Virus record (IMG/VR): IMGVR_UViG_3300037337_000110
Span: 1-63,953 of that record
Reading direction: 5' to 3' (one strand)
Origin: a virus
Length of the DNA stretch: 63,953 nt
In this document: in pieces, positions 1-63,953 of the stretch
Layout of the letters: the number at the start of each line of letters is the position of its first letter
How positions within the stretch are numbered: position 1 is the stretch's first letter
Position numbers and translations under genes: made by a program
Notes under the pieces: model-generated
Seen by the model: the letters and a program-made list of their open reading frames with translations, nothing else
The model's database searches: none
What the model was told of the DNA's origin: nothing

Positions 1-7
1 CGGGCAT

Positions 8-289
8 ATGGTGGCAGCAGGAAACATCAGCGAAGCAGATGAACTGCAAAAGGTTTTGAGTCTGTCTCTGTACACGCTTAGGCATTACCTAAACTCTCTT
101 GCTGTGCTTTGTGACAAGCCAGAAGAGCGCAACTACACGCCAGAGCAAAATCGCTACTGTCACTTTCAAAAGCAAAACCCGCACACCCCCAAGGTAATGG
201 CTTCACTGGGGTTTGACGCGAACACGGTGCGTCGTTTTATTGACACCTGCCTGTTTCCAGAAACCACCCATTCTGAGAGTTTGCGGTAG
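8..289 (+). CDS. hypothetical protein, possibly 5'-truncated
   Basis: A 93-codon frame ending 7 nt before the next gene. The frame is open to the first base of the window, so the ATG at 8 may not be the true start. I recognise no domain; the product is polar, rich in His, Tyr and Asn, with no membrane segment. It lies just upstream of the lysis block in the same orientation, so it may belong to the late region, but this is inference. Confidence 0.4.
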   Translation: MVAAGNISEADELQKVLSLSLYTLRHYLNSLAVLCDKPEERNYTPEQNRYCHFQKQNPHTPKVMASLGFDANTVRRFIDTCLFPETTHSESLR

Positions 290-296
290 AGCAACC

Positions 297-602
297 ATGA
301 AGAACTTTATTTTGCAGCGGATACTGAACATTCTAATCGCCTTCGACCAGCTGGTTTACACAGTGGTGACGCTGGGCTACGGCATGCCCGATGAGACCCT
401 GTCCGCTGCTGCCTGGCGCACCGAGCAATTAGACAGGTTCGGCGGCAAGTTGTTCAGGCCGTTGATCGACATGCTGTTTTGGTTTGATCCAGAGCACTGC
501 AAGGGCGCTCACGAAAGCGAGTTGCTCAGGGCCTATTTGCGTTCACGGGTCAACCAGCCTGCAGCCTTGGTGGTCAACCCCGTCGTCGTGCAGCCGAAGT
601 GA
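297..602 (+). CDS. small membrane protein of the lysis region
   Basis: 101 residues with one hydrophobic segment at about residues 4-28 (ILQRILNILIAFDQLVYTVV), then a soluble tail with the patterns PDETLSAAAWR and DPEHC. From memory this pattern recurs in about 100-aa proteins of phage and prophage lysis neighbourhoods whose function is unknown. The ATG at 297 was chosen over an upstream frame start at 213 because it begins cleanly at the hydrophobic segment and does not overlap the preceding gene. A role in lysis is inferred from position only. Confidence 0.7.
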   Translation: MKNFILQRILNILIAFDQLVYTVVTLGYGMPDETLSAAAWRTEQLDRFGGKLFRPLIDMLFWFDPEHCKGAHESELLRAYLRSRVNQPAALVVNPVVVQPK

Positions 603-651
603 TTTGTGTGCCGAGGTGGTAAATTCCGGTTAAACTCAGCCGCAACAATTA

Positions 652-671
652 AGTCAACGCTGACTTATGAA
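652..671 (+). promoter_or_regulatory. operator dyad plus possible -10
   Basis: Dyad AGTCA-ACGC-TGACT at 652-665, followed directly by TATGAA as a possible weak -10. It sits 24 bp before the start at 689 and would control the lysis cassette. First member of the genome-wide AGTCA-N4-TGACT family. Confidence 0.65.
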
Positions 672-688
672 ACAACACTGGGAAGCAC

Positions 689-1087
689 ATGACAGCGGTT
701 CAACAGGTAGGGTACGAAGAGTTCCACAAGCTCGCCGGCGATGTTGGCGAGGTTAAGTTGCTCATGGTGAAAATGGTCGAAGCTCTAGCGCGCATTTCGC
801 TGCTTGATGAGCGCCAGCAGACAGTCTCGACCTTCATGCAAAAGCTCGACGCTCGCATGGAGCGTATGGAGGCGCGACAGCACGATGCCGAGATCAAAAG
901 CGCGCTTGCGGGCGGTGGCTTCGGGCGCCTTGAAGCGCTGGAGACGGGCTGGCGCGAAATCTACATCGACCGCGAGCGCGACAAGGCCCGCATTCAGACA
1001 ATGGTGTGGATGGTGCGCGCGCTGTGGGCCGTGGCTGGGACCACTGCATTCACCCTTATCGCCAAAACAATGGTGACGCTCACATGA
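689..1087 (+). CDS. coiled-coil protein with C-terminal membrane anchor
   Basis: 132 residues. A predicted long helix (about residues 10-95, many Arg/Glu/Leu heptads such as KLDARMERMEARQ) is followed by one hydrophobic segment (about 106-125, WMVRALWAVAGTTAFTLIA). This topology resembles XhlA-like haemolysin/holin-accessory proteins, though XhlA is shorter. It is the first gene after an operator and its stop overlaps the ATG of the endolysin gene (ATGA), so a lysis role is likely. The exact function is not shown by the sequence. Confidence 0.65.
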   Translation: MTAVQQVGYEEFHKLAGDVGEVKLLMVKMVEALARISLLDERQQTVSTFMQKLDARMERMEARQHDAEIKSALAGGGFGRLEALETGWREIYIDRERDKARIQTMVWMVRALWAVAGTTAFTLIAKTMVTLT

Positions 1088-1566
1088 AAGTCATCATCAA
1101 GCCTGCAGCCGCTGTGAAGCTGTCACCCCACTTCTACCTCTCCGAGTTCGTCGAGAGCGAGACAGCGCAGCGCCGGGGCATCGACAACAACCCCAGCCCG
1201 ACCGATCTGGCCAACCTGTTCAAGCTGGCCGCCATGCTGGAACAGGTGCGCTCCCTCTTGGGCAACAAGGTGATCACGGTCACCAGCGGCTACCGCGGCC
1301 CGGCGCTCAACAAAGCCGTCGGCGGTGCAGCCACCTCTGACCACCAGACCGGCGAGGCGGTGGACTTCAAGTGCCACAGCTTTGGCACCCCGCTTGATGT
1401 GTCGCGCGCGATCGCCGCCTCGACCATCGAGTTCGGGCAGCTGATCTGGGAATTCGGGAGCTGGATTCATATCAGTCTTCCGAACCGGGGTGTGAAAAAT
1501 GGAGAAGTTTTGACGGCACGGCGAGTAGAAAAGCGAACTGTTTACACCAAGGGGCTGACTCCATGA
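1084..1566 (+). CDS. endolysin, peptidase M15A family
   Basis: 160 residues with the typical phage M15A layout: N-terminal LSPHFYLSEFVES, then VTSGYRGPALNKAVGG, then SDHQTGEAVDFK carrying the presumed zinc-binding His and Asp, and a C-terminal WIHISL supplying the last His. Members cleave peptide bonds in peptidoglycan stem peptides. No signal peptide is seen, so passage to the cell wall would need a holin. It overlaps the genes on both sides by 4 nt. Confidence 0.9.
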   Translation: MKVIIKPAAAVKLSPHFYLSEFVESETAQRRGIDNNPSPTDLANLFKLAAMLEQVRSLLGNKVITVTSGYRGPALNKAVGGAATSDHQTGEAVDFKCHSFGTPLDVSRAIAASTIEFGQLIWEFGSWIHISLPNRGVKNGEVLTARRVEKRTVYTKGLTP

Positions 1567-2336
1567 GACTTGTATTTTCACCCGAGCAAGTTGAAGAAAT
1601 GCTGAGACTTCACGCCAGTGGAAAAAGTGCTCGCGACATAGCGCCTATTTTTGGTTGTGGGCGCAGCACCATCTGTGAAATTTTGAAGAGCAATGGGTCA
1701 GATATGAACCCAAGTAGATTCATCTCTGCAAAGATGCTTGGCAAAAAAATTCGACTGGGCGCAAGGCATACATCGCAGACGCGCGAAGCAATGTCCAAAG
1801 CGAGAAAGGGGCGACCGGGGACTCGGTTTGGGCCGCACTCTCCAGAAACTCTTGCAAAAATTAGTGCCGCAACGAAGGGTAAAAACCTTCGCTACACGCC
1901 AGAGCAAAAGCTGCAAATTGAACAAATGCGCGCAAGACTAAAGCGCCTTGTTCGACGCACTCTTCTCGCGGCCGGCACGCGCAAGAAAATTCCATCAGAA
2001 GCCTACCTAGGCTATTCAAAGCACGAGCTGCTCGCGCACCTAGGCCCAAAGCCAGCGCATGATTCTGAAATCGACCACTACGTCCCGGTGGTTGAATTCT
2101 TTCGACGTGGAATTTTTGACGCATCTGTGGTCAACGCACTTCCAAACTTGCGCTGGCTGTCTTCTCTTGAGAACAAGATCAAGGGCTCGTCCTTACCTGA
2201 CGATGCAGAGGGTGTTATTTCCGCTTGCATGAGCTTGCCCAACCGCGCCAGCAACCGCCAGGTGCTGACCGCCAAGTTCACCAAGAACGCACAGGGCAAA
2301 ACCCGGGTGCTTTACTCGGCCGGCATCAACACATGA
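1563..2336 (+). CDS. HNH homing-type endonuclease with NUMOD3-like repeat
   Basis: 257 residues. An N-terminal HTH (about 5-45, ARDIAPIFGCGRSTICEILKS) is followed by NUMOD3-like stretches (SKARKGRPG; PETLAKISAATKGKNL, about 95-115) and a C-terminal HNH-like part (SEIDHYVPVVEFF then NALPNLRWLSSLENKIKG, about 170-215). This arrangement is typical of free-standing phage homing endonucleases that cut DNA and spread into allelic sites. It sits between the endolysin and the other lysis genes, overlapping both neighbours by ATGA, so it appears to have been fitted into the operon without disrupting it. Confidence 0.8.
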   Translation: MRLVFSPEQVEEMLRLHASGKSARDIAPIFGCGRSTICEILKSNGSDMNPSRFISAKMLGKKIRLGARHTSQTREAMSKARKGRPGTRFGPHSPETLAKISAATKGKNLRYTPEQKLQIEQMRARLKRLVRRTLLAAGTRKKIPSEAYLGYSKHELLAHLGPKPAHDSEIDHYVPVVEFFRRGIFDASVVNALPNLRWLSSLENKIKGSSLPDDAEGVISACMSLPNRASNRQVLTAKFTKNAQGKTRVLYSAGINT

Positions 2337-2701
2337 GGCGCCTTCTTGTCGCTCTCGCGCTCGCCTTGTCGATGGGGGCATGCACCGCTGCAAGTCCGCT
2401 GCAAGAGACGCGCGTGGGCGCCGAGGTTCTGCGCAGCGAGGGCGGGCAGATTCAACGCAGCAGCGCGGTCGTGCGGGCATTCCAACAGCGCTGGGCATGC
2501 CCAGCCACCCATCAGCACACTGGCGCGTGCCCAGGGTGGGCCGTCGACCATGTGATTCCACTGGCGTGCGGGGGGCTTGACGCGGTATCGAACCTGCAAT
2601 GGCTCCCCAACGAGATCAAGAGCGCGCCGGGCGCGCTGACCAAGGACCGCTTCGAGCGCTGGGTCTACGGCGGCGCAAACATGAGCCCAGGCTGCCCATG
2701 A
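2333..2701 (+). CDS. exported HNH nuclease
   Basis: 122 residues. An N-terminal signal-like segment (MRRLLVALALALSMGAC) has a Cys that could be lipidated, though the lipobox is weak. The rest carries a compact HNH motif: WAVDHVIPLACGG, then SNLQWLPNEIKSA. Small HNH proteins of this size with a leader occur in phage lysis neighbourhoods; their role is unsettled. The ATG at 2333 overlaps the previous stop and gives the signal peptide. Export would put a DNase in the periplasm, perhaps for superinfection exclusion or clearing DNA at lysis (inference). Confidence 0.8.
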   Translation: MRRLLVALALALSMGACTAASPLQETRVGAEVLRSEGGQIQRSSAVVRAFQQRWACPATHQHTGACPGWAVDHVIPLACGGLDAVSNLQWLPNEIKSAPGALTKDRFERWVYGGANMSPGCP

Positions 2702-2937
2702 CCACAGAGCCCACCAAGAACGCCCTCAGCTGGATGAAGGTGCTCAACCAGGCAGCGCGACCCTACCTGACGGTCATGTTTGCCACCAGCTACAACATCG
2801 TGTGCGTGGTGGCGGTGATGACCGGAATGATGAGCATCGACACCTTCATCACCGCCAACGCGCCGATCGTGGCCACCCTGCTGGGCTTCTGGTTCGGTGA
2901 ACGCGCAGCACTCAAAGACCCAGGACGCCCCGAATGA
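2698..2937 (+). CDS. holin-like two-TM protein
   Basis: 79 residues with two hydrophobic segments (about 24-42, VMFATSYNIVCVVAVMTGMM, and 52-66, APIVATLLGFWFGE) and a short charged C-terminus. It resembles the phage 3-TM/GTA-type holin family with its N-terminal RPYLTV pattern. Position between endolysin and spanins, with ATGA overlaps on both sides, supports a holin that permeabilises the inner membrane to release the M15 endolysin. Confidence 0.75.
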   Translation: MTTEPTKNALSWMKVLNQAARPYLTVMFATSYNIVCVVAVMTGMMSIDTFITANAPIVATLLGFWFGERAALKDPGRPE

Positions 2938-3458
2938 TTTCACCTCTTTTCACCGGCATGACTGCCAAGCTGGTTCTCGTTGCTGTGCTGGTCACCGGCG
3001 GCTACTACCTGATCACCGCCATCGAGCAGCGCGGCTGGGACCGCCGTGATGCGCTTGCGCAGGTTCAGGCCGCCGCGGTCGAGAAAGCCAACAGCGAAGA
3101 GCGCCTGACAAACCTCATTGACGGCCAAGCGCGCGACGCCCTGCTGGAAATTCAGCTCGAAGCCCTTCGCACGGCAAGCGCCACCCGCGCCACACAACTC
3201 TCAACCCACCTGAAGGCACAGACCGCTGCGCCTTACCAACCCAAGAAGGCCAACTGTGACCGCTCTGACCAATCCACCGCCATTCCCGACGCCCAAGCAG
3301 CGCCTGATTTTGACGATCGGCCTTTGCTTGACCAGTCTGTTCTTGATGCTGTCACTCTCGGGCTGCTCAACGACGCCCGCGCCAACCGCGCGCGCCCAGC
3401 GCCTGACATCGCCCCCACCAGCGGCGATGCAGGGCGCACTGCCCCTGCCGCAGATTGA
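2934..3458 (+). CDS. Rz-like inner-membrane spanin
   Basis: 174 residues: one N-terminal membrane helix (about 9-28, AKLVLVAVLVTGGYYLITAI), then a long charged helix rich in Ala/Glu/Gln (30-105) and a Pro/Asp-rich tail. That is the i-spanin topology. The o-spanin gene starts inside its 3' half in another frame, as in classic Rz/Rz1 pairs. The two would span the periplasm and fuse the membranes in the last lysis step. Confidence 0.8.
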   Translation: MISPLFTGMTAKLVLVAVLVTGGYYLITAIEQRGWDRRDALAQVQAAAVEKANSEERLTNLIDGQARDALLEIQLEALRTASATRATQLSTHLKAQTAAPYQPKKANCDRSDQSTAIPDAQAAPDFDDRPLLDQSVLDAVTLGLLNDARANRARPAPDIAPTSGDAGRTAPAAD

Positions 3459-3624
3459 GCCCGAGAGCCCCGGGCTTGCCGTGACGGGTGCCGACCTGGC
3501 GCTCAACGATCTCACGGTGGTGAACCTGTACCACGACCTCGCCGCCCGCCACGACCAGCTTGTTGACTGGGTGCTCTTCCAATGCGTGCCCCAGACAGCG
3601 CAGTCAACCAAGAAGCCGCAATGA
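3256..3624 (+). CDS. Rz1-like outer-membrane lipoprotein spanin
   Basis: 122 residues from a GTG start at 3256, largely embedded out of frame in the Rz-like gene. A hydrophobic leader (ILTIGLCLTSLFLMLSLSGC) ends in a good lipobox, LSGC, followed by a Pro-rich stretch (PAPTARAQRLTSPPP), as expected for Rz1. It is longer than lambda Rz1 and its C-terminal half is acidic with no known domain. Its stop overlaps the next ATG. Confidence 0.8.
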   Translation: MTALTNPPPFPTPKQRLILTIGLCLTSLFLMLSLSGCSTTPAPTARAQRLTSPPPAAMQGALPLPQIEPESPGLAVTGADLALNDLTVVNLYHDLAARHDQLVDWVLFQCVPQTAQSTKKPQ

Positions 3625-4952
3625 CCCTCACCGACAAAGACGCCGCCTTTCTGGCGGTCTACAACGACACCAAGCGCTTCCCCGACAGTGCAGCCGTGGG
3701 CATTGAGCTGGGCATGAGCCACTCCCGGGTGCGAGCCCACGCTTCAGAGCTGCGCGCACAAGCAGAGCGGGGCGGGTTCACCGTCATCAGCCGCCAGCAC
3801 CACTCGGTGCCCATGAGCGAAGACGCAAGCCGGTACCGCCCCGAGTGGACCGCCCAAGACTGCATCGACGAGCTGCGCCGGGTCGCTGCAATGGACACAG
3901 ACAGGTCGGTGTCACGCAACTACTTTCGCATTCATGCCAAGTGCAGTGAGTCCACCTGGAACCGCTTTTTCGGCAGCTTCAATGAGTTCAAACGTCAAGC
4001 CGACTTGATTCTCACGCGCCAGCAAAGCGCGATGGAGCGCAAGATTGCCAAACACGCCTCGGTGGACCACTACCGCGAGATCGGCGCAGAGCGCGCCAGC
4101 TACGCCGGCCTGTACGTGCGCCCCAACAGCAAGCGCTTCAAGACCATCATTATCGCCAGCGATTTGCACGACGAAGAAATGGACCCGTTCTTTCGCCGCG
4201 TGCTGATCGACACCATCAAGCGGGTGCAGCCTGACACGTTCTGCCTGGGTGGCGACGGCCTGGACCTGCCCGAGTTTGGAAAATACGCCGTTGACCCGCG
4301 CGAGTGGGGGCCGACACGTCGCATCAAGTACATGCACGGCTTTCTGCGCGACATGCGCGAAGTCTGTCCCGACATGCAGATCGACTGGTTGGAGGGCAAC
4401 CACGAGTACCGTCTGATGCGCCACATGGGCGACGCGACCCCGGCCCTCAAGGTGATTCTGGAAGAACTGCACGGGATGACAGTGCGCAAGCTGCTGGGTC
4501 TGGACGCCTACCAGGTGAACTACATCGCCAAGGCTGACCTGGCCGCCTACCGCGAGCGCGACATTGCCAAAGAGCTCGGGCGCAACTACACGATCTACTA
4601 CGATTGCCTGCTGGTGCATCACTTCCCAGAAGGGCGTCATCTGGGCTTGCCGGGCGTGAACGGTCATCACCACAAGCACATCAGCTGGCCTGCCTTTAGC
4701 CCGGTCTACGGCGCGTTTGAGTGGCACCAGCTGGGCTGCGGCCACCGTCGCGATGCCAGTTACTGCTCGGGCGAAAAGTGGCACATGGGCTTCATGATCG
4801 CCAACATCGACACCTGGACTCGCCAGGTCAACTTCGACTATGTTCCGGTGACAGACTTTGCTGTGTCGGGTGGGCAGTGGTACCGGCGCGAAAAGGTCGA
4901 GGTTGTGACGCCAGAGACACGCATCGCACTGCCGATTAACAAACTGGCTTGA
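3621..4952 (+). CDS. calcineurin-like metallophosphoesterase with N-terminal HTH-like part
   Basis: 443 residues. Residues about 5-60 look like a DNA-binding helical region (AVGIELGMSHSRVRAHASEL). The C-terminal two thirds carry all metallophosphoesterase motifs: IIIASDLHD (D-x-H), CLGGDGLDLPEFG (GD), EGNHEYR (GNH-E), LVHHF and GVNGHHHKH (GH-x-H). Such proteins hydrolyse phosphodiesters with two metal ions; the phage substrate is unknown. The ATG at 3621, overlapping the spanin stop, was preferred over the upstream in-frame ATG at 3582. Confidence 0.85.
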   Translation: MTLTDKDAAFLAVYNDTKRFPDSAAVGIELGMSHSRVRAHASELRAQAERGGFTVISRQHHSVPMSEDASRYRPEWTAQDCIDELRRVAAMDTDRSVSRNYFRIHAKCSESTWNRFFGSFNEFKRQADLILTRQQSAMERKIAKHASVDHYREIGAERASYAGLYVRPNSKRFKTIIIASDLHDEEMDPFFRRVLIDTIKRVQPDTFCLGGDGLDLPEFGKYAVDPREWGPTRRIKYMHGFLRDMREVCPDMQIDWLEGNHEYRLMRHMGDATPALKVILEELHGMTVRKLLGLDAYQVNYIAKADLAAYRERDIAKELGRNYTIYYDCLLVHHFPEGRHLGLPGVNGHHHKHISWPAFSPVYGAFEWHQLGCGHRRDASYCSGEKWHMGFMIANIDTWTRQVNFDYVPVTDFAVSGGQWYRREKVEVVTPETRIALPINKLA

Positions 4953-4954
4953 TA

Positions 4955-4977
4955 AGTCAATGCTGACTCAGTAGAAT
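4955..4977 (+). promoter_or_regulatory. operator dyad with downstream -10
   Basis: AGTCA-ATGC-TGACT at 4955-4968, then 3 nt, then TAGAAT (4972-4977). A transcript from here would begin about 30 nt before the small basic protein at 5017. Confidence 0.65.
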
Positions 4978-5016
4978 AAAGACCACCGTCACTCAACAAC
5001 TTGAAAAAAGTCGCAT

Positions 5017-5163
5017 ATGAAAAAAGGTCTGTACGCAAACGTCAACGCCAAAAAGGCACGCATCGCCGCGGGCTCAAAAGAGAAGATGAACAAGGTAGGT
5101 AGCAAGAATGCCCCGACTGAAAAAGACTTCAAAAAATCCGCAAAGACTGCAAAAAAGAAGTAA
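5017..5163 (+). CDS. small Lys-rich phage protein
   Basis: 48 residues, about one third Lys, starting MKKGLYANVNAKKARIAAG, with GSKNAPTEKDFKKSAKTA after it. Very similar short proteins (MKKGLYANIHAKR-type) occur in many unrelated tailed phages, usually among structural genes; their function is unknown. It is the first gene after the operator/promoter at 4955. Too short for ordinary gene calling but well supported by family resemblance. Confidence 0.8.
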   Translation: MKKGLYANVNAKKARIAAGSKEKMNKVGSKNAPTEKDFKKSAKTAKKK

Positions 5164-5202
5164 TTCAAGTTTGAACCAAGGCACCTTGCGCGCAAAAAGC
5201 CA

Positions 5203-5556
5203 ATGAACACACCCCGCCACGACATCGAGATTCACCAAGGCGTGACCTTCATGCTTGGGCTCGTTTACAAAGACCCAAACGGTGAGCCAGTCGATCTGAC
5301 GGGCTACTCGGCCCGCATGACTGTGCGTGACTCTGAGGGTGGGAAGGTGCTTTGCGATTTGTCTTCGACGGCTGAGCACATAAGACTGGGCGACACCGCG
5401 CCCGGCGCGGTCAATGTTGAAATTTCTGATTCGATCACCAGAAAAATGCCAGTGACAAGGTTGGGCGTTTATGACCTGTTGTTGTTTGCTCCAGGTGGGC
5501 GCTCGTACAAGCTGATGCGCGGCGACAGTCCCGTAATTTACACGGCCACGCTGTGA
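5203..5556 (+). CDS. phage structural protein, tail/baseplate type
   Basis: 117 residues of beta-rich character: an N-terminal IEIHQGVTFMLGLVYKD followed by GEPVDLTGYSARMTVRD. This pattern (polar strand, then VDLTGY-ARM-VR) is common in small phage proteins near tail-fibre and neck genes. Followed by a GTG-overlapping small gene and two more presumed tail proteins, which supports a virion role. The precise location in the virion is not deducible. Confidence 0.65.
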   Translation: MNTPRHDIEIHQGVTFMLGLVYKDPNGEPVDLTGYSARMTVRDSEGGKVLCDLSSTAEHIRLGDTAPGAVNVEISDSITRKMPVTRLGVYDLLLFAPGGRSYKLMRGDSPVIYTATL

Positions 5557-5711
5557 TCGAAAACATCGTCATCGTTGTTCGCGATCTGCCGCGCGTTGTT
5601 GAGGTTCTAAAAAGCCAATTAACGATCGAGGTTCAACCAACTCCCTACTTAGCCAACGTCGTCACAAGTGGACCCCAGGGAGCGCCGGGGTCGACTCAAC
5701 GACACCTGTGA
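5553..5711 (+). CDS. short protein with collagen-like GPQGAPG end
   Basis: 52 residues from a GTG that overlaps the upstream stop (GTGA). A beta-type N-terminus (ENIVIVVRDLPRVVEVL) leads to a C-terminal GPQGAPGS segment like those in phage tail-fibre and neck-fibre proteins. The stop overlaps the GTG of the next gene. Small fibre-module proteins of this kind commonly occur in series; the assignment is by context. Confidence 0.55.
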   Translation: MIENIVIVVRDLPRVVEVLKSQLTIEVQPTPYLANVVTSGPQGAPGSTQRHL

Positions 5712-5908
5712 CCAGCCGCACGCTCACCTGGGCCGCAGGCAAGCTCGCTGCCGTCACCTACGCCGACGGTCGCAGCAAGGCCATGACGTACACAGGCGAG
5801 CAGCTCACCCGCGTGGACCGCCTCACGCCCGGCCAGACCACCCAGCGCGCTGACCTTGCATACAACCCAGACGGCACACTCGCCGGGATAACAGAATCGG
5901 TGATCTGA
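5708..5908 (+). CDS. small protein with YD-repeat-like sequence
   Basis: 66 residues, GTG start overlapping the previous stop. The sequence VTYADGRSKAMTYTGEQLTRVDR resembles Rhs/YD repeats and small tail-associated proteins found with collagen-like fibre modules. It ends 1 nt before the next ATG. Probably part of the same fibre/neck module. Confidence 0.6.
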   Translation: MTSRTLTWAAGKLAAVTYADGRSKAMTYTGEQLTRVDRLTPGQTTQRADLAYNPDGTLAGITESVI

Positions 5909-5909
5909 C

Positions 5910-6956
5910 ATGGCCGTTTTCACAAACGCTCAATTTCTTGACAGCGGCACAGCCCGCACGGCAGGGGAGGTGCACACGTTCAACGGCGGATCGCTGACTG
6001 TTCGCACCGACACCCGTTGGCACGCCAACGCACCAGCAAATATGACCGGAACCTTCGGCGGCAACTCGGTGATCTCGGCTTCGCTGGGAGGCGAGTTGTT
6101 CATTGACGCCCGGGAGGTGCGCTGGATGCCTTACACGGGAGGCAGCGGCAGCGTGCCTGCCATCGGCACCACCATCACGCGTGGCGGCGTCAGCGCCTAC
6201 CTGCTGGGTGCCTGGGCCAGTCTTACCGCTGCGCCCACAGCAGTAGGTGCGGCAATGATCAACGCTCCGTACAGCAATATCACGGTCAGCTATTTCACGG
6301 CAAACCAAGTGAGAAACATTGGCGGTGTGCCTCGCAACTTCAAGATCATCGTGGCGGGCAATGGGGCGACGCTGGAGCAGATTTACACGAAAATCCAGTT
6401 CCTGTTGCGCCAGTCCACAAACATCAACACTGCGGGAACCGCTGGCGTAAAGACTGGGAAGATTCAGAACGCCTTGCTGTCGTTTGTGGGGGACACGCTA
6501 GGGACTTCGCAGTCGGTATTCATTGACAATATTCAGGGTGCGGACAGCAACCGCATTGAGTTCTTTGATGACGCCAACGTTCTGCGAACAAACCCGTTCT
6601 CTTCGGCTGGCACCATCAGCTTCAACACGCCCCTGGTGGGGGCAGGCTCCAGCTACCGTCTGATGTTCACCGCCCCTCTAGGCGCAGACAACGACTTTGG
6701 CGAAGCCGGTGCGGTCACGGTGAACGACGCAGCAGGTATACCCATCACCGGCACGATCAGCGCAGTCACGGTTGAATTTACCTACGACTATGCCGGTAAC
6801 GTGCAGGGTGGGGCCATTGCTGGTACCGACCGCGCCGTGACGTTGATTGCCATTCGCCCTGGCAGTGGAAAGTATGTAGCGGCCACTGGCACGATCACGC
6901 GCTCAAAATCCATTGCGCTGTCCCTGGTGGCCGAAGCTGACCGCGTTTACCGCTAA
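5910..6956 (+). CDS. presumed tail or receptor-binding structural protein
   Basis: 348 residues, Gly/Ala/Thr/Asn-rich and beta-strand-rich throughout, without Cys clusters, signal peptide or membrane segments, as expected of a virion protein. No enzymatic motif is visible. It is the largest gene of the 5.2-7.4 kb module and is followed after 9 nt by a second structural-type gene. I assign it as a minor virion/tail protein from composition and context. Confidence 0.6.
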   Translation: MAVFTNAQFLDSGTARTAGEVHTFNGGSLTVRTDTRWHANAPANMTGTFGGNSVISASLGGELFIDAREVRWMPYTGGSGSVPAIGTTITRGGVSAYLLGAWASLTAAPTAVGAAMINAPYSNITVSYFTANQVRNIGGVPRNFKIIVAGNGATLEQIYTKIQFLLRQSTNINTAGTAGVKTGKIQNALLSFVGDTLGTSQSVFIDNIQGADSNRIEFFDDANVLRTNPFSSAGTISFNTPLVGAGSSYRLMFTAPLGADNDFGEAGAVTVNDAAGIPITGTISAVTVEFTYDYAGNVQGGAIAGTDRAVTLIAIRPGSGKYVAATGTITRSKSIALSLVAEADRVYR

Positions 6957-6965
6957 AGGACCAAC

Positions 6966-7433
6966 GTGTCCGTCACTGTTGATCCAGTCAACCGCAGGCT
7001 TGTGCTGTCTAGCTCAGCAGTTACAGCTCAGGCTATCTATGTCGCGTGGGCCGACTGGATGCTGCTGGGAGACAACCTGAAGTTTCCCCCTGCATTCGAG
7101 TCTGCCGGTGGCGACGACCTGGGCTTAGGCTTGACCATCCCGCCTTACTACTTCTTGGAGAACGGTTGGAGGGTGCGACCCCTGGAGGATAACCATAACC
7201 TGCTGATCACCGGCAACTTGTTTGTGCGTGGAGGGGGTGTGCCTGTGGTCCCCACCATTGGCGTGTTCCAAGTGAACGTCAATTACACGGTACCTGTGAT
7301 GGCACAGGGTATCGCTACCAGCGGCGGGGGAGGTGGTGGGCTCACCCCCGAACAAGCCGGGCAGCTTGCCGCTCTGGCCGCGCTGCTGTCGCAAGTCAAG
7401 CAAGACACTGGGCTGATTCCGGCGCTACTCTGA
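6966..7433 (+). CDS. presumed minor structural protein with Gly linker
   Basis: 155 residues from a GTG at 6966. A beta-rich first 110 residues are followed by a Gly7-type linker (SGGGGGGLTPEQ) and a short amphipathic helix (GQLAALAALLSQVKQ), a layout seen in fibre-associated and neck-type proteins. The C-terminal helix could be a trimerising or docking element. Last gene of the structural module in the window. Confidence 0.6.
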   Translation: MSVTVDPVNRRLVLSSSAVTAQAIYVAWADWMLLGDNLKFPPAFESAGGDDLGLGLTIPPYYFLENGWRVRPLEDNHNLLITGNLFVRGGGVPVVPTIGVFQVNVNYTVPVMAQGIATSGGGGGGLTPEQAGQLAALAALLSQVKQDTGLIPALL

Positions 7434-7466
7434 GAAAAATCTGGATTCATGGCCAGTGCTTATGGC

Positions 7467-7491
7467 AGTCAGAACTGACTCATGCTACGAT
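7467..7491 (+). promoter_or_regulatory. operator dyad with possible -10
   Basis: AGTCA-GAAC-TGACT at 7467-7480, then 5 nt, then TACGAT (7486-7491). If this is the promoter, the ATG at 7482 would lie inside it, which supports the later TTG start chosen for phoH. Confidence 0.6.
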
Positions 7492-7517
7492 CAAGTTTGA
7501 CAACTGGAGCATCAAAA

Positions 7518-8252
7518 TTGGCAAAGAACCTCAGACCGAAAACAACCTCCAATAGACGTGCTCACGCCAACGACCGTGCGCCAGTTGTCAACCCCTACGA
7601 GATACTGCAGCCGCCAATGCGCAGACGTATCACAGAGCCGCTGCAAGCACAGACCGAAGCCCAGGGCGAGTACATTGCAGCCATCAAGACCGCCGAGCTG
7701 GTCTTTGCGATCGGGCCAGCCGGCACAGGCAAGACCTACATTGCTGCCGCCTACGCCGCTGAGCAGCTAATGGGCAAGAGCATCGAGAAGGTCGTCATTA
7801 CCCGTCCAAACATCGAGGTGGGTCAAGCAATGGGGCACCTGCCCGGCGAGCTTGAAGAGAAGTATGCGCCCTACCTTGCTCCCTTTCGCGAGGTGATGAT
7901 TGAGCGCATGGGCAAGGGGCAATACGAATACTGCCTGAAGACCGAGCAGATCAGCCCACAGCCCCTGGGTTACATGCGCGGCAAGACCTTTGATAACGCC
8001 ATTGTGATTCTGGACGAGGCGCAGAACTGCACCGTCGCCGAGATGAAGATGTTCCTGACCCGCATTGGCAAGAACTGCACCGTGATTGTCGACGGCGATC
8101 CAGCACAGTGCGACATTCACGGCACATCCGGGCTGATGGATGCGGTTCACCGCTGCCACAACATTAGCACCGTGCGGGTGGTTGAATTCACCGAAGACGA
8201 CATTGTTCGCTCCGGGCTGGTTCGGGAAATTCTTCGCTGTTACCGAAACTGA
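7518..8252 (+). CDS. phoH: PhoH-like P-loop ATPase
   Basis: 244 residues if started at the TTG at 7518, which has GGAG 8 nt upstream; an in-frame ATG at 7482 exists but lies within the presumed promoter. Walker A GPAGTGKT (about 65-72), RPNIEVGQAMG-LPG and GYMRGKTFDNAIVILDEAQN (Walker B) are diagnostic of PhoH. PhoH-like ATPases are widespread in large phages; roles in RNA or phosphate-stress metabolism are proposed. A terminator-like hairpin follows. Confidence 0.92.
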   Translation: MAKNLRPKTTSNRRAHANDRAPVVNPYEILQPPMRRRITEPLQAQTEAQGEYIAAIKTAELVFAIGPAGTGKTYIAAAYAAEQLMGKSIEKVVITRPNIEVGQAMGHLPGELEEKYAPYLAPFREVMIERMGKGQYEYCLKTEQISPQPLGYMRGKTFDNAIVILDEAQNCTVAEMKMFLTRIGKNCTVIVDGDPAQCDIHGTSGLMDAVHRCHNISTVRVVEFTEDDIVRSGLVREILRCYRN

Positions 8253-8274
8253 CCAGCCTGTTTGCTGTCACATG

Positions 8275-8297
8275 AAGCCCTGGCGTACCGGGGCTTT
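8275..8297 (+). terminator. Rho-independent-type terminator after phoH
   Basis: Hairpin AAGCCCTGG-CGTA-CCGGGGCTT with one mismatch, followed by a T-containing tail. It separates phoH from the next transcription unit. Confidence 0.55.
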
Positions 8298-8400
8298 GTG
8301 CTTTCTGGGGCTTTGTGGCGAATGTTAGCGATTTGACCCTCTCCCCCTTATAAGCAACTTCTAAAATACAGACACCTAATACTCTTTATATAAGCGCGCG

Positions 8401-9087
8401 ATGGCAGATTTCTTTGGTACCCAGTTCACACCCTCGGAGCTTGAGTTGCGAGCCCTGCGCGTGAACCCTGCGCACAGGGCTGATGAGGCAACACTGACAC
8501 GCCGACGCTGGTTCGATTACCGTCACATGAGCCCGGCTCTGGCCACCTACCACTACGCCCACTGCTACAAGGTTCAGACCCAGCGCTTCTATGCCATGTG
8601 CGTTGACGAGAAGAGGGCCGCAGACGCCCGTGCCTTCACGCCCGATGACATCTTCAACAGTCGGGACATGACTTCGATGTGGCTTGCTCGCAGCTTCGCT
8701 GATGAACACCGGTTGCCGTACCCGTTTGTTTTGGAGTTTGCGATGAAGCGATTTATTGCCAGAACGCAGCACCAGTTCCCACGCCCCAACCAGCTCTACG
8801 GCGAAGAGCTTGAAATAGACGTGCTGGCCGCCTGGAAAGAGCGCATGGGTTCTCAGATCACAATGGCGTTATCCCCGCGATTTCGCATGCACGGCTACAA
8901 GGGCGAGCTGGTGCAGGCAGAGCATGTCAAGTTCTTGGCCGACCAGATCAAGCAGCGCTCCGGCCCGAGGTTTCGACTGATTGCCCGCATGCTGAAGGAA
9001 GGTCTGATGACGCACCACATGGCAACGCTTCTGTTTGGACAGGGCGAAGCAGATGCCGCCGAGCGGTACCGGGAACAATTCATGTAA
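8401..9087 (+). CDS. hypothetical protein
   Basis: 228 residues, rich in Arg, His, Phe and Met, with no membrane segment or motif I recognise. It is preceded by an AT-rich stretch (8340-8400) with TATATAAG close to the ATG and has no strong ribosome-binding site. Ends exactly where the operator before the Hfq-like gene begins. Context between PhoH and the replication genes suggests an early function, no more. Confidence 0.65.
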   Translation: MADFFGTQFTPSELELRALRVNPAHRADEATLTRRRWFDYRHMSPALATYHYAHCYKVQTQRFYAMCVDEKRAADARAFTPDDIFNSRDMTSMWLARSFADEHRLPYPFVLEFAMKRFIARTQHQFPRPNQLYGEELEIDVLAAWKERMGSQITMALSPRFRMHGYKGELVQAEHVKFLADQIKQRSGPRFRLIARMLKEGLMTHHMATLLFGQGEADAAERYREQFM

Positions 9088-9109
9088 GTCATCGCTGACT
9101 CTCTATAAT
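9087..9109 (+). promoter_or_regulatory. operator dyad and -10 for the Hfq-like/helicase operon
   Basis: AGTCA-TCGC-TGACT at 9087-9100, then 3 nt, then perfect TATAAT at 9104-9109. The dyad occupies the spacer region of the promoter, so a bound protein would block RNA polymerase. One of the clearest members of the family. Confidence 0.75.
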
Positions 9110-9154
9110 TTGGGTCAGCGGTCACCGACCACCTTTTCAACCACAGGAGTTTTT

Positions 9155-9511
9155 ATGAGTCACCAAGCACCACCCCGAGCTGCGTCAACTCACTGGCAGT
9201 CCGTCGACTCCCCAGTGCCCCGCAACGCCTGGCCGCACAACGTCGAGTCGCACAACGTCGAGCCGATGCCGCGCAAGAAGTTCATCGCCAAGGGGCACGA
9301 CGCCCAGCTGCAAGAGGCGCAGATCGACCGCATCCCAGTCGAGCTGACCACGCTGAGCGGCGTTGTCGTGAGCGGCACTGTCAGTCGTCGCGACAAGTAC
9401 ACGATCAGTCTTCGTCACGGCGAGGGGGAGAACGTGGGTCGTGATGAGATTTTCTACAAGCATGCCATCGAGTCGGTGCTGCTGGTGCGAGCAACCCCAA
9501 GGGCAAACTGA
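9155..9511 (+). CDS. Hfq-like Sm-fold RNA-binding protein
   Basis: 118 residues. Residues about 46-112 align by eye with bacterial Hfq: KGHDAQLQEAQ (like KG-DPFLN-L), RIPVELTTLSGVVVSGTV (Sm1; compare RVPVSIYLVNGIKLQGQI), RRDKYTISL, and FYKHAIESV, which matches the Sm2 signature YKHAIS. An N-terminal extension of about 45 residues contains the short repeat HNVE-SHNVE. Hfq hexamers bind U- and A-rich RNA and pair small RNAs with mRNAs. It has AGGAG before the ATG and its stop shares one base with the helicase start, so the two are translationally coupled. Confidence 0.8.
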   Translation: MSHQAPPRAASTHWQSVDSPVPRNAWPHNVESHNVEPMPRKKFIAKGHDAQLQEAQIDRIPVELTTLSGVVVSGTVSRRDKYTISLRHGEGENVGRDEIFYKHAIESVLLVRATPRAN

Positions 9512-10845
9512 TGTCCGGGACGACCGCCGCGTCGACACCGCGCTACGAGTTCGGCGAAGAGTTTCAGCAGAAGATTGCCGCGCTGCTGGTGCGCGACACC
9601 CCGTTTGCCCAGATGACAGACGGCTTGGTGCTGCCCGCGTTCTTTGAGAATGCAGGTTGTGCTTCGCTGGTGATGATCGCGAACAAATACTTCGAGAAGT
9701 ACAAGAAGGCACCCGGCGACAAGATCGTGCTGGTCAACTTGCTGCGCGACGCGGCGGCGCAAAAGTTGCTGACCCCGGAGCTGCTGCGCCTGGCGGCGAT
9801 GGCGATACCGGTGCTTCTGGCAACCGATGTCTCTGACCGCGATTACGTGGCCGACGAGTGCGCAACCTTTGCCCGGCACCAAGCTGTCGGCAAGGCAATT
9901 CTTGACTCGGTTGACCTGCTGGACAAGCGCGACTTCGCCACCATCGAGAAGACCGTTCAGACGGCGCTCAGCACGGGCAAGGTCGACACGGGCGGTGGCT
10001 ACGACTACGGTGAAATGACCGACGCCCGAACCCAGGACCGCAAAGACGAAGCGGCCGGCTTGCGCCCACCCACCGGTATCACCACGGGCTTTCCAATTCT
10101 CGACGGCTACCTCTACCACAAGGGCTGGGGGCGGCGCGAGATGGCGGTGCTCATGGGCGGCCCCAAGGCGGGCAAGTCGATGGCGATGATCAACTTCAGC
10201 ATCAACGCGATCGCAGCCGGTTACCGCACGCTGTATGTGACGCTGGAAGTGGCCAGCAACATCATCGCGCAGCGCATCGACGCCAACGTCTCAGAGCGCG
10301 CAATCATGGAGCTCGGGAGTCACATCTCTGACGTGGACGCGAAGGTGAAGGCGTTCATGGCCAAAGCCGCGCCCCTGAAGATTCACGAGTACCCCACGGG
10401 CACCATGAAGCCCTCACACCTGCGCCGCCTGATCGAGCAGTACAAAAGTCAGAGCATCGTCTTTGATCTGGTGGTGGTCGATTACGCCGACCTGATGGTG
10501 CCCGAGCGCCACATGGACAACGTGCAAGAAAACTCCAAGAACGTCTATCAGCCCCTGCGTGGCATGGCGATGAGCGAGGGCTTCGCGATGCTGACCGCCA
10601 CCCAGACCAACCGCGAAGGTGCCAAGAAGACGGTGGCCACGATGACCGACGTGGCCGAAGACATCAACAAGGTGCGGATTGCCGACGTGATGATTTCCAT
10701 CAACCGAACCGAAGAAGAGGCGCGCAACGGCCGCGCCCGACTTCACTTCGCCGCGAGTCGCAACCAGCGCTCCGGCTTTTCCGTTCTGATCGAGCAAAAC
10801 ATTGATCAGGGCAAATTTATTACAGCCGTTTTGGGCGAGGAATAG
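9511..10845 (+). CDS. replicative DNA helicase, DnaB/gp41 family
   Basis: 444 residues. A helical N-terminal domain (about 1-150) is followed by the RecA-like helicase core: GITTGFPILDGYLYHKGWGR, Walker A MGGPKAGKS (about 212-220), LYVTLEVASNIIAQR, Walker B FDLVVVDYADLM, the sensor TATQTNREG, and ASRNQRSGF near the C-terminus. It would unwind DNA at the phage fork with the primase encoded at 11414. ATG overlaps the Hfq-like stop (TGATG). Confidence 0.9.
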   Translation: MSGTTAASTPRYEFGEEFQQKIAALLVRDTPFAQMTDGLVLPAFFENAGCASLVMIANKYFEKYKKAPGDKIVLVNLLRDAAAQKLLTPELLRLAAMAIPVLLATDVSDRDYVADECATFARHQAVGKAILDSVDLLDKRDFATIEKTVQTALSTGKVDTGGGYDYGEMTDARTQDRKDEAAGLRPPTGITTGFPILDGYLYHKGWGRREMAVLMGGPKAGKSMAMINFSINAIAAGYRTLYVTLEVASNIIAQRIDANVSERAIMELGSHISDVDAKVKAFMAKAAPLKIHEYPTGTMKPSHLRRLIEQYKSQSIVFDLVVVDYADLMVPERHMDNVQENSKNVYQPLRGMAMSEGFAMLTATQTNREGAKKTVATMTDVAEDINKVRIADVMISINRTEEEARNGRARLHFAASRNQRSGFSVLIEQNIDQGKFITAVLGEE

Positions 10846-10849
10846 TTTT

Positions 10850-11125
10850 ATGAAAACCAAGATCGAAATCAAGAAGGCAGACGTGGGCTACACCAAGGAG
10901 TTGCCTCGTTGTGGCAGCTGTCGGGCGTTTTCCAGTCAGATGGCGCTGCCGGCCTGGATGGTGAAAGAAAACGCCGGCAGTGGCGTCAAGTTTGCCACGT
11001 CAGGTGAGTGCGCCTACCCCCTTGAAAGGTACGGCGTGGAGAAAAACATGCGCTGCTCAGTTCACGGCTTCGCGATTCAGCGCACCGCCGTCTGCAACTT
11101 CTGGAATCCCAAGCCCCCGTTCTGA
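10850..11125 (+). CDS. small Cys-containing protein, possible zinc-binding
   Basis: 91 residues with CGSC near the N-terminus (residues 21-24), GECAY, MRCSV and AVCNFW, so five Cys in a pattern that could bind zinc or an Fe-S cluster. No family recognised. It starts 4 nt after the helicase stop and so is probably co-expressed with it. Confidence 0.6.
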   Translation: MKTKIEIKKADVGYTKELPRCGSCRAFSSQMALPAWMVKENAGSGVKFATSGECAYPLERYGVEKNMRCSVHGFAIQRTAVCNFWNPKPPF

Positions 11126-11136
11126 GCCTGACATCG

Positions 11137-11152
11137 GGGGTTGAAATACCCC
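11137..11152 (+). terminator. possible weak terminator hairpin
   Basis: GGGGT-TGAAAT-ACCCC followed within a few bases by a run of five T. The stem is only 5 bp, so this is tentative. Confidence 0.3.
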
Positions 11153-11186
11153 TATCCCTTTTTATCGCCCACGGGCACCCATTTTT

Positions 11187-11414
11187 ATGAACATTTTTTA
11201 CATCAAGCTGGAACACAATTCCTTTTATTCGATTGAAGACCTTGCCGTTGAAGCTGTGCGACTTGCCAATCACCTGACTGTTTCGGTTCATTTCTATTAC
11301 GAGGGTATCAAGTGCGTGGCAGACCCAATGGGCAGCAGTGACAAGCTCGCGACCTCGGCTTTGAATGCGTCTGAAAGTCGCAGTCCACTTAGCCGGGCGA
11401 GCGCGAGGTCGTGA
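11187..11414 (+). CDS. hypothetical small protein
   Basis: 75 residues starting MNIFYIKLEHNSFYSIEDLAVEA. The first 45 residues look like a folded alpha/beta unit, the last 30 are Ser/Ala/Arg-rich. Its stop overlaps the primase ATG (TGATG), which supports it being translated. Function unknown. Confidence 0.5.
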   Translation: MNIFYIKLEHNSFYSIEDLAVEAVRLANHLTVSVHFYYEGIKCVADPMGSSDKLATSALNASESRSPLSRASARS

Positions 11415-12517
11415 TGGACCGCGTCGAACTCACCCGGGCGCTGGACAAAATAGACCTCGAAACATACCTGGACCGCGAGGGCATCGACTACCGGCCCAGC
11501 TACGGCACCAAGGGCCTGCAGCTCAACCTGGACGAGTGCCCCAAGTGCGGCGAGGGCGGGCGCAAGACCTACCTGAATGCCGAGACCGGGCTGGGCAACT
11601 GCTTTCACGGCAGCTGCGGCGAGAAGTTCAACAAGTTCAAGCTGCTGCGCTGCGTCTCGGGCCTGTCTGGTGCTGACTTTGACAACTACGTGCAGGCGCT
11701 GGCCAGCGAGCAAGGCTGGATGCCCAAGAAGGAGCGCGCGGTGTTGGTGCAGGCCGATCTGAAGCTGCCCAGCAAGATCGTGCCCCTGCCCGTCAACGGC
11801 CAGAACCTTCAGTACCTGCAAGACCGCGCGGTCAGCTTGGACAGCTGCAAGTGGTTCAACCTCTCGTATTGCCACAAGGGCTGGTGGGGCTATAAGCTGA
11901 GCGACGGCGAAGAGCGCTTTGTGTCCTACGACCAGCGGGTCATCATCCCGATTGCCGACCTGGACGGCAAGCTGGTGTCTTTTCAGGGCCGTGATGTCAC
12001 CGGTGCGCTGAAGCCTAAGTACCTGTTCCCGGTGGGCTACGCGGTGACCGGCAGCCACCTCTACAACGCCAACTCGTTCACCGACGGCCTGACGGATCAC
12101 GTTGTGGTGGGAGAGGGCGCGTTCGATGCGATCGCCATTCACCAGGCGATTGACGCGCGCAACGGGTGCGCCAACATGCTGGCAGTGGCCACCTTCGGCA
12201 TGCACCTCTCAAGCGGGCCGGGTGGGCAGCTGGAGAAGCTGGGTCTGCTGCATCAGCGCGGGCTCAAGACGGTAACGCTGATGTGGGATGGCGAGGGTAG
12301 GGCGCTGTCTTACGCGGTCAAGGCGGGGCTGCTGCTGCGTTCGGTGGGGCTGCAAGTGAACATCGCACGCCTGCCCGAAGGCTATGACCCTGCCCAGGGG
12401 CCAACTGGCAAGCCCACACCGGTGCAGGTGGTGGTTGACGCCATCTTTCAAGCCCAGCGTCTGACCAACCTCACCGCGATTCGGATCGCTCACGCGGCCA
12501 ACCAAATGTCCAAGTGA
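11414..12517 (+). CDS. DNA primase, DnaG type with zinc finger and Toprim
   Basis: 367 residues. N-terminal zinc-binding part with CPKCGEGG and NCFHGSCG (about 35-65), a middle domain, and a Toprim domain: VVVGEGAFDAIAI (acidic motif, about 235-247) and LMWDGEGRAL (about 287-296) in place of DxD. It makes RNA primers for the fork with the helicase at 9511. The ATG at 11414 overlapping the upstream stop was chosen over the GTG at 11411. Confidence 0.85.
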   Translation: MDRVELTRALDKIDLETYLDREGIDYRPSYGTKGLQLNLDECPKCGEGGRKTYLNAETGLGNCFHGSCGEKFNKFKLLRCVSGLSGADFDNYVQALASEQGWMPKKERAVLVQADLKLPSKIVPLPVNGQNLQYLQDRAVSLDSCKWFNLSYCHKGWWGYKLSDGEERFVSYDQRVIIPIADLDGKLVSFQGRDVTGALKPKYLFPVGYAVTGSHLYNANSFTDGLTDHVVVGEGAFDAIAIHQAIDARNGCANMLAVATFGMHLSSGPGGQLEKLGLLHQRGLKTVTLMWDGEGRALSYAVKAGLLLRSVGLQVNIARLPEGYDPAQGPTGKPTPVQVVVDAIFQAQRLTNLTAIRIAHAANQMSK

Positions 12518-12586
12518 GCGCGCAGATACTGAATTGTCTGTTTGAAATCAGTTACCTTTTTATGCGACAACCCCAAGGGGAAATTT

Positions 12587-13081
12587 ATGGATACATTCGA
12601 GATAAAAAGTGAGTGGCTTGCCCACCAAGGCGGCACCAAGTTCTACCAGACGTTTCTGATCAATTGGATGGTCAAGCCCGGGTTTAAGCACAGCTGCACG
12701 GTCGTTCACTATTCGGCATACCGCGGCACCGCGCCCAGCGTGCGCGTGCGACCGGTGAGCTACGGTCAAGTCAAGATTTTTAAAGGCTCGATTCATTACT
12801 TCGACATCTGGAAGAAAAAGCAAACGAAAAAAGACGCGCAGGACCTTGTCTACACCCTGCTGGGTGATGGAATCTTCACCGGCGATAGCATGTCGCGATC
12901 GAGTTTCTTGAGAGAGCTGACTGCTCTTTTTGGTGCCGCGAAGCGCGACGACATTTTGGTGCATCTGGGTCTGAGCATGAACGGCGAAAGTGCAGAGGGC
13001 GCGGGGTCGAGTGACGCGGGCGAAGATAGCCCTGTCGAAATTCAAGACAAAGAGCGCCCCGCAGCCTGGGGCAGTTGGTAA
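12587..13081 (+). CDS. hypothetical protein
   Basis: 164 residues from an ATG with AGGGGA 6 nt upstream; an in-frame TTG at 12542 is less likely. The middle is basic (DIWKKKQTKKDAQDL) and the C-terminus acidic (GEDSPVEIQDKE). No domain recognised. It sits between primase and ligase, so a replication-linked role is possible. Confidence 0.65.
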   Translation: MDTFEIKSEWLAHQGGTKFYQTFLINWMVKPGFKHSCTVVHYSAYRGTAPSVRVRPVSYGQVKIFKGSIHYFDIWKKKQTKKDAQDLVYTLLGDGIFTGDSMSRSSFLRELTALFGAAKRDDILVHLGLSMNGESAEGAGSSDAGEDSPVEIQDKERPAAWGSW

Positions 13082-13096
13082 TCAAAGGAGTAAGTC

Positions 13097-13717
13097 ATGA
13101 GTGAAACATCAAACGAGCCCATCATCGACATCGAGGCATCTGCTGACGGCACGCGCAACACATACAGCTCCAGATGTGCTGCCATTTCGCAGGTGATGAA
13201 TTACGCCGCGTGTCTCTGGCGTCAGGGCGTGCTGTCTAAGCCCAACGTCAAAACGCCAACCGACTGGGATCAGTGTCGACGCGCCGCCGAAGGGGGTAAG
13301 TGCAACGCGGTCAGCATGCGCCGCGAAGAGCACCTGGCTGGCAAGGCGATTTACTTTCGCGAGCGCACGGCAACGCGCGTAAGCGCCGTGGGCAATTGGT
13401 CACACAGCAGCCAGCATATTGCGCGTCGCCCAGCGCCCTTGTCCGCACCAGCTGCGCCGGTCGTCAAGCCCAAGAAGACCAGCGTGCTCGATGCAATGGG
13501 CGATGCCGGCAGCTACACCCAAGCAATCAAGGCCGCACAGGTCGCACCGGTGTCAGTTCAAGTCGCACCGGTGTCAGTTCAAGTCACACCAGACCCAGTG
13601 ATGGTCGTCACGCCTGCTGCGCCCAAGCAAGCGGCGAACCTACCCACTCTTCAAATGCTCCCGGGTGAGTCCCCGTTGGCGTTTGCCCGTCGTCGTCGCG
13701 AGGCCGCTGCCCAATGA
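13097..13717 (+). CDS. hypothetical protein with Pro/Val repeat linker
   Basis: 206 residues: an N-terminal globular part with several Cys (SSRCAAIS, YAACLW, WDQCRR, GGKCNA), a linker with a duplicated VAPVSVQ unit (near-perfect 21-bp DNA repeat at about 13543-13583), and a short C-terminal ALPLE-like motif (SPLAFARRRREAAAQ). Strong ribosome-binding site AAAGGAG. Its stop overlaps the next ATG. Function unknown. Confidence 0.65.
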   Translation: MSETSNEPIIDIEASADGTRNTYSSRCAAISQVMNYAACLWRQGVLSKPNVKTPTDWDQCRRAAEGGKCNAVSMRREEHLAGKAIYFRERTATRVSAVGNWSHSSQHIARRPAPLSAPAAPVVKPKKTSVLDAMGDAGSYTQAIKAAQVAPVSVQVAPVSVQVTPDPVMVVTPAAPKQAANLPTLQMLPGESPLAFARRRREAAAQ

Positions 13718-13944
13718 CCCCCGAAGAAGTGCATCAGGCGTGTCACGAAGCGATGACATCGTGCCTCCAGTTCTCTGCCTGGGACGACGACCAGCGGTTT
13801 TCAAACTGGCCAGAGAACTTCGGCAGCGTGCCCAAGTTGGGCATGCGCAACGTGATCAATTTCTGGCGCATTCACGGCACCCTTCTCTGGAAGCGCGGGT
13901 ACGACGCCGAGCTGCCCGACGAGGTTCTGACCCTGTTTGACTAG
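13714..13944 (+). CDS. hypothetical small protein
   Basis: 76 residues, Trp-rich (five Trp) and acidic, starting by ATGA overlap with the previous gene. No known domain. A GGGGC-CGAAA-GCCCC hairpin follows at 13953-13967. Confidence 0.6.
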   Translation: MTPEEVHQACHEAMTSCLQFSAWDDDQRFSNWPENFGSVPKLGMRNVINFWRIHGTLLWKRGYDAELPDEVLTLFD

Positions 13945-13952
13945 CCAACCAA

Positions 13953-13967
13953 GGGGCCGAAAGCCCC
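13953..13967 (+). terminator. hairpin before ligase gene
   Basis: GGGGC-CGAAA-GCCCC with no T-run; it may attenuate or protect mRNA rather than terminate. Confidence 0.3.
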
Positions 13968-14002
13968 GACCCACAATCGAATTTCCCCAACTTAGAAAGA
14001 CC

Positions 14003-15397
14003 ATGATGATCGTCACCAACAAAGCCAGTTCTGTTTTCGCAGTCATTGAGAAAATGGGGGCAACCGCGTCCACCACTGAGCGCGATGGACTTGTTCGTCT
14101 CGCGGGCAACTCTAGCCCCATGTTCATGCGCGTTGTCAAGGCGGCCTACGACCCCTACACCACCTACGGCATGACCAAGGTGCCCAAGCGCAACCCGGCA
14201 ATGGCCCCGGGCACCAACACCCTTGACGAAGACTGGCCGTGGGACATTCTGGAGCACATGTCATCGCGCAAACTCACCGGTGGCAGAGCTCAGAATGAAG
14301 TGCAGCGGGTCATTAACTTGCTCGATGACGCCAGCGGTGCGCTGTTCACCCGAATCATTCGTCGAGACCTTCGCGGCAACTTCACCGAAGGCACCATCAA
14401 CCGCGTGTTTCCCAAGACCTTCGCCGATTTCCCCTACATGCGATGCAGCCTGTTTGACAAGTCGAACCTCGTGAAAGTGGACTGGGCAGCCGGCGTGATC
14501 AGTCAAGAAAAAGCCGACGGCATGTTTGCCAACGTCAACGTGGACAACGTGCGTCAGGTGCTGGTCACCAGCCGCCAGGGTTCGCCCATCCCGCTGGACC
14601 ACCTGCCCGACTTTGAAGCGCAGTTGGCAATCTCTTTCGATTCAGACACCCAGACTCACGGAGAACTGACGGTCTACAAAGACGGCGCATGTCTGGCGCG
14701 CGAGATTGGCAACGGTATGCTGAACTCGATTATTCAGGGCGGCTCAATGGATGAGGGCTGCGAGGTGCGCTTTGACGCCTGGGATCAGATTCCGCTGTCG
14801 GCCGTGCAGCCCAAGGGCAAGTATGAGACCCCGTACAAGGAGCGTCTGGCGGGCATCATGCGCTCGCTGGCACTCGCAAAGCCCACGCTGGTGCGTCTGA
14901 TCCCCACGCGCATTATCAAGAGTAAGGCACAAGCGTTTGACCACTACCGCGAGCTGCTGAATGCTGGCAAAGAGGGCACGGTGTGCAAGACCATGACGGC
15001 GATCTGGAAAGACGGCACCAGCAAAGACCAGGCCAAGCTCAAGCTCGAAGTCGATGTTGATCTGGAGATCACCGAGGTAGTCCCGGGCACGTCGGGCACC
15101 AAGAACGAAGGCCGTCCCGGCTCGGTTTTGTGCGTGAGCGCTTGCTCAAAGCTGGCGGTCAACGTGACCGTGAAGAACGAGAAGATGCGCGAAGCCATTG
15201 AGAAAAATCCCGATGACTTTATCGGCAAAATTATTGCTGTTCGGGGCAACTCGCTCATGCCCCCAAGTGCCTCTAGCGACCAGCACTCGATGTTTTTGCC
15301 GCGCTTTATCGAAGACGTGGTTCGCACTGACAAGGCTTTTGCTGACGACCTGAAGCGCATTCAGGACATTTTTCGCAACGCCGCAGAAGCTGTCTGA
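14003..15397 (+). CDS. ATP-dependent DNA ligase
   Basis: 464 residues. Nucleotidyltransferase motifs in order: EKADGMFANV (motif I, KxDG, Lys near residue 170), THGELTVYKDG (motif III), AGKEGTVCKT (motif IV) and KLKLEVDVDLEI (motif V). An N-terminal helical domain precedes the core and an OB-like region follows, as in T4 gp30-type ligases. It seals nicks between Okazaki fragments. ATG at 14003 chosen because it follows AGAAAG and starts the conserved part; an in-frame start at 13937 would overlap the previous gene. Confidence 0.92.
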   Translation: MMIVTNKASSVFAVIEKMGATASTTERDGLVRLAGNSSPMFMRVVKAAYDPYTTYGMTKVPKRNPAMAPGTNTLDEDWPWDILEHMSSRKLTGGRAQNEVQRVINLLDDASGALFTRIIRRDLRGNFTEGTINRVFPKTFADFPYMRCSLFDKSNLVKVDWAAGVISQEKADGMFANVNVDNVRQVLVTSRQGSPIPLDHLPDFEAQLAISFDSDTQTHGELTVYKDGACLAREIGNGMLNSIIQGGSMDEGCEVRFDAWDQIPLSAVQPKGKYETPYKERLAGIMRSLALAKPTLVRLIPTRIIKSKAQAFDHYRELLNAGKEGTVCKTMTAIWKDGTSKDQAKLKLEVDVDLEITEVVPGTSGTKNEGRPGSVLCVSACSKLAVNVTVKNEKMREAIEKNPDDFIGKIIAVRGNSLMPPSASSDQHSMFLPRFIEDVVRTDKAFADDLKRIQDIFRNAAEAV

Positions 15398-15425
15398 TGG
15401 CAAGGTAGGGCGTGAAAATTCACCC

Positions 15426-15448
15426 TATAATGTAAGTCATGACTGACT
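15426..15448 (+). promoter_or_regulatory. -10 box followed by operator dyad
   Basis: TATAAT at 15426-15431, 3 nt, then AGTCA-TGAC-TGACT (15435-15448), here covering the expected transcription start. An imperfect hairpin AGGGCGTGAA-AATTCACCCT (15407-15426) overlaps the -10 from the left and may end the ligase transcript. Confidence 0.7.
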
Positions 15449-15466
15449 ACACATTGGAGAATTTTC

Positions 15467-15820
15467 TTGCTTGAAAAAATCAAAACCCTGTATCTCATCG
15501 TCTGTGAATTCATTTGGCCAATTCAGCCCATCGTTCGCGACTTTGTCGTGTACTTTTCAAAGCCTGGGGGCATCGAAATGAATTGCGGCAAATATTTGTT
15601 GACTTTCTCAGTGTCGTCTGGGGCGCCGGCTCACAGCATCTTGTGCGATCTGCTGGTTATGACGATGCACGTAAAAAGCAAGGAGGTCAGCTTGATGTCG
15701 CCTTTCTTTGAAGACATCTCGATTAACTGGCGCGAGCGCACCTTGTTGATTGACAGCGTTCTTCAGTGGCTTGATTTTGAAGATGACATCCCCGAAGAAA
15801 ACGTAAGGGGCTTTGTGTGA
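15467..15820 (+). CDS. hypothetical protein
   Basis: 117 residues from TTG 15467, with GGAG 6 nt upstream. Mixed alpha/beta composition with an N-terminal hydrophobic helix (IKTLYLIVCEFIWPI) and an acidic C-terminus. Overlaps the next gene's GTG by 4 nt. No family recognised. Confidence 0.55.
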   Translation: MLEKIKTLYLIVCEFIWPIQPIVRDFVVYFSKPGGIEMNCGKYLLTFSVSSGAPAHSILCDLLVMTMHVKSKEVSLMSPFFEDISINWRERTLLIDSVLQWLDFEDDIPEENVRGFV

Positions 15821-16437
15821 TTATCGCGCTGACAGGCCCGACATGCTCGGGCAAGACCTCGATTGAGCGAGAGTTGCATAAGCTGGGTTACGGTGCTGTT
15901 GCGAGTCACACCACCAGGCAGCCCCGCCCAGGTGAGGTCTCTGGTCGAGATTACTGCTTTGTTGCCCGCGACGAAATGCAGGCCATGCTGGCGGGCGACG
16001 AGCTAATCGAGTTCAATGAGTTTGGTGGCGCCCTGTATGGGTTGTCAAAGGCCGAGGTGCTGTTGTCTTTGAGTCGCAATTCAAAAGTTGCCGTAGTGCT
16101 GGACCCCAACGGCAAGCGCAACTTGCGCGAGTGGGCGCTTTTGAGAAGCGTGCCGTTTGTGGCGACCTGGGTCGAGTGCTCACCAGCCGTTCAGGCGAAG
16201 CGCTTCGCAGCCCGGGTCGCTCAGCTGCCGAGCGCGCGTCTTGAAGACTTTTTAGCCGATCGGCTGACCTCGATGCTCGGCCTGGAGAATCAGTGGCGCG
16301 AGCGCACCGGCGTCTTTCGCGGCTCTCGCTACGAATTGCGCATGTCTTCTGACTCACTCACGTCGCAAAACCTGGCTTCATTCATTGACAGTTATGTGTG
16401 CGGCTTGACAGTGGTTCAAAAGCAGCTAGACTTGTAG
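15817..16437 (+). CDS. guanylate-kinase-like nucleotide kinase
   Basis: 206 residues, GTG start. P-loop IIALTGPTCSGKTS (residues 2-15), then ASHTTRQPRPGEVSGRDYCFV, the GMP-binding signature of guanylate kinases, and EFNEFGGALYGLSK (compare YGTS). The lid and C-terminal helices are diverged. A role in phosphorylating dGMP/GMP for phage DNA synthesis is likely by family; a different nucleotide substrate cannot be ruled out. Confidence 0.8.
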   Translation: MIIALTGPTCSGKTSIERELHKLGYGAVASHTTRQPRPGEVSGRDYCFVARDEMQAMLAGDELIEFNEFGGALYGLSKAEVLLSLSRNSKVAVVLDPNGKRNLREWALLRSVPFVATWVECSPAVQAKRFAARVAQLPSARLEDFLADRLTSMLGLENQWRERTGVFRGSRYELRMSSDSLTSQNLASFIDSYVCGLTVVQKQLDL

Positions 16438-16443
16438 GCTTGT

Positions 16444-16457
16444 AGTCATCAGTGACT
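16444..16457. promoter_or_regulatory. operator dyad
   Basis: AGTCA-TCAG-TGACT. No good -10 is visible nearby. It lies 27 bp before the 28-residue ORF at 16485. Confidence 0.55.
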
Positions 16458-16484
16458 GTTGCAACAACCACTCAGGAAATTTAC

Positions 16485-16571
16485 ATGGCCAATGACCCGT
16501 TTCGCACCATGCCGGTATACCCCAACAAAAAGAAAGGCCCTCAAGGACCGATTCCAGCACGCAACGGCTAA
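16485..16571 (+). CDS. 28-residue microprotein
   Basis: MANDPFRTMPVYPNKKKGP and nine more residues ending ARNG: basic, Pro-rich, probably unstructured. It has AGGAAA before the ATG, its own operator dyad upstream and a terminator just downstream, so it forms a complete single-gene unit. Function unknown; could be a leader peptide. Confidence 0.5.
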   Translation: MANDPFRTMPVYPNKKKGPQGPIPARNG

Positions 16572-16590
16572 CCCCGCCCCGCGTGACTTG

Positions 16591-16635
16591 AAGCCCTTCT
16601 GGCTCCCTACAATGGGGTCAGGAGGGCTTTTTTTA
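16591..16635 (+). terminator. terminator overlapping the next gene's ribosome-binding site
   Basis: AAGCCCT-T-CTG pairs with CAG-G-AGGGCTT, followed by eight T. The 3' arm contains GGAGG (16621-16625), which is also the ribosome-binding site for the ATG at 16635. Confidence 0.65.
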
Positions 16636-17297
16636 TGTGGGCAAGAGAATTGGGCAGCTTTGAAAAGTGGCTGTCGGGTAGCGCGGTTTCTGACGATGTG
16701 TTCTGGACCAGGGAACTGGGTGAGCTGGCCCCGATCGACATTCAGCTTTTTTACGCCCGCTGCGGCTTAAAAGGCCGCAAGTCAGAGGGGGTCGAGGCCA
16801 TTGAGCGGCTGCAGAGCTGCTTGATACTGGCCGCGGTAAGCGGCGAGGTGAGCAGGGCGGAGATGCGGCTTGTCATGCACCAGCCTCCGCGTGAGCCATT
16901 TCTTGTCGACGAGTTTGTCGATTTGCTTGTCAAGTTGAGACCCACACGGCGCGCTGCTGTTTTGTTCGCACTGGACACGCGCAGCTCGCCAGAGCGGGCA
17001 CTGTCTCTCACCTGGCGCGACTCGGCCGGCCTGCACCAGCTTTCACCCCTGGGTCTTGAAGTGATCACGGCGAGGGGCAAAATGCGGCATCTAAGTCTGC
17101 CTTACGTCTTCTGGGAATGGATGACGCCTGACACCGCAACACCCTTGATCGGGCTGGAAGAAAGTGCGTGTCACGCATTCGACTGCACCTGGCCGGCGCT
17201 TCAGGTCAGGTTCAACGAGATGTTGTGGGTTAGTGGCCGCGCCAATGCGACAAGTCTTGTTCATCTGATCGAAGAGGTAACGGCGAGAAGACTTTGA
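16635..17297 (+). CDS. hypothetical protein, possible degenerate tyrosine-recombinase fold
   Basis: 220 residues. RRAAVLFALDTRSSPERALSLTWRD is reminiscent of the integrase box with the first catalytic Arg (ALxTGxRxxELxxLxW), and ITARGKMRHLSLP resembles the Lys beta-hairpin and Arg region, but I see no clear HxxR or nucleophilic Tyr. It could be a recombinase-derived DNA-binding protein. It adjoins the plasmid-maintenance island. Low certainty. Confidence 0.5.
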   Translation: MWARELGSFEKWLSGSAVSDDVFWTRELGELAPIDIQLFYARCGLKGRKSEGVEAIERLQSCLILAAVSGEVSRAEMRLVMHQPPREPFLVDEFVDLLVKLRPTRRAAVLFALDTRSSPERALSLTWRDSAGLHQLSPLGLEVITARGKMRHLSLPYVFWEWMTPDTATPLIGLEESACHAFDCTWPALQVRFNEMLWVSGRANATSLVHLIEEVTARRL

Positions 17298-17334
17298 GGT
17301 GCAAAAAATCATTGGAAGACGATACATTCCCTAG

Positions 17335-17349
17335 TTGACATAATGTCAA
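17335..17349. promoter_or_regulatory. perfect 15-bp palindrome
   Basis: TTGACAT-A-ATGTCAA, a perfect dyad with a single central base, starting with a consensus -35 hexamer; TAGAAT lies 12 bp after that hexamer, a poor spacing. Probably a protein-binding site at the edge of the replication origin. Confidence 0.45.
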
Positions 17350-17415
17350 TCGTAGAATGTGGTGTTTTTGCGCCGCATCAACGCGGTCAAATTGGGGAAA
17401 ACCTGTGAAGAGTTT

Positions 17416-17637
17416 TGTGGATAATTGCAAAACAAGCCGCATAGGTGCGTTGGCGCCCGCGGAAAAGGCCGCACAGGGGCGGCCTAGAATTTGATCTGGA
17501 CCGCACGGATGCGGCACTATAGAGAAAGAGACTTAAATTCATAAAAGAAGCGGATAACATTTGCCTCACGGCTGCTCAGTAAGCACGCATGCGGCATAAA
17601 TACCGTCACCAAAAAAGCCAGTACCGCACCCATGCGG
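17416..17637. other. putative plasmid-type replication origin
   Basis: Contains a perfect DnaA box (TGTGGATAA, 17416-17424), five 14-bp dyad iterons and an A/T-rich stretch (about 17520-17565). It abuts the stop codon of the minus-strand Rep-like gene. The combination of DnaA box, iterons and adjacent HTH protein is the standard picture of an iteron plasmid origin. No functional evidence is possible from sequence alone. Confidence 0.6.
17437..17637. repeat. five 14-bp iterons, CCGCAC-NN-ATGCGG
   Basis: Copies at 17437, 17469, 17501, 17581 and 17624; the best are CCGCACGGATGCGG and CCGCACCCATGCGG. The first three are spaced exactly 32 bp (about three helical turns) and the last two 43 bp (about four turns), so all face similar sides of the helix. 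Likely binding sites for the adjacent Rep-like protein. Confidence 0.65.
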
Positions 17638-18273
17638 CTATAAGTCTGTCCTTAGCACACGAATTCGATTCATGAACCGCGACTGTGCGGCATCAAATGC
17701 GGGGGTCACCTCGATTGAGTCGTCTGGGATCACATTGGAGATGTGAACTGTGGAGTGGTCACCCTGATGGATGTTGGTCACATTGAGCTTGACCGTGACG
17801 TTGAAACTAGCGCCATCGGGAATTTTTCCATTCTTGGCGAAGTCTTGCAGTTGGCTGATGAATCCCTGAAAGCCTAGCGGCGCATAGGTCTGGGTGGCGT
17901 GCGCCACGGTGGTTCGAGTCTTCGCACCTCGCTCGTCCACCTTGATGCGGTCCAACGGAACATGCTCTACCAGGCGGTACACACTGCGGCGACCGCGAAC
18001 CTCTTGCTCAATCAGCTTCATTTCGATCAGCTTCTTCAAGGCGCGCTGCACAGTGTCCACAGAGGTGTCGAGGTGCCCGGCGATCGTCGACTGACTCGGG
18101 TACGAGGCCCCGGTTTCCAAATCGGTGTAGGCTTTCACCACACAGTAGACAGCCCAGGCGGAAAACCCCATCTCGGCAATCTTGTTGTCAATGATGGCCG
18201 ACCGCAAAATATGAAACCAGTGATGGCGCACGCTCAGCTCGTCCCAAATTTCTTTTTGTACTTGAGTGCTCAC
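17638..18273 (-). CDS. HTH replication-initiator-like protein
   Basis: 211 residues. Residues about 35-105 form a winged-helix/HTH_36-like domain (AWAVYCVVKAYTDLETG, SQSTIAGHLDTSVDTVQRAL, KKLIEMKLIEQE). HTH domains of this type occur in plasmid and phage replication proteins. The C-terminal half has no known domain. It lies directly beside the iterons and downstream of parA and the RHH gene on the same strand (4-nt overlap with the latter), so Rep is the preferred role; a transcriptional regulator of the island is the alternative. Confidence 0.6.
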   Translation of the reverse strand: MSTQVQKEIWDELSVRHHWFHILRSAIIDNKIAEMGFSAWAVYCVVKAYTDLETGASYPSQSTIAGHLDTSVDTVQRALKKLIEMKLIEQEVRGRRSVYRLVEHVPLDRIKVDERGAKTRTTVAHATQTYAPLGFQGFISQLQDFAKNGKIPDGASFNVTVKLNVTNIHQGDHSTVHISNVIPDDSIEVTPAFDAAQSRFMNRIRVLRTDL

Positions 18274-18692
18274 GCGCCCCCCTTTGCGTTGACTATGTTC
18301 ATGCGACGCTGCACTTCTGCTTCAATGCCAGCAAGTGCAATATCGTTCATGGACTCTCCGTAAGTGGTGCCGCCCAGCCACCTTAGCTTCTGGTAGACCT
18401 CACGAGGGAGTCGAAAATTCACCTGCTGCATAGGCACCACTTCAAGAACCATGCGCCAGGGCGCATTAGGGTCATCAGCTGACACCTGGCGTACATGCTT
18501 CATCGGCGGGCCGCGTCGGGTCTGAGTAGGTGCTGGTTGCGGCCCAGAAGTCCCCTCACCGGCCGCAATTGCGGCCGCTTGCTCCCGACCAGGCTGTTCC
18601 GTCCATTTCTGCAGCGCACTCAGACGCTCAAGTCTGTCTTGACTGCCTTGAACCTGCTGACGGCTTTTTAGCTCGGGGTTGCCATTCTTCAT
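18270..18692 (-). CDS. ribbon-helix-helix partition partner (ParG-like)
   Basis: 140 residues from an ATG at 18692 preceded by AAGGAG. An unstructured, Gln/Pro-rich N-terminus is followed by a C-terminal ribbon-helix-helix unit (about 88-130: QQVNFRLPREVYQKLRWLGG, then ESMNDIALAGIEAEVQRRM). Small type Ib ParA ATPases pair with RHH centromere-binding proteins encoded just downstream, which is the arrangement here (65-nt overlap with parA). Longer than classical ParG. Confidence 0.65.
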   Translation of the reverse strand: MKNGNPELKSRQQVQGSQDRLERLSALQKWTEQPGREQAAAIAAGEGTSGPQPAPTQTRRGPPMKHVRQVSADDPNAPWRMVLEVVPMQQVNFRLPREVYQKLRWLGGTTYGESMNDIALAGIEAEVQRRMNIVNAKGGA

Positions 18693-19353
18693 TAAAAATC
18701 TCCTTGTAGAAGTTCGCGATCTCGCGCGTGGCGTTTGCGTCTGCCGCCTTGCCGGTGAGCTCGACAACACTCAGACCGTCGCGCGCGGCCTTTCTGAAGG
18801 CGATGCGGTCTCGAATCTCGCCGGCCACAAAGTCAAACTCGTCGCGGTAGTCGTCCGTCAGAATTTTGCGCACTTCGTCGGTCTCGCGTACCGCAGGGTT
18901 GGGGTTGGAGCCGTTGATGATCACCTTGGCGGGCATCTCTTCGCCGGTCTGGTTGCGAATGGCGCGAACCATGTCCCCCATTGTCGAGAAGCTCCAAGTG
19001 TCAAACTGGCTCGGGCGCACCGGGATGACTAGCAGGTCACACACCACAATGGCTTGACGCATTTCGACCGAGTCGCGCCCACCGGCATCAACGATCACGA
19101 CCTCGAACTTGTCATGGAACTGACCGATGTCGTAGCCCACCTTGCCTGTCTTGGCCACGCAGACCAGATCGGGCGCGAGGTCCAGACCAGCCCGGTGCGC
19201 CCCCCGCGCGGCAGCCCAGGTGCTGGAGCTCTCTTGCTTGTCGGTGTCCACCAGCAGCACCTCTTTGCCTGCCAGCGCACACATGGCGGCCAGGTTCACC
19301 GCGATGGTGGTCTTGCCCACCCCGCCCTTTTCGTTTCCAACGACAACAATCAT
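18628..19353 (-). CDS. parA: ParA-type partition ATPase
   Basis: 241 residues from the ATG at 19353, which has GGAG upstream and starts MIVVVGNEKGGVGKTT, the deviant Walker A. Also seen: LLVDTDKQESSSTW (A' region), VVIVDAGGRDSVEMR (Walker B) and DLLVIPVRPSQFD. No N-terminal HTH, so it is the short type Ib form. It would segregate the plasmid form of the phage. The upstream open frame (to 19575) lies in the presumed centromere and was rejected. Confidence 0.92.
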   Translation of the reverse strand: MIVVVGNEKGGVGKTTIAVNLAAMCALAGKEVLLVDTDKQESSSTWAAARGAHRAGLDLAPDLVCVAKTGKVGYDIGQFHDKFEVVIVDAGGRDSVEMRQAIVVCDLLVIPVRPSQFDTWSFSTMGDMVRAIRNQTGEEMPAKVIINGSNPNPAVRETDEVRKILTDDYRDEFDFVAGEIRDRIAFRKAARDGLSVVELTGKAADANATREIANFYKEIFNEEWQPRAKKPSAGSRQSRQT

Positions 19354-19740
19354 TGCAGTGACTCCTAGCGTTGCTCCGCATGCGCGCGGTGCAGTCATAA
19401 ATATGAGTTCTGGCAGTGCCCTGCCCTCAATGCGCCGGATGATACCACCGCATTGTGTCTGTGCATTCTTTTCTGTCAACACACTTATGCCAGTCATTGC
19501 AGTCATTGCACCACAAGGGCCAGGATCACCGGTGTCGCTGCATCGACAGAAGTCAAAGCAATGAGTGGAGTGCAATTAGTCATTGCACTCATAGCACTAA
19601 TTGCACAAAAATGAGGCAGTGAAAGGAGTGCAGTCAGTGCGTTGACCTCAGTGACTGACGCGAGGGCATTGGTAGATTTCATGCCTGTCACTGCACCCGT
19701 TGTCAGTGGTGCAGTGGGAGCGGTCGGGGCAATGTGTGCA
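19354..19740. other. presumed partition centromere, repeat-rich
   Basis: No convincing gene. The region is full of TGCA-centred repeats: AGTCATTGCA at 19492, 19501 and 19578, and an 11-bp inverted repeat GTGCAATTAGT (19570-19580) / ACTAATTGCAC (19596-19606), plus further GTGCAGTCAGTG-like copies to about 19715. In type Ib loci the centromere lies upstream of parA, exactly where this is. It must also hold the parA promoter. Confidence 0.6.
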
Positions 19741-19747
19741 GACGTAA

Positions 19748-19771
19748 AAAAGCCACCTAAAGGTGGCTTTT
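19748..19771. terminator. bidirectional terminator
   Basis: AAAAGCCACC-TAAA-GGTGGCTTTT, a perfect 10-bp stem. It lies after the stop of the minus-strand repressor gene and would separate it from the centromere region. Confidence 0.75.
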
Positions 19772-19795
19772 GATGGGTCTTCATAGACACAAGTT

Positions 19796-20365
19796 TTATG
19801 GGTCTTTTGTCTCTTGTTCACCTTGCACGACCTGCTTCTCAACGCGCTTGGCTTTTTCCAGTTCGTCGCCCTTGGCAAGCGCGCTGCGTTTGGTCTTGCG
19901 CAGAATGCGCAGCAACGCCTCCTCTTCAATGGCGTCATCGCCAGTCGCTGAAACATACAGCTCACACATGGCCTCAAGCGCATTAGGGTGCTGGGACAGG
20001 TTCACGTCGCGCCCATTGACGGCAGCCCGCAGCGCCCGAATCAGCACCTCTTCATTCAAGGTCACCGGCGTTCGCTTGCTGACCGCCTCAAGTATTGAGG
20101 TCAGACTGAATCCGTTTTCTGCGTCAACACGCATCGCCAAGTACAGGGGGTCGATCTGAAGCACCTGGGCCGTCAGGGCCACCTTGTTCATCGGCAGCTT
20201 CATCATCCCGGATTCCAGCATCGAGATTACGTTGGGGGCCGAGTAGTTCAAGAGGGACGCGAGTTCCACGTTTTTATAGCCCATTCGAGACTTGTGCAGA
20301 GCGATCAGCTCACGCACAGAGGGAATTTTTTGATCACTAGACTTGTGGCTTTTTAGTGCGCTCAT
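19796..20365 (-). CDS. Cro/CI-type HTH repressor
   Basis: 189 residues with a helix-turn-helix at about 16-70 (VRELIALHKSRMGYKNVELA, SLLNYSAPNVISMLESG), typical of the XRE/Cro-CI family, and a helical C-terminal part with a charged tail; no autoprotease or TM segment seen. Excellent ribosome-binding site AGGAG. Transcribed divergently from the main gene block, the classical position for a lysogeny or copy-control regulator, and the best candidate for the protein that reads the AGTCA-N4-TGACT sites (inference). Confidence 0.8.
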   Translation of the reverse strand: MSALKSHKSSDQKIPSVRELIALHKSRMGYKNVELASLLNYSAPNVISMLESGMMKLPMNKVALTAQVLQIDPLYLAMRVDAENGFSLTSILEAVSKRTPVTLNEEVLIRALRAAVNGRDVNLSQHPNALEAMCELYVSATGDDAIEEEALLRILRKTKRSALAKGDELEKAKRVEKQVVQGEQETKDP

Positions 20366-20604
20366 TTTCTCTCCTAAAAGAAGGGATTCCCCCTTCGGGT
20401 TGCTAAAGTAGCGGTTTCATTATATGCAGCGCTTACTTACCTTTGAGCGTGCCACAACAAAATTGAATACTTTGTTACACATAGGGTATTTTTACCAAAT
20501 GTCAGTCGAGACTGAATATAAATAAAACGCGGTGTTCACCTACAAGCCACATTCTCAATCTCTATAATCGACAAGTCAGCAGTTAGTTACAAACAAGGAA
20601 TTTC
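20366..20604. promoter_or_regulatory. divergent control region of the repressor
   Basis: 239 bp without a gene. On the minus strand TATAAT at 20424-20419 is a likely -10 for the repressor. A perfect palindrome TCAGTC-GA-GACTGA lies at 20502-20515; its half-sites match those of the operator family but with a shorter spacer. The right end carries the rightward -10 and operator listed separately. Confidence 0.55.
20563..20587 (+). promoter_or_regulatory. -10 box and degenerate operator
   Basis: TATAAT at 20563-20568, then AGTCA-GCAG-TTAGT at 20574-20587 (right half diverged). First rightward promoter after the repressor. Confidence 0.6.
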
Positions 20605-20808
20605 ATGAGCTTGAGTAGTGTTGTTGAGGTTGAAGAGACATTCAGTGTTGAGACGATAACGGTCGAGCATGCGGCAAGCATCATCGAGAGTAATGACCAT
20701 TTTAGATATGTCGATGTCGGGAGTCTTCGGGTTCACCATCTGCGCGCCGTGACAGGTCGCAGCATGCTGGTGCAGGGGCCAAACGGGGAGTTTTTGCTTG
20801 TGAAGTAG
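20605..20808 (+). CDS. hypothetical small protein
   Basis: 67 residues, acidic N-terminus (VVEVEETFSVETITVEH) then a small beta-rich part (LRVHHLRAV, SMLVQGPNGEFLLVK). AAGGAA precedes the ATG. It is the first gene rightward of the repressor, has its own promoter and operator and a strong terminator, the position of a Cro- or antirepressor-like gene, but no HTH is visible. Confidence 0.6.
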   Translation: MSLSSVVEVEETFSVETITVEHAASIIESNDHFRYVDVGSLRVHHLRAVTGRSMLVQGPNGEFLLVK

Positions 20809-20830
20809 TCACCACGCAGCCGAAAAGTCA

Positions 20831-20856
20831 GGGGTCTCATCCGAGACCCCTTTTTT
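20831..20856 (+). terminator. strong Rho-independent terminator
   Basis: GGGGTCTC-ATCC-GAGACCCC followed by six T. Confidence 0.9.
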
Positions 20857-20892
20857 ATGATTCAGACATCGCAACAAATCTGAGACGTTTTT

Positions 20893-23013
20893 ATGCAAAG
20901 CAAAGACATTTCTGTCATCCGCCAGTCGATCGGGAAGATCGTCTCCATGCTGACCAACCAGTCCATCGCGGTGACCCAGCGCGGCACCGATGCTTATGTG
21001 CAGTACGACGCCAAGGGTGTTGTCAAGCGGGTGAACATCCCCTACCTTGCCGATGACGCGACACCTGGGTTTATCGCCGCGGTGCAGGGCTTTCTTGATC
21101 ACGAGGTCGGCCACGTCTTGTTCACCGACCCCAAGGTCTTGCTTGCGGCCAAGAAGCAGCCCGGGCGCACGGCGAACCTGCACAACACCATTGAAGATGT
21201 CTACGTGGAGCGCAAGATGTCTGAGGCGTTTGCGGGCAGCGGCGGCAACCTCGATGCCCTGCGCTTCTTCTACTTGAACGATGTGGTGAAGAAGAAAGTG
21301 AACGAAGCGGTTGCCGCCGGCAACGAGACTGCCGCCTCGGGTTATGCGGCCGTGGTGAAGTTTCGTGCTTGGGGCGGTCAGCTCGCCGCGATCGACTTCT
21401 TGAAAAACAACCCCAAAATTGATGCGCTGGCAGCTGACATTGAAAGCAAGCTTGGGCCAGCGTTCATCAAAGCGATGGGTCAGGTCAAGAGCAGCAAGGA
21501 AGCACTCGACCTGGCCAAGCAAGCATACGACCTGCTGAAGCCAGCGCCCCCGCCAGCGCCCGTCGCACCCTCACCACCCAGCCCAGCGCCCCCACCAGTG
21601 CCAGCACCACCCGCAGACGATGAAGAAGAGCAGGACGAAGGTGCGGGCGACGGGCCTGCACCCACCGGCTCTACCGACCAGGAAGAGCAGGGCGAGGCGG
21701 ACCCCACGGTTCCCTCGGGCGCATCGGGCGACCAAGACGAAGAGCCGTCATCGGCAAGCGTGTCAGCTGCTGAAGACGACAGTGGCAAGCAGCGAGACGA
21801 TGACGACGAAAATGGGGAAACCGACATGGACTCAGACACCGCTGGCACCGGTGGTGAGTCGGACACTGATGTCGGTGAGAACCAGGAGCCCACCGTGCCC
21901 GAAGAGGCCAGCCCATCAGAAGGCGATGACGCGCCCCCCGATGATGAAGAGCAGCCTTCAGATGACCAAGAAGAGCAGGTCGGCCCGATGGTGACCCATG
22001 CCGGCGCGAAGTCTGGTGAGCATGCACCGGGCGACCAGGGCGATCTGAGCGAGGCGTTTGAGCAACCGATGGACTTCGACAGCGATGTTGCCAAGCAGCT
22101 TAGTCAGAATGCAAAAAAGGAACTCAGTCACTCGCAATATCGTGTCTTTTCTACTGACTGGGACACGCTCAAGTCAGCGCCCCTGGGGGACCATAAGGCA
22201 GTGGAGGTCATGGTTAAAGTCACTGACCACATGGTCGCGGGCATTCAGAAAAGCCTTGAGCGTGCGATGGCCGCAAAAGCGCGCAAGACCTGGAGCGGTG
22301 GTCAGCGTCGCGGTCGCATCAACCCCGGCTCCCTGTTTCGCACCGCTGTCGGCGATGACCGGGTGTTTCGCAAGCGCTACGAGACAGCGGCCAAGAACAC
22401 CGCCGTCACGTTGCTCGTTGACTGCTCCGGCTCGATGAGTGGTGAGCGTTTGGCACTTGCTGCACAGGCAGCTTACGCGCTGTCATCAACCCTTGAGCGC
22501 CTGAAGATCAAAAACGAAGTTCTTGGATTCACCACCGAAGGCTGCAAAGAGATGGCGCTGGCGATCAGCCGTGAGTCAAACGCTTACGATTTCTACAGTC
22601 GCTCTAGCTCGATCTACATGCCACTGTTCAAGGGCTTCGATGAGCGGCTGACGATTGATGCGAAGTTGCGTCTCGCCGCCCTGACGAACAAACCGATGTG
22701 GTTGCGCGAGAACGTCGATGGCGAGAGTGTGCAGATCGCTGCAAACAGGCTCAGGAAGCAGGTTGCCGAGCGTCACGTTTTGATCGTTCTGTCTGATGGC
22801 ATCCCAGCATGTGAGGGCACCAGCGCCGCGCTTTCCAACCACCTCAAGCGGGTCGTCTTGGAGCTCCCCTCGCAAGGTGTCGAGGTCGTCGGTATCGGCA
22901 TTCAGACCACCGATGTGGCCATGTTCTACCCCAGGAACTTGACGCTGAACAACATCGAATCGCTGCCGGTCACCGTGGTCAACGAGCTGTCCAGACTGCT
23001 GCTGGCTGTGTAA
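20893..23013 (+). CDS. cobT: CobT-like VWA protein with HExxH domain
   Basis: 706 residues. N-terminal domain (1-225) has FLDHEVGHVLFTD, an exact HExxH zinc-peptidase motif (about 73-77), and NTIEDVYVERK, whose acidic residues could complete the site. A long acidic, Pro/Glu/Asp/Ser-rich linker (about 216-395) follows. The C-terminal VWA domain (about 495-706) has the MIDAS motif LLVDCSGSMSG. Phage CobT/CobS-like pairs are known in large phages and are named after cobaltochelatase; a real cobalamin role is unproven. MoxR-AAA/VWA pairs usually act as chaperone or remodelling machines, and the partner ATPase is the next gene. Confidence 0.8.
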   Translation: MQSKDISVIRQSIGKIVSMLTNQSIAVTQRGTDAYVQYDAKGVVKRVNIPYLADDATPGFIAAVQGFLDHEVGHVLFTDPKVLLAAKKQPGRTANLHNTIEDVYVERKMSEAFAGSGGNLDALRFFYLNDVVKKKVNEAVAAGNETAASGYAAVVKFRAWGGQLAAIDFLKNNPKIDALAADIESKLGPAFIKAMGQVKSSKEALDLAKQAYDLLKPAPPPAPVAPSPPSPAPPPVPAPPADDEEEQDEGAGDGPAPTGSTDQEEQGEADPTVPSGASGDQDEEPSSASVSAAEDDSGKQRDDDDENGETDMDSDTAGTGGESDTDVGENQEPTVPEEASPSEGDDAPPDDEEQPSDDQEEQVGPMVTHAGAKSGEHAPGDQGDLSEAFEQPMDFDSDVAKQLSQNAKKELSHSQYRVFSTDWDTLKSAPLGDHKAVEVMVKVTDHMVAGIQKSLERAMAAKARKTWSGGQRRGRINPGSLFRTAVGDDRVFRKRYETAAKNTAVTLLVDCSGSMSGERLALAAQAAYALSSTLERLKIKNEVLGFTTEGCKEMALAISRESNAYDFYSRSSSIYMPLFKGFDERLTIDAKLRLAALTNKPMWLRENVDGESVQIAANRLRKQVAERHVLIVLSDGIPACEGTSAALSNHLKRVVLELPSQGVEVVGIGIQTTDVAMFYPRNLTLNNIESLPVTVVNELSRLLLAV

Positions 23014-23018
23014 AAGTA

Positions 23019-23032
23019 AGTCAGTTTGTACT
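23019..23032. promoter_or_regulatory. degenerate operator
   Basis: AGTCA-GTTT-GTACT, with a good left half only, between the cobT- and cobS-like genes. It suggests the ATPase gene has its own control point. Confidence 0.4.
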
Positions 23033-23101
23033 GTATGCTCCGAAGAGCGGGCGAGATCATACATTTTCTCGATTCACTCGCAACATTTTTATGAGGTTCA
23101 A

Positions 23102-24295
23102 ATGAATACTGCTGTCGCCACCCCTGTCGAAATCGAAGCCCGCATCACCTGTGCCATCTGTGGTGCAAAAGTGCATGCCATCAGCATCCACTTGCAGCGC
23201 GACCACGCTGAGCTGGAGATGACCCAGACCGACTACGAAGTCAAGTACCCAGGCCACCCCGTTTTTAGCGAAGTGGTGCTCAGCAAACTCGCGGAGAAAA
23301 AGCGTCTTGCTGCCGCAACTTCAGTCACCGCTGACTTTACATCAGACTTCGAGACCGAGCCCAAGGCGTTTCACGAACTCTTTGCACTGGGTAAGGTGCG
23401 ACCGGCGCTCAACGCGCGCGGCGCCCCCATCCCGATCACCACGGTCACCAAGACGGCGCACAAGAACATGGTGCCCGACGTGGACCCGAACTATGTCTTT
23501 AACCTGGATGTGCTCAAGACCTTGTTGATGGGCATCGAAATGAACATTCCTGTGTACCTGTGGGGTCACTCGGGTACTGGCAAGACCACGATCTATGAGC
23601 AGATCGGAGCCCGCACCGGTCGGCCCATGCTGCGTGTGCAGCACACGGCGAACATGGAAGAAGAGCATGTGCTGGGTGGGTGGCGTCTGCGCGACGGCAA
23701 GACTGTCTTTGATCTGGGGCCGCTCCCGATGGCCATGAAGTTCGGTTGGGTCTACCTGGCTGACGAATACGACTTCGGCCGCCCCGAGGTGCTCTCGCTG
23801 TACCAGCCGGTGCTTGAGGGCAAGCCGCTGGTGATCAAGGAGGCAGACCATGAAAACCGCGTGATTCGCCCACACCCCGGGTTTCGCTTTCTCGCCACCG
23901 GTAACACCAACGGTCAGGGCGACGAAACCGGCCTGTATGTGGGCACGACGATTCAAAACGCCGCGAACTACGAGCGTTTCGGCATTGTCGAAAAGATGCC
24001 CTTCATGGCGGAAGAGCTTGAGGTGGTGCTGGTCAGTCAGCAGGCGCAAATCCCCCTGCTGGATGCAAAAAAGCTGGTCGACTTCGCCAAGCGCATTCGG
24101 GCCGAGTTCGAGAGCTCCAAGATCAGCAACCCCATTTCGCCACGCTCGCTGATCTTCGCCGGTCGCTTGGGCATGGCTCGCTCGAACTACCTGTATGGGC
24201 TGGAGAAGTCGTACATCAACCGCCTGACCGAAGTTGACCGCGAGGCCGCGATGCAGCTGGCCAACCGCGTGTTTGGTGCCAGCAAGACCGCATAA
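23102..24295 (+). CDS. cobS: CobS/MoxR-like AAA+ ATPase with zinc finger
   Basis: 397 residues. N-terminal Cys2His2-like finger, CAICGAKVHAISIHLQRDH (residues about 17-35), then a MoxR/CobS-class AAA+ core: Walker A WGHSGTGKTT (about 157-166), NMEEEHVLGGW, Walker B FGWVYLADEYDFG, sensor 1 FLATGNTNG and sensor-2-like NPISPRSLIFAGR. It should form the ATPase ring that works with the VWA protein encoded upstream. The C-terminus reaches the ribosome-binding site of the sigma-like gene. Confidence 0.88.
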   Translation: MNTAVATPVEIEARITCAICGAKVHAISIHLQRDHAELEMTQTDYEVKYPGHPVFSEVVLSKLAEKKRLAAATSVTADFTSDFETEPKAFHELFALGKVRPALNARGAPIPITTVTKTAHKNMVPDVDPNYVFNLDVLKTLLMGIEMNIPVYLWGHSGTGKTTIYEQIGARTGRPMLRVQHTANMEEEHVLGGWRLRDGKTVFDLGPLPMAMKFGWVYLADEYDFGRPEVLSLYQPVLEGKPLVIKEADHENRVIRPHPGFRFLATGNTNGQGDETGLYVGTTIQNAANYERFGIVEKMPFMAEELEVVLVSQQAQIPLLDAKKLVDFAKRIRAEFESSKISNPISPRSLIFAGRLGMARSNYLYGLEKSYINRLTEVDREAAMQLANRVFGASKTA

Positions 24296-24304
24296 GGAGC
24301 TGAC

Positions 24305-25024
24305 ATGAGCGTCACTCACTCACCGGTCAACCCGCGCCCACAGGCGGAGAAGAACAAAAAATTCGCCAACGACGGCTCGTATGAGTCGGTTCAGGGGCAA
24401 ATCAAAAAGCTGGCTTTCATGTGCTTCGCCCGGGTCAACGCCCTGGGCCTGGGCATGACGTTCGAGGACGTGCTGCAGGAGATGAACCTGAGTTATGTCA
24501 ACGCCAAGAGACTGTGGAATCCCGAAGGCACAAGTCGCTTCAGCACCTACTTGCAAACCGCGTGCCTGAACAATTTCAACGCCCGCATCCAGAAGCCCGA
24601 GCGTGAGCGTCGCCTGTTTGGCATGGTCAACATGAGCGATATGCAGCGCAATGAACCAGGTGGCGACAATAGCGGTGAGCGCGACATCATGGAGGTTTTT
24701 GACGACGAGGACCAGGGCACCTTCTTTGTTCCGCTGAGTGACTTCAGCATGTTGGGCATGGGCGGCGAGACATCCCAGGCGTCCGAGCAGTCCCCGTTTC
24801 ACGCCAACCCCGAAGCACTGGTTGCGCACCGTCAAGATGTGCGCGAGGCGATGGCGAAAATGAGCCCCAACGCGCGTGCGGTGGTGATAGACATCTTGCG
24901 TGCGGCCCATGCCGGCGAGGACTTGCCCCGCTTCGGTGAGATCGCAGCGGTGCGTCAGATCAAGGCGCCCGAGTTGCGTCGCCTGCGCATCGAGCTGGCC
25001 AACACGTTCGGGGTGAAGATTTGA
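24305..25024 (+). CDS. phage sigma-70-like RNA polymerase sigma factor
   Basis: 239 residues. Residues about 25-105 match sigma region 2: FEDVLQEMNLSYVNAKRLW, NPEGTSRFSTYLQTACLNN, FNARIQKPERERR (compare the bacterial DLIQEGNxGLxxA...FDPxxGxxFSTYA pattern). Residues about 178-239 resemble region 4 (MAKMSPNARAVVIDILRA, then FGEIAAVRQIKAPELRRL). The intervening acidic part is unlike housekeeping factors. It would direct host RNA polymerase to a class of phage promoters. AAGGAG precedes the ATG; it follows the CobS-like gene by 9 nt. Confidence 0.7.
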   Translation: MSVTHSPVNPRPQAEKNKKFANDGSYESVQGQIKKLAFMCFARVNALGLGMTFEDVLQEMNLSYVNAKRLWNPEGTSRFSTYLQTACLNNFNARIQKPERERRLFGMVNMSDMQRNEPGGDNSGERDIMEVFDDEDQGTFFVPLSDFSMLGMGGETSQASEQSPFHANPEALVAHRQDVREAMAKMSPNARAVVIDILRAAHAGEDLPRFGEIAAVRQIKAPELRRLRIELANTFGVKI

Positions 25025-25542
25025 ATCGACCTCAATGTCACGGTTCGCCATGCGCCATCAGCGGCGACAGCGAGACCTGTCGAACCTGCCCGGCCCTGCG
25101 CTCTTGCGCCAGTCAGTCTCTTTTCTTTCTCGATCAACAGCTGTTGACCCCCTTGATTCAGCGAGAGCGCCAGCGCATCGCAATGGTCGAGCAGCGCTTT
25201 GTGCGCTCGCCAGATAGGGTCGAAGAGGGAGAGGGTGCCCAAGCACTCTCGAAGCCCGTAGCGACGATGGCACAGCGTCTGACCGACTCGGGCTGGTTCA
25301 AGTTCGCCAGGCGCGAGCTGGGGGCAGGGCGCAACCCTGCCAAGAAGGGCTGGCAGCAGGTTCTGTGCAGTGCGCTGATCACCGGTGGCGTCTCGCGCAA
25401 GACCTTGCAGCTGGCGTTTGTGCAGCAGCTCGATATGACGCCGGGGAGCGCGAAGGTGCAGGTCTCCAAGTCCGTTGCGGTGTTTCTGCAAGGGCGACTG
25501 CTGCTGGAGCTCAACGGCTACCTAAAACTTCATCGGGACTGA
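25021..25542 (+). CDS. Cys-cluster protein, unknown function
   Basis: 173 residues from TTG 25021, overlapping the sigma-like stop. A tight N-terminal cluster CHGSPC...C-RTC...C (residues 6-29) could bind zinc or an Fe-S centre. The C-terminal half is helical and basic, with KVQVSKSVAVFLQ possibly DNA-contacting. Co-transcribed with the sigma-like gene, so it may be a transcription accessory protein (inference). Confidence 0.55.
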   Translation: MNRPQCHGSPCAISGDSETCRTCPALRSCASQSLFFLDQQLLTPLIQRERQRIAMVEQRFVRSPDRVEEGEGAQALSKPVATMAQRLTDSGWFKFARRELGAGRNPAKKGWQQVLCSALITGGVSRKTLQLAFVQQLDMTPGSAKVQVSKSVAVFLQGRLLLELNGYLKLHRD

Positions 25543-25570
25543 TCCGAGACCTGGGCGAAAGAATAGAAAT

Positions 25571-28500
25571 ATGACAACCACAACACCAATTAACCCCCTG
25601 GGCGTGGCGCTCTCTGTACGCTCGGACTTCTCACTGGGTGAGAGTTCTTTTCAGATCGACCGCATCATCAAGCTGGCCAAAGAGCAGGGCTACAGTCATG
25701 TGGCTGTAGCTGACTTGATGACCGTCTCGGGCATCCCCACTTTCACCCAAAAATGTCACAAGGCGGGTCTGGTACCGATTGCCGGCGTGACGCTGCACAT
25801 CGTGGACAAGCCCACCGAAAAGCTGAAGGACAAGGTCAACAATCCCTATCGTCTCAAGTTGTACCCCAAGTCAGACCTGGGCATGCGCTCAATCTTCGCC
25901 GCACTTACCAAGTCGCTCACGGTGGAGAACTTTTACTACAACGCCCGACTCGGCCTGAGCGATGTCTGTGCCTTACAAGACGTGGTCGTCACCAGCGGCG
26001 ACCTTCGCAGTCTGTGGCACCACCCAGACGCAAAAAAGATTAGCGACCGTTTGACAGTCACCTTTGGCGATGACTACATGGTCGAGCTGGTGGCGCTGGA
26101 CACGCCCTTGTTTGACCGCACCAACACCCTGGCGCTGGAGCATCGCGGGATGCAGAAAACCATCATCACCCGCCCTGCCATGTATGCAAGCGCCGGTGAC
26201 GCGGACGCAACCGATGTGCTGCGCGCGATCACCACCAACACGCCTCTCAGTTCAGCTTGGCTTCCCCGACCCTTTCTGCGCGACCTCTACCTGATGTCGC
26301 CCGCTGGGATGGTCAAGCACTTCTCGGCAGTGGCCGCTCGCGTGCCCGGGGCGCCGATCAAGCAGTCTGTGATCAATATTGCAGAGATGGCATCGCGCTG
26401 TCGGTACGCCTTCAAGAAGCTGGCCCCCTCGATGCCCAAGATGGCAGAAAACGAGTTCATGGCTCTGGCAAAGGCATGCGCTGTTGGGTGGCAAGAGCGC
26501 TTCGCTCGCGAGGTATGGGGTCACAAGCCCGACGCAAACGAGCTGGCCACCACCTACAAGAAGCGTCTGCGCTTCGAGCTGGACGTGCTCAAAAAGATGA
26601 GCTTCTCAGGCTACTTTTTGCTGGTGCAAGACATCGTGCAATGGTCCAAGACTAACGGCATTCTAGTAGGTCCGGGTCGCGGTTCTGTGGGTGGGTCGCT
26701 GGTCGCCTACCTGATGGGCATCACGGACGTTGACCCGATTCGTTTCGACCTCTTGTTCGAGCGCTTCATCAATCCAGACCGCACTGACTTGCCCGATGCT
26801 GACCTGGACTTTATGAGCGCACGTCGTCACGAGGTCGTGAGCTACATCATTGAAAAGTATGGTCGCGAGAACGTCTCAGGAATTGTCAACTTCTCTACCC
26901 TGGGCGCAGCCAGCGCGCTGCGCGACACCGCGCGCATGCACGGTCTGCTGCCTTGGGAATATGCTTGTTCCAAGCAGATGGAAAAAGAGCACGGCGTCTC
27001 GCTGTCATTGACCGAGTCGGCCGATGCGGTGCCCGACATCGACAAGTTTAGAAACGACCACCCATCCATCTGGGACCACGCACTGCGTCTAGAAGGTGCC
27101 AACCGATCGCTCAGTCAGCACGCCGCCGGTGTGGTGGTCGCGGGCGAGCCGGTGCTGAACCGTGCAGTGGTGAGTGCCAGGGACGCAAAAGCCCTGCCGG
27201 TTGCGCAGTGGGATAAGTCCAAGGTCGAAGACTTCGGTTTGATCAAGATTGACGTGCTGGGTCTGAACACGCTGGACCTGATTGGGGTCGCGCTCAACTA
27301 CATCAAGGAGCGTCACTTCAAGACCATCGACATTCTCTCGCTGCCCCTGAATGACAAGCGCGTGCTAAAGGCTTTTGGTAATGGTGACACCACGGGGGTC
27401 TTTCAGTTCACCGGTGGCGGTATGAAGAGCTTGCTCAAGCAAATGGCGATGGGCGGGTCACTCACCTTCGACGACATCTGCGCCGCAACCGCGCTGTTTC
27501 GACCAGGGCCACTTGATGCCGGTCTATGTGACAGGTATGTGCAGGTCAAGCAGGGCGCCAGCAAGCCGTACTACGAGCATCCGGCGCTTGAAGAGTGTTT
27601 GGGTGATACTTTCGGCGTCATCACCTACCAAGAGCAGGTAATGGCCATCACGCGCAAGCTCTGCGGGTTCAGTCCGGGTGACGCCGACGGTGTGCGAAAG
27701 GCCATCGGTAAGAAGGACGCTGTGAAGATGGCGGAATATGCTGAGCGCTTTGTAGAGGGGGCTGTCAAAAGCGGCATGGAGAAGTCGCGCTCTGAGTTGC
27801 TGTGGGACACCATTCTGGGCTTCGCAGGCTACGCCTTCAACAAATCACATTCTGTGGAATATTCGCTGATCAGCTGGGTCACGATGTGGCTGAAGGTCTA
27901 CTACCCGGCCGAGTTCTATGCGGCTGCCATGACCGTCATCGACAACGATGACCAGCTCACCAACCTAGTTGGCGACGCACAGGGCAAAAAGCTCAAAGTC
28001 TTGCCACCCGATCTAAACAAAAGCTCCAACCGCATCGAGATCGAAGGTGAAGACGTGCTCTATGCCCCGTTTCAGGCGGTCAAGGGCATCAGCTCTAACG
28101 TCTCGGCAGCGCTGGTGAAGCTGCGTAAGGCAGTTGGGGGCAAGTTTAAGGTCGGCGCATCGGGCGAGGTTGTGGCGCTTGACGCCGAAGTGCAGAAAAA
28201 GGTTCTGGGTAGAAAAGTGATCACCTCGGCTGCCATCACTGGGCTTGAGCAGGTCGGTGCTTTTCACAGCGTCAATGGTGTGGGCCCCACCCCAACCCAC
28301 CCTGGCAGACTGAAGGCGCGCATCGAGCTCATGCCCGGCTTTACTTCGGACATGGTCAAGCCCGATCGCGAGCTTGCTGTCGACGGCTTGGCTTCGATCA
28401 AGATCACCAACATGGTGCGCGAGATGGCGCAGTGCGAGGGCTGTTCACTCAAAGGCGCACCGCACCCGACGCCGCGCATGGGCTCCAAGCCCAAGTTCAT

Positions 28501-28945
28501 GGTGGTGTTTGACACCCCGAGCTGGAAGGAAGAGCGCGCTGGCAAGATGCTGGAGGGTGATGCTGCCGAGGTGGTCAAGGCCGCCCTGCGCGGGGTCGGG
28601 CTCAACGCAGCTAACGGCTACTACACCGCGCTTGTGAAGTCGGTCAAGCCCAAGGAACAAAAGCAACTGAGCAACGAGCAGATCAACGGCTGCTCCAAGT
28701 TTCTCACCCAAGAGATCGACATCCTGAAACCGCCCATCATCATAGCAATGGGCTCAAATGCGGTGCGCTGGTTTAGCCCAGGCACCAAGGGCACTCCCAG
28801 CGACCTGGCTGGGAAAGTGATCTACCGTGCGGACCTGGACGCATCGGTGATCTTTGGGATAAACCCAGGCGCACTCTTTCATGACCCTAGCAAGGTCAAG
28901 CTGATTGAGGCGGCATTCGACAAACTTGGCCAACTTCTGGTCTGA
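25571..28945 (+). CDS. dnaE: DNA polymerase III alpha with C-terminal UDG-like domain
   Basis: 1124 residues. PHP domain at 10-200, but the metal-binding His of HLHxHS are lost (ALSVRSDFS), so it is probably inactive. Polymerase core: GPGRGSVGGSLVAYLMGITD and INPDRTDLPDADLDF, with catalytic Asp in PDADLDF, later FRPGPLDAG, VITYQEQVM and GYAFNKSHSVEYS. From about residue 950 the usual OB/tau-binding part is replaced by a family-4 UDG-like domain (CEGCSLKGAP, MVVFDTPSWKEERAGKMLEG, YYTALVKSVKP, NGCSKFL, IIIAMGSNAVRWF). The glycosylase motif and one cluster Cys are altered. It is the replicative polymerase; proofreading likely comes from the gene at 49641. Confidence 0.92.
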   Translation: MTTTTPINPLGVALSVRSDFSLGESSFQIDRIIKLAKEQGYSHVAVADLMTVSGIPTFTQKCHKAGLVPIAGVTLHIVDKPTEKLKDKVNNPYRLKLYPKSDLGMRSIFAALTKSLTVENFYYNARLGLSDVCALQDVVVTSGDLRSLWHHPDAKKISDRLTVTFGDDYMVELVALDTPLFDRTNTLALEHRGMQKTIITRPAMYASAGDADATDVLRAITTNTPLSSAWLPRPFLRDLYLMSPAGMVKHFSAVAARVPGAPIKQSVINIAEMASRCRYAFKKLAPSMPKMAENEFMALAKACAVGWQERFAREVWGHKPDANELATTYKKRLRFELDVLKKMSFSGYFLLVQDIVQWSKTNGILVGPGRGSVGGSLVAYLMGITDVDPIRFDLLFERFINPDRTDLPDADLDFMSARRHEVVSYIIEKYGRENVSGIVNFSTLGAASALRDTARMHGLLPWEYACSKQMEKEHGVSLSLTESADAVPDIDKFRNDHPSIWDHALRLEGANRSLSQHAAGVVVAGEPVLNRAVVSARDAKALPVAQWDKSKVEDFGLIKIDVLGLNTLDLIGVALNYIKERHFKTIDILSLPLNDKRVLKAFGNGDTTGVFQFTGGGMKSLLKQMAMGGSLTFDDICAATALFRPGPLDAGLCDRYVQVKQGASKPYYEHPALEECLGDTFGVITYQEQVMAITRKLCGFSPGDADGVRKAIGKKDAVKMAEYAERFVEGAVKSGMEKSRSELLWDTILGFAGYAFNKSHSVEYSLISWVTMWLKVYYPAEFYAAAMTVIDNDDQLTNLVGDAQGKKLKVLPPDLNKSSNRIEIEGEDVLYAPFQAVKGISSNVSAALVKLRKAVGGKFKVGASGEVVALDAEVQKKVLGRKVITSAAITGLEQVGAFHSVNGVGPTPTHPGRLKARIELMPGFTSDMVKPDRELAVDGLASIKITNMVREMAQCEGCSLKGAPHPTPRMGSKPKFMVVFDTPSWKEERAGKMLEGDAAEVVKAALRGVGLNAANGYYTALVKSVKPKEQKQLSNEQINGCSKFLTQEIDILKPPIIIAMGSNAVRWFSPGTKGTPSDLAGKVIYRADLDASVIFGINPGALFHDPSKVKLIEAAFDKLGQLLV

Positions 28946-28953
28946 AAGAAAAC

Positions 28954-29454
28954 ATGGCAACCGAAGACACCACTTTGATCAAATTCATCGACTCTGAACA
29001 GGTGAAGCAAGACCTCATCTTTGACATCGCCGACATCAATGGGGCGATGCAAAAGCATGCGGCCATGTACGTTCACTATGCCGGCGTGAGCGTGCGCGCT
29101 CGCACCCAGTGGGACGTGTGGAAGCAACGTCTGGAAATTCTGGAGGGGCAGCTCGACGGCATCTACCGCACTGCGCTGAAGGAAGAAAACCCCAAGACAA
29201 CCGAATCGCAGATTCGCTCGGCTGTGGTCAACGACGAGAAGTGGAAGCTCTATTCCAGCCGCGTGATCGGCTCCAATACCCAGTTCCGTCTGGCTGAAGG
29301 TGTCGAGCGCAGCTTTGAGCACCGCAAGGACATGCTGCTGCAAGTGGCTCGCAACTTGGCCCGGGAGCAAGAGGGGCCGATGCGCGTGATGGCAAATCAG
29401 AACGCTGGCGATGCGCGTCAGCGGCTGCTTGATTCAATGTCGAAGGGGGCGTGA
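28954..29454 (+). CDS. helical protein, possible UvsY-like recombination mediator
   Basis: 166 residues, mostly charged helix (AGVSVRARTQWDVWKQRLEI, VERSFEHRKDMLLQVARNL), with no enzyme motif. It lies between the polymerase and the SSB gene, near RecA. Proteins of this size and composition at this place in phage genomes are often linked to the UvsY mediator that loads recombinase on SSB-coated DNA. The match is by pattern and position only. Confidence 0.5.
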   Translation: MATEDTTLIKFIDSEQVKQDLIFDIADINGAMQKHAAMYVHYAGVSVRARTQWDVWKQRLEILEGQLDGIYRTALKEENPKTTESQIRSAVVNDEKWKLYSSRVIGSNTQFRLAEGVERSFEHRKDMLLQVARNLAREQEGPMRVMANQNAGDARQRLLDSMSKGA

Positions 29455-29481
29455 AAAGCAGAAGTTGCCTGTCTATAAATC

Positions 29482-29511
29482 AGTCAAGATTGACTTACTT
29501 TCCCCTATAAT
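29482..29511 (+). promoter_or_regulatory. operator dyad and -10 for the SSB gene
   Basis: AGTCA-AGAT-TGACT at 29482-29495, 10 nt, then TATAAT at 29506-29511. The SSB start is 70 bp further on, leaving a moderate 5' leader. Confidence 0.7.
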
Positions 29512-29580
29512 CAATGGGTGGTTGAAAAGTTTTCGATCACTCTAAAAACCTCAAAACTGTCACTCTAAAGGAACAACTAA

Positions 29581-30573
29581 ATGTCTGCACTTCTCGCACT
29601 TTTGCACAAGAAAAAACAAGATATGGCCGCATCCCGCAAGGGCTACACGGCTAAGGTTCCCTCGGGCAGCTCGCGCTGGCGGATCATGCCCTCGTGGCGC
29701 GGTAGCGCGGATCAGCCTTTCTGGCATGACTTCGGGCAGCACTTCATCAAAGATTCGTCGGGCACCATTTTGGCGATCTACATGTGCGTGGACAAAACCT
29801 TCGGCAAACCCTGCGATGTCTGTGACGCTATCAAGCAAGGCATGAACGGCGCAACCGACGAATTGACCATGAAGGTGCTGAAAGATGCCAAGGGCGGCAG
29901 CAAGGTGCTGGTCAACGCTCTTCACCTGGACAGTCAAGACCCCGGCAAGGTTCAAATTGTCGAACTGCCACCAAGCGTCTTTGACCAGTTCATCGCGATT
30001 GCCTCTGAGTGGGAAGAGGCGGGCGAGACGGTGTTCGGTGCATCGGGCAAGGACATCATCATCAACCGCAGTGGCGATGGTCTGAATACCAAGTACACCG
30101 TGCAAGTGGCGGCAAAGACAACCTCTGTACCAGCTAGCGTCGAGGGCAAGCTCAACAACCTGGACGAGTACGTCGCTCAGGAGTCGAGCGAGTTGCATTC
30201 GCGCGCCTTGAACTCGGTGCGCTCTGTCTCGGGTCTGCTCCCGGCACCGACACAACACGGTGGTGGTCTGCCCCTGGCGGCCCGCTCTGCCATGTTGCTC
30301 GAAGAAGAGCCGGCAATGACCGTCATTGCGTCACCGCCCAAGCGCACCGCACCGACTGCTGCCCCCGCTGTCTTCGACTTCGAGGATGTGCCTGACCTGG
30401 CTGCTGCAAAGCCACCAGTGCGGGGCGCTGCGCCGACTGCACCGTGGGGAGACGAAGCTGCTGTCGCACCTGCCTCCCGTGCAGCTGCCCCTGCTGCCCC
30501 TGCTGCCCCTGCTGCCCCTGCTGCATCAACAGGTGATGCTGAGCTGGACGAGTTGCTGAACCAGTTGGGCTAA
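29581..30573 (+). CDS. single-stranded DNA-binding protein, gp32-like
   Basis: 330 residues. An N-terminal basic part (LLHKKKQDMAASRKGYTAKV) and an OB-type core with CVDKTFGKPCDVCDAI (Cys that could bind zinc, as in gp32) are followed by a long Ala/Pro linker with four AAP repeats and an acidic tip, DAELDELLNQLG, typical of SSB tails that recruit partners. It would coat ssDNA during replication and recombination. AAAGGAAC precedes the ATG. Confidence 0.8.
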   Translation: MSALLALLHKKKQDMAASRKGYTAKVPSGSSRWRIMPSWRGSADQPFWHDFGQHFIKDSSGTILAIYMCVDKTFGKPCDVCDAIKQGMNGATDELTMKVLKDAKGGSKVLVNALHLDSQDPGKVQIVELPPSVFDQFIAIASEWEEAGETVFGASGKDIIINRSGDGLNTKYTVQVAAKTTSVPASVEGKLNNLDEYVAQESSELHSRALNSVRSVSGLLPAPTQHGGGLPLAARSAMLLEEEPAMTVIASPPKRTAPTAAPAVFDFEDVPDLAAAKPPVRGAAPTAPWGDEAAVAPASRAAAPAAPAAPAAPAASTGDAELDELLNQLG

Positions 30574-30591
30574 GTCAGAAGCTGGTTAACA

Positions 30592-30618
30592 AGGGGCGGC
30601 AAGGGCTGCCCCTTTTTT
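30592..30618 (+). terminator. terminator after SSB
   Basis: GGGGC-G-GC-AAGG-GC-T-GCCCC followed by TTTTTT. Confidence 0.8.
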
Positions 30619-30628
30619 CTGAGCAGGT

Positions 30629-31576
30629 ATGAAAAAACACATCTTTTTGGTTGACGGCAACTCGCTTGCGCACGCAAATCACAATGCCAATGTTCTGACC
30701 GTGGGTGACATGCAAGTGCAGGCTATCTACGGCATGTTGCGCTCGCTGCACGCCCTGGTCAAAGCGCCGGGCAACCACGAAATCATTGTTCTGTGGGACG
30801 GGCGCGCGCAGTGGCGTCTGGACATCTACCCCGAGTACAAGGGCAACCGCACGCCGCTGGATGCAGAGGGCATTGCAAAGAAAGAAGCCTTCAAGCGACA
30901 GACCCCCTTCATCGAGAAGGCGCTGGAACTCTTGGGCATCAAACAGATTCGCTCGCCCTTGCTGGAAGCTGACGACCTGGCTGGCTACTTAGCCCGCGCG
31001 CTGTCTGCCAGGGGCTTTCGGGTCACGCTGGTCTCGGGCGACAAAGACTGGATCGCCCTGGTGGATCAAAACGTCACATGGTTTGACCCGATTCGGGACC
31101 GCACAGTGGACCTGACCAACCTGCTGGAGCGCACTGGCTACTACACCACCGAGGCGTTCGTACAGGGCAAGGCTCTGGTAAGCGATGTCTCCGACAACAT
31201 CCCAGGCATCCCAGGCATGGGTGACAAGGGCAGCGCACTGTTCTTGGCCAAGTGGCAAGACGTGAACGAGTTCTTTCACCAGGTCGATGCTGGCGAATAC
31301 ACCCCAGCGGCGCGCAAAGACAAAAAGGCAAAAAGTCTTCACCCCGAGCAAGTTCTGGCCAGCCCAGAGGGCAGGGCGATCTTTCACCGCAACGTGCAGC
31401 TGATGGACTTGCGCAAGTCACGTCGACCCGAGCCGGGCGAGGTTGTCATCAGACAGCCCGCACCCAACGCGGCGGGATTTCTGCAACTGTGTCAGCGCCT
31501 TGCGTTCGCCTCGATCGTGCGAACCGCAGTGCCCTTTCTCAGCGCATTCGGAATCTCGCACACCCCACAGGCATGA
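30629..31576 (+). CDS. 5'-3' exonuclease, FEN/PolI type
   Basis: 315 residues. FLVDGNSLAH (first Asp), VLWDGRAQWR, PLLEADDLAGYLA, LVSGDKDWIALV and the helix-3-turn-helix VSDNIPGIPGMGDKGSA supply the acidic metal-binding residues of flap-nuclease family enzymes. It would remove RNA primers and 5' flaps. Starts right after the SSB terminator. Confidence 0.9.
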   Translation: MKKHIFLVDGNSLAHANHNANVLTVGDMQVQAIYGMLRSLHALVKAPGNHEIIVLWDGRAQWRLDIYPEYKGNRTPLDAEGIAKKEAFKRQTPFIEKALELLGIKQIRSPLLEADDLAGYLARALSARGFRVTLVSGDKDWIALVDQNVTWFDPIRDRTVDLTNLLERTGYYTTEAFVQGKALVSDVSDNIPGIPGMGDKGSALFLAKWQDVNEFFHQVDAGEYTPAARKDKKAKSLHPEQVLASPEGRAIFHRNVQLMDLRKSRRPEPGEVVIRQPAPNAAGFLQLCQRLAFASIVRTAVPFLSAFGISHTPQA

Positions 31577-31639
31577 CCTGTAAACCGGGCCAGCGCATTC
31601 GCACTGAGCCCACCACAACCCTGAAACTGAAAGCAAAAA

Positions 31640-32665
31640 ATGACATTTGATATTGACAAACTGAGCAAAGAACTTCTTGACGCCGTGGGCGAGAACAGCG
31701 GCACCACCGAGCCCAACCTGTGGCTGGACATGGGCTACATGCCCTTGAACAAAATCATCAGTGGTGATCCCACCCGCGGCTTCCCGGGCGGGCGCATCAT
31801 CGAGGTGGCTGGCCCCAGCGCATCGGGCAAAACGCTGTTGGCTACGATGGCGATGATTGCGGCCCAGCGCGCTGGTGGCATCGCGATCTTCATCGACTGG
31901 GAGTGCGCCTTCAACCAAAGTTTTGCGGAGCAGCTGGGTCTGAACGGCGAGTTCCCGCACTTTCTCTACAAGCGTGCCGAGACGTGGGAGTCGGGCAACA
32001 CCTACGCGATGCAGGCTGCAGAGGCGCTGCGCAAGAAAAAGTTGATCCCCGAAAAGGCCCCGATCGTGGTGGTCTTCGATTCGATTGCGGCGGCCGTGCC
32101 CAAGTCAATGATGTACGACTCCAAGGGGGTACGTCGAGGCATCGACGAATACACGATGAACGACACCACTGCGCTGGCGCGCGCCACGTCGACCACGCTG
32201 AAGTCTATCAACCAGTACGTCGGTGAGTTCAACGCCACCGCAATCTACTTGAATCAGATTCGCACCAAGCCAGGCGTGGTCTATGGTGACCCGCGCACCA
32301 CTCCGGGCGGCGGCTCAATGGAGTTCTACGCTTCGACCCGTCTGTTCACCGGGCGCAAGAAGATCATGGCAACCGTGGCCGGCGAGAAGGAGTTCATGGG
32401 CTCGATCATCGGCATGGAGACGGTGAAGAACAAGCTGACCCGGCCGTTCCAGAATGTCGATCTGCGCTTGATGTACGACGCCGAGGGGCGCGCGGTGTTT
32501 GACTTCACCACAGGCTACATCGAAGAGCTGTGCGCGATGGGCAAACTCGAAGACAAGGCCGGGCGCGTGACGTGGGAAGGCAAGACGTACTTCAAAAGCG
32601 TGCTGGCCAAGAAGATCGACGACGAAGGCGCTTTGCCCGAGCTGGCAAAGATGTACCTGGCGTGA
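31640..32665 (+). CDS. recA: RecA/UvsX-type recombinase
   Basis: 341 residues. Walker A VAGPSASGKTLL (about 57-68), FIDWECAFN (the catalytic Glu region), Walker B IVVVFDSIAAAVPKS, loop L1/L2-region IYLNQIRTKPGVVYGDPRTT and GGGSMEFYAS, all in RecA order. Length is close to bacterial RecA. It drives strand exchange with SbcCD, the RuvC-like enzyme and SSB encoded nearby. Confidence 0.92.
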   Translation: MTFDIDKLSKELLDAVGENSGTTEPNLWLDMGYMPLNKIISGDPTRGFPGGRIIEVAGPSASGKTLLATMAMIAAQRAGGIAIFIDWECAFNQSFAEQLGLNGEFPHFLYKRAETWESGNTYAMQAAEALRKKKLIPEKAPIVVVFDSIAAAVPKSMMYDSKGVRRGIDEYTMNDTTALARATSTTLKSINQYVGEFNATAIYLNQIRTKPGVVYGDPRTTPGGGSMEFYASTRLFTGRKKIMATVAGEKEFMGSIIGMETVKNKLTRPFQNVDLRLMYDAEGRAVFDFTTGYIEELCAMGKLEDKAGRVTWEGKTYFKSVLAKKIDDEGALPELAKMYLA

Positions 32666-32668
32666 TTT

Positions 32669-32684
32669 GGGGCCTTCGGGCTCC
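32669..32684 (+). terminator. hairpin after recA
   Basis: GGGGCC-TTCG-GGCTCC, a stable UUCG-loop hairpin without a T-run, so it may attenuate or stabilise mRNA rather than terminate. Confidence 0.4.
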
Positions 32685-32697
32685 CTATCATGGGTGT

Positions 32698-33042
32698 ATG
32701 CAAATAAAATTTTCATACCCCATTCGGGGCCTCGAAGGCTCTTTTGTCACCTTTCGTCTGGGTGCCCGCGCTGCTGCAACCTTGCAGCCCGGGACCGAGG
32801 TGGAGCTGGTCAACTCCCGCACGGGAAAGCTGCTCAAGCTCGCCACTGTGACGCAGACCTTCACCGGTCAGCTCAATCAGATGGCGAGCTTGCACGCGCA
32901 CCAAGCTCACAACTGGAAGACCCACCCCGAGGCCGAGCGCCCCGGGTTGCTGATCGCGTCCATGATCAAGCGCTACCCTCCTGGTCGCTGCGTTGACACT
33001 TCAATTGTCAGCGTGATTTGTCTAACAGAGAGAACCCCATGA
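32698..33042 (+). CDS. hypothetical small protein, ASCH/PUA-like possibility
   Basis: 114 residues, beta-rich, with LQPGTEVELVNSRTGKLLKL followed by ATVTQTFTGQLNQM, a rhythm similar to ASCH/PUA-like RNA-binding folds. No decisive motif. Overlaps the next ATG by 4 nt. Confidence 0.5.
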   Translation: MQIKFSYPIRGLEGSFVTFRLGARAAATLQPGTEVELVNSRTGKLLKLATVTQTFTGQLNQMASLHAHQAHNWKTHPEAERPGLLIASMIKRYPPGRCVDTSIVSVICLTERTP

Positions 33043-33188
33043 GCACCAACACCCCATCCACATTTCAAGACCCCTGCCCAGGCTGTCTGCCTGGTGGCTT
33101 CTGTCGCACGTCATCGTGCGGTCGCCTGAAGCTCAAGCATGCAAGCAAGGCTGTCACTCACCCCCCTGCTTTCGTCAGTCATGGGTGA
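33039..33188 (+). CDS. 49-residue Cys-rich protein
   Basis: Begins by ATGA overlap; contains CPGC and CRTSSC (residues 13-27), a possible CxxC-xn-CxxxxC zinc finger, then a basic RLKLKHASK stretch. Too short for standard calling but well placed in a chain of overlapping genes. Confidence 0.5.
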   Translation: MSTNTPSTFQDPCPGCLPGGFCRTSSCGRLKLKHASKAVTHPPAFVSHG

Positions 33189-33357
33189 CAAGCGCCCGGT
33201 TCGTCCACTGACGGAACATCAGGTTGACGAGCTTATCGACACCCTGACCCGCATTGCAGCCACCAATGGCGACAAGACGCATGTCAAAGCGCTTCAGTAT
33301 CTGGGCATGGCCAACATCGCAGCTGCCACCTTTGACCCAACACAGATCAAAAAATGA
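33181..33357 (+). CDS. hypothetical small helical protein
   Basis: 58 residues from ATG 33181 (8-nt overlap with the upstream gene). LTEHQVDELIDTLTRIAATN and the following helix suggest a helical protein. Ends by ATGA overlap with the next. Confidence 0.5.
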   Translation: MGDKRPVRPLTEHQVDELIDTLTRIAATNGDKTHVKALQYLGMANIAAATFDPTQIKK

Positions 33358-33437
33358 TACTCACTGACGAAGAATTAAACGCTGTTCTGGACGCGACCGC
33401 CGAAGACGATTACGCAATTGCGCCCTCGCCGCCATGA
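33354..33437 (+). CDS. 27-residue microprotein
   Basis: MILTDEELNAVLDATAEDDY and seven more residues; acidic, with ATGA overlaps at both ends. Resembles the N-terminus of longer phage proteins and may be a remnant kept for translational coupling. Confidence 0.4.
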   Translation: MILTDEELNAVLDATAEDDYAIAPSPP

Positions 33438-33925
33438 GCGAGACCAAGGTGGGTGACGCCAAGGTCGACGGGCTCACCCGGGTGCGCAAGGTTCGGCGCA
33501 ACCGCAAAGACTACGGTGAGATCAGGCACTACCCAGGCAAGGTCACCGTCTACTGGACCAAGCGCCGTCTGGACGAGTACCACAGGCTCACCCTGGGCTG
33601 GCTGATCGAGGTCGACACCGTGGCGGCCGTCAAGCTCTACAGCGTGACCCACATCGGCCTGCTGGTCGAGGGTGGCGCCAAGTTGCTGCTGCCCATCACG
33701 GCGCTCAGCTTTGACGCCCTCAAGGCGGGCTCGGTCGAGCGCAAGCTCTCCAACACCTATGTTGACCCCTGGGGTCGGCGCGGGGCGACCTGCTGGCACA
33801 TCCCCGAAAGGCTGTTTGCAAAGGTCGAGCCCGACCTCCACGAGCAGACTGAGAACATGCTGACTCGCATGCACGTCAAGCGAGACCGCAGTAAGAAAAC
33901 CCCACAGGAGATTTTGAATGTCTGA
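33434..33925 (+). CDS. hypothetical protein
   Basis: 163 residues, basic, alpha/beta (RKVRRNRKDYGEIRHYPG, WLIEVDTVAAVKLYSV). Cys only in ATCWH. No family recognised. Overlaps the next gene by 8 nt. Confidence 0.6.
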   Translation: MSETKVGDAKVDGLTRVRKVRRNRKDYGEIRHYPGKVTVYWTKRRLDEYHRLTLGWLIEVDTVAAVKLYSVTHIGLLVEGGAKLLLPITALSFDALKAGSVERKLSNTYVDPWGRRGATCWHIPERLFAKVEPDLHEQTENMLTRMHVKRDRSKKTPQEILNV

Positions 33926-34238
33926 GACACTTACCCAAACCCATCACTTTGCCTTCTTTTACAACCCGTCCAAGAAAAAGCGCCCGCCGTGTTGCGAGGT
34001 CAAGGAGCTTGCGAGCAGATTTGGTGTGAGCCCGGGTCAGCTTCACAGTGCCATTCGCAACGCAAAGTCACCATTCCCTGAGCCTACCATTGTGATGGGC
34101 GCGCGCAAGTGGTACAGCATCGACGCCGTTACGAGCTGGTGGAATGAAGTGGGCTGCGCCGAGGTCGCTCGCGCAGCAAGCAGGGTCAAGTACGAGCCGC
34201 GTCATCGCATGAATGTCGCAGAGGTAACTCAGTCCTGA
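33918..34238 (+). CDS. HTH DNA-binding protein, AlpA/excisionase-like
   Basis: 106 residues. CEVKELASRFGVSPGQLHSA (about 25-44) is a clear helix-turn-helix, and FPEPTIVMGARKWYSIDAV then TSWW matches the wing and W of AlpA/excisionase-like MerR-type folds. Likely a small regulator or DNA architectural protein. Function in the cycle unknown. Confidence 0.65.
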   Translation: MSETLTQTHHFAFFYNPSKKKRPPCCEVKELASRFGVSPGQLHSAIRNAKSPFPEPTIVMGARKWYSIDAVTSWWNEVGCAEVARAASRVKYEPRHRMNVAEVTQS

Positions 34239-34259
34239 CTAACTTTGGGACAATGGGTT

Positions 34260-34571
34260 ATGAACACACAAGACAACACCCCTCAGACCCTCGCGCTCGT
34301 CGTGACCTTTCGGCCCATGCCTGAGAGCAACGGGAAAGTGAACTGGACGGTTCAACTGGTTCGGGCAAAACCTGCTGGCCCCATCGAGAGTACCTTGTCG
34401 AGCGTCTGCTTTCACCGAGGGGAGAATTACCAGATCGCCCGGTACGCTGCGGACTGCCTGCGTTTCACAATCGGACACTTGTTGAGCAAGCCGAGCATTC
34501 TGGAGTACGACGACAAAGACCTCACAGTGCCGGCCGAGTTTCGTGAACAGCTGGCCGGGGTAGGGCGATGA
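34260..34571 (+). CDS. hypothetical protein
   Basis: 103 residues from the ATG at 34260 (an in-frame TTG at 34245 exists). Beta-rich N-terminus (LALVVTFRPMPESNGKVNWT) with two Cys. Overlaps the hydrolase start by 4 nt. No recognised domain. Confidence 0.55.
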   Translation: MNTQDNTPQTLALVVTFRPMPESNGKVNWTVQLVRAKPAGPIESTLSSVCFHRGENYQIARYAADCLRFTIGHLLSKPSILEYDDKDLTVPAEFREQLAGVGR

Positions 34572-34999
34572 TCGTCAATGCCGCTCTCATTTGCTTGGCA
34601 CTCAATGTCTATCACGAGGCCCGATCCGAAATCATCCCGGGTCAGTACGCGGTGGCCCTCGTCACCATGAACCGCGCCAAGTCAGACGACCGCGTGTGTC
34701 ACGAAACCTTTCGTCACAAGCAGTTCAGCTGGACAGTCGGCACCACGCGCGTTGAGGCGGGCTGGTTGCTGCCCCAGCACCTTCGACCCAACCTGGACAA
34801 CCCGATCGAGAAACATGCTTGGGTGCGTGCCAAGCGCATCGCAGCGGTAACGCTTTCGGGCCAGATGGGTGACCTCACCAAGGGTGCTGACCACTACCAC
34901 GCCACCTATGTCAGACCCAGCTGGGCCAGGCGCATGGACCGAGCGATTCAGATCGGCCAGCACATCTTCTACGTGCCCAAGCAACGCAGCCAACCGTAA
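34568..34999 (+). CDS. cell-wall hydrolase, SleB/CwlJ family
   Basis: 143 residues. ALICLALNVYHEARSEIIPG contains the catalytic-Glu region (xYHEARxE) of the SleB/hydrolase_2 family, followed by YAVALVTMNRAKS and CHETFRHKQFSWT, all diagnostic. A hydrophobic N-terminus (IVNAALICLALNV) might act as a weak export signal. Members cleave peptidoglycan glycan strands. Unexpected inside the recombination block, and the second wall hydrolase in the window. Confidence 0.8.
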   Translation: MIVNAALICLALNVYHEARSEIIPGQYAVALVTMNRAKSDDRVCHETFRHKQFSWTVGTTRVEAGWLLPQHLRPNLDNPIEKHAWVRAKRIAAVTLSGQMGDLTKGADHYHATYVRPSWARRMDRAIQIGQHIFYVPKQRSQP

Positions 35000-35021
35000 C
35001 TCACTGCTGACTCTCTACAAT
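34999..35021 (+). promoter_or_regulatory. operator dyad and -10 for sbcDC-like genes
   Basis: ACTCA-CTGC-TGACT at 34999-35012, 3 nt, then TACAAT (35016-35021). Same geometry as the site at 9087. Confidence 0.65.
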
Positions 35022-35063
35022 CAACCCATGCCCCAAGCGGGCATCATTTTTAGAAACCACCTT

Positions 35064-36131
35064 ATGACCAAACCCTACGCACTGCTTGCTGACCTGCACC
35101 TGCACCGCTGGCACGCCTTCGCAACCGACTTGCCCAACGGCATGAACTCCCGGCTTCAGGGTCTGCTTGATGAAATCTGGCGCGCTGGCGAAGAGGTCAA
35201 GATCGCCGGTGGCAATACGCTGGTCTTCGCGGGGGATGTGTTTCATGTGCGCGGCTCTGTTGCGCCGTCGGTGCTGAACCCGGTCAACGACCTGCTGCAC
35301 AAAATGCACCTGGAGCTTGGCACCAAGTTCGTGGTGCTCCCGGGCAACCACGACCTTGAGGGCAAAGAGACGACCCGCCTGGGCAGTGCCGTAACAGCCA
35401 TGCAGCGCGACTGGGTGCGTGTCATCAACGACACGCAATACGTGTCTGAGCTGGGCGCGCACCTCATTCCCTGGCACGAAAAGACCTCCGACCTGAAGGC
35501 AACGCTCGAAGGCATCCCAGAGCCCGAGCGCGCCGATGCAATCATTCACGCACCCATTGACGGCGTGATTGCTGGGCTCCCCCTGCACGGTCTGGACCCG
35601 GTGTACCTGGCATCGCTGGGCTACCGCCTGATCTTCTCGGGCCACTACCACAACCACAAGGTCTTCGACGGCGGTGTGGTGTCGATCGGGGCGCTGGCCC
35701 ACCACACCTGGAGCGACATCAACAGTCGCGCCGGGTTTCTGATCGTGCAAGACGGCCAGTTCATCTGGCGCAAGAGCCGTCTGCCCGAGTTCGTGGACCT
35801 CACCAAGCTGGCGAGCTACGACCCCGATGACATCCCGGGCCTGGTGGACCAAAACTTCGTGCGCGTGCGGGTCGAGGCAACCAAGAGCAAAGAGGTCGAA
35901 GAGGCGCGTCAAGAGCTTCTGGACATGGGCGCGCGCGCGGTGCTGGTCGAAGCGATGCCCAAGGCATCGGCGGCTGCTACCCGGGTGGGCGCAACCGTGA
36001 AGTCAGGCGCGTCGCTTGAGCAGTCGGTCAAGGACTTTGTCACCGCCGTGCCCGGGCTCACCCCCGCCCAAGCCAACGCAGTTGCAACCGAGGCGATGAG
36101 CGTCCTGGGTTCTGTGCTGACACTCGACTGA
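35064..36131 (+). CDS. SbcD/Mre11-like nuclease subunit
   Basis: 355 residues from ATG 35064, the first start after the promoter. Phosphoesterase motifs: LLADLHLHRWH (D-x-H), VFAGDVFHVRG (GD), VVLPGNHDLEG (GNHD), and SGHYHNHKV (GH-x-H). With the next gene it should form the SbcCD/gp46-gp47 complex that resects DNA ends. The C-terminal 100 residues, Ala/Val-rich, probably bind the partner. Confidence 0.88.
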   Translation: MTKPYALLADLHLHRWHAFATDLPNGMNSRLQGLLDEIWRAGEEVKIAGGNTLVFAGDVFHVRGSVAPSVLNPVNDLLHKMHLELGTKFVVLPGNHDLEGKETTRLGSAVTAMQRDWVRVINDTQYVSELGAHLIPWHEKTSDLKATLEGIPEPERADAIIHAPIDGVIAGLPLHGLDPVYLASLGYRLIFSGHYHNHKVFDGGVVSIGALAHHTWSDINSRAGFLIVQDGQFIWRKSRLPEFVDLTKLASYDPDDIPGLVDQNFVRVRVEATKSKEVEEARQELLDMGARAVLVEAMPKASAAATRVGATVKSGASLEQSVKDFVTAVPGLTPAQANAVATEAMSVLGSVLTLD

Positions 36132-36146
36132 ACACGAAAGAACACC

Positions 36147-38093
36147 ATGAAATTCACCGGTCTGAACATCGACAACTTTCTTGCCATTCAAACCGCCAGT
36201 CTTCAGCTGGCAGACCGAGGGCTCAACGTCATTCAGGGCGTCAACGACAGCGACAGCTCGGCGAGCTCCAACGGTGCGGGCAAGTCCAGCATCGTTGATG
36301 CGCTGTGCTGGTGCCTGTACGGCGTCACAGCGCGCGAGGTGAAGGGCGACGCGGTGGTGAACCGCACCGCCAAGAAGAACACCCGGGTGCAAGTCACTAT
36401 GGTCAACGGCGATACCGAGTACCGCGTTGTGCGCCACCGCAAGCACTCAGAACACAAGAATGCGCTGTGCTTTTTTGCGGCGAGTTCTTCATCTTGTGCT
36501 TCGCTTACCGATCTGTCTAAGGGCACCGATGCCGAGACGCAGAAGGAGGTCGAGCGCGTGCTGGGTTGCACCGTCGAGGTCTTCTTGGCTGCGATCTACG
36601 CTGGCCAGGAAATCATGCCCGACCTGCCCAAGATGACCGACCGCGAACTCAAAAGTCTGATCGAAGAGGCGGCCGGCATGCGCCGCATCGAGGCAGCTTA
36701 TGAAGAGGCGAGGGCGCGTCGCACCCAGGCCACAGCCGATGTCACCCGGGCGTATGACCGCATCGAGAACGTCAAGAGCCGCCTGGTGCGCGATGAGTCC
36801 TCGCTGCTGAGCAAGACCCAAGACTTCGACGAGTGGGCCACCCAGCGCGCGGTGCGCGTGGGCACTGCTGAAGAGAAGGTCAACGACGATCAAGGCACCC
36901 TGAATGCCCTCACCGCGGCCCTGATTGCGCGTCACCCTGAACACACAGCGCGGCAAGCCCGCACGAAAGAGCTGGATGATGCTCTGTTGGCCTACTCGAA
37001 GGTCGAAGCAGTGGCCCGGACCGCCGAGCTCACGGCAAGCACAGCAGAGCGCGCCATCAACCGCGCGCTGCTGACATCGACTCGCGAAACCGTGGCGACC
37101 ATCGAAGCGCAGATCGTCAACGTCGATGAGGCGATGAAAGAGCCGTGCGAGCAGTGCGGCAAGCCACACGACAGCGAAGACCGTGAGCTGTACCTGGACC
37201 ACCGTCAGAAGCGCCTTGATGACGCGAAGGGAAACCTGACCCTGGTTCGCGCGAAAGTGGCTCAACAAGCAAGCGAGGCGCTGCGGCTTCAGAGCCTCGC
37301 TGCCGCTTGGCGCGCGCGTGTGCCCGATGTCACCGCCGTTAACGTCCAGCGGCACCAGCTGAAGACCGAGATGGACAAGTTCGACCAGTTCGTCAAGGGT
37401 TCCCAGGTGGCCAAGACGAACCTGACCGCCGCCAGAACCGCACTTGCCACCCGTCAAAGCGAGGTCAACCCGTTTGAGAGCGTGGTGTCCACGCTGCAAG
37501 GACAGATCGCACGCGACGGTGCCGAGCTGGCTGCCCTGGTGGTGGGTAGCGATGCAGCGCGCGAGAAGCTCGAACTTGCCAACCATGTCGTCAAGGTCTT
37601 CGGCCCGGCCGGCGTGCGCGCGCAGATTCTGGACACCGTGACACCGTTCTTGAACGACCGCACCGGGGATTACCTCTCGGCCCTGACCGATGGGGGTATC
37701 ACCGCCACCTGGAGCACGCTCACCAAGGCCGCATCGGGCGACCTGAAGGAGAAGTTCAGCATCGAGGTCACCAGCGCCACCGGTGGGGAATCATTCTTGT
37801 CCCTGTCGGGTGGGGAGAAGCGCAAGGTGCGCCTGGCCACCGCGCTGGCGCTGCAAGACCTTGTTGCCTCGCGCGCCACGCAATCGATCGACATTTGGAT
37901 TGGGGATGAAGTGGACGATGCGCTTGACCCAGCGGGTCTTGAGCGCCTGATGACCATTCTTGAGCGCAAGGCCCGCGAGCGCGGGACTGTGCTGATCATC
38001 AGCCACAACGACTTGGCCGACTGGTGCGACAACGTCACCACCGTGCGTAAAGTTGGTGGCTACTCACTTTTGGAGGGTTCATTGTGTATCTGA
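36147..38093 (+). CDS. SbcC/Rad50-like ATPase subunit
   Basis: 648 residues. Walker A SSNGAGKSSIVDALCW near residue 37, a coiled-coil middle with a zinc hook CEQC (about 333-336), and the ABC signature LSGGEKRKVRLATALALQD with Walker B IWIGDEVDDALDP. Short coiled coils compared with bacterial SbcC, as in T4 gp46. Partner of the preceding nuclease. Confidence 0.92.
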   Translation: MKFTGLNIDNFLAIQTASLQLADRGLNVIQGVNDSDSSASSNGAGKSSIVDALCWCLYGVTAREVKGDAVVNRTAKKNTRVQVTMVNGDTEYRVVRHRKHSEHKNALCFFAASSSSCASLTDLSKGTDAETQKEVERVLGCTVEVFLAAIYAGQEIMPDLPKMTDRELKSLIEEAAGMRRIEAAYEEARARRTQATADVTRAYDRIENVKSRLVRDESSLLSKTQDFDEWATQRAVRVGTAEEKVNDDQGTLNALTAALIARHPEHTARQARTKELDDALLAYSKVEAVARTAELTASTAERAINRALLTSTRETVATIEAQIVNVDEAMKEPCEQCGKPHDSEDRELYLDHRQKRLDDAKGNLTLVRAKVAQQASEALRLQSLAAAWRARVPDVTAVNVQRHQLKTEMDKFDQFVKGSQVAKTNLTAARTALATRQSEVNPFESVVSTLQGQIARDGAELAALVVGSDAAREKLELANHVVKVFGPAGVRAQILDTVTPFLNDRTGDYLSALTDGGITATWSTLTKAASGDLKEKFSIEVTSATGGESFLSLSGGEKRKVRLATALALQDLVASRATQSIDIWIGDEVDDALDPAGLERLMTILERKARERGTVLIISHNDLADWCDNVTTVRKVGGYSLLEGSLCI

Positions 38094-38572
38094 GCAACGA
38101 AGAAATCATCAAGTTGGGTGTCAACTTGAAAGCCTGGGCCGGGGCGATGCAAACAGCTGGGCGGGGGCCGCAAGCGCCGCGCTTCAAGGTCAACGGGCCG
38201 CGCAGCATGGTGGTGCGCAAGCGGCGGCAACCTGTGGGGAATGGTCACAGTGGCCCCGGCCAAAGTGGCCCCGCAACTTACACCGGCGAGTATCCGTTCA
38301 TAGGTCACGAAGAGTTTTGTCTGGGTGGCATCACCGTGACCTCTTCAGACAGTGGCTTTGGGCTGATGGCGCAGTTCACCCCCGTGGGTTCCGAGTTGAT
38401 GCAGACGGTGAGTGGCATGACGGTGCCGCTTGCCCTTGCGTTCGAGCATTTCGAGGGGCTTCACACCTGGGCGATGCAGTTCGCAAGTGCAAAGCCCCCA
38501 GCTGCCAAGCTCACGCCAGCGCAGCAGCTTGAGACTGATCACGCGAATAACACATCGTGGGGTGCCTGGTAG
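38084..38572 (+). CDS. hypothetical protein
   Basis: 162 residues from a GTG with GGAGGG 7 nt upstream; overlaps the SbcC end by 10 nt. An N-terminal helix, a basic Pro/Gly linker (GPRSMVVRKRRQPVG) and a folded C-terminal half with no known motif. Confidence 0.55.
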   Translation: MYLSNEEIIKLGVNLKAWAGAMQTAGRGPQAPRFKVNGPRSMVVRKRRQPVGNGHSGPGQSGPATYTGEYPFIGHEEFCLGGITVTSSDSGFGLMAQFTPVGSELMQTVSGMTVPLALAFEHFEGLHTWAMQFASAKPPAAKLTPAQQLETDHANNTSWGAW

Positions 38573-38620
38573 CAGACCCCTCTCGCTTTTTAACCTGTCG
38601 AAATAACTGAAAAAAAACAC

Positions 38621-39205
38621 ATGAGCAACATCATTACCATCGTTGGGTTGGACCCGAGCCTTCGGAACACCGGGCTTGCCGCCGCCCGCTACGACATCAA
38701 CACTGGTAACTGGAAGGTCTACAAGATCGGGCTGGTACAAACCGAGAACCAGGCGGGCAAGGTGGTGCGCAAAAGCTCCGACGACTACCGCTGCGCCAAA
38801 GAACTGATCACCGGCGTCAATGCTTTTGTGCGCGCGGTGGGGGCCAGCTTCGTTTGTGCCGAGGTGCCCACGGGTGCCCAAGACGCCCGGGCCGCCTTCT
38901 CGTTCGGGCTGTGCTGTGGAGTGCTGGCCGCTGTCAACGCCCCGCTGATTCAGGTCAACCCAAAAGAGGTGAAGATGGCCAGCGTGGGCAAGGCCAGCGC
39001 CACCAAGGGGGAGATGATCGGCTGGGCCGTCGAGAGCTGGCCCGAAGTCGAGTGGCGCCGGCGCAAGCTGAAGGGTGCCCTGGTGCTGGTCAACGACAAC
39101 GAGCACCCGGCAGATGCCTGCGCTGCCATCGCCGCGGGTCTGCAGACGGCCCAGTTCGCCCAAGCCCTGTCGCTCATGCACGCCATGCAACCCACGGCAG
39201 CTTGA
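38621..39205 (+). CDS. RuvC-like Holliday-junction resolvase
   Basis: 194 residues of RNase-H fold: IVGLDPSLRNTG (first catalytic Asp), VCAEVPTGAQ (Glu), KASATKGEM, and NDNEHPADACAAIAAG (final acidic pair). Typical of phage RuvC-like resolvases that trim branched DNA before packaging. It follows SbcCD and so completes the recombination set. Confidence 0.82.
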   Translation: MSNIITIVGLDPSLRNTGLAAARYDINTGNWKVYKIGLVQTENQAGKVVRKSSDDYRCAKELITGVNAFVRAVGASFVCAEVPTGAQDARAAFSFGLCCGVLAAVNAPLIQVNPKEVKMASVGKASATKGEMIGWAVESWPEVEWRRRKLKGALVLVNDNEHPADACAAIAAGLQTAQFAQALSLMHAMQPTAA

Positions 39206-39235
39206 ACCTGCCTGCCCCCTCTACTGCTTATGGTA

Positions 39236-39259
39236 AGTCAATGCTGACTACAATAAAAT
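39236..39259 (+). promoter_or_regulatory. operator dyad and -10 for nrdA
   Basis: AGTCA-ATGC-TGACT at 39236-39249; TACAAT shares its first T with the dyad, and TAAAAT (39254-39259) is an alternative -10. Confidence 0.65.
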
Positions 39260-39299
39260 CTCAACCCGACCTTTTTCTCTACCCAGGACACCTCTCGAA

Positions 39300-41594
39300 A
39301 TGACCCATGCCTTTTCCGTGATCAAGCGCAACGGTAGCAGCGAAGCGTTTGACTTCGCCAAGATCGAACGCTTGAACGACTTTGCCACCCGTGACCTCAA
39401 TGTGGATGGCGCGCTGCTGCGCAGTCAGATTAAGCTGCTGGTCTATGACGGCATGAAAACGTCTGAAATCTTTCAGGCCCAGATTCAAGCCGCCTCGGGC
39501 CTGATCTCTGTGGCGCACCCTGACTTCACCTATGTGGCTACGCGCTACTTGCTCATGGACGTGATGAAAACTGTCACGGGTGAAGCTCAGTACCCGCACC
39601 TGCGTGACACCATCGCAATCGGCGTTGACGCCCGACGTTACAACCCACTCATGGCGTCAACCTTCGATCTGGAAAAGCTGAACGCTGCGATCAACCAGAC
39701 GGCCGACTACCAGTTTGACTACTACGGTCTGCAAAACGTGGTGGATCGCTACCTGATACGCGACCACGATCAAAAGCTGATCGAGCTGCCGCAGCACTTC
39801 TTCATGCGTGTGGCGATGGGTCTGGCGCTGAAGGAAGACAAGCCCACTGAGCGCGCCATCGAGTTCTACGGCATGCTGTCGAGCTTTCGCCTGATGACAT
39901 CGACCCCGACGCTGTTCAACGCCGGGACGCCCCACAGTCAGCTCTCCAGCTGCTACCTCAACACCGCGGCAGACCAGATCAGCACCGAAGAAGGCGAGCC
40001 CCGGTTCGCTTCGATCTACGGCACCATTGAAGAGTCTGCACGGCTCTCGAAGTTCGCTGGTGGTATCGGCACCGACTGGACCCGCGTGCGCGGCTCGGGC
40101 AGTCACATCAAGTCCACCAACGGCAAGTCCAGCGGCGTCATCCCCTACTTGAAAGTCTACAACGACACCGCTGTCGCCGTGAACCAGGGCGGCAAGCGCA
40201 AGGGCAGCTTCGCGCCGTACCTCGAAGTGTGGCACCCCGACTTCTGGGACTTCTGCGAAATCAAGAAGGAGTTCGGTGACGATCGTCTGCGCGTGCATGA
40301 CATCTTCCCGGCCGCCTGGGTGTGCGATCTGTTCATGGAGCGTGTGCAGCAAGACGGCATCTGGAGCGAGTTTCAGCCCAATCTCTACCCCGAGCTGCAC
40401 GAACTCTACGGCGACGCATTCAAGGCTCGCTACGAGCAGCTGGAGCGCGAAGGCAAGGCGCACGGTCAACGTCGCGCTGTCGATGTCTGGAAGCGCATGC
40501 TGGGCTCGCTGTTTGAGACCGGTCACCCCTGGATCACCTTCAAGGACGAGTGCAACCGCCGCAGCCCGCAAGACCACGTCGGTGTGGTGCATAGCTCCAA
40601 CCTTTGCACCGAGATCACCCTGAACACCAGCGACACCGAGACTGCCGTGTGCAACCTGGCATCGGTGAACCTGGCACGCCACGTCAAGAATGGCAAGGTC
40701 GACACGGGCATGCTGATGGATACCGTCAGTGTGGCCATGCGAATGCTGGACAACGTGATCGACCTGAACTACTACCCGTCTGAGCGCGCGCGACTGTCCA
40801 ACATGCGACACCGCCCGGTGGGCTTGGGTCTGATGGGTGAGACTGAAGCCAAGGTAATGTGCGGCATCGCTTTTGACAGCGAAGCGGGCGTGCTGTTCAG
40901 CGACACGACGATGGAGGTGATCAGCTATGCCGCCATTGCAAGTTCATGTGAGCTGGCCAAAGAGCGCGGGGCCTACGACAGTTACGCGGGCTCGAAGTGG
41001 TCACGCGACATTTTCCCGATCGACACGGCGCGCTCGAAGGTCGGCGTCGTGAGCAAGGATTCCTGGGATGTGGTGCGCGGGTTGGTGAAGAGGTTTGGCG
41101 TGCGCAACAGCAACATGATGGCGATCGCGCCAACGGCCACCATCTCTACCATCGTGGGCACCACCCCCTGCATTGAGCCAATCTTTGAGGTGGAGCGCAG
41201 CGAGAAGAACATGAGCGGCCAGTTCAAGGTGGTTGACCCGTGCGTTCGTCACACCAAAGACCCGGCGCTTCTCAAGACCGTCTGGGACATCGACTCTAGG
41301 TGGATTTTGAGGTCTGCTGCTGCACGCCAGAAATGGATCGACCAGGCGCAGTCGGTCAACATCTTCGTGCCGGCCGGCACGAAGGGGCGCGAGCTGGCTG
41401 AAATCTACATGAGTGCCTGGAAGCAGGGTCTGAAAACGACCTACTACCTGCGCAGTCAAACCAACGCGAAGGCACCACCCAAGGTGGCCTCTGGCGTGAC
41501 TCAAGCAGTTGACAGCCGCACCGGGCTGGACGAAGTGGTGCTGGGTAGCAACTTCTGCTCGATCGACAAACCGGACTGCGAGGCGTGTCAGTAA
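39300..41594 (+). CDS. nrdA: ribonucleotide reductase class Ia large subunit
   Basis: 764 residues. An N-terminal ATP-cone-like region (FSVIKRNGSSEAFDFAKIER) is followed by the reductase barrel: LSSCYLNTAADQ (first redox Cys), SSNLCTEITLNT (N-x-C-x-E active site), NLASVNLARHV, and a C-terminal tail CSIDKPDCEACQ that shuttles electrons. It makes dNDPs with NrdB encoded next. Confidence 0.94.
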   Translation: MTHAFSVIKRNGSSEAFDFAKIERLNDFATRDLNVDGALLRSQIKLLVYDGMKTSEIFQAQIQAASGLISVAHPDFTYVATRYLLMDVMKTVTGEAQYPHLRDTIAIGVDARRYNPLMASTFDLEKLNAAINQTADYQFDYYGLQNVVDRYLIRDHDQKLIELPQHFFMRVAMGLALKEDKPTERAIEFYGMLSSFRLMTSTPTLFNAGTPHSQLSSCYLNTAADQISTEEGEPRFASIYGTIEESARLSKFAGGIGTDWTRVRGSGSHIKSTNGKSSGVIPYLKVYNDTAVAVNQGGKRKGSFAPYLEVWHPDFWDFCEIKKEFGDDRLRVHDIFPAAWVCDLFMERVQQDGIWSEFQPNLYPELHELYGDAFKARYEQLEREGKAHGQRRAVDVWKRMLGSLFETGHPWITFKDECNRRSPQDHVGVVHSSNLCTEITLNTSDTETAVCNLASVNLARHVKNGKVDTGMLMDTVSVAMRMLDNVIDLNYYPSERARLSNMRHRPVGLGLMGETEAKVMCGIAFDSEAGVLFSDTTMEVISYAAIASSCELAKERGAYDSYAGSKWSRDIFPIDTARSKVGVVSKDSWDVVRGLVKRFGVRNSNMMAIAPTATISTIVGTTPCIEPIFEVERSEKNMSGQFKVVDPCVRHTKDPALLKTVWDIDSRWILRSAAARQKWIDQAQSVNIFVPAGTKGRELAEIYMSAWKQGLKTTYYLRSQTNAKAPPKVASGVTQAVDSRTGLDEVVLGSNFCSIDKPDCEACQ

Positions 41595-41607
41595 GTAAAC
41601 ACTGACT
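41594..41607. promoter_or_regulatory. operator dyad between nrdA and nrdB
   Basis: AGTAA-ACAC-TGACT, one mismatch in the left half, overlapping the last base of the nrdA stop codon. Confidence 0.5.
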
Positions 41608-41614
41608 CTTCTTC

Positions 41615-41637
41615 AAGGCCCTTCGGGGCCTTATTCT
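41615..41637 (+). terminator. terminator between nrdA and nrdB
   Basis: AAGGCCC-TTCG-GGGCCTT followed by ATTCTT; UUCG-loop hairpin. Confidence 0.7.
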
Positions 41638-41654
41638 TCCCCTGAAAGTAAATC

Positions 41655-42656
41655 ATGCAAAACAACACGACGAAAATTACCAACAACCGACGACTTGCCT
41701 TCGGCCCCCGCGACAACCTTATGAATATGTCTCGAATTCGATACCCGTGGGCCATCGAAGTCTACGACCGAATGGAGTCAAACACTTGGTTTCCCAAGTC
41801 GATCCCCCTGGGTGGCGATCGCGAGTCTTACCGCACCGATCTGACTGGGCGCGAGCGCAGCGCCTTTGACAAAGCTCTGGCGTTTGTCTCGAACCTGGAC
41901 GGCATTCAATTCAACAACCTGATCTGCAACATCGGCCAGCACATCACTGCGCCAGAAGTGTCGCTGGCTCTAGCTCGCCAAGCGGCAGAAGAGGGTGTGC
42001 ATGTGCGCTCTTACCAATTCATGATCGAGGCGATCTCAATGGACCCCGAGGGGGTCTACATGATGTTTGAGCGCGACGGGCGCTTGGCGGCTAAGAACGA
42101 AAACATCATGGCTTCGTCCCGGGTATTGAAGGACGAGCCCACCCCGGCAAACTTCGCGCGCGCCATTGTGGGCAACGTGATTCTGGAGGGCATCTACTTC
42201 TACTCTGCGTTCTTGACCTTCTACATCTTGGCGCGTAACGGCAAGATGTTGGCCTCTGCGGACATGATCAAGTACATCAACCGGGACGAGGGCGAGACCC
42301 ACCTGGACCTCTTCGTGAACATGCACCACACGTTCAAGCAAGAAAACCCGGAGCTGTACGACGAGAAGTTTCGCGAAGATGCCATCGAGCTGATCAAGCA
42401 GGCAACTGAAATGGAAATCAACTGGGGCAAGTACATCATTCAGGGCGGCTTTCTCGGGCTCACTGACGGCGTGGTCGAGCACTTTGTCAAGGGGTTGGCC
42501 AATAAGCGCGCCGCTGTTCTGGGTCTGGGTCTGCTGTACCCAGGGGTGGAGAATGCGGTGCCGTGGTTTGAAGACTTCAGCAAGCCTAACGGCACGCGGG
42601 CTAACTTCTTCGAGAGCCGCGTAACGGACTACGCAGTTAGCGGGCTCGCCTGGTAA
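41655..42656 (+). CDS. nrdB: ribonucleotide reductase class Ia small subunit
   Basis: 333 residues. Diiron ligands can be traced: SNLDGIQFNN (Asp/Glu region), AAEEGVHVRSYQFMIE (E-x2-H and the SY radical region), GNVILEGIYFYSAF, and RDEGETHLDLFV (E-x2-H). The C-terminus YAVSGLAW fits the R1-docking tail. Supplies the tyrosyl radical to NrdA. Confidence 0.93.
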   Translation: MQNNTTKITNNRRLAFGPRDNLMNMSRIRYPWAIEVYDRMESNTWFPKSIPLGGDRESYRTDLTGRERSAFDKALAFVSNLDGIQFNNLICNIGQHITAPEVSLALARQAAEEGVHVRSYQFMIEAISMDPEGVYMMFERDGRLAAKNENIMASSRVLKDEPTPANFARAIVGNVILEGIYFYSAFLTFYILARNGKMLASADMIKYINRDEGETHLDLFVNMHHTFKQENPELYDEKFREDAIELIKQATEMEINWGKYIIQGGFLGLTDGVVEHFVKGLANKRAAVLGLGLLYPGVENAVPWFEDFSKPNGTRANFFESRVTDYAVSGLAW

Positions 42657-42664
42657 TTCACCCG

Positions 42665-42701
42665 CTCGGACCTCTGCGCAGCAAGCGCAAGTCCGAGAAA
42701 A
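42665..42701 (+). terminator. terminator after nrdB
   Basis: CTCGGAC (42665) pairs with GTCCGAG (42691), with an inner TGCGC/GCGCA stem, followed by AAAATCTT. Confidence 0.65.
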
Positions 42702-42708
42702 TCTTCCC

Positions 42709-42744
42709 TATAATAAAGATTCAGTCAGCATTGACTGATCTTTA
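42709..42744 (+). promoter_or_regulatory. -10 box and extended operator palindrome
   Basis: TATAAT at 42709-42714, then AGTCA-GCAT-TGACT at 42723-42736. The symmetry continues outward to AAAGAT and ATCTTT, making one of the longest dyads in the set. Confidence 0.75.
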
Positions 42745-42773
42745 ACCACCCAACATCAACAGGTAAACACAAA

Positions 42774-43109
42774 ATGTCCGACGTAAAACGCTTCACAGGC
42801 TTTATCGCTATCGACGGTAGCACCCACACAAGTCAAAAGTCTGCCGTTGACCACAGTCGGGTAGTCAAGGTTGCCAGCGCACTTGACGCGCTGGCCGAAG
42901 CTGTTCTGGCGTTCGATGTCACGTCATCTGACGTGCAGAAACACGGCATCGCATCAAGCGACGTGGGCAATGTCATTCACGCCGAAGACCTGCCGTTCTT
43001 CTTGGCCGCACACCGCGAGCAGATCATGGCGGCCTTCACGCAAGACGTGCTGACCCGCAAAAAGCGCGCAAAGAAGACTGCTGTTGCCGCAGCTGACGCA
43101 GTCGCCTAA
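42774..43109 (+). CDS. hypothetical protein
   Basis: 111 residues; acidic core (ALDALAEAVLAFDVTSSDVQ, HAEDLPFFLAAHREQI) and a basic tail (RKKRAKKT). Flanked by its own promoter and terminator. No domain recognised. Confidence 0.6.
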   Translation: MSDVKRFTGFIAIDGSTHTSQKSAVDHSRVVKVASALDALAEAVLAFDVTSSDVQKHGIASSDVGNVIHAEDLPFFLAAHREQIMAAFTQDVLTRKKRAKKTAVAAADAVA

Positions 43110-43166
43110 CCCATGTTTATGAAGTCCATGATGTTGCGCGCGCAGCCGACATCCCGGTTGGTGCCC

Positions 43167-43186
43167 GCGTCGCAAGACGCTTTTTT
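43167..43186 (+). terminator. terminator with GNRA loop
   Basis: GCGTC-GCAA-GACGC followed by TTTTTT. A 25-codon frame (43113-43190) spans it and is probably not a gene. Confidence 0.85.
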
Positions 43187-43199
43187 GTGAGGGTAAGTC

Positions 43200-44462
43200 A
43201 TGAGTGAATTCTCCTGCCCCGTGGTTCGTGTGGCCATCGAGCCCCACCCCAATGGCGACGCGATCGAGCTGGCCATCGTTGGTGGCTACCGCAGCATCGT
43301 CAAGAAGGGCCAGTTCAAAGATGGTGACCTGGCGGTCTACATCCCAGAGCAGTCTGTGCTGCCTAAATGGCTGCTGGAAAAAATGGGCTTCTGGGACACC
43401 CTCAATTGCAAGGGTCAGCTGTCGGGCTCAGCTGGCAACCGCGTGCGAGCCATGAAGCTGCGTGGCGTTCTGAGTCAGGGCCTTCTGTACCCGGTGTCGC
43501 AGATTCGGCAGGGGCCGGTCGATGGTGCCGAAGAAGACTTCACGAACATTCGCGCTCGTGTCTTCGGACGCCCCATCACCGCTGAAGAGGCGACGACGGC
43601 GGGCAAGCTCTTTCTCGCCGAAGACCTCAAACTTGACGAAGACGAATGCGCTGCTGAGTTCTTGGGTGTTCAGAAATACGAGCCTGTGGTGCCCCTGCAC
43701 ATGGCCGGGCGCATCGCGGGCGGTGACCTGGACGCCACTATCAGCTACGACTTCGAGAACCTGAAGAAAGTGCCGCACCTTTTCGATGACGGCATGGAAG
43801 TTGCCATCACCGAGAAGATTCACGGCACGTTGCTTCAGGTCGGCTTGATCCCCAAGGCGATCTACGAGGGCAAGAGCTGGGCCGAGAAGAGCGGTGACTT
43901 CATCGACTGCGCCGGTGAAATCTTCGCCGTTATGGTGACGAGCAAGGGGCAGGGCGCCGAGGGCTTGATAATCAGCCTGCAAGACACCAGCAACTTGTAC
44001 GTCAAGCTGGCGTTGCAGCTGCGTTTGCCCGAGAAGCTGGCGCTTGCCCGCATCGAGTTGAACACGCCATCTGACCAGCCGATCTTCGCGTTTGGTGAAA
44101 TCTTCGGCGTCGGCGTTCAAGACCTTGCCTACGGTCAGACAACCCCGGCTTTCAGGGCGTTCGACATCTACCTGGGTACTCGCAGTCACGGCGGCTACTT
44201 GGACTTTCTCACGCTCGCCGAGGTGGCTTTCGATGTGGGTCTGGACATGGTGCCCGTGCTGGCCGTCGGCCCCTACTCGCACGCGCTGGTGCAGCAGCAC
44301 ACCAACGGCAACTCGACCATCCCAGGTGCCGAGAATCAGATTCGCGAGGGCGTGGTCATCAAGGCCACTGTTGCCGATTGTCACCCACGTTTCGGCCGGC
44401 GCATCGCCAAAAGCGTCGCCGACGCCTACCTTCTTCGCAAACACGGAACCGAATTCGCATGA
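43200..44462 (+). CDS. RNA ligase, DraRnl (Rnl5)-like
   Basis: 420 residues. An N-terminal OB-type domain (about 1-165; [18 protein letters not shown]) precedes a nucleotidyltransferase core with [12 protein letters not shown] (Lys nucleophile, KxHGT, about 206) and IREGVVIKA (motif IV) and [15 protein letters not shown] (motif V). N-terminal OB plus ligase is the Deinococcus DraRnl arrangement, which seals RNA 3'-OH/5'-PO4 nicks. The ATG lies within an imperfect copy of the operator dyad (43196-43209). Couples to thyA by ATGA. Confidence 0.82.
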
Positions 44463-45310
44463 ACCCCCTTTTCAACCCCGTTCAATTTCAATACGAAAAC
44501 CTGCTCACCGAAGCCTATCGCTGGGGCAAGGCTAAGGGTGACCGTACCGGCACTGGCACAACCAGCGTCTTCGGACACCAGCTGCGCTATGACCTGAAGC
44601 ACGGCTTTCCGCTGATCACAACCAAGCGTGTTCCATTCAAGATGGTGCTGGCCGAGCTGCTGTGGCTTTTGTCAGGCAGCACCAACGTGCGCCACCTTCA
44701 AGCAATGGGCTGCAACATCTGGAACGAATGGGCTGACGAGCACGGCGAACTTGGGCCGGTATACGGCAAGCAGTGGCGCAACTGGACTGGAGGCCACGAC
44801 CAGATCACGGCCCTCATCGACGGCATTCGCAACAAGCCCAACAGCAGGCGTCACGTCGTCAGCTGTTGGAACGTGGATGAGCTGCCCGACGAGTCCCTGT
44901 CGCCGCAGCAAAACGTCGCAGTAGGCCGCATGGCGCTTGCGCCGTGCCACACGCTGTTTCAGTTCGATGTGACCCAGGGCAAGCTAAGCTGCCAGCTCTA
45001 CCAGCGGTCGGCAGACCTGTTTCTGGGCGTGCCATTCAACATCGCAAGCTACGCCCTGCTCACACACATGGTGGCCCAGCAGTGCGATCTGGAAGTAGGC
45101 GACTTTATCTGGAACGGTGGCGACTGTCACATCTACAGCAACCACCGCGACCAGGTGGCGACTCAGCTCAGTCGCACGCCCCTCCCGTTCCCGAAGCTGT
45201 TCATCGCACGACCGTATACCGTTGCCTCGATCTTCGACTACACGATGGATGATTTCGACGTGGTGGACTACCAGCACCACCCCGCAATCAAGGGGGCAAT
45301 CGCGATATGA
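44459..45310 (+). CDS. thyA: thymidylate synthase
   Basis: 283 residues. [20 protein letters not shown] (phosphate-binding Arg), [34 protein letters not shown], catalytic [11 protein letters not shown] (Cys about 163), [20 protein letters not shown] and GDCHIYSNH are all present. Methylates dUMP with methylene-THF. Slightly longer than bacterial ThyA through a small insertion before the catalytic Cys. Confidence 0.95.
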
Positions 45311-45321
45311 GAAAAGTGATC

Positions 45322-45357
45322 GACTGATTCAATATAATAAATCAGTCAGCAATGACT
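45322..45357 (+). promoter_or_regulatory. -10 box within nested operator repeats
   Basis: TATAAT (45333-45338) lies inside an 8-bp inverted repeat GACTGATT (45322) / AATCAGTC (45340), and the right arm overlaps AGTCA-GCAA-TGACT (45344-45357). Three half-sites flank one promoter. Confidence 0.75.
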
Positions 45358-45441
45358 CTAATTCGGCGCTTGGCACCTTAATCTGAAGCCAAAAAAGTTC
45401 TGATTTTTCACCTACCTATAAGCACTTTTGTAAAGTCACTC

Positions 45442-45675
45442 ATGAACATTTTTGGCTCAGCAAAAAAGACAAAAACTCTCGCCTCTGTGATGCAAGTATT
45501 TGAGCAAATCGTCAAAGACCTGAACTTGATCTCCGAGCGTGAGCGGATGAACGCCGCCGAAAGTGAAGAGACCGCGCAACAGGCGCAAAAGGCGACTCGC
45601 GTTTCTTTGCTTAAAGCCGATCGCGCAGCCATTCTCAGCATGCGTCTGCAAGAACTGACCGTAATCACTAAGTAA
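45442..45675 (+). CDS. small coiled-coil protein
   Basis: 77 residues, almost entirely helical and charged (LNLISERERMNAAESEETAQ), no Cys. First gene after the promoter at 45333. Function unknown. Confidence 0.6.
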   Translation: MNIFGSAKKTKTLASVMQVFEQIVKDLNLISERERMNAAESEETAQQAQKATRVSLLKADRAAILSMRLQELTVITK

Positions 45676-45681
45676 GCCACC

Positions 45682-46269
45682 ATGAACTCCAAAGAATTTA
45701 CCAAATCTGCCCTTGTCACCGAAGCGAAGATCGACGAGCTGCCGATCAACCTGGGTGGCCTGTACCGCGTTCTGCGCGTGCTGACCACAGCGTCCCAGCT
45801 CGCCGATACCGTCAAGCGCGCCATCTACTACGGCAAGGGTCTTGACGCTGGCCGGCTCGCTGCAAACATCAACACGCTGCGCGACGAAGTTGCCCTGCTT
45901 GGCATGCACCAGGGTCAGCTTGCTGACACAGACATGCCAACAGATGACCATGCGCCTAACCTGCGCGTGCTGCACGGCTCGATCGGGATGTTTGGCGAGG
46001 CGGGTGAACTGCTTGAGGCTGTGATGAAGCAGATCAAGACTGGCAAACTGGACCTCATCAACGTGGGTGAGGAAACTGCCGACAGCGACTGGTACAAGGC
46101 CATTCTTCACGACGAGACAGGCGTGCTGGAAGAGACCGCCCGGGCCGCTGTGATCTCCAAGCTCAAGGTGCGGTACCCCGGCAAGTTCGACAGCGACAGC
46201 TCTGGCAAGCGAGACCTTGCCGGTGAGCGCGCGGCAATGGAATCTGTCATGGGCGTGGTAGTCAAGTGA
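45682..46269 (+). CDS. mazG: MazG-like nucleotide pyrophosphohydrolase
   Basis: 195 residues. SIGMFGEAGELLEAVMKQIK gives the ExxE of all-alpha NTP pyrophosphatases and NVGEETADSDWYKAILHD the second acidic motif (EE-x3-D). Phage MazG-like enzymes hydrolyse dNTPs or (p)ppGpp-like nucleotides; the substrate is not deducible here. Overlaps the kinase-like gene by 4 nt. Confidence 0.8.
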   Translation: MNSKEFTKSALVTEAKIDELPINLGGLYRVLRVLTTASQLADTVKRAIYYGKGLDAGRLAANINTLRDEVALLGMHQGQLADTDMPTDDHAPNLRVLHGSIGMFGEAGELLEAVMKQIKTGKLDLINVGEETADSDWYKAILHDETGVLEETARAAVISKLKVRYPGKFDSDSSGKRDLAGERAAMESVMGVVVK

Positions 46270-46892
46270 TCGGCTTGTCAGGCGCGCACCGCACGGGCAA
46301 GTCAACGCTGGCACGCGCCCTGGCGGAGTCGCTGGGTGTGCCCTTCGTTGCGACCAGCGCCAGCGAGGTTTTTTCCAGCATGGGACTCGACCCCAAAGCT
46401 GACTACCCACTGGAGGTGCGCTTTCTGATTCAGAGCGTGATACTGGACACCTTCACGGCGCAGTACGAGAGCGCGTCGCGCGAGTCCTCGGTCTTTGTGG
46501 CTGATCGCACGCCCCTTGACCTGGCCAGCTACATGTTGGCCGACGTAAGTCGCTCAGCGTTGGAGGGAAAGAATGACGTAGCGCAGCTGATCAATGCCTA
46601 CGTAGACGAGTGTCTGAAGGCGACGACGCGCTTTTTTTCCGAGGTGTACCTGGTGCAGCCCGGCATCAAAGTCATCGAAGAGAAGGGCAAGGCGCTTGGC
46701 TGCCCGGCCTACATGGAACACCTCAACACGATTCTGATCGGGCTGGTGTATGACGAGCGCTCGATGGTCTCCTGCTACCCAGTCCCGCGCGAAATAACCA
46801 ACTTGAAATCTCGCGTTGACTTTGTTATGGAGACGCGCGACAAACTCGTGGAGATGCAAGAGCTGGTGTCCCCATACCTGTGGACGCACTGA
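46266..46892 (+). CDS. P-loop kinase-like protein
   Basis: 208 residues, GTG start. Walker A MIGLSGAHRTGKSTLA (1-16) and FVADRTPLDLASYM, a DR-S/T-x-LD motif common in deoxynucleoside/NMP kinase and NadR-type AAA_28 ATPases. With mazG and thyA it probably serves nucleotide supply. Exact substrate unknown. Confidence 0.75.
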   Translation: MIGLSGAHRTGKSTLARALAESLGVPFVATSASEVFSSMGLDPKADYPLEVRFLIQSVILDTFTAQYESASRESSVFVADRTPLDLASYMLADVSRSALEGKNDVAQLINAYVDECLKATTRFFSEVYLVQPGIKVIEEKGKALGCPAYMEHLNTILIGLVYDERSMVSCYPVPREITNLKSRVDFVMETRDKLVEMQELVSPYLWTH

Positions 46893-46921
46893 TCACTTGT
46901 GACTGATCTGCAATGCGATTC

Positions 46922-46963
46922 AAAGAAAGGGTAGGGTGCTAACATCCTACCCTTTCTTTTTAT
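46922..46963 (+). terminator. strong terminator
   Basis: A 14-bp perfect stem AAAGAAAGGGTAGG / CCTACCCTTTCTTT (46922-46935 and 46946-46959) with a 10-nt loop and TTTT. Confidence 0.9.
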
Positions 46964-46973
46964 GATTGTCGTA

Positions 46974-46987
46974 AGTCAACAATGAGA
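46974..46987. promoter_or_regulatory. degenerate operator
   Basis: AGTCA-ACAA-TGAGA, good left half and partial right half, 8 bp before the ATG at 46996. Confidence 0.5.
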
Positions 46988-46995
46988 CACATTTT

Positions 46996-47427
46996 ATGCA
47001 CCAAGTCACCATCCCCACCGTCGCCGCAGAGCTTGAGCGCAAGCTGGTCGAGTTTCTGCTGTCGCTGCAAGAGCCTGACGTTGAGCCCGCGCATGCTGTT
47101 CTGCAATGCCGCGCACTGTGGACCGTTACGGCCGGTCTGGTGGACAGCGCGCTCAGCACCGCCCTGTCTGACCACACCAAGGGTGCAGATTCGGTGGCGG
47201 TGCGCGAGTTCTTCATCGGCAACGGTCACGTCTTGATACTGGCGTTCTTTGCAAGTAGCCGCAAATCGGGCTTCACGCTGGTCAACATCAACACGACAAC
47301 CAACGCGCGCACGATTCTTAGGCGGGTCACCTGTGAGTCGGGTGACCTGTTCGCGCCAGGTGAGCGCGCCACCCTCTTGGACGGTGTGCGTCAAGCACTG
47401 AGCGCCAAGGGCTATGTCAAATACTGA
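46996..47427 (+). CDS. hypothetical protein
   Basis: 143 residues, alpha/beta, with LEVEPAH-like helices and a hydrophobic strand FFIGNGHVLILAFFASS. Not recognised. Alone between a strong terminator and the next TTG gene. Confidence 0.6.
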   Translation: MHQVTIPTVAAELERKLVEFLLSLQEPDVEPAHAVLQCRALWTVTAGLVDSALSTALSDHTKGADSVAVREFFIGNGHVLILAFFASSRKSGFTLVNINTTTNARTILRRVTCESGDLFAPGERATLLDGVRQALSAKGYVKY

Positions 47428-47459
47428 ATCTTCTAACCAACCCCACCAAAGGAATTCCC

Positions 47460-47969
47460 TTGATCGACCCTGAAAATACCCTTGCCCGCTTCCGTGATGT
47501 GGTGGTCGTCAATAGCGACAAGCGCGCCCTGGCGATGTCCCAGCAGCTGCGCTCCAAGTCCCTTGCCGATCAGCGCGAGTGCTTCGGGGGCAATTCGACC
47601 TCGGGGTTCTTCTGGATTTTCACAAGCCCAGAGTTCCCGGAAGAGGTCATGGAGTGTGCCGTCTCGTCTGGCGGTGATGCCATTACCAGTCTCTACAAGA
47701 GACACCGCATCTTCGGCGCGCGCGGTGACCTGATAGAAGCACGCACGGCGCTGATCGCAGCCCTGGAGTCTTCGGTCGGATTGTCTCGCGCGGCAATCGG
47801 CGTCGACGACCCGGTGCGCCGGCGCACGCTGGGTCTCGCGGAGCTTGCCACCGGTCAGCTGATTGATCTGCTGGCTGAGCGCGAAGGCTGCGGCTTGATC
47901 ATTCGCGGCACCAAGCAGACCACGAGCAGCACCGGTGGCGACTTGACTTTCGCGGATCAGTTGTCATAA
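47460..47969 (+). CDS. hypothetical protein
   Basis: 169 residues from TTG 47460, which has AAAGGA upstream at good spacing. Contains ATGQLIDLLAEREGCGLIIRG, an alpha/beta unit. No family recognised. Confidence 0.55.
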   Translation: MIDPENTLARFRDVVVVNSDKRALAMSQQLRSKSLADQRECFGGNSTSGFFWIFTSPEFPEEVMECAVSSGGDAITSLYKRHRIFGARGDLIEARTALIAALESSVGLSRAAIGVDDPVRRRTLGLAELATGQLIDLLAEREGCGLIIRGTKQTTSSTGGDLTFADQLS

Positions 47970-47982
47970 GTCAGCAGTGATT
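47969..47982. promoter_or_regulatory. operator dyad
   Basis: AGTCA-GCAG-TGATT, one mismatch, overlapping the stop of the upstream gene. TAAGAT (47986-47991) is a possible weak -10. Confidence 0.5.
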
Positions 47983-47988
47983 TTGTAA

Positions 47989-48048
47989 GATCGCGCCCGG
48001 GCCGTGTCTTGGGCGCGATCATTCATTTGTCGGGGCAACTCTGCCCCG
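47989..48048 (+). terminator. tandem hairpins in a leader
   Basis: GATCGCGCCC / GGGCGCGATC (47989-47998 and 48011-48020) followed by CGGGGCA-ACTC-TGCCCCG (48031-48048). They lie after the operator and before the ATG at 48067, so they could form a structured 5' leader or end the upstream transcript. Confidence 0.5.
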
Positions 48049-48066
48049 CATTAACCAAAGGTTTTT

Positions 48067-48618
48067 ATGTCCACATCTTCTTCACTCAACAACGCCGTGC
48101 GCCAGACAGTGCTTTTCGCCATTATGCAAGACGTGCCAGCGAAAATCACGCGCCAAGACATGATGGCTCAATGCAATCTCGAAATTGATAAAGATGTTGC
48201 TGAAAGCGAATTGCCCGAAAGTGTCAAAGCCATGTGGGCAAACAAGAGCGAGCGCAAATGGCTCGGTTACGGCAGCTGTTGTTTTAACGCGGTTAACGCG
48301 CGCTCCATCGACATCGCCTTTAGTATGACCAATATTCACCTTACATTGCCTGTCCTGCATAGCTTGACAATCGAGACAAGTGGAAAAATTAAAGCCCACA
48401 TCAACGCATTCACCGATGAGCAAGGCGAGATTGAACAGCTGAGGCAGAAGCTGAAACTGGCGTTTGCTTCAATTCGCACCCGTGCTATGTTCATCGAGGC
48501 ATTCCCGCAGTTCGAGAAGTACCTGCCCGCCGTGACTTACAACACCCCAGTCGTTTGTCACAACTTCATGGCGGAGATGACGAAGATGGGCTGGCCCAAA
48601 GAGAAGGCAGTTTCGTGA
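48067..48618 (+). CDS. hypothetical protein
   Basis: 183 residues; contains LGYGSCCFNAVNARSID and later basic helices. No recognised domain. Less GC-rich than its neighbours (AAAATT, GATAAAGATGTTGC), suggesting more recent acquisition. Overlaps a possible small ORF downstream. Confidence 0.6.
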   Translation: MSTSSSLNNAVRQTVLFAIMQDVPAKITRQDMMAQCNLEIDKDVAESELPESVKAMWANKSERKWLGYGSCCFNAVNARSIDIAFSMTNIHLTLPVLHSLTIETSGKIKAHINAFTDEQGEIEQLRQKLKLAFASIRTRAMFIEAFPQFEKYLPAVTYNTPVVCHNFMAEMTKMGWPKEKAVS

Positions 48619-48640
48619 AGCCCATCTTCAGCTGGGGCCT

Positions 48641-48736
48641 GTGGTACTGGACAGACCCCCCAACGAGCCCCTGTTTGACCTCACGCCAGAAGAACTTCTG
48701 ATCTTCAAGACACTGTGCGCCGAAGTTGCGCAGTGA
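48641..48736 (+). CDS. possible 31-residue protein
   Basis: GTG start; reads VLDRPPNEPLFDLTPEELLI and continues to AEVAQ. The acidic-helix sequence looks protein-like, but a 28-codon frame from GTG 48615 competes for the same DNA. Tentative. Confidence 0.3.
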   Translation: MVLDRPPNEPLFDLTPEELLIFKTLCAEVAQ

Positions 48737-48767
48737 TCATTGGGCGCCGAAACAAAAGAGAATGAAA

Positions 48768-49619
48768 ATGAACCACTCAGCTAAACCCACCCTTGACATA
48801 CCCACCGAGCCTCCACGGGTCGCACCCGCCAAGCTCAATTTCTACCCCTTCGCCTTGAATGAGCGCGTCACCTGGACGCCACCAGCGGGTGTTCACACCA
48901 ACGACCTGATCCCGATTGGCGCCGAGGTTCGGTGGTGGTGCAGCGGCCGTAACTCCAATTTTGTGGGGCTCGTGAAGACCCTTTGCGTAGATGATCTCGG
49001 TTGGGGCACAAGTTTTGCGTTTGAAGGTGACGCGCTGCTCTTGGACCCCGCTCTTCACATTTGCGCCTTCGCAGTGGTCAAGCTGCCACCGGGTTGGGTG
49101 GCAGCAGGTCAAGTCGTGCCCTTTGAATCGAGCGAAAGTTCCAAATTCCCAATTAAGGGCAACGCTGACGAGTACCGAGGCAGACTCTGGATTGCCGGGG
49201 GTTCGGGTGAATCGTCGTTTCACGAAGATGGCGAGTACCTTGGTTATTCAGATTGGAGCAAGTCTAAGTCAAACTTCAATTCCATCGTTCAATTCTGCAT
49301 CACCAAGCGAAACAACTTCGAGCGCGCAACAGGCAGCAAAAGTTACGGCTACTGCAACGTGCCAAGTTTGACTTCAGTCGCTGAAAAAGCAAAGCTCACC
49401 GACTGGTTCTCTGACTTGATAAAGCCCGCTAGAAGTGGCGTGTATGAAATATGCCGCGACGGTGTGATGACCTACGCCTTTTTTGAAGAGGAAGACACTC
49501 GAAGTTGGGGAGGCGGCTGGAAAGCTGTGGCGTCAACGCCTGATTTGGCACTTTCACTGAACATGATCGGGCGCGTTCTCGGCGAATTCAGATGGCGTGG
49601 GCTTGCTGAGAAGCCGTAA
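48768..49619 (+). CDS. hypothetical protein
   Basis: 283 residues from ATG 48768 (AAGAG at good distance; ATG 48762 is too close). Trp- and Ser-rich, beta-type (RWWCSGRNSNFVGLVKTL, GEYLGYSDWSKSKSN). No enzyme motif. Might be a surface or exclusion protein, but I cannot assign it. Confidence 0.6.
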   Translation: MNHSAKPTLDIPTEPPRVAPAKLNFYPFALNERVTWTPPAGVHTNDLIPIGAEVRWWCSGRNSNFVGLVKTLCVDDLGWGTSFAFEGDALLLDPALHICAFAVVKLPPGWVAAGQVVPFESSESSKFPIKGNADEYRGRLWIAGGSGESSFHEDGEYLGYSDWSKSKSNFNSIVQFCITKRNNFERATGSKSYGYCNVPSLTSVAEKAKLTDWFSDLIKPARSGVYEICRDGVMTYAFFEEEDTRSWGGGWKAVASTPDLALSLNMIGRVLGEFRWRGLAEKP

Positions 49620-49632
49620 GTAACTGGTGACA
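49619..49632. promoter_or_regulatory. degenerate operator
   Basis: AGTAA-CTGG-TGACA, overlapping the upstream stop and 8 bp before the exonuclease ATG. Confidence 0.45.
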
Positions 49633-49640
49633 ATTCACCC

Positions 49641-50258
49641 ATGACAACACCACCGACCCTAACCAAGCGACGCATCATCGCGGGCCTTGATCTCGAAACC
49701 ACGGGCTTGAACCAAGCCGACGGGCACCGGGTCATTGAGGTCGCTCTGATTCTCTACGACCTGGACACCCAGACACGCATCGGCCAATTCACCAGTCGAG
49801 TGAACCCACAGCGGCCCATCGACCCGGCTGCGCAAGAGGTTCACGGAATCTCTTTCGACGACCTGGCGGGCGAGCCCCTGTGGGACGTGGTCGCCCCCAA
49901 GGTAGCCACACTGCTGGGAAATTGCATGTACGTGGTGGCGCACAACGGTGAGGGCTTTGACATGCCGTTCTTGTACGGCGAGCTACTGCGCGCCGGCCGC
50001 GCGCTGCCCGCTGTGGGTCTGATCGACACCATGTTGCAGGCGCGTTGGGCAACCGCTGACGGCGCGCTACCAAGTCTGAAGGCGTTGTGCTTCGCATGCG
50101 GCGTGCCCTACGACGCCACGAAGGCACACGCCGCGCTCTTTGACACTGACGTAATGATGCAGTCTTTCTTCCCCCAGCTCGCCACCGGTTTCTTCAAACT
50201 CCCTGGCTCGCCCTATCAATTTGTCCCCCAGAAGTCAAAAGTAAAGGTCGCCAAGTGA
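49641..50258 (+). CDS. DnaQ-like DEDDh 3'-5' exonuclease
   Basis: 205 residues. IAGLDLETTGLN (Exo I, D-x-E), YVVAHNGEGFDMPFL (Exo II) and KAHAALFDTDVMMQ (Exo III, HxxxxD) are intact. It is the likely proofreading partner for the phage polymerase III alpha, whose PHP domain is degenerate. Overlaps the next GTG by 4 nt. Confidence 0.88.
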   Translation: MTTPPTLTKRRIIAGLDLETTGLNQADGHRVIEVALILYDLDTQTRIGQFTSRVNPQRPIDPAAQEVHGISFDDLAGEPLWDVVAPKVATLLGNCMYVVAHNGEGFDMPFLYGELLRAGRALPAVGLIDTMLQARWATADGALPSLKALCFACGVPYDATKAHAALFDTDVMMQSFFPQLATGFFKLPGSPYQFVPQKSKVKVAK

Positions 50259-50383
50259 TCACATCAAAAGCCGAAAAAGATGCCCCATTCTCAAGTGCTG
50301 ACATCTATCGTCTTGTCGCAGCGGGCTTTTTGCTGGGCTTGACTTTGGGTATTCTCGTAACTTCACTTCTGGAAACTCTCTAA
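50255..50383 (+). CDS. 42-residue single-TM protein
   Basis: GTG start in the exonuclease stop. A charged N-terminus (TSKAEKDAPFSSADIY) leads to one membrane helix (LVAAGFLLGLTLGILVTSLL). Its stop shares a base with the next ATG (TAATG). Small phage membrane proteins like this often modify host membranes; role unknown. Confidence 0.55.
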   Translation: MITSKAEKDAPFSSADIYRLVAAGFLLGLTLGILVTSLLETL

Positions 50384-50808
50384 TGTCCGTCAATAACAAA
50401 TATGTCTACGTCGTAAACCTCGCGCTGGCGAAAAGCTCATGGTCGCCCGAGGCGTACCAGCTGGTTGAATTCCCTAACGTCAATTATGCCAACTCGTTGT
50501 TCGTCGGCTTGCTGACGCCGTTAGTCACGCTGCCGTCTCGTTTGTATCGCGAGGTAATTCGTCTGGCGCTCAACCGTCATCTTGGTCTGGCGCTTGTCAG
50601 TCTGTTTATTCGCATCCCATTCACCAGCCTGTGCTGGGTGTGGTGGGGCATTCGCGGTCGTGCGTTCGGCGTGCAAATGCCGCTAGGCATCATCGTGCAG
50701 TCTAAGTTCTTGACACCCTTCGAGTGCGCCGCAGACCTTGCAAGCGGCGAGAGCGATGTGATCAAGCTGATACCGCGAAAAAGTCGTGCGCCGGTGCGCG
50801 ACATCTGA
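50383..50808 (+). CDS. hypothetical membrane-associated protein
   Basis: 141 residues with hydrophobic stretches at about 38-56 and 68-95 (LGLALVSLFIRIPFTSLCWV, WWGIRG) and a basic C-terminus. Translationally coupled to the TM protein before it, so the two may act together at the membrane. Confidence 0.55.
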   Translation: MSVNNKYVYVVNLALAKSSWSPEAYQLVEFPNVNYANSLFVGLLTPLVTLPSRLYREVIRLALNRHLGLALVSLFIRIPFTSLCWVWWGIRGRAFGVQMPLGIIVQSKFLTPFECAADLASGESDVIKLIPRKSRAPVRDI

Positions 50809-50866
50809 ATTTTGCATACGGCTGCCCCCAAGTATGAATACGGCTGCGCCCAATCAGGAGAACCTC

Positions 50867-51007
50867 ATGACATCTGAATCCAAGCCAACCATCCACTACG
50901 TCGGGGACGCTGCAATCGTGGCCGGCCGGGCGTTCCTGGTCAAGACGAAAAACACGATCTATGAGCCCGAGCCTGGTCGCCCTTGGTCATTGAGCGTGGC
51001 GGGGTAA
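50867..51007 (+). CDS. hypothetical small protein
   Basis: 46 residues with AGGAG before the ATG; TIHYVGDAAIVAGRAFLVKT looks like a compact beta domain. Preceded by two ATACGGCTG motifs (about 50817 and 50838). Confidence 0.55.
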   Translation: MTSESKPTIHYVGDAAIVAGRAFLVKTKNTIYEPEPGRPWSLSVAG

Positions 51008-51442
51008 GGTTATGTTGACAGCCGACAAGAACTACCCCGGGCGTTGACTGTGTCTCGGATGTCTGTGTCTTTCTTCAGCGTCTTTGGTAAATCGCCCTCC
51101 GAAGTGCCTGAACTGGGACTGCGAGTTTTACGAAAACTCGCAGCGTCCGAATCGCCCGCCTGACCATGTTGGTCGTCGCCTGAACTTCTCAGGTATTCGC
51201 ACACGCGCGCCCACGGGCGCGCTTTCAATTTAGCGAACGCAGCCGGGTTGATGAATCTACGTCCAAGCCGGGGTGATCACAATAAATTTATCGGGGAAAC
51301 AAAAAGAGCCCGATCAGTTGGGAAAAATAAATTCAAGCGTCATTAGCCGCGCCGAGATTCAGGTTTCACAATTGAATTTGTCGGGTTAATACCGACACCG
51401 ACACCGACAGTACCCACTTTTTTTTATTACGAGGTTTCTCAA
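51008..51442 (+). ncRNA. gene-poor region with strong hairpins, possible structured RNA
   Basis: 435 bp without a convincing gene. It holds a perfect 11-bp stem CTGCGAGTTTT-ACG-AAAACTCGCAG (51119-51143), a GC-rich terminator-like hairpin at 51205-51225, and near the end a triple ACCGAC direct repeat (about 51393-51410) before a T-rich leader. It could encode a small RNA (attractive given the Hfq-like protein) or serve as a long leader for the gene at 51443. Confidence 0.35.
51205..51225 (+). terminator. GC-rich terminator hairpin
   Basis: GCGCGCC-CACG-GGCGCGC followed by TTT. Confidence 0.6.
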
Positions 51443-52447
51443 ATGGCCCAATCCCTGAATACCAAATCTTTCCGCGCCGCCCAGGGCGTGACCATCAACC
51501 ACGCCGAGATGATCGAGGCACCAGACGACTTTGCCAGCTTGCTGGCCGAGTTGGGCGCTGCGCCTGACATGAATGAAGTGATCGAGGTGATTCGGGTGGC
51601 CGAAGTCGAGACTGCAACCAACGATGCCAGCGCGGTCGATGACAGCGACTTTGCCAGCTTGCTTGAACAGCTGGGTGCTGCTGACATCGTCGTCTTGCCT
51701 GTATTCAGCGCAAAGCCAGCGACCGACGACGAAGTGCTGGCAGCCGTGGTCAGTTCAGAGGCAACCGATGTGATGGTCGCTGCTGCCAGAAACGAGGTTG
51801 TGCTGGGCGACGCGGTGCCGACCAGCGGTGAGATCGCGGCCCCCAAGGTTGAGGCCAAGGGCAAGAAAGAGAAAGCTGAAAAGGTCGCGAAGACCCCGAA
51901 GACCCCGAAGACCCCGAAAGCCCCCAAAGAGCCGAAAGCCCCCAAGGCAGAGAAGACCCCGGCTGCGCCGCGCAAGCACTACAGCGACAAGGTCGAGCGC
52001 CTGACCGACCGCATGGGTGACAAGTTGGGCGAGTACACGGTGCTGACCGGCGCCGATGCTGATGTCGAAGATGACGCCGCACTCGCTGCTGTGACCGCTT
52101 CGACTATGAACATCATTCGGGCCATGAACAGCAAAGAGCAGAACCGCGCCACGGGCTTTCTGGAGTTCTTGTCGGGTCGCAAATCGAGCTTGAACAAGGT
52201 GCTGGGCCGGGTGCTGACTGTGCTGGAGCGTGACGGGGCGATCAGCACCGGCGTCGAGGGCAACGTCATCAAGGACTTGTTGAGCGCCCCCTACAGCTTG
52301 GCCAGCGCGCGTGCGATGTCAGGCAACACGATCGGCATGTTTGCAGACTTGAAGGTCATCACCTCGGACGGCAAGGGCAAGTTCATCGCCAACACCGACT
52401 CCCTGCTTCTGATGAAAGCTAAGTCGCTGATGACGGCAACCGCATAA
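51443..52447 (+). CDS. modular protein with duplicated acidic motif and Lys/Pro linker
   Basis: 334 residues. Two near-identical acidic motifs, DFASLLAELGAA (29-40) and DFASLLEQLGAA (69-80), 40 residues apart; a basic linker of KTPK repeats (about 150-175); and a helical C-terminal domain (about 180-334) with EFLSGRKSSLNKVLGRVLTV. The acidic motifs resemble the tip of the phage SSB (DELDELLNQLG), which suggests they bind the same partners. No enzyme motif seen. Confidence 0.65.
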   Translation: MAQSLNTKSFRAAQGVTINHAEMIEAPDDFASLLAELGAAPDMNEVIEVIRVAEVETATNDASAVDDSDFASLLEQLGAADIVVLPVFSAKPATDDEVLAAVVSSEATDVMVAAARNEVVLGDAVPTSGEIAAPKVEAKGKKEKAEKVAKTPKTPKTPKAPKEPKAPKAEKTPAAPRKHYSDKVERLTDRMGDKLGEYTVLTGADADVEDDAALAAVTASTMNIIRAMNSKEQNRATGFLEFLSGRKSSLNKVLGRVLTVLERDGAISTGVEGNVIKDLLSAPYSLASARAMSGNTIGMFADLKVITSDGKGKFIANTDSLLLMKAKSLMTATA

Positions 52448-52505
52448 GCGCACCGCTCTCAAGGGCTGGCAGCCCCAGCCCTTTTCACACCCAACAGGAA
52501 GACAT

Positions 52506-52799
52506 ATGAACCTCGCACCACTGGCCGCAAGCATGGACAAAATGACGATCGAAGACCTGCGCGCCCTCAACCGGCTCACTGTCTCGAAGATTAACGAACG
52601 AAACGAGCAATCGGCGCGCGTCTCGATGGCAAAGTTCTACGTAGGCGATCTGGTGGACTTCACCAACAGTCGCGATGGCGGTGTCGTTCGTTTGCGCGTC
52701 GAGCGGCTCAACACCAAGACCCTCACCGGCAAGGAACTCGATGGCGCGCGCCGCGGGTGGCGCGTCTCACCCGGTCTTTGTCGCCTGGTTGGGGCCTGA
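52506..52799 (+). CDS. hypothetical small protein
   Basis: 97 residues: an N-terminal helix (MTIEDLRALNRLTVSKINER) and a small beta domain (FYVGDLVDFTNSRDGGVVRL, WRVSPGLCRLV) of SH3/KOW-like rhythm. Similar proteins recur in large phages; function unknown. Confidence 0.6.
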   Translation: MNLAPLAASMDKMTIEDLRALNRLTVSKINERNEQSARVSMAKFYVGDLVDFTNSRDGGVVRLRVERLNTKTLTGKELDGARRGWRVSPGLCRLVGA

Positions 52800-52814
52800 T
52801 CTTCAACCCAGCAC

Positions 52815-52838
52815 GCGGGCTTCGGCCCGCTTTGCTTT
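52815..52838 (+). terminator. UUCG-loop terminator
   Basis: GCGGGC-TTCG-GCCCGC followed by TTTGCTTT. The next 235 bp to 53074 hold no convincing gene, only a GC-rich leader and a partial copy of the start-associated repeat. Confidence 0.75.
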
Positions 52839-53041
52839 GCGCCCACCCAGCCAAGGCCCGCAGACGCGCCCCAGGCACGCGCGCTAGCCCGTGGGGTTGG
52901 TGACCCATGCCCGAGGTCACTCCGAGAGCTGCCTAGCAGCAGGCATGACCCGACCCCGGGCCGTCCAGGTGAGTGCGTTGACCCAGAAAGCGCGCACGCA
53001 GCCGAGAAGCGGGGCAGGGCGCCGAGAGTGGGGCGAGATCA

Positions 53042-53060
53042 TTGACTTCTCGCAACAAAC
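53042..53060 (+). repeat. partial start-associated leader repeat
   Basis: TTGACTTCTCGCAACAAAC, 14 bp before the ATG at 53074; matches the core TTCTCGCAACA of the copies at 56-60 kb. Confidence 0.55.
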
Positions 53061-53073
53061 AGAGACCACCACC

Positions 53074-53322
53074 ATGCTGAAAATGAAGCCAGAACACATC
53101 GAGCGCATCAAGACTGCGATCACGCCACTTGACACCCCAGAGGTGCGCGCTCGGTACGCGGCCGCCGACCTGACAGACAAGCGCTACCGGTGGGATTTGC
53201 TCACCGTGGCGCTGGGCAGCGGCTGGATTTGCGACGAGCTTTATTGCTACATCGCCGACCCACACATTGACTCGGCCCTGCGTGCGCTGGTGCAGCCCCT
53301 GGATGCGTCGCAAGCCGCGTAA
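53074..53322 (+). CDS. conserved small phage/plasmid protein
   Basis: 82 residues: MKPEHIERIKTAITPLDTPE, then DKRYRWDLLTVALGSGWICD, DELYCYIADPHIDSALRALV. This pattern is familiar from small proteins of beta- and gamma-proteobacterial phages and plasmids; no function known. ATG chosen at 53074; longer upstream frame rejected. Confidence 0.65.
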   Translation: MLKMKPEHIERIKTAITPLDTPEVRARYAAADLTDKRYRWDLLTVALGSGWICDELYCYIADPHIDSALRALVQPLDASQAA

Positions 53323-53376
53323 GCATCCGAGACCTGAGCCCCAAAATCAAACCCTCAACAACAAACGAAAAAGCCC

Positions 53377-53670
53377 ATGAGTGAAGTTAAAACCCCGCAT
53401 GTTGCTGCGCCAGCTGTGCCCTATCGTCTGGTTGAAATGCCCGGTGCTGGCTCGACGCTGCTGCACACTGCCTTCGATCAAATCTGCGACCCCAACGACT
53501 GGAAGGCACCGATCGACGCGATGGTGCCGATCGAGCTGCTTGGCGTGTACCTGAAGGCGGTGCAGTTCATGACTGGCGAAAGCTGCACTGGTAAAGAGGT
53601 CACGCGCGAAGGCGTGAGGTATTACCGGCTGCGCTCTATCGGCTACCGGGCTGGTCGAGCTGGTCCTTGA
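53377..53670 (+). CDS. hypothetical small protein
   Basis: 97 residues, mixed alpha/beta (VPIELLGVYLKAVQFMTGES), no motif recognised. Ends just before an operator. Confidence 0.55.
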   Translation: MSEVKTPHVAAPAVPYRLVEMPGAGSTLLHTAFDQICDPNDWKAPIDAMVPIELLGVYLKAVQFMTGESCTGKEVTREGVRYYRLRSIGYRAGRAGP

Positions 53671-53679
53671 GCGTCCCAC

Positions 53680-53700
53680 TACAATAAGTCACCACTTACA
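53680..53700 (+). promoter_or_regulatory. -10 box and operator
   Basis: TACAAT (53680-53685), then AGTCA-CCAC-TTACA (53687-53700); right half diverged, as in most copies of this 3' region. Confidence 0.55.
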
Positions 53701-53714
53701 CACAAGAGGATTTT

Positions 53715-54281
53715 ATGACCATGAGTACAAGGCCCTTCAAAACCCCCAGCCTTGTTAACCTTCGCGAGCTGTCTGAGCCGTATAAAAAGTCTACTGTCGG
53801 TCTCAGCGGGGCGCAAAAAATTGAGTTTGCCAATCTGTTGACCACGGAATTTGTGCGCAATAAGATTGGCGAAACAAAAGAAGAAGATGTTCAAAGGCCA
53901 CGCTTTGACTACTTTCTGAACCGCGCCGGCACAGTGAAAATGAAGGCGATGCTGGACAGTCGCCACCGCAGGTGGGAGACGAAGCAAGCTGAAAAGAAAA
54001 GAGCTCTCGCGGCTGTGGTTCTTCCCCCGCAAGTCAAGCTCCATTCGTTCAATACCGTCGGCATCGCCTTCAAAGAAGTCGTCGTGAATTCTCAGATGCT
54101 GCCGAAACCGTTCACAGTGCCGACCATCGACACCGGTGAAGAGCTTGCACAAGACTACCGCGCACAGACCCTGATGATGAGGCGGCAAACCGCATTGCTC
54201 AACACGCAGGCTGAAGAGATGAAGTGCCTGAGCAAGATGGTCAAGGAGCTTTACACCGCACTCACTGGCGCGACGGCGTGA
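53715..54281 (+). CDS. hypothetical helical protein
   Basis: 188 residues, basic helices (RHRRWETKQAEKKRALAAVV) and a coiled-coil-like C-terminus (RRQTALLNTQAEEMKCLSKM). AGAGGA precedes the ATG. Function unknown. Confidence 0.6.
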   Translation: MTMSTRPFKTPSLVNLRELSEPYKKSTVGLSGAQKIEFANLLTTEFVRNKIGETKEEDVQRPRFDYFLNRAGTVKMKAMLDSRHRRWETKQAEKKRALAAVVLPPQVKLHSFNTVGIAFKEVVVNSQMLPKPFTVPTIDTGEELAQDYRAQTLMMRRQTALLNTQAEEMKCLSKMVKELYTALTGATA

Positions 54282-54296
54282 AGTAACCCAGGGTCA

Positions 54297-54626
54297 ATGA
54301 TGAAAAACAAATCACTGGCATCTCTTTTTACGGAGGTGAAAAAGATTTTGCCTCACTCTTACAGCGGCGAATTCAAAAAAGGAAAGGAGTCTATTTTCAT
54401 CTGCGTTTGCATCGAAGAAACCTCGGCTTCGCGATCCACAAAGAATCGGGCTGTCGCTCTGATCGAAAAACGTCTTGGTGGCTCTTTTACTTACGGGAAC
54501 TGGCTCCCCACGCAACTACGCGGCGGTTCTGATGCGGTCAATTTTGATCATCGAAACAACGACGGCAAGAAGGCCCAAGCTGGGCGTCATGCCTGGGTCG
54601 ACAGCTTGATTGCGGAGTTCAGCTGA
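54297..54626 (+). CDS. hypothetical protein
   Basis: 109 residues with IFICVCIEETSASRSTKNRA and a tail GGSDAVNFDHRNN. Unrecognised. Its stop shares one base with the next ATG. Confidence 0.5.
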   Translation: MMKNKSLASLFTEVKKILPHSYSGEFKKGKESIFICVCIEETSASRSTKNRAVALIEKRLGGSFTYGNWLPTQLRGGSDAVNFDHRNNDGKKAQAGRHAWVDSLIAEFS

Positions 54627-54817
54627 TGGGCTACGGACCCGTCGGCAACGGCAAGCAGACCCCGATCACGCCCTGGGTTGGCTCATGGGCGCAGCGGGTC
54701 AACGAGCCGACCCCGCAGCGCATCAAAGACCACCACGCCGACCAACACGCGGCGACCCACACCCAGCGCACCATTCTGCCCGGGCGTGTGGACATTCGCG
54801 GCAGACCACTGGAGTAA
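54626..54817 (+). CDS. small His-rich protein
   Basis: 63 residues, disordered-looking, with RIKDHHADQHAATHTQRTIL. TGATG coupling to the previous gene. Function unknown. Confidence 0.45.
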   Translation: MGYGPVGNGKQTPITPWVGSWAQRVNEPTPQRIKDHHADQHAATHTQRTILPGRVDIRGRPLE

Positions 54818-54820
54818 GAC

Positions 54821-55120
54821 ATGACGGTTCAAGCCAAGTTCGATGCCTACAACGCCGCGAACCCTCACGTCTACACCCTGTTCAAGCGATTTGCCTACGA
54901 GGCATTCGCAGCTGGGGCGACCAAGATTTCGTCCAAGCTAATCATCGAGCGCATTCGTTGGGAAACTGCCATTACCACCACCGGTGCGGGCTGGCATGTT
55001 GGGGCGGGTAAAAAGTTTCTGATCGACAACCGCTTCACGCCTTGGTACGCGCGAAAGTTCTGCAACGATTTCCCGCGCTTGGCTGCCCGTCTGGAGCTGA
55101 GAGAGATTCGCAAGCCCTAG
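54821..55120 (+). CDS. conserved small phage protein
   Basis: 99 residues: NPHVYTLFKRFAYEAFAAGA, SSKLIIERIRWETA, then GKKFLIDNRFTPWYARKFCN. This pattern is common in phage/prophage early regions; no activity established. TAAGACATG start region. Confidence 0.65.
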   Translation: MTVQAKFDAYNAANPHVYTLFKRFAYEAFAAGATKISSKLIIERIRWETAITTTGAGWHVGAGKKFLIDNRFTPWYARKFCNDFPRLAARLELREIRKP

Positions 55121-55135
55121 CCAACCGAGCCCGCT

Positions 55136-55156
55136 CACAATAAATCATCACTGAAC
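55136..55156 (+). promoter_or_regulatory. -10-like box and degenerate operator
   Basis: CACAAT (55136-55141) then AATCA-TCAC-TGAAC (55143-55156). Degenerate in both halves but same position and spacing as neighbours. Confidence 0.45.
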
Positions 55157-55173
55157 CAACCAAGAAAGTCATC

Positions 55174-55674
55174 ATGGAAACACCCAATCCAATCACCAAA
55201 GAAGAAGGTATCGAGCGCATGCGCATGCTCTATGCCATGTTTACCGGCGTGCCAGAAGAGCGCACCGACCTGGACACCTACTTTGACCTGAAGATGCGCA
55301 GCCCCCGGTCCGTCAATCGAATGAGCAAGGAAAACTGGGCTCACCAGTGCGGCACAACAGCGTGTCTTGGCGGGTGGGCATCCCTGTACCCACCGTTTCA
55401 AGCAATGGGCCTGAATCCCGATTGCTTTTTTGAGCCATCTTATCGCGGGCTGTCGCGTTACGCGGCACTGGGGGCGTTCTTCGCATTGCCTGGATTCGAG
55501 ACCATTGGCATCTTCGCCACAAGAGCAGGAGTTGCCAGTGAATACACGCCAGAGTTGCGTAATCTGTCCGACAAAATGATTGCCCTGCGACGCATCAGGC
55601 TGCACCTTCTGAATAAGGGCGCGATTACCCAAGTCCGCAGCGACGAGCTGGCCGAAATGGAGGCATCGCAATGA
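55174..55674 (+). CDS. hypothetical protein with CGTxxC-GGWA motif
   Basis: 166 residues. Contains WAHQCGTTACLGGWASLYPP (about 55-75), a Cys-containing motif shared with the gene at 59335, and helices before and after. Found in phage and plasmid accessory regions; unknown function. Ends by ATGA overlap. Confidence 0.6.
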   Translation: METPNPITKEEGIERMRMLYAMFTGVPEERTDLDTYFDLKMRSPRSVNRMSKENWAHQCGTTACLGGWASLYPPFQAMGLNPDCFFEPSYRGLSRYAALGAFFALPGFETIGIFATRAGVASEYTPELRNLSDKMIALRRIRLHLLNKGAITQVRSDELAEMEASQ

Positions 55675-55823
55675 GCCAATTCACAGAAGAGCAACTGATC
55701 GAGCTGGAGCTGGTCTTCGGCTTGTTCAGAAAAGAAACGCTGCATGTGCGCGACGGCCTCCACATCTTCGGCATCCCGGCTGGCGATTTGATGGCGATGC
55801 AATACAGAAAGAAACGAGCATGA
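55671..55823 (+). CDS. 50-residue protein
   Basis: MSQFTEEQLIELELVFGLFR and a second helix-strand part; ATGA overlaps at both ends. Looks like a small folded helical protein. Confidence 0.55.
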   Translation: MSQFTEEQLIELELVFGLFRKETLHVRDGLHIFGIPAGDLMAMQYRKKRA

Positions 55824-56107
55824 ACGAACCAATCAAAGCAGGCGACCTGGCCGTTGTCATCAGCGGTCAGCTTGGCGAGAAGAGCCCCAATATTGGCTTG
55901 ATCGTCAAGGTGGTTCGGTACATGGGCGACGAAAAGACTTACGGCCGCATTTGGCGCTGCGAGACCGATTATGCCGAACGGCTCATTTTGCATAAAGCAA
56001 CGGTGCCGACTGGCCACACTGACTTTGCTCAGTCTTGGCTGCGCAAGATCGAGCCCGACGCACCGCCACCACTTGCCAAGACAACAGACAAAGAACTGAC
56101 AGTCTGA
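55820..56107 (+). CDS. conserved small phage protein, KOW/SH3-like
   Basis: 95 residues: IKAGDLAVVISGQLGEKSPN, then IGLIVKVVRYMGDEKTYGRI. Small beta-barrel proteins of this pattern are common in phage early regions. Function unknown. Confidence 0.6.
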   Translation: MNEPIKAGDLAVVISGQLGEKSPNIGLIVKVVRYMGDEKTYGRIWRCETDYAERLILHKATVPTGHTDFAQSWLRKIEPDAPPPLAKTTDKELTV

Positions 56108-56146
56108 AACGCAGCCTGCTCGGGCATACCCACGCCTAAAACGCTA

Positions 56147-56160
56147 AGTCATCATTGAAT
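56147..56160. promoter_or_regulatory. operator overlapping a leader repeat
   Basis: AGTCA-TCAT-TGAAT; the right half merges into the TTGAATTC of the start-associated repeat. Confidence 0.5.
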
Positions 56161-56181
56161 TCTCGCAACAAGCAACCGAAA
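56155..56181 (+). repeat. start-associated leader repeat, copy A
   Basis: TTGAATTCTCGCAACA, then AGCAACCGAAA, ending 6 bp before ATG 56188. In frame with the gene, so a TTG start at 56155 would add the residues NSRNKQPKNS. Confidence 0.65.
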
Positions 56182-56187
56182 AATTCC

Positions 56188-56970
56188 ATGAAAATCACCC
56201 GTCACTACATTTACACCGAGAACGAAGAGACTGGCATGACCGGCTTCGTGCCCCTGTGGATTCCCCGCTCGGGCGGCTTTGACCCCAGCGGCTTTATCGG
56301 GATGATTCACGACGCGCTGGAGCACCGCCTGTGCGACACCGGCAAGCTGCACGAAGAGGCGATGGCATTCGGGCGCTTGATGGCGCTTCGGGGCGTCTAC
56401 TCGGGTCAAAAGATGAACGCGCGCGCGCTAGGCCAAGAGTTCGGCGGCGTGGTGCATACAGCCCTGAGTTCCGAGAGCTACCGTGGAGGTGAGTTGATGC
56501 CCAATGTTCGCATCAAGCCGATGGGGGAAGAACGGGTGCGATCGCGCTTTGCCGAGCTTGTCAGCAACTGTCGCGACATGCTGAATCGGGAGCTCGATAA
56601 CGATGGCTATGACGATGGCTTCAAACAGATGCCCGATGGCGAATTCTTCGGGCGCATGTTTCGCTGGCTCAATGTGGGCTACTACGACGCGCTGCGCCGC
56701 TACGGTGGCTACGACGGGTGCCGCCAAGTGGGTGACCTGTTCTTGCTGGCTGAGCGACACCGTCAAAAAGACGAATTCGACCTGCTGAGCAAAGAGGCAG
56801 AAGACGAAGCGAGAATGCAGGGCCTGGGTCTAATGTCCTCGCCCGTAATGAAGATGGTCTTCGACACCGCCAACACCTACATTAAAATGACTCTAATTGG
56901 ATCCAACGCTGAGCGCGGCAATCACCAAATGTGGCTCAGAAAACGAATCGCGCGCTGGGCCACGCAATAA
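56188..56970 (+). CDS. hypothetical protein
   Basis: 260 residues. VPLWIPRSGGFDPSGFIGMI, then YYDALRRYGGYDGCRQVGDL; several His/Asp/Glu but no recognised catalytic arrangement. First gene behind a leader-repeat copy. Confidence 0.6.
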   Translation: MKITRHYIYTENEETGMTGFVPLWIPRSGGFDPSGFIGMIHDALEHRLCDTGKLHEEAMAFGRLMALRGVYSGQKMNARALGQEFGGVVHTALSSESYRGGELMPNVRIKPMGEERVRSRFAELVSNCRDMLNRELDNDGYDDGFKQMPDGEFFGRMFRWLNVGYYDALRRYGGYDGCRQVGDLFLLAERHRQKDEFDLLSKEAEDEARMQGLGLMSSPVMKMVFDTANTYIKMTLIGSNAERGNHQMWLRKRIARWATQ

Positions 56971-56996
56971 CGCTTTTTAACCCAAGGAGAACCTTT

Positions 56997-57251
56997 ATGA
57001 CCAGCATTGCCCTTGCCCTGATTTTGACCGTTGTTGGCATCGACACAAATGCAAGTTCGTTTACCGTGATCAACGTCCACACTGTGCGTCAGTTTCACAA
57101 AACCGAGGCAAGATGTCATGCTGAATTGGCGCGTTTGATGACCGATATGCCGCCCGGTGTGATGTGGGGAGGTTACAGGCCCCACTTCAACACGGATGAA
57201 ATGCACTTGTGCGTTCGTGGCAATCACACACCCTACAAACTGCCAAAGTAA
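56997..57251 (+). CDS. small protein with signal-like N-terminus
   Basis: 84 residues. MTSIALALILTVVGIDTNAS could be a cleavable signal; the remaining part has two Cys (ARCHAEL, HLCVRG) that could pair in the periplasm. AAGGAG precedes the ATG and a strong terminator follows. Confidence 0.55.
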   Translation: MTSIALALILTVVGIDTNASSFTVINVHTVRQFHKTEARCHAELARLMTDMPPGVMWGGYRPHFNTDEMHLCVRGNHTPYKLPK

Positions 57252-57269
57252 GTCGCACGAATACAAGAG

Positions 57270-57295
57270 AGTCAGGCGCTGCCTGACTTTTTTTT
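57270..57295 (+). terminator. strong terminator
   Basis: AGTCAGGC-GCT-GCCTGACT followed by TTTTTTT. Confidence 0.9.
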
Positions 57296-57326
57296 GGACC
57301 CGTTTTTCTGAACCCAGCTCGCCGTA

Positions 57327-57340
57327 AATCACCGGTGACA
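57327..57340. promoter_or_regulatory. operator-like dyad
   Basis: AATCA-CCGG-TGACA, directly before leader-repeat copy B. Confidence 0.5.
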
Positions 57341-57341
57341 C

Positions 57342-57367
57342 TTGAATTCTCGCAACACAAACCGAAA
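57342..57367 (+). repeat. start-associated leader repeat, copy B
   Basis: TTGAATTCTCGCAACAC then AAACCGAAA, 7 bp before ATG 57375. In frame with the gene. Confidence 0.75.
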
Positions 57368-57374
57368 AAACAGC

Positions 57375-57557
57375 ATGTTCTACATACAGCGCAAAGGCAA
57401 CAGTTACTTGGAAACCGTCGATGAATTCGACACTAAAGAAGAAGCACGCGCCATGCTTGCCGAGTACCGCACCTCGGACAAATCTGCCAATTACTACCTG
57501 TCCAGTCGAGCCACTCGCAATTGGCTCGTCACCCCAGCCCCTGCGAATACGCTGTGA
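57375..57557 (+). CDS. hypothetical small protein
   Basis: 60 residues: FYIQRKGNSYLETVDEFDTK, EEARAMLAEYRTSD; a beta-hairpin plus helix fold is likely. Stands behind leader copy B. Confidence 0.55.
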   Translation: MFYIQRKGNSYLETVDEFDTKEEARAMLAEYRTSDKSANYYLSSRATRNWLVTPAPANTL

Positions 57558-57580
57558 GTGCCAACAGACCAGCCCAACAC

Positions 57581-57606
57581 TTGAATTCTCGCAACACAAA
57601 CCGAAA
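57581..57606 (+). repeat. start-associated leader repeat, copy C
   Basis: Same 26-bp sequence as copy B, 7 bp before ATG 57614 and in frame with it. Confidence 0.75.
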
Positions 57607-57613
57607 GATCAAC

Positions 57614-57955
57614 ATGAAATGGATCATCACTGAGGACCACACCGAGAACGGCCCCGCGACCTGGTCCTGCATGGGTATGGCCGACAGCACAGAGCAAACC
57701 CGGGTCATTCGCGCCGAATCGAAGAAGAATCGCGTTGTCGCCGTCAGCGCCTACATCGAAGGGCACGACCTGCTCTACGAATTTCAGCTTTTCGACGACG
57801 ATGGCGATCTTTGTCTCACCGGGCGCTGCGGCGACATTACAGACTGCTCCGGTGACCTCGCGTTTGCGCCGTTAGATCAGATGGTGGGCTACACAGGCTG
57901 CACCGAGCTTCGCTACCGCAAGTTCGTCGCCACAAACGAATGGGAGGCCCTGTGA
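57614..57955 (+). CDS. hypothetical protein
   Basis: 113 residues, acidic and beta-rich (LLYEFQLFDDDGDLCLTGRC, DITDCSGDLAF) with four Cys. No family recognised. Behind leader copy C; its stop overlaps the next GTG. Confidence 0.55.
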   Translation: MKWIITEDHTENGPATWSCMGMADSTEQTRVIRAESKKNRVVAVSAYIEGHDLLYEFQLFDDDGDLCLTGRCGDITDCSGDLAFAPLDQMVGYTGCTELRYRKFVATNEWEAL

Positions 57956-58170
57956 CGCGCGCGGCGATGCACATCGTGATTCTGCCGGCCAAAGATTATT
58001 ACAACAACAGGGGCGTCAGCGGCGTTGTGTTGCTGGCCAACGGTCAGCCGTACCACTACCCGGGTCACAGCGGCCGCCGCCAAGCTGAAGCTGCCCGAGA
58101 CCGAGTCGACGCCGCCATGAAGCTGTCCGAGACCGAGTCAACTCTGCCGCAACCCGCACCTGACACTTGA
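57952..58170 (+). CDS. hypothetical small protein
   Basis: 72 residues from GTG 57952 with GGGAGG upstream. Basic middle (HYPGHSGRRQAEAARDRVDA). Unknown. Confidence 0.5.
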   Translation: MTRAAMHIVILPAKDYYNNRGVSGVVLLANGQPYHYPGHSGRRQAEAARDRVDAAMKLSETESTLPQPAPDT

Positions 58171-58193
58171 ATTCTCGCAACACAAAACCGAAA
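58167..58193 (+). repeat. start-associated leader repeat, copy D
   Basis: TTGAATTCTCGCAACAC then AAAACCGAAA, preceded by TGACAC. 7 bp before ATG 58201; out of frame with the RadC-like gene. Confidence 0.75.
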
Positions 58194-58200
58194 GCAGACC

Positions 58201-58710
58201 ATGAAGGCCAACAGCAACGACACCATCGAATACACCGTAACGTCACTCAGCACACAGACCTACGCGCCGGCCGAGATCGTGACCCAGGCTCTAGCTTTTC
58301 TTGAAAGTCGGCTGCGCACGCCGGGTACACTGCTGTCTTCGCCCGATCTGGTGAAGAAGTACCTGGCGCTGCACAACGGTCAGTTCGAGGACCAGCACAT
58401 CGAGCGCTTTAGCGTGATGTGGCTCGACTCGCAGAACCGCCTGATCGCCGTCGACACTCTCTTCACCGGCACGCTCACCCAGACATCCGTCTATCCGCGC
58501 GAGGTGCTGCGCGCCGCACTCAAACACAATGCCAGCTCTGCGGTTCTGTGTCACAACCACCCCAGTGGGAGCGTGCAGCCGTCGCGTGCCGATGAGCACC
58601 TGACCCAGACCATCAAGGCGGCGCTAATCTTGATCGACGTTCGCACGCTCGACCACGTCATCACCAGTGGTTCCAAGACAGCAAGCATGGCGGAAATGGG
58701 TCTTGTCTGA
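58201..58710 (+). CDS. radC: RadC-like JAB/MPN protein
   Basis: 169 residues. [40 protein letters not shown] and [14 protein letters not shown] with D-x-I-TSG: the JAMM-type metal motif E-xn-HxHPSG-x10-D of RadC. The N-terminal HhH found in chromosomal RadC is missing, as in plasmid and phage copies. Role unproven (despite the name, not a DNA repair enzyme by firm evidence). Confidence 0.88.
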
Positions 58711-58716
58711 GCCGTA

Positions 58717-58730
58717 AGTCACGGGTGACA
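58717..58730. promoter_or_regulatory. operator-like dyad
   Basis: AGTCA-CGGG-TGACA, 29 bp before ATG 58760. Confidence 0.55.
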
Positions 58731-58759
58731 CTAAACCATTGAAACAACAGAAAGACGCC

Positions 58760-59026
58760 ATGGGCACAGAAGCGCCGGTCGACACCGACAGGCCCCAATT
58801 TCTCAAGACCGGGTTCTGCCAAGAGCTGAACCTGCCCGAAATCACCGTGCGCCTGGGTGCGTGGGATGTGGGCTTCTACGTCGACCGGGCCAGCAGCACG
58901 GTTCACCAGGGCCTGCAGCGCTGTGCTCAAAACGATTCCACCTGGGGGACGCAAACGCTCCCGAGCCGCCAAGAGTTGCGCAGCATGCGCAATTTCGCCA
59001 ACCGTCACCTAAAGGAGAACCCGTAA
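58760..59026 (+). CDS. hypothetical small protein
   Basis: 88 residues; contains RLGAWDVGFYVDRASSTVHQ. Its stop is shared with the next ATG (TAATG). Unknown. Confidence 0.5.
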   Translation: MGTEAPVDTDRPQFLKTGFCQELNLPEITVRLGAWDVGFYVDRASSTVHQGLQRCAQNDSTWGTQTLPSRQELRSMRNFANRHLKENP

Positions 59027-59250
59027 TGCCCTATCCCTGCACCGATTGCATTCTCAACCACATGTGCGCAAGCGGCCCCCAGACGCGCCAAGAGCTTCGT
59101 CGCGAATGTCGCACCCAGGCGGTGCCCTACGACAACCTGATCTTTGCAGCCGCGGTGGATGAATTGCTCGCCACCGGGAAGATCGTAATCGAGAGCTCGG
59201 ACGATCGCGACACGCACTTTGATTTCCCCGCAGGCTATTACGGGGCGTGA
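59026..59250 (+). CDS. small Cys-cluster protein
   Basis: 74 residues, strong AAAGGAG. CTDCILNHMC near the N-terminus plus C in RRECRTQ may bind zinc or Fe-S; the rest is helical. Unknown. Confidence 0.5.
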   Translation: MPYPCTDCILNHMCASGPQTRQELRRECRTQAVPYDNLIFAAAVDELLATGKIVIESSDDRDTHFDFPAGYYGA

Positions 59251-59301
59251 TTCAAGGCTGGGTTTTGCACAACCCAGCGCGCCAACAACCCACCCTGACA
59301 C

Positions 59302-59328
59302 TTGAATTCTCGCAACACCAAACCGAAA
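59302..59328 (+). repeat. start-associated leader repeat, copy E
   Basis: TTGAATTCTCGCAACAC then CAAACCGAAA, preceded by TGACAC, 6 bp before ATG 59335. In frame with the gene. Confidence 0.75.
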
Positions 59329-59334
59329 GCAACC

Positions 59335-59856
59335 ATGACCGCCAAGACCCCAACAGCATTGAAGCACCAAGTCCAGATCGACAACCTCACCCACGCACAC
59401 CGGATTCTGTCTGAGGTCTCAGACAGTGAACTCAACTTGAGCCGATGGGTGCGTGCGCACCCACCGGGCGAGCCCATGTGTGGAACCATCTTCTGCGCAG
59501 CCGGTTGGCTTGCCCACAGCGAAGAGTTTGCCCGAATGTTCACGATCTCCACAATCAATGACGAAGATAGTGAGTTGACCACCATGTTGATAGCATGCGG
59601 CACCAAGCCCGAACTGAAGGAAGGCGGCAACGGCTACTCGTTTAAGTTTCTCGACCCCATCTTCGGCCCCAATGCGTTCAACATGCTTTTCGATAGCCGG
59701 GGTGCTGGTTGGAACGACAAGATGCTGATGAAGGAGCATCAGAAAGAATGCGATTCAGAAATTCTGATCCAGTGGGATAGTGACTACGTCACGGACAAGA
59801 TGGTCGCCCTGGAGCGCATCAATCTGCGCACCGAGCAGCTGGTGGCCCAAGGGTAA
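59335..59856 (+). CDS. hypothetical protein with CGTxxC-GW motif
   Basis: 173 residues. EPMCGTIFCAAGWLAHSEEF (about 44-63) matches the motif of the protein at 55174, and both have similar length and a following helical part, so they are likely paralogues. Function unknown. Confidence 0.6.
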   Translation: MTAKTPTALKHQVQIDNLTHAHRILSEVSDSELNLSRWVRAHPPGEPMCGTIFCAAGWLAHSEEFARMFTISTINDEDSELTTMLIACGTKPELKEGGNGYSFKFLDPIFGPNAFNMLFDSRGAGWNDKMLMKEHQKECDSEILIQWDSDYVTDKMVALERINLRTEQLVAQG

Positions 59857-59895
59857 GCCCAGCCCCACCCCAGCGCCGCAATCCCAACCTGACAC

Positions 59896-59919
59896 TTGAA
59901 TTCTCCCAACACAACGAAG
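59896..59919 (+). repeat. start-associated leader repeat, copy F
   Basis: TTGAATTCTCCCAACAC then AACGAAG, a diverged copy preceded by TGACAC, 8 bp before ATG 59928. Confidence 0.65.
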
Positions 59920-59927
59920 GTTCTGAA

Positions 59928-60272
59928 ATGTCAAGAAAATGCAAGACCCCCGCCAAGGTGCTTGAGCTCCTGAAAGCCCAGCAGGAAATGATGCGCTGGA
60001 TCGACGAATGTTTGCGTGTCAAGAGCACCGTGTCAGTCGAGAACCAAGCGGCGCATGTCAAGAACCGCAGCGAAGATTATTGGATCGGTCGGGCAGAGGG
60101 TCACAACAGCATGCTTGAGACGATCCTACACCAGCACAACTGCTACGCCGGGTTCAACTACCAGGCAGCGACCCCGACATTCGGCGATGAGGGCGCGCCT
60201 TACTACCAGATAGTCAACACGCAACACCCCGAGTACGCGCCCTGGCGCGTTCAATACTACGAACGCAACTGA
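59928..60272 (+). CDS. hypothetical protein
   Basis: 114 residues; helical N-terminus (KVLELLKAQQEMMRWIDECL), Tyr/Gln/Asn-rich C-terminus. Followed by a strong terminator. Unknown. Confidence 0.6.
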   Translation: MSRKCKTPAKVLELLKAQQEMMRWIDECLRVKSTVSVENQAAHVKNRSEDYWIGRAEGHNSMLETILHQHNCYAGFNYQAATPTFGDEGAPYYQIVNTQHPEYAPWRVQYYERN

Positions 60273-60308
60273 GGCCCAACCCCCGCACACTGGGGCTAAC
60301 AAACACAC

Positions 60309-60337
60309 AAGCAAGCCCTCTCGGCTTGCTTTTTTTA
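60309..60337 (+). terminator. strong terminator
   Basis: AAGCAAGCC-CTCTC-GGCTTGCTT followed by more T. Closes the small-gene block. Confidence 0.9.
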
Positions 60338-60378
60338 TATCCCAGAAAGCCGAGGCTTGCGTTACCCGAAAAGTCCTT

Positions 60379-60762
60379 ATGAATCAAGGACTTAGCACCG
60401 CTTATAGCAAGCATATCGCATTGCCTGTCTATAAATGCGGGACCATCGGGCATAAACGCATGACTGGCGCTTTATTCCCGCAGGCAAGAGGGTCTAACCG
60501 CGCAAGGCTCGCTCAAGGCAAGCCCCGAACGACCTCAAGCAATACCGAGGGGTCTGAAGCAAGTGGCAATCGCACAGAGAGCCCAGGCAAACCCGTGAAG
60601 CAACCCAAGCAAACCACTAACCCCACAAACAAACGAGAACCAGCACCAAATCTGGCAATGAGCAACCAACCGGCCCAAGACGCAAAAACACTGAAGAACT
60701 ACCAAGCCGGCAAACTTGCGACAGACGCAACAACACCCGGCACGCAGCCCGTAGCGCCATAG
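60379..60762 (+). CDS. doubtful low-complexity ORF
   Basis: 127 codons without a stop, but the product is Gln/Asn/Thr/Pro/Lys-rich low-complexity sequence, the start lacks a ribosome-binding site, and the DNA is purine-rich and T-poor. It could be a disordered protein or chance. Kept only for completeness. Confidence 0.2.
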   Translation: MNQGLSTAYSKHIALPVYKCGTIGHKRMTGALFPQARGSNRARLAQGKPRTTSSNTEGSEASGNRTESPGKPVKQPKQTTNPTNKREPAPNLAMSNQPAQDAKTLKNYQAGKLATDATTPGTQPVAP

Positions 60763-61119
60763 GGGAAAGAGCAGGCAATCACACAGAGAGACAAGAGGGT
60801 TTGCCGCACCAAGCTCACCGCAAACTTACAGAGAGGCATGCAGTGATGCAAAGTATGTGCCTACCACGCAACACTGAAAACTTGAGGCGAATCAGACAGG
60901 TGAACCATAGGGCAAGGCAGAGGGAAGAGAAGGGGCTCACGCAAGGTAGAGAAGAGACTTGGGTGTGATCAAGGGAAGGCTTTGTATAAGCAAGAGGGGG
61001 TGGGTGGCGGGCATCCCGCGAGAACCAAAAGTAACACCTTCTCAATAATCCACTTTTTCACGCACACTCCAGCTCCGCCAAGGTTCACCCCAACCCAGTC
61101 CGATCATCCCCTGCTCACT
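60763..61119. other. gene-free purine-rich stretch
   Basis: 357 bp with strong A/G bias on the plus strand and no convincing gene on either strand (a minus-strand 76-codon frame at 60815-61045 is low-complexity). No clear hairpin or repeat seen. Confidence 0.4.
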
Positions 61120-61416
61120 ATGAACAACGTCCACCCGATTCAGGCTCGCCAAGGCTCAGTCTCTTCATTCTTGGCTCGCTCAGCCCCCACAGCCCCCATG
61201 CAGGCTGTGCTGCGCCTGACCATCAACCTCCCGGGCATGGGGCCTTTGAGGGTGACGGTGAGTGCCGAGGTTGATGCGAGCGTGCTCACACAGATGACAC
61301 CCGAGCAGAGGGCCGAGATGACGCACCACATCAGGGCAGCTGTAGGCGTAGTCGGGTATGAGCTCCAATCGGTTCAGCCCCTGTGCACCCTCTCAATCGA
61401 GGCTATTTCCCTATGA
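61120..61416 (+). CDS. hypothetical protein, tandem paralogue 1
   Basis: 98 residues: a beta-type core LRLTINLPGMGPLRVTVSAE and VGVVGYELQSVQPLCTL. The YEL-SVQ segment is shared with the next gene. Overlaps it by 4 nt. Unknown function. Confidence 0.5.
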   Translation: MNNVHPIQARQGSVSSFLARSAPTAPMQAVLRLTINLPGMGPLRVTVSAEVDASVLTQMTPEQRAEMTHHIRAAVGVVGYELQSVQPLCTLSIEAISL

Positions 61417-61700
61417 GCGCAAACGTCCGCAAACCTGGTTTTGACGACGATGCGAGTCACTCGATCACTTATGTGAGAGCAACCTACCTCACCCGATGCG
61501 GCGCCATTCACCAGAGTCTATGTACGTTCACTGCTGACATTGACTCAAAGGATGCGCGGGTCGAGCTAGTGAGGGCGTACCGGGCCTTTGCGGGTGTGAT
61601 GCAGTACGAGCTCCTATCAGTTCAGTTCGAGTTCGTCAGCCCAGCCTGCCTTGATCCCTTGTTCACGGCGAAAGTGATCCCGATCGGCACCCGGCGCTGA
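61413..61700 (+). CDS. hypothetical protein, tandem paralogue 2
   Basis: 95 residues, ATGA overlap. SLCTFTADIDSKDARVELVR, then FAGVMQYELLSVQFEFVSP; the same fold as the preceding protein is likely, so the two probably arose by duplication. Confidence 0.5.
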   Translation: MSANVRKPGFDDDASHSITYVRATYLTRCGAIHQSLCTFTADIDSKDARVELVRAYRAFAGVMQYELLSVQFEFVSPACLDPLFTAKVIPIGTRR

Positions 61701-61726
61701 GAGGCAAGAGATGGGGTCACGCATAC

Positions 61727-61830
61727 GGCTAGCTTCGAGTTTGGGTTCGGCTAGCTTCGAGTTTGGGTTCGGCTAGCTTCGAGTTTGAATACGGCTAGCT
61801 TCGAGCTGTGATTCGGCTACACATACGGCT
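61727..61830. repeat. four 22-bp tandem repeats, iteron-like
   Basis: GGCTAGCTTCGAG plus a 9-bp variable part, at 61727, 61749, 61771 and 61793, with no gaps; a partial unit with ATACGGCTAGG follows at about 61824. Period 22 bp is about two helical turns. Typical of Rep-binding iterons or parS-like clusters. No gene overlaps it. Confidence 0.7.
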
Positions 61831-61918
61831 AGGACGTAAGGTGCGGCACCAGCCTTGGACCCAGAGCCTTGGCGCTTTGGAGGGGGTGGGCCTTGGATGC
61901 GTGGGCCAAGGCCCTGGT

Positions 61919-62074
61919 GCTTATAGGAGCTGCCTGCTGGTCCAAGGCTGCTTATAGGAAGCGCGGGGCTGTCCAAATCCACTTATACAAGAGCCTCAAA
62001 AGTGCTTATAGCTGGGCTGACCCCCTACAGAATCATGCCCCAATTGTGCTTATAGGTGATTATTTCGCTTATAG
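61919..62074. repeat. six GCTTATAG motifs
   Basis: At 61919, 61950, about 61981 (variant ACTTATAC), 62004, 62048 and 62067, same orientation; the first three are about 31 bp apart. Inverted CCTTGG/CCAAGG words are interspersed (61850-61950). Confidence 0.55.
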
Positions 62075-62103
62075 GGGCGGTGTCCGAGGGGTGGGTCTGA
62101 GAA

Positions 62104-62147
62104 TTGTCTTTGTCGCGATGTTGCGATTCAGTAAACGAAAGCAGGCC
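62104..62147 (+). repeat. second-type leader repeat, copy 1
   Basis: TTGTCTTTGTCGC at 62104, then a CGATG/TTGCGAT part and AAACGAAAGCA before ATG 62148. Shared with 63226-63275. Distantly like the 56-60 kb leader (TCGCAAC...AAACCGAAAGCA). Confidence 0.55.
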
Positions 62148-62483
62148 ATGCTAAATCTCACACCTCACGCCATTACCCTTCGCACCCCACATGGGGATGT
62201 GACATTCCCCCCGTCGGGTCAGGTGGCGCGAGTCAGCTCGATCTCTGCCGAGACTGAACTTGTGGTTGCGGGGGTGCCTGTGATTCGAACCACCTACGGG
62301 CCTGTGCAGGGATTAGTGTATGGGGATGACGGTCTTCTGGTGCCCTGCCTGGTCTCTGGGATGGTTTTGGGGCGATTGCCTTCGGGCACGCTCAACGCTT
62401 ACGCCCCAGCGACAGGGCCAAACGATGCACCTGTGCGGGAAAATGGCCAAGTGGTCGCTGTCACGAAGCTGCTCGCCGCCTGA
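62148..62483 (+). CDS. conserved small phage/plasmid protein
   Basis: 111 residues: MLNLTPHAITLRTPHGDVTF, PPSGQVARVSSISAETELVV, VPVIRTTYGPVQGL, then VPCLVSGMVLGRLP. I recognise this as a widespread small family of phage and plasmid accessory regions without known function. Start at 62148 by family resemblance. Confidence 0.7.
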   Translation: MLNLTPHAITLRTPHGDVTFPPSGQVARVSSISAETELVVAGVPVIRTTYGPVQGLVYGDDGLLVPCLVSGMVLGRLPSGTLNAYAPATGPNDAPVRENGQVVAVTKLLAA

Positions 62484-62519
62484 AGGGGCGCGCGACAATG
62501 GGGCAACCAAGGGGAAAGT

Positions 62520-62993
62520 ATGAATCAAGTCGAATTTATGAATCTGAACCTGGGCGATCGTCTGTTGGCGGCGATCTTCGCAAACGTAGAGCCCGAGGGC
62601 TCTATGGGTCCGCCAAGCCCCACGAAAGAGCAAAGAGACCACGCACTCTTTTACTACAACCAGGCAATGCGCGAGCGAGCCCTTGTCGTCGCAAAAGCCG
62701 AAAAGACAGCAAAGGTAGAGGCTCGCAAGGCGCAGAACGCATTGGAAAAAACCGAGCGAGAGCGCAAAGAGAAGATAGGTTCTTTCTACGCCGAAGGTCT
62801 GAGCCTTCTCAAAGACGACGGTTTCATCACAGCCGATGAGCGCACTCAGCACCGAGCCAACCCGGTTGTCGAAATCAGCAACGCCATCGAGAAGCGATGC
62901 ACGCTTGACGCGGTAGCCGACCCATACGGGTTCGCGAATTGGGAGATTGCGGCCGACATTATTTCTGAGTGGTTCAACAAGGAACTCAAGTAA
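62520..62993 (+). CDS. hypothetical coiled-coil protein
   Basis: 157 residues with a long charged helix (about 50-95: EKTAKVEARKAQNALEKTER) and a folded C-terminus (FANWEIAADIISEWFNKEL). Preceded by AAGGGGAAA. Unknown. Confidence 0.6.
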   Translation: MNQVEFMNLNLGDRLLAAIFANVEPEGSMGPPSPTKEQRDHALFYYNQAMRERALVVAKAEKTAKVEARKAQNALEKTERERKEKIGSFYAEGLSLLKDDGFITADERTQHRANPVVEISNAIEKRCTLDAVADPYGFANWEIAADIISEWFNKELK

Positions 62994-63275
62994 AACAGAA
63001 GGGGCTCACGGGCCTCTTTTCTTGGTGGGTCTGCGCGTCCTTGGCTCGGGGTTCATGCGTCCTAGGCTCGCTCACACGCACCATAAGGGGTTTGGCAGCC
63101 CCAGGTAGGGGTTTATGCGTCCTTGGCTCGCAGTCCAATGCACTCCAGCTCGCTGTGGCTCGCCGTCTCTTCGTTTCAGGCTCGCTTCACATCCCGGGCG
63201 TGGGGCCTGCACCCCGGTTTGATACTTGTCTTTGTCGCAATAACGCGATGACACAAACGAAAGCAAACCGTGAAC
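62994..63275. repeat. gene-free region with GCGTCCTTGGCTCG repeats
   Basis: 282 bp without a convincing gene. GCGTCCTTGGCTCG at 63035 and 63117, variant GCGTCCTAGGCTCG at 63057, and two copies of a GGGGTTT-containing word. The right end carries copy 2 of the second leader repeat (63226-63275). Confidence 0.5.
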
Positions 63276-63494
63276 ATGACCCGCAAAACCACCGTCGCCT
63301 TGTCTCTCGCCCGGATAGGTTGCAACCTGGTGCTTCTGATTGGAGCGGTTGTTTTTCTGATGGTGTGCATTTTTGGCACCAACGCAGATGCGATCAAGAC
63401 CCTCATTGCACTGTCCTTGATTGGTTGCGTGAGCTGCATCCTCACCCACCTCGAAGACGAACAGAAAAACCGCCCTTACACCCACAGCCTGTAA
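63276..63494 (+). CDS. small two-TM protein
   Basis: 72 residues from ATG 63276 (GTG 63270 possible). Two hydrophobic helices (VLLIGAVVFLMVCIFG and IKTLIALSLIGCVSCIL) with a charged C-terminus. Behind copy 2 of the second leader repeat. Unknown function. Confidence 0.55.
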   Translation: MTRKTTVALSLARIGCNLVLLIGAVVFLMVCIFGTNADAIKTLIALSLIGCVSCILTHLEDEQKNRPYTHSL

Positions 63495-63507
63495 GTCACC
63501 ACTGACA
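63494..63507. promoter_or_regulatory. operator-like dyad
   Basis: AGTCA-CCAC-TGACA, 11 bp before ATG 63519 and overlapping the upstream stop. Confidence 0.55.
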
Positions 63508-63518
63508 AAAAGAACACC

Positions 63519-63659
63519 ATGTCACAAAAAGCCAAAGACCTATCGTTTCGTGCCCTTGAGATTCAGCGGACGCTGGGTATTCGCAGGGCTGCGGGGTATC
63601 TGCGCAATCGGGGCATCACTGTCAAGAACGCGGGGCTGATACTCGCAAGGGGCCGATAA
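63519..63659 (+). CDS. 46-residue basic protein
   Basis: SQKAKDLSFRALEIQRTLGI then RRAAGYLRNRGITVKNAGLI: a basic, helical, possibly HTH-like protein. Directly behind an operator. Unknown. Confidence 0.5.
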   Translation: MSQKAKDLSFRALEIQRTLGIRRAAGYLRNRGITVKNAGLILARGR

Positions 63660-63953
63660 GGGGGCAGGGTGGGGCCTGGTGCCCCACTTTTCACATACGG
63701 CTGTCTTAGAGGTGCCCTGTGAACGCAAAGCACTCTGCCTACAGGGAACAGGCGCAGTTTTCACATACGGCTACCCATGAGGTGTCGGTTGGCAATTTTT
63801 ATATACGGCTGCGTTCTAGGTCAGCTTTGGCGCTGAAAGGGGAGGTCGAAAAACGAGCTCCAACTCTGAAAAACCCCTTTGGGTGTAGGGGTATTCTGAA
63901 AGACCCCTTTGAGAGTAGGGGTACTGTCTTCTGTCTTATGTCTTATATAAGAC
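63660..63953. repeat. terminal repeat-rich non-coding region
   Basis: Three TTTTCACATACGGCT-type words (about 63691, 63756 and, as TTTTTATATACGGCT, 63797), a 30-bp direct repeat whose two units each fold as ACCCCT-N8-AGGGGT (63873-63892 and 63903-63922), triple GTCTT, and a perfect palindrome GTCTTATATAAGAC that ends exactly at the last base. No gene seen. Confidence 0.6.

Follow-up and report, generated by a model that had tools for sequence, protein, structure and literature searches.

A divergent sigma-70-family factor and a rigidly spaced promoter-like class in SSU5-like phage-plasmids

The window (the whole stretch of viral DNA analysed here, 63,953 nucleotides) represents part of an SSU5-like phage-plasmid and encodes SIG, a divergent phage member of the known sigma-70 family. 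SIG lies within a conserved replication operon ordered cobT-cobS-SIG-CYS-dnaE(UDG), in which CYS is a Cys4/winged-helix protein. A class of promoter-like sites, class B, recurs in the window and in several related genomes with the consensus GCC-N13-NANNNT, mostly GACAmT in the hexamer, and with fixed spacing. The operon with its universal Cys4/winged-helix partner, together with this rigid GCC-N13 promoter class, looks new.

Sequence and structure of SIG

The SIG open reading frame is intact, from an ATG at 24305 to a stop at 25024, with AAGGAG five nucleotides ahead of the start codon and a gap of nine bases after cobS. Its features are as follows.

24305..25024, + strand: SIG, sigma-70-family factor, 239 aa (family profile, Pfam, TIGR02937, AF2 and overlay)
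24380..24616, + strand: SIG region 2, aa 26-104 (AF2 helices, overlay on sigma-A domain 2)
24638..24802, + strand: disordered linker, aa 112-166 (pLDDT < 50)
24809..25009, + strand: C-terminal helical bundle, aa 169-235, a region-4-like HTH (AF2, VIA-align)

Searched alone, the window sequence reached PF04542 (Sigma70_r2) at E=0.01 (16 bits, cut-off 24) and TIGR02937 at E=3.6e-6, also under its cut-off. Single-protein searches with SIG gave no match by tblastn in phages and none in viral_contigs or GTDB contigs; a single-protein search of GTDB contigs with CobS gave no match either. Relatives were reached via synteny, using cobS as the query instead of the sigma gene. They comprise IMG/VR contigs, Stenotrophomonas and Rhizobium phages, and Acinetobacter, Methylobacterium and Cupriavidus plasmids, and a SIG-homologous protein occupies the identical slot in them. 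A family profile of 18 syntenic homologues reached E=2.3e-11 against SigA chains of the PDB; PF04542 was matched by 18/18 members (best 1.1e-8). These results bear out the first-pass annotation, which had called the product sigma-70-like and proposed a profile search for sigma region 2/4: the family profile matches, whereas the lone window sequence stays below cut-off. That SIG is a sigma-70-family protein, its similarity being more than chance, is highly probable.

Several relatives already carry the database name 'RNA polymerase sigma-70 factor' (RHEph10 gp045, B1VFA_132 and RHph_X66 of Rhizobium phages and WP_000252084.1 of the Acinetobacter plasmid pABTJ2), so SIG adds a divergent branch to a protein family already recognised. 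These proteins share with SIG the slot cobS-SIG-CYS-dnaE and the profile family, the Rhizobium phage proteins at 16-19% identity. The Rhizobium proteins have an insert before the last helices, and class B was not found in their genomes.

An AlphaFold2 (AF2) model of SIG was built with 16 sequences. The region 2 helices (aa 26-47, 53-70 and 79-104) are modelled at pLDDT about 90-96. In a VIA-align superposition this region fits Taq sigma-A domain 2 with an rmsd of 1.7 Å over 70 residues (Z 8.7-8.9). The overlay targets, 3ugo, 3ugp and 4ki2, are sigma-A domain 2 with -10 ssDNA. Two motifs mark the region, FEDVLQEMNLSYVNAKRLW at aa 53-71 and FSTYLQTACLNN at aa 79-90; the core-binding DxxQEMN occupies aa 55-61 and the -10 melting FSTY aa 79-82. 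DxxQE and FSTY are retained in most of the window clade, and D55 is invariant among members. The region 2 fold, the -10 recognition motifs and the predicted order region 2, linker, HTH are common to SIG and SigA/RpoD. Unlike SigA/RpoD, SIG is without region 1 and without a recognisable region 3, and the Trp dyad and the equivalents of Gln437/Thr440 are replaced. From the alignment and the known residues of sigma70, T85, A86, N89 and N92 presumably stand in for the Trp dyad and the region 2.4 Gln/Thr, and we take N89 and N92 to be the counterparts of sigma70 Gln437/Thr440, which read base -12.

The C-terminal bundle (aa 169-235), also modelled with confidence, is aligned by VIA-align with domain 4 of full sigma chains, following region 2 in the expected order. 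Searches with just the last 75 residues gave no sigma match in the PDB or Pfam, and a sequence match to region 4 was dropped. The region-4-like C-terminus proposed earlier is therefore partly supported, as a predicted helical, HTH-like bundle in the right order; order and fold, rather than sequence, suggest a region 4.

The replication operon and its Cys4/winged-helix protein

Gene content places the window among the SSU5-like elements, with a cobT-cobS-dnaE/UDG-ssb-exo-recA block alongside partition and replication genes. It encodes ParA, a replication initiator, CobT, CobS, DnaE-UDG, a gp32-like SSB, an exonuclease, RecA and nucleotide metabolism; no virion genes were found in it. The gene order agrees with the earlier description of a sigma gene behind a CobT/CobS pair and ahead of a Cys-cluster protein.

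20893..23013, + strand: CobT-like VWA protein (PF11775 E=4e-35, PHROG 1576)
23102..24295, + strand: CobS-like MoxR/AAA+ ATPase (PF07728 E=2.5e-18, PHROG 249)
25021..25542, + strand: CYS, Cys4 cluster protein with a C-terminal winged helix (alignments, AF2, winged-helix matches)
25571..28945, + strand: DNA polymerase III alpha with a C-terminal uracil-DNA-glycosylase-like domain (PF07733, PF17657, PF03167)

The UDG-like domain at the end of DnaE-UDG contains a CxxC, and in pABTJ2 and an Aeromonas plasmid (loci L025 and L027) the DnaE and UDG halves are separated by an inserted endonuclease-type gene. In most relatives the dnaE-ssb interval holds a conserved 166-aa protein (28954-29454 in the window; PHROG 1069), and the replication-initiator-like, ParA-like and HTH genes at 17638-20365 (- strand) form a plasmid maintenance module.

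We surveyed 32 loci with cobS and dnaE. CobT/CobS and CYS are present in 32/32, and SIG in 24/32 (missing in 8/32), always directly after cobS and in one copy per genome. Genome-wide searches with the family profile or PF04542 found no sigma in the complete SSU5, nickie, hairong and Aeromonas plasmid genomes. On the CobS tree, SIG presence and absence takes 6 changes, at least 3 of them forced by well-supported branches, and one SIG-less locus (L010) falls within the window's own clade.

The TTG start of CYS overlaps the SIG stop (TTGA). Its cysteines C6, C20, C23 and C29, spaced C-x13-C-x2-C-x5-C, are invariant in 21 sequences, and its AF2 model has a pLDDT of 90. The C-terminal winged helix finds generic winged-helix structures with Z below 8, and Foldseek returns the MotA activation domain as a weak match (rank 5, E=0.74). 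Against the PDB the CYS profile places WhiB4 (E=0.015) and WhiB (E=0.13) at the top; an hhalign comparison with WhiB gives a probability of 10% and P=0.003, beating 30 column shuffles that preserve the Cys columns. Four cysteines with C-x2-C-x5-C are shared with WhiB-like proteins. CYS differs from them in its extra winged helix and its origin in proteobacterial phages, and the G[VI]WGG motif, universal among Wbl proteins according to a review (PMC6282962), is not present in the aligned CYS members. With that motif missing and the best local score against PF02467 at 13.8 bits, under the 23.6 cut-off, the assignment of CYS as a WhiB was dropped. CYS is likely a Cys4-cluster transcription factor. 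In SSU5 it is reduced to a 67-aa Cys module without the winged helix, and a separate SSU5 protein, SSU5_087, has a winged-helix end like that of CYS.

Class-B sites and repressor-type operators

Class B was first seen as CTTGAATTCTCGCAACA repeats 25-38 nt before window start codons, with homologous forms in relatives G004 and G005 and in a Cupriavidus plasmid. A wider alignment shows a -10-like hexamer preceded by GCC at a distance of exactly 16 bp. When cores in G005 were defined without GCC, 16/19 had GCC at 16 bp upstream and other offsets had 0-1. The best-conserved hexamer bases in G005 are A-11 and T-7, as in sigma-70-type -10 elements, and class B is nearly zero on the antisense strand. 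Some G005 GCC boxes sit within hairpin-like sequence; the exact spacing speaks against a terminator artefact there, though single sites may still be such. The sites stand upstream of right-arm small genes, and class-B-like sites also lie ahead of cobT in G005 and, in the Cupriavidus plasmid, ahead of both cobT and cobS. Sites in the window are listed below.

51350..51390, + strand: class-B promoter-like site, GCC-N13-CACAAT
56133..56173, + strand: class-B promoter-like site, -10 CATCAT, gene start 56188
57320..57360, + strand: class-B promoter-like site, GCC-N13-GACACT, gene start 57375
57559..57599, + strand: class-B promoter-like site, gene start 57614
58145..58185, + strand: class-B promoter-like site, gene start 58201
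58710..58750, + strand: class-B promoter-like site, GCC-N13-GACACT, gene start 58760
59280..59320, + strand: class-B promoter-like site, gene start 59335
59874..59914, + strand: class-B promoter-like site, gene start 59928

Wide EM searches drifted to operators (in G004, Cupriavidus, RHEph10, Aeromonas, G001 and others), so spacing-controlled counts were used instead, with GCC-N13-NANNNT compared against all other spacings. The N13 spacing gave 19 against 6.1 in the window, 35 against 9.2 in G005, 26 against 6.5 in the Cupriavidus plasmid and 22 against 6.5 in G006; the excess is also clear in G004 and G007. Smaller excesses occur in the SIG-less genomes SSU5 (15 against 6.8) and nickie (15 against 7.6) and, weakly, G001 (10 against 4.5). 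By the same counts there is no excess in SIG-bearing ANB28, RHEph10 and B1VFA or in SIG-less hairong and the Aeromonas plasmid, and the count in SIG-bearing pABTJ2 falls within its control range. Class B in SIG-less genomes and SIG in genomes without class B together mean that the two are not strictly coupled.

The class-B -10 hexamer departs from TATAAT in SIG-bearing genomes and is nearer TATAAT in SIG-less SSU5 and nickie. C at -10 occurs at 64/133 sites in SIG-bearing and 6/45 in SIG-less genomes (Fisher 3e-5, ignoring relatedness), and T at -12 at 17/133 and 18/45, respectively (Fisher 2e-4, ignoring relatedness); the difference is confounded by relatedness because sites within one genome are not independent. 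The departure from TATAAT fits the replaced region 2.4 residues of SIG (N89, N92).

A palindrome, TAAGTCAGnnCTGACTTA in G004 with variants elsewhere, occurs at about 20-33 sites in many genomes, often overlapping TATAAT. Such sites were tried as promoters and dropped: shared by SIG-bearing and SIG-less genomes and not recovered in nickie or hairong, they are read as operators of the repressor type. A genome-wide repressor regulon is seen in most of these phage-plasmids, and the divergent HTH gene at 19796-20365 (- strand) is a candidate for the repressor. Operators in the window have GTAAGTCA-type half sites, at 9084, 15432, 29480, 34224, 39233, 42721, 45342 and other positions.

A proposed role for SIG and the alternatives

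The following scheme, which covers polymerase binding by SIG, its action at class B, box reading by CYS and the timing, is inferred. SIG would be made from the replication operon cobT-cobS-SIG-CYS-dnaE as the phage-plasmid leaves the plasmid state. Its region 2 would dock on the host RNA polymerase core and open the -10 element, with the C-terminal HTH probably sitting where sigma region 4 does. SIG may in this way help the host polymerase to use class-B promoters, which would serve small genes of the right arm and also the cobT operon of some relatives. Because SIG-less relatives have the GCC box (at about -28) too, the box is probably read by a conserved factor other than SIG; the adjacent CYS is the best candidate because it is always present. 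The placement of the box relative to -10, like that of the MotA box, suggests an activator-type reader. As box and SIG each occur in genomes that lack the other, it is only moderately likely that SIG acts at class-B promoters, and we put the chances of the whole proposal, SIG with host polymerase at class B and the GCC read by another factor, perhaps CYS, at about even. We regard as doubtful a more specific version, in which SIG reads the -10 while CYS reads GCC and makes the bridge to sigma or polymerase, both proteins feed back on the replication operon that encodes them, and SIG-less lineages fall back on host sigma70 as their -10s drift to TATAAT.

Alternatively, host sigma70 could drive class B together with a phage-encoded activator at GCC, either CYS or a different winged-helix protein, in the style of T4 middle promoters, leaving SIG for another promoter set or for tuning of the -10. 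The class-B sites of SSU5 and nickie, with their near-TATAAT hexamers, fit this reading, as do the constant presence of CYS and the 13 bp between GCC and -10, near the spacing of the MotA box, which lies 12 +/- 1 bp from -10 and is centred at -30 (PMC2988021). However, the -10s of the window clade (GACACT) are poor for host sigma70 and numerous in several SIG-bearing genomes, and in SSU5, where CYS has no winged helix, it could not be the reader, a role that would have to fall to SSU5_087. We consider this alternative credible, though less probable than SIG-assisted use of class B. The likeness to T4 MotA/AsiA extends to a box about 12-13 bp from -10 that replaces -35 and to a small phage DNA-binding factor; the box itself differs, most members have a phage-supplied sigma, and CYS is unrelated to MotA by sequence.

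The first-pass annotation had envisaged a late or middle promoter class, and a T4 gp55-like role in virion gene expression would be in keeping with the use of such factors by many phages (general knowledge; PMC2988020) and with a gene beside the replicative polymerase, whose expression could follow replication. Upstream regions of the relatives' capsid genes argue against it: they often carry repressor operators, to which G004 adds a sigma70-type TTGCAG-17-TAGAAT, and inspection showed class B to be absent there and revealed no further consensus, operators aside, that the regions before the relatives' capsid or terminase genes have in common. Moreover, terL abuts upstream coding sequence in these genomes, and SIG-less G001 carries the same virion genes. 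The late-promoter reading is not supported, and we think a late sigma improbable; the second promoter consensus that had been sought exists as class B, before right-arm small genes and not before the relatives' capsid genes. Like T4 gp55/gp33, SIG is a small phage sigma with a region 2 and a possible dependence on a separate phage partner. It differs in having its own C-terminal HTH and no virion-gene link that we found, and class B has a fixed GCC box where T4 late promoters are without an upstream element (PMC2988020). Similarly improbable is a non-initiating role for a sigma-derived protein, as a decoy, an anti-sigma-like protein or a replication-coupling factor. It would suit the divergent sequence, the lost Trp dyad, the unmatched C-terminal domain and the patchy presence, but not the retained DxxQE and FSTY, the invariant D55 or a fold match to the DNA-bound domain 2. 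Least probable is the earlier suggestion that RNA polymerase or SIG is a remodelling target of the AAA+/VWA machine CobT/CobS, for which adjacency is the one argument. CobS homologues are found in hundreds of other phages, and the pair persists in the eight SIG-less loci and in four complete genomes without any sigma found, so CobT/CobS do not need SIG and the idea is unsupported.

A limited search of open-access literature found no description of the conserved operon, the CYS partner or the GCC-N13 class, nor, in the literature searched, of how these phage-plasmids switch transcription when they exit the plasmid state. With SIG, its conserved partner and a defined promoter class in hand, that switch becomes directly testable. 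The natural presence or absence of SIG in otherwise alike genomes also allows promoter evolution to be compared between lineages that have a dedicated factor and lineages that do not. Klebsiella, Escherichia, Acinetobacter and Aeromonas commonly harbour phage-plasmids with this CobS.

Proteins of about 280 aa in SSU5 (NC_018843, 76655-77497) and nickie (NC_042091, 83841-84677) have a C-terminus that matches the CYS winged helix (E ~3e-4) and a class-B-like site upstream of their genes; they are possibly a paralogous regulator.

Follow-up and report, generated by a model that had tools for sequence, protein, structure and literature searches.

A uracil-DNA glycosylase (UDG) domain within a phage DNA polymerase I has been described for PaBG (PMC7412058). 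Related UDG-like domains are carried by family-A phage polymerases (SPO1 gp31 type, PaBG gp205 and the phiLo polymerase, 9qhs), and 'Phage SPO1 DNA polymerase-related protein' is the name given to solved UdgX entries. In these family-A fusions the UDG domain is N-terminal, whereas in the DnaE polymerase analysed here it is C-terminal. A UDG also serves apart from catalysis in the D4/A20/E9 assembly of vaccinia virus: one report presents D4 as a component of the poxvirus polymerase (PMC4450493), and another describes its role there as catalysis-independent (PMC1936997). The architecture is not homologous to the present one, for D4 is a protein of its own, a catalytically competent UDG from a different family, which A20 bridges to a B-family polymerase. 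An earlier note on this DNA, made from the letters alone, had stated that UDG-like domains are known on other families of phage polymerase, and the family-A matches agree. The DnaE of SSU5-type phage-plasmids (Salmonella phage SSU5 and E. coli phage Cyrano) has the same fusion as ours, with 36-37% identity over the whole protein. None of the literature searched describes a DnaE fused to a UDG domain; earlier mention in viral-replicase surveys by Kazlauskas and colleagues is possible.

The window, by which we mean the whole stretch of viral DNA analysed (63,953 nucleotides), has at 25571-28945 on the plus strand one open frame of 1124 residues without an internal stop. It is organized as follows.

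25571..28945, plus strand: DnaE-type (C-family) DNA polymerase III alpha with a C-terminal UDG-like domain, 1124 aa
25613..26086, plus strand: PHP domain, residues 15-172 (Pfam), degenerate; compared with E. coli DnaE, His is missing at 13 and 17
26465..27262, plus strand: polymerase catalytic region, residues 299-564 (Pfam DNA_pol3_alpha), with invariant D409, D411 and D561
27269..27772, plus strand: fingers domain, residues 567-734 (Pfam DNA_pol3_finger)
27992..28276, plus strand: helix-hairpin-helix (HhH) region, residues 808 to about 902 (Pfam HHH_6 at 808-860)
28283..28384, plus strand: conserved linker, residues 905-938, HPxRLKDRIELMPGFTVDxVKADR
28385..28942, plus strand: UDG-like domain, residues 939-1124, of family-4 type by fold (Pfam UDG at 973-1107; structure model)

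The full-length E. coli alpha chain matches the window polymerase at E 5.5e-136, and the PHP, palm and fingers domains are all matched in full, which places the protein in the C family. D409, D411 and D561 are invariant in 15/15 sequences and align to the E. coli motifs PDFDVDF and VKFDFLG; judged from this alignment, the active site for polymerization is preserved. As had been noticed earlier, His is gone from the PHP domain, where ALSVRSD stands for E. coli HLRVHSD. The PHP, palm, fingers and HhH regions resemble those of bacterial DnaE (E. coli, Thermus aquaticus and M. tuberculosis alpha; Z 32-41 against solved chains), but the likeness ends near residue 910, E. coli DnaE being alignable up to about residue 891-910. 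There the UDG domain follows directly on the HhH region, occupying the position of the C-terminal OB and tau-binding domains that define canonical bacterial DnaE. Among the Pfam matches of the window polymerase (E<=1) there is no OB-fold or DnaE C-terminal family, whereas the DnaE of Streptomyces phage Zemlya still has its OB fold (Pfam). The domain order and the structure model thus uphold the earlier claim that a UDG-like domain has replaced the OB and clamp-loader contacts. A search for a consensus clamp-binding motif, which is too loose to be decisive, found none in the linker and no consistent match across the aligned sequences.

The fold of the C-terminal domain was assessed by profile and by structure prediction. 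Searched in isolation, it matches Pfam UDG at E 7.9e-11, above the Pfam cut-off, and NCBIfam UDG_fam4 at E 6.4e-16, although at 58.5 bits against a curated cut-off of 125.3; against the NCBIfam UdgX family it scores 44.3 bits, below the curated 189.95. Its best solved sequence relative is the family-4 UDG of Sulfolobus tokodaii (4zbx, 1e-11). A full-length AlphaFold model (alignment of 15 sequences; mean pLDDT 83.5) compares with DnaE at Z 32-41 over residues 8-910 and with family-4 UDGs at Z 23.6 over residues 939-1124. Modelled alone (51 sequences), the domain reached pLDDT 93.5 and pTM 0.91, with Z 24.2 against 4zbx (2.2 A, 182 residues aligned) and about 22-23 against UdgX. Family-4 UDGs (4zbx, 1ui0 and 1vk2) and UdgX together give Z 22-24 and an rmsd of 1.9-2.7 over about 180 residues, at about 20% identity to the window domain. 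These predictions confirm residues ~939-1124 as a true UDG-superfamily domain by fold, in line with the family-4 reading proposed from residue ~950 onwards, and rule out the ordinary OB/tau-binding domain that had been named as the outcome fatal to it. Further down the structure search, at rank 36, stands 9qhs, the family-A DNA polymerase of phiLo 'with modified template', whose chain matches between residues 34 and 205 (155 residues aligned, Z 14.5); by this model comparison it is a solved phage polymerase bearing the same fold.

What has changed within this fold is the active site. Pocket residues were counted over 66 aligned, non-redundant C-family (DnaE) UDG-like domains, using the catalytic assignments that we take to hold in family-4 UDGs (for example, catalytic E41 of T. 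thermophilus UDG). The positions concerned, with those of the former iron-sulfur cluster, are these.

28433..28444, plus strand: C955-x-x-C958, the first two cluster Cys, kept
28463..28465, plus strand: H965, co-varying with three Cys, candidate fourth metal ligand
28511..28513, plus strand: D981, in the place of the catalytic Glu (E41), Asp in 66/66
28640..28642, plus strand: S1024, replacing the third cluster Cys (VKC to VKS)
28691..28693, plus strand: C1041, the fourth cluster Cys, kept
28862..28864, plus strand: N1098, in the place of the motif-2 His, Asn in 61/65 domains with a residue there

The alignment bears out the earlier report of a changed GEAPG-type motif, which reads FDTPS with Asp at the E41 place, and adds a change that it missed, the replacement of the motif-2 His by N1098, so that motif 2 reads NP. 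The P43 equivalent is Pro in 63/66 domains and E987, the E47 equivalent, is Glu in 59/66. The stacking Phe (F54 equivalent) is Leu in 51/66 and Phe in 5/66, and the uracil-binding Asn is replaced by T, S or A in 62/66. The window domain therefore has neither the GE[AG]PG motif 1 with its catalytic Glu nor the motif-2 His and uracil-binding Asn of active family-4 UDGs, and SSU5-type members diverge still further. Because residues of both recognition and chemistry are replaced in nearly all 66 sequences, ordinary uracil excision by the domain is unlikely. D981, by contrast, is shared by all 66 domains and by three aligned family-A fusions, which suggests a pocket that is still of importance in itself, rebuilt and not abandoned.

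The cluster positions tell a related story. CxxC and the fourth Cys are held in common with family-4 UDGs and UdgX, but the third Cys is kept in 0/66 domains, and the window domain does not have the four-Cys Fe-S cluster of active family-4 UDGs; both the Ser in the VKC motif and the surviving CxxC had been read correctly before. The three aligned family-A fusions, unlike the window domain, keep all four cluster Cys and the motif-2 His. Among the 66 domains, C955, C958, H965 and C1041 are all-or-none, present in 58 (57 with all four and one cut by a contig end, its three held positions matching) and absent in 8. Since the lost Cys is offset by a co-varying His, these residues probably form a putative CCHC metal site, kept in most members. 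On the polymerase tree, where L018 and L015 have identical cores, the pattern needs several changes. The close relative L005 (L005:5813-6394; 65% identity) has lost all four residues together and kept the domain, and is thus a natural test of the need for the metal site. SSU5 and Cyrano have no CCHC set and yet keep CobS/CobT, so the idea that these neighbouring proteins insert metal into the site is not supported.

The fusion is not confined to this phage. With the whole protein, tblastn found it over >=80% of its length in 30 phage records (Rhizobium, Stenotrophomonas, the Pseudomonas nickie group, SSU5/Cyrano and Klebsiella relatives); the domain alone matched 47, among them family-A polymerases from phages of Lysinibacillus, Exiguobacterium, Pseudomonas and Serratia (best E 1e-12), in which Pfam puts the UDG domain at the N-terminus, ahead of the 3'-5' exonuclease and polymerase domains. 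Scans of IMG/VR gave 29 and 80 loci, some of them overlapping, and in all more than 60 non-redundant viral sequences carry the C-terminal fusion. In PLSDB, 990 plasmid records matched, most carrying the fusion in part or whole; they are mostly ~110-kb phage-plasmids called non-mobilizable, from Klebsiella, Escherichia, Acinetobacter and Enterobacter, with a minority of ordinary UdgX proteins (for example, on a Sinorhizobium megaplasmid). The bacterial genome contigs scanned gave a single match, in a metagenome-assembled bin. In the polymerase tree, a single branch (SH-aLRT 97) separates 62/62 fusion rows from ten DnaE without the domain, with long branches and an outgroup end that is unsure. 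As far as these sequences go, the fusion is widespread and old, in one clade of phages and phage-plasmids; the architecture that the earlier note had found striking, and proposed to survey in other phages, is real but no single oddity. Nei-Gojobori dN/dS for the domain ranged from 0.07 to 0.18 over seven usable pairs (several with high, rough dS) and in six of them lay under the polymerase-core value: 0.143/0.168 for the window and L002, and 0.078/0.101, 0.082/0.170, 0.065/0.130, 0.105/0.153 and 0.091/0.204 (domain/core) for five others; for L003-L004 it was slightly higher (0.183 against 0.161). By this estimate, purifying selection on the domain is about equal to that on the catalytic core or stronger.

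The gene lies in a replication set, of which the following members were identified.

9511-10845, plus strand: DnaB-like helicase
11411-12517, plus strand: DNA primase
20893-23013, plus strand: CobT-like VWA protein, conserved upstream neighbour
23102-24295, plus strand: CobS-like AAA+ ATPase, conserved upstream neighbour
28954-29454, plus strand: protein without assigned function, first of the downstream module (28954..32665)
29581-30573, plus strand: SSB, downstream module
30629-31576, plus strand: 5'-3' exonuclease, downstream module
31640-32665, plus strand: RecA, downstream module
49641..50258, plus strand: DnaQ-like 3'-5' exonuclease encoded apart from the polymerase, probably its proofreading subunit

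The window also encodes a ligase, a ribonucleotide reductase and a full-length match to thymidylate synthase. The order CobT-CobS-DnaE-SSB-exonuclease-RecA is kept across fusion phages at loci with enough flank. Phage records annotate the CobT/CobS-like neighbours as cobalamin genes; a MoxR/VWA-type pair, with a possible part in replication, is more likely. A DnaQ-like exonuclease was found in 10/10 records searched (the window phage and nine relatives), which gives the degenerate PHP domain an ordinary reading, in keeping with E. coli, where proofreading also acts in trans. A search of ten records for a beta clamp gene (PF00712) found none. Two phages with a DnaE but no UDG domain also have no clamp gene, as do the family-A fusion phages, so the missing clamp is no specific sign that the domain stands in for one, and clamp loss is weakened as proof of a role in processivity.

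We tentatively favour, at a little under an even chance, a role for the domain as a non-excising, DNA-gripping module of the replicase. A DnaE-type phage replicase without OB and tau-binding domains would carry in their place a UDG fold that does not excise uracil and acts as a processivity module, keeping the replicase bound to the template or to duplex DNA; C955, C958, H965 and C1041 would bind metal and stiffen the domain in most members, and the phage DnaQ-like exonuclease would supply proofreading in trans. The points that we count for gripping are the UDG fold, its place after the HhH region, the replaced pocket residues, the low dN/dS, the single clade, the all-or-none CCHC set, the clamp gene in 0/10 and the DnaQ-like exonuclease in 10/10 records, and the vaccinia precedent. 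Against it, host clamps could serve instead, phage PaBG is reported to have a polymerase III beta subunit alongside its UDG-containing polymerase I (PMC7412058), and the strict conservation of D981 suggests a pocket function of which plain gripping has no need.

This last point leads to the main rival to gripping, template-base reading, in which the pocket would recognise a base, uracil or phage-modified, without cutting, and would stall or help the polymerase. Archaeal B-family polymerases respond to template uracil, by other means. We regard such reading as possible but rather unlikely. It would account for D981, the 9qhs match is to a polymerase solved, by its title, with a modified template, the family-A fusions occur in SPO1-type phages, and those of Almagne and Serbin adjoin dCMP deaminase and thymidylate synthase genes. 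On the other side, the uracil-contacting Asn and stacking Phe are mostly lost from the C-family domain, and in the window, for all its thymidylate synthase, no gene for base modification turned up in the ORFs scanned (part of the total). The earlier proposal that the domain reads template uracil fares accordingly: no uracil-specific residue set is kept, but the invariant Asp leaves base reading open. A bolder form of this reading, which we consider unlikely, is that in one lineage of phages and phage-plasmids the repair fold now at the clamp-loader end of a bacterial-type replicase had its pocket rebuilt as a non-cutting base sensor, inspecting the template base by base during copying, the same invention having arisen in, or being shared with, family-A phage polymerases.

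Distinctly unlikely, in our estimate, is a protein dock, replacing tau and clamp contacts by binding the host clamp, the phage SSB, the helicase or a CobS/CobT-like protein. The domain does sit where the clamp-loader contact region would be, and the conserved gene order would suit such partners, but conservation within it falls on the former active-site motifs no less than on its other parts. Asn in motif 2 is also known in MUG-type enzymes, and an active DNA glycosylase of changed specificity (D in motif 1, N in motif 2), with which the replicase would repair while copying, could in principle use D981 in place of Glu beside the mostly kept E987 and the NP of motif 2; it is nonetheless very improbable, as the uracil-contacting Asn, stacking Phe and motif-2 His are lost together, the SSU5-type members have diverged even more, and abasic sites made in a template under copying would be harmful. 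That the domain is a chimeric-contig artefact or a dead passenger has a negligible chance, for it has the loss of catalytic residues and nothing beyond in its favour, against strong purifying selection and recurrence of the same fusion in cultured phages (of Pseudomonas, Rhizobium and Stenotrophomonas, and of SSU5 type) and many independent genomes.

Beyond its proposed role in gripping DNA, the domain matters as a related rebuilt UDG fold at the opposite end of an unrelated polymerase family, strongly selected and present in a large group of clinically common phage-plasmids, and its role becomes testable, as polymerases with and without it can be compared. Database names also need correcting. 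PHROG 4335 (421 positions, 'unknown function') matches window 27767-28927, that is, DnaE residues 733-1119, and is therefore the C-terminal part of the polymerase with the UDG-like domain, and split copies on plasmids carry the label 'uracil-DNA glycosylase family protein'.

Several relatives are interrupted. The DnaE proteins of SSU5 and Cyrano (L033 and L035) differ from that of the window by the same ~50-aa in-line segment before FNKSHS (AGWIDVEMEDGTTQRIHRAEHFKCEDGALRTVEEALEAG in SSU5), which by eye looks like an intein/Hint-like beta segment and has no significant Pfam match. In L102:375-1859 an intein-like sequence (CFLAGHEVVINTDGETKKIEDFEIGD..), whose Pfam match to intein splicing (4.6e-6) falls below the cut-off, interrupts the polymerase frame after GPGRGS. 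Elsewhere (L013, L014, L069, L085, L093, L107, L121 and other loci) dnaE is split into two ORFs between residues ~731 and 732. A group I or II intron was set aside, there being no Rfam match, and in those checked (L013, L014, L069, L093 and L107) the two halves are separated by an ORF resembling an HNH/NUMOD4 homing endonuclease. A tail of ~45 aa (..VELEDG..VHR..K..C.DG..RT..EA..) is usual on the N-half, the C-half often starts MKIKS, and the two halves may work as separate subunits.
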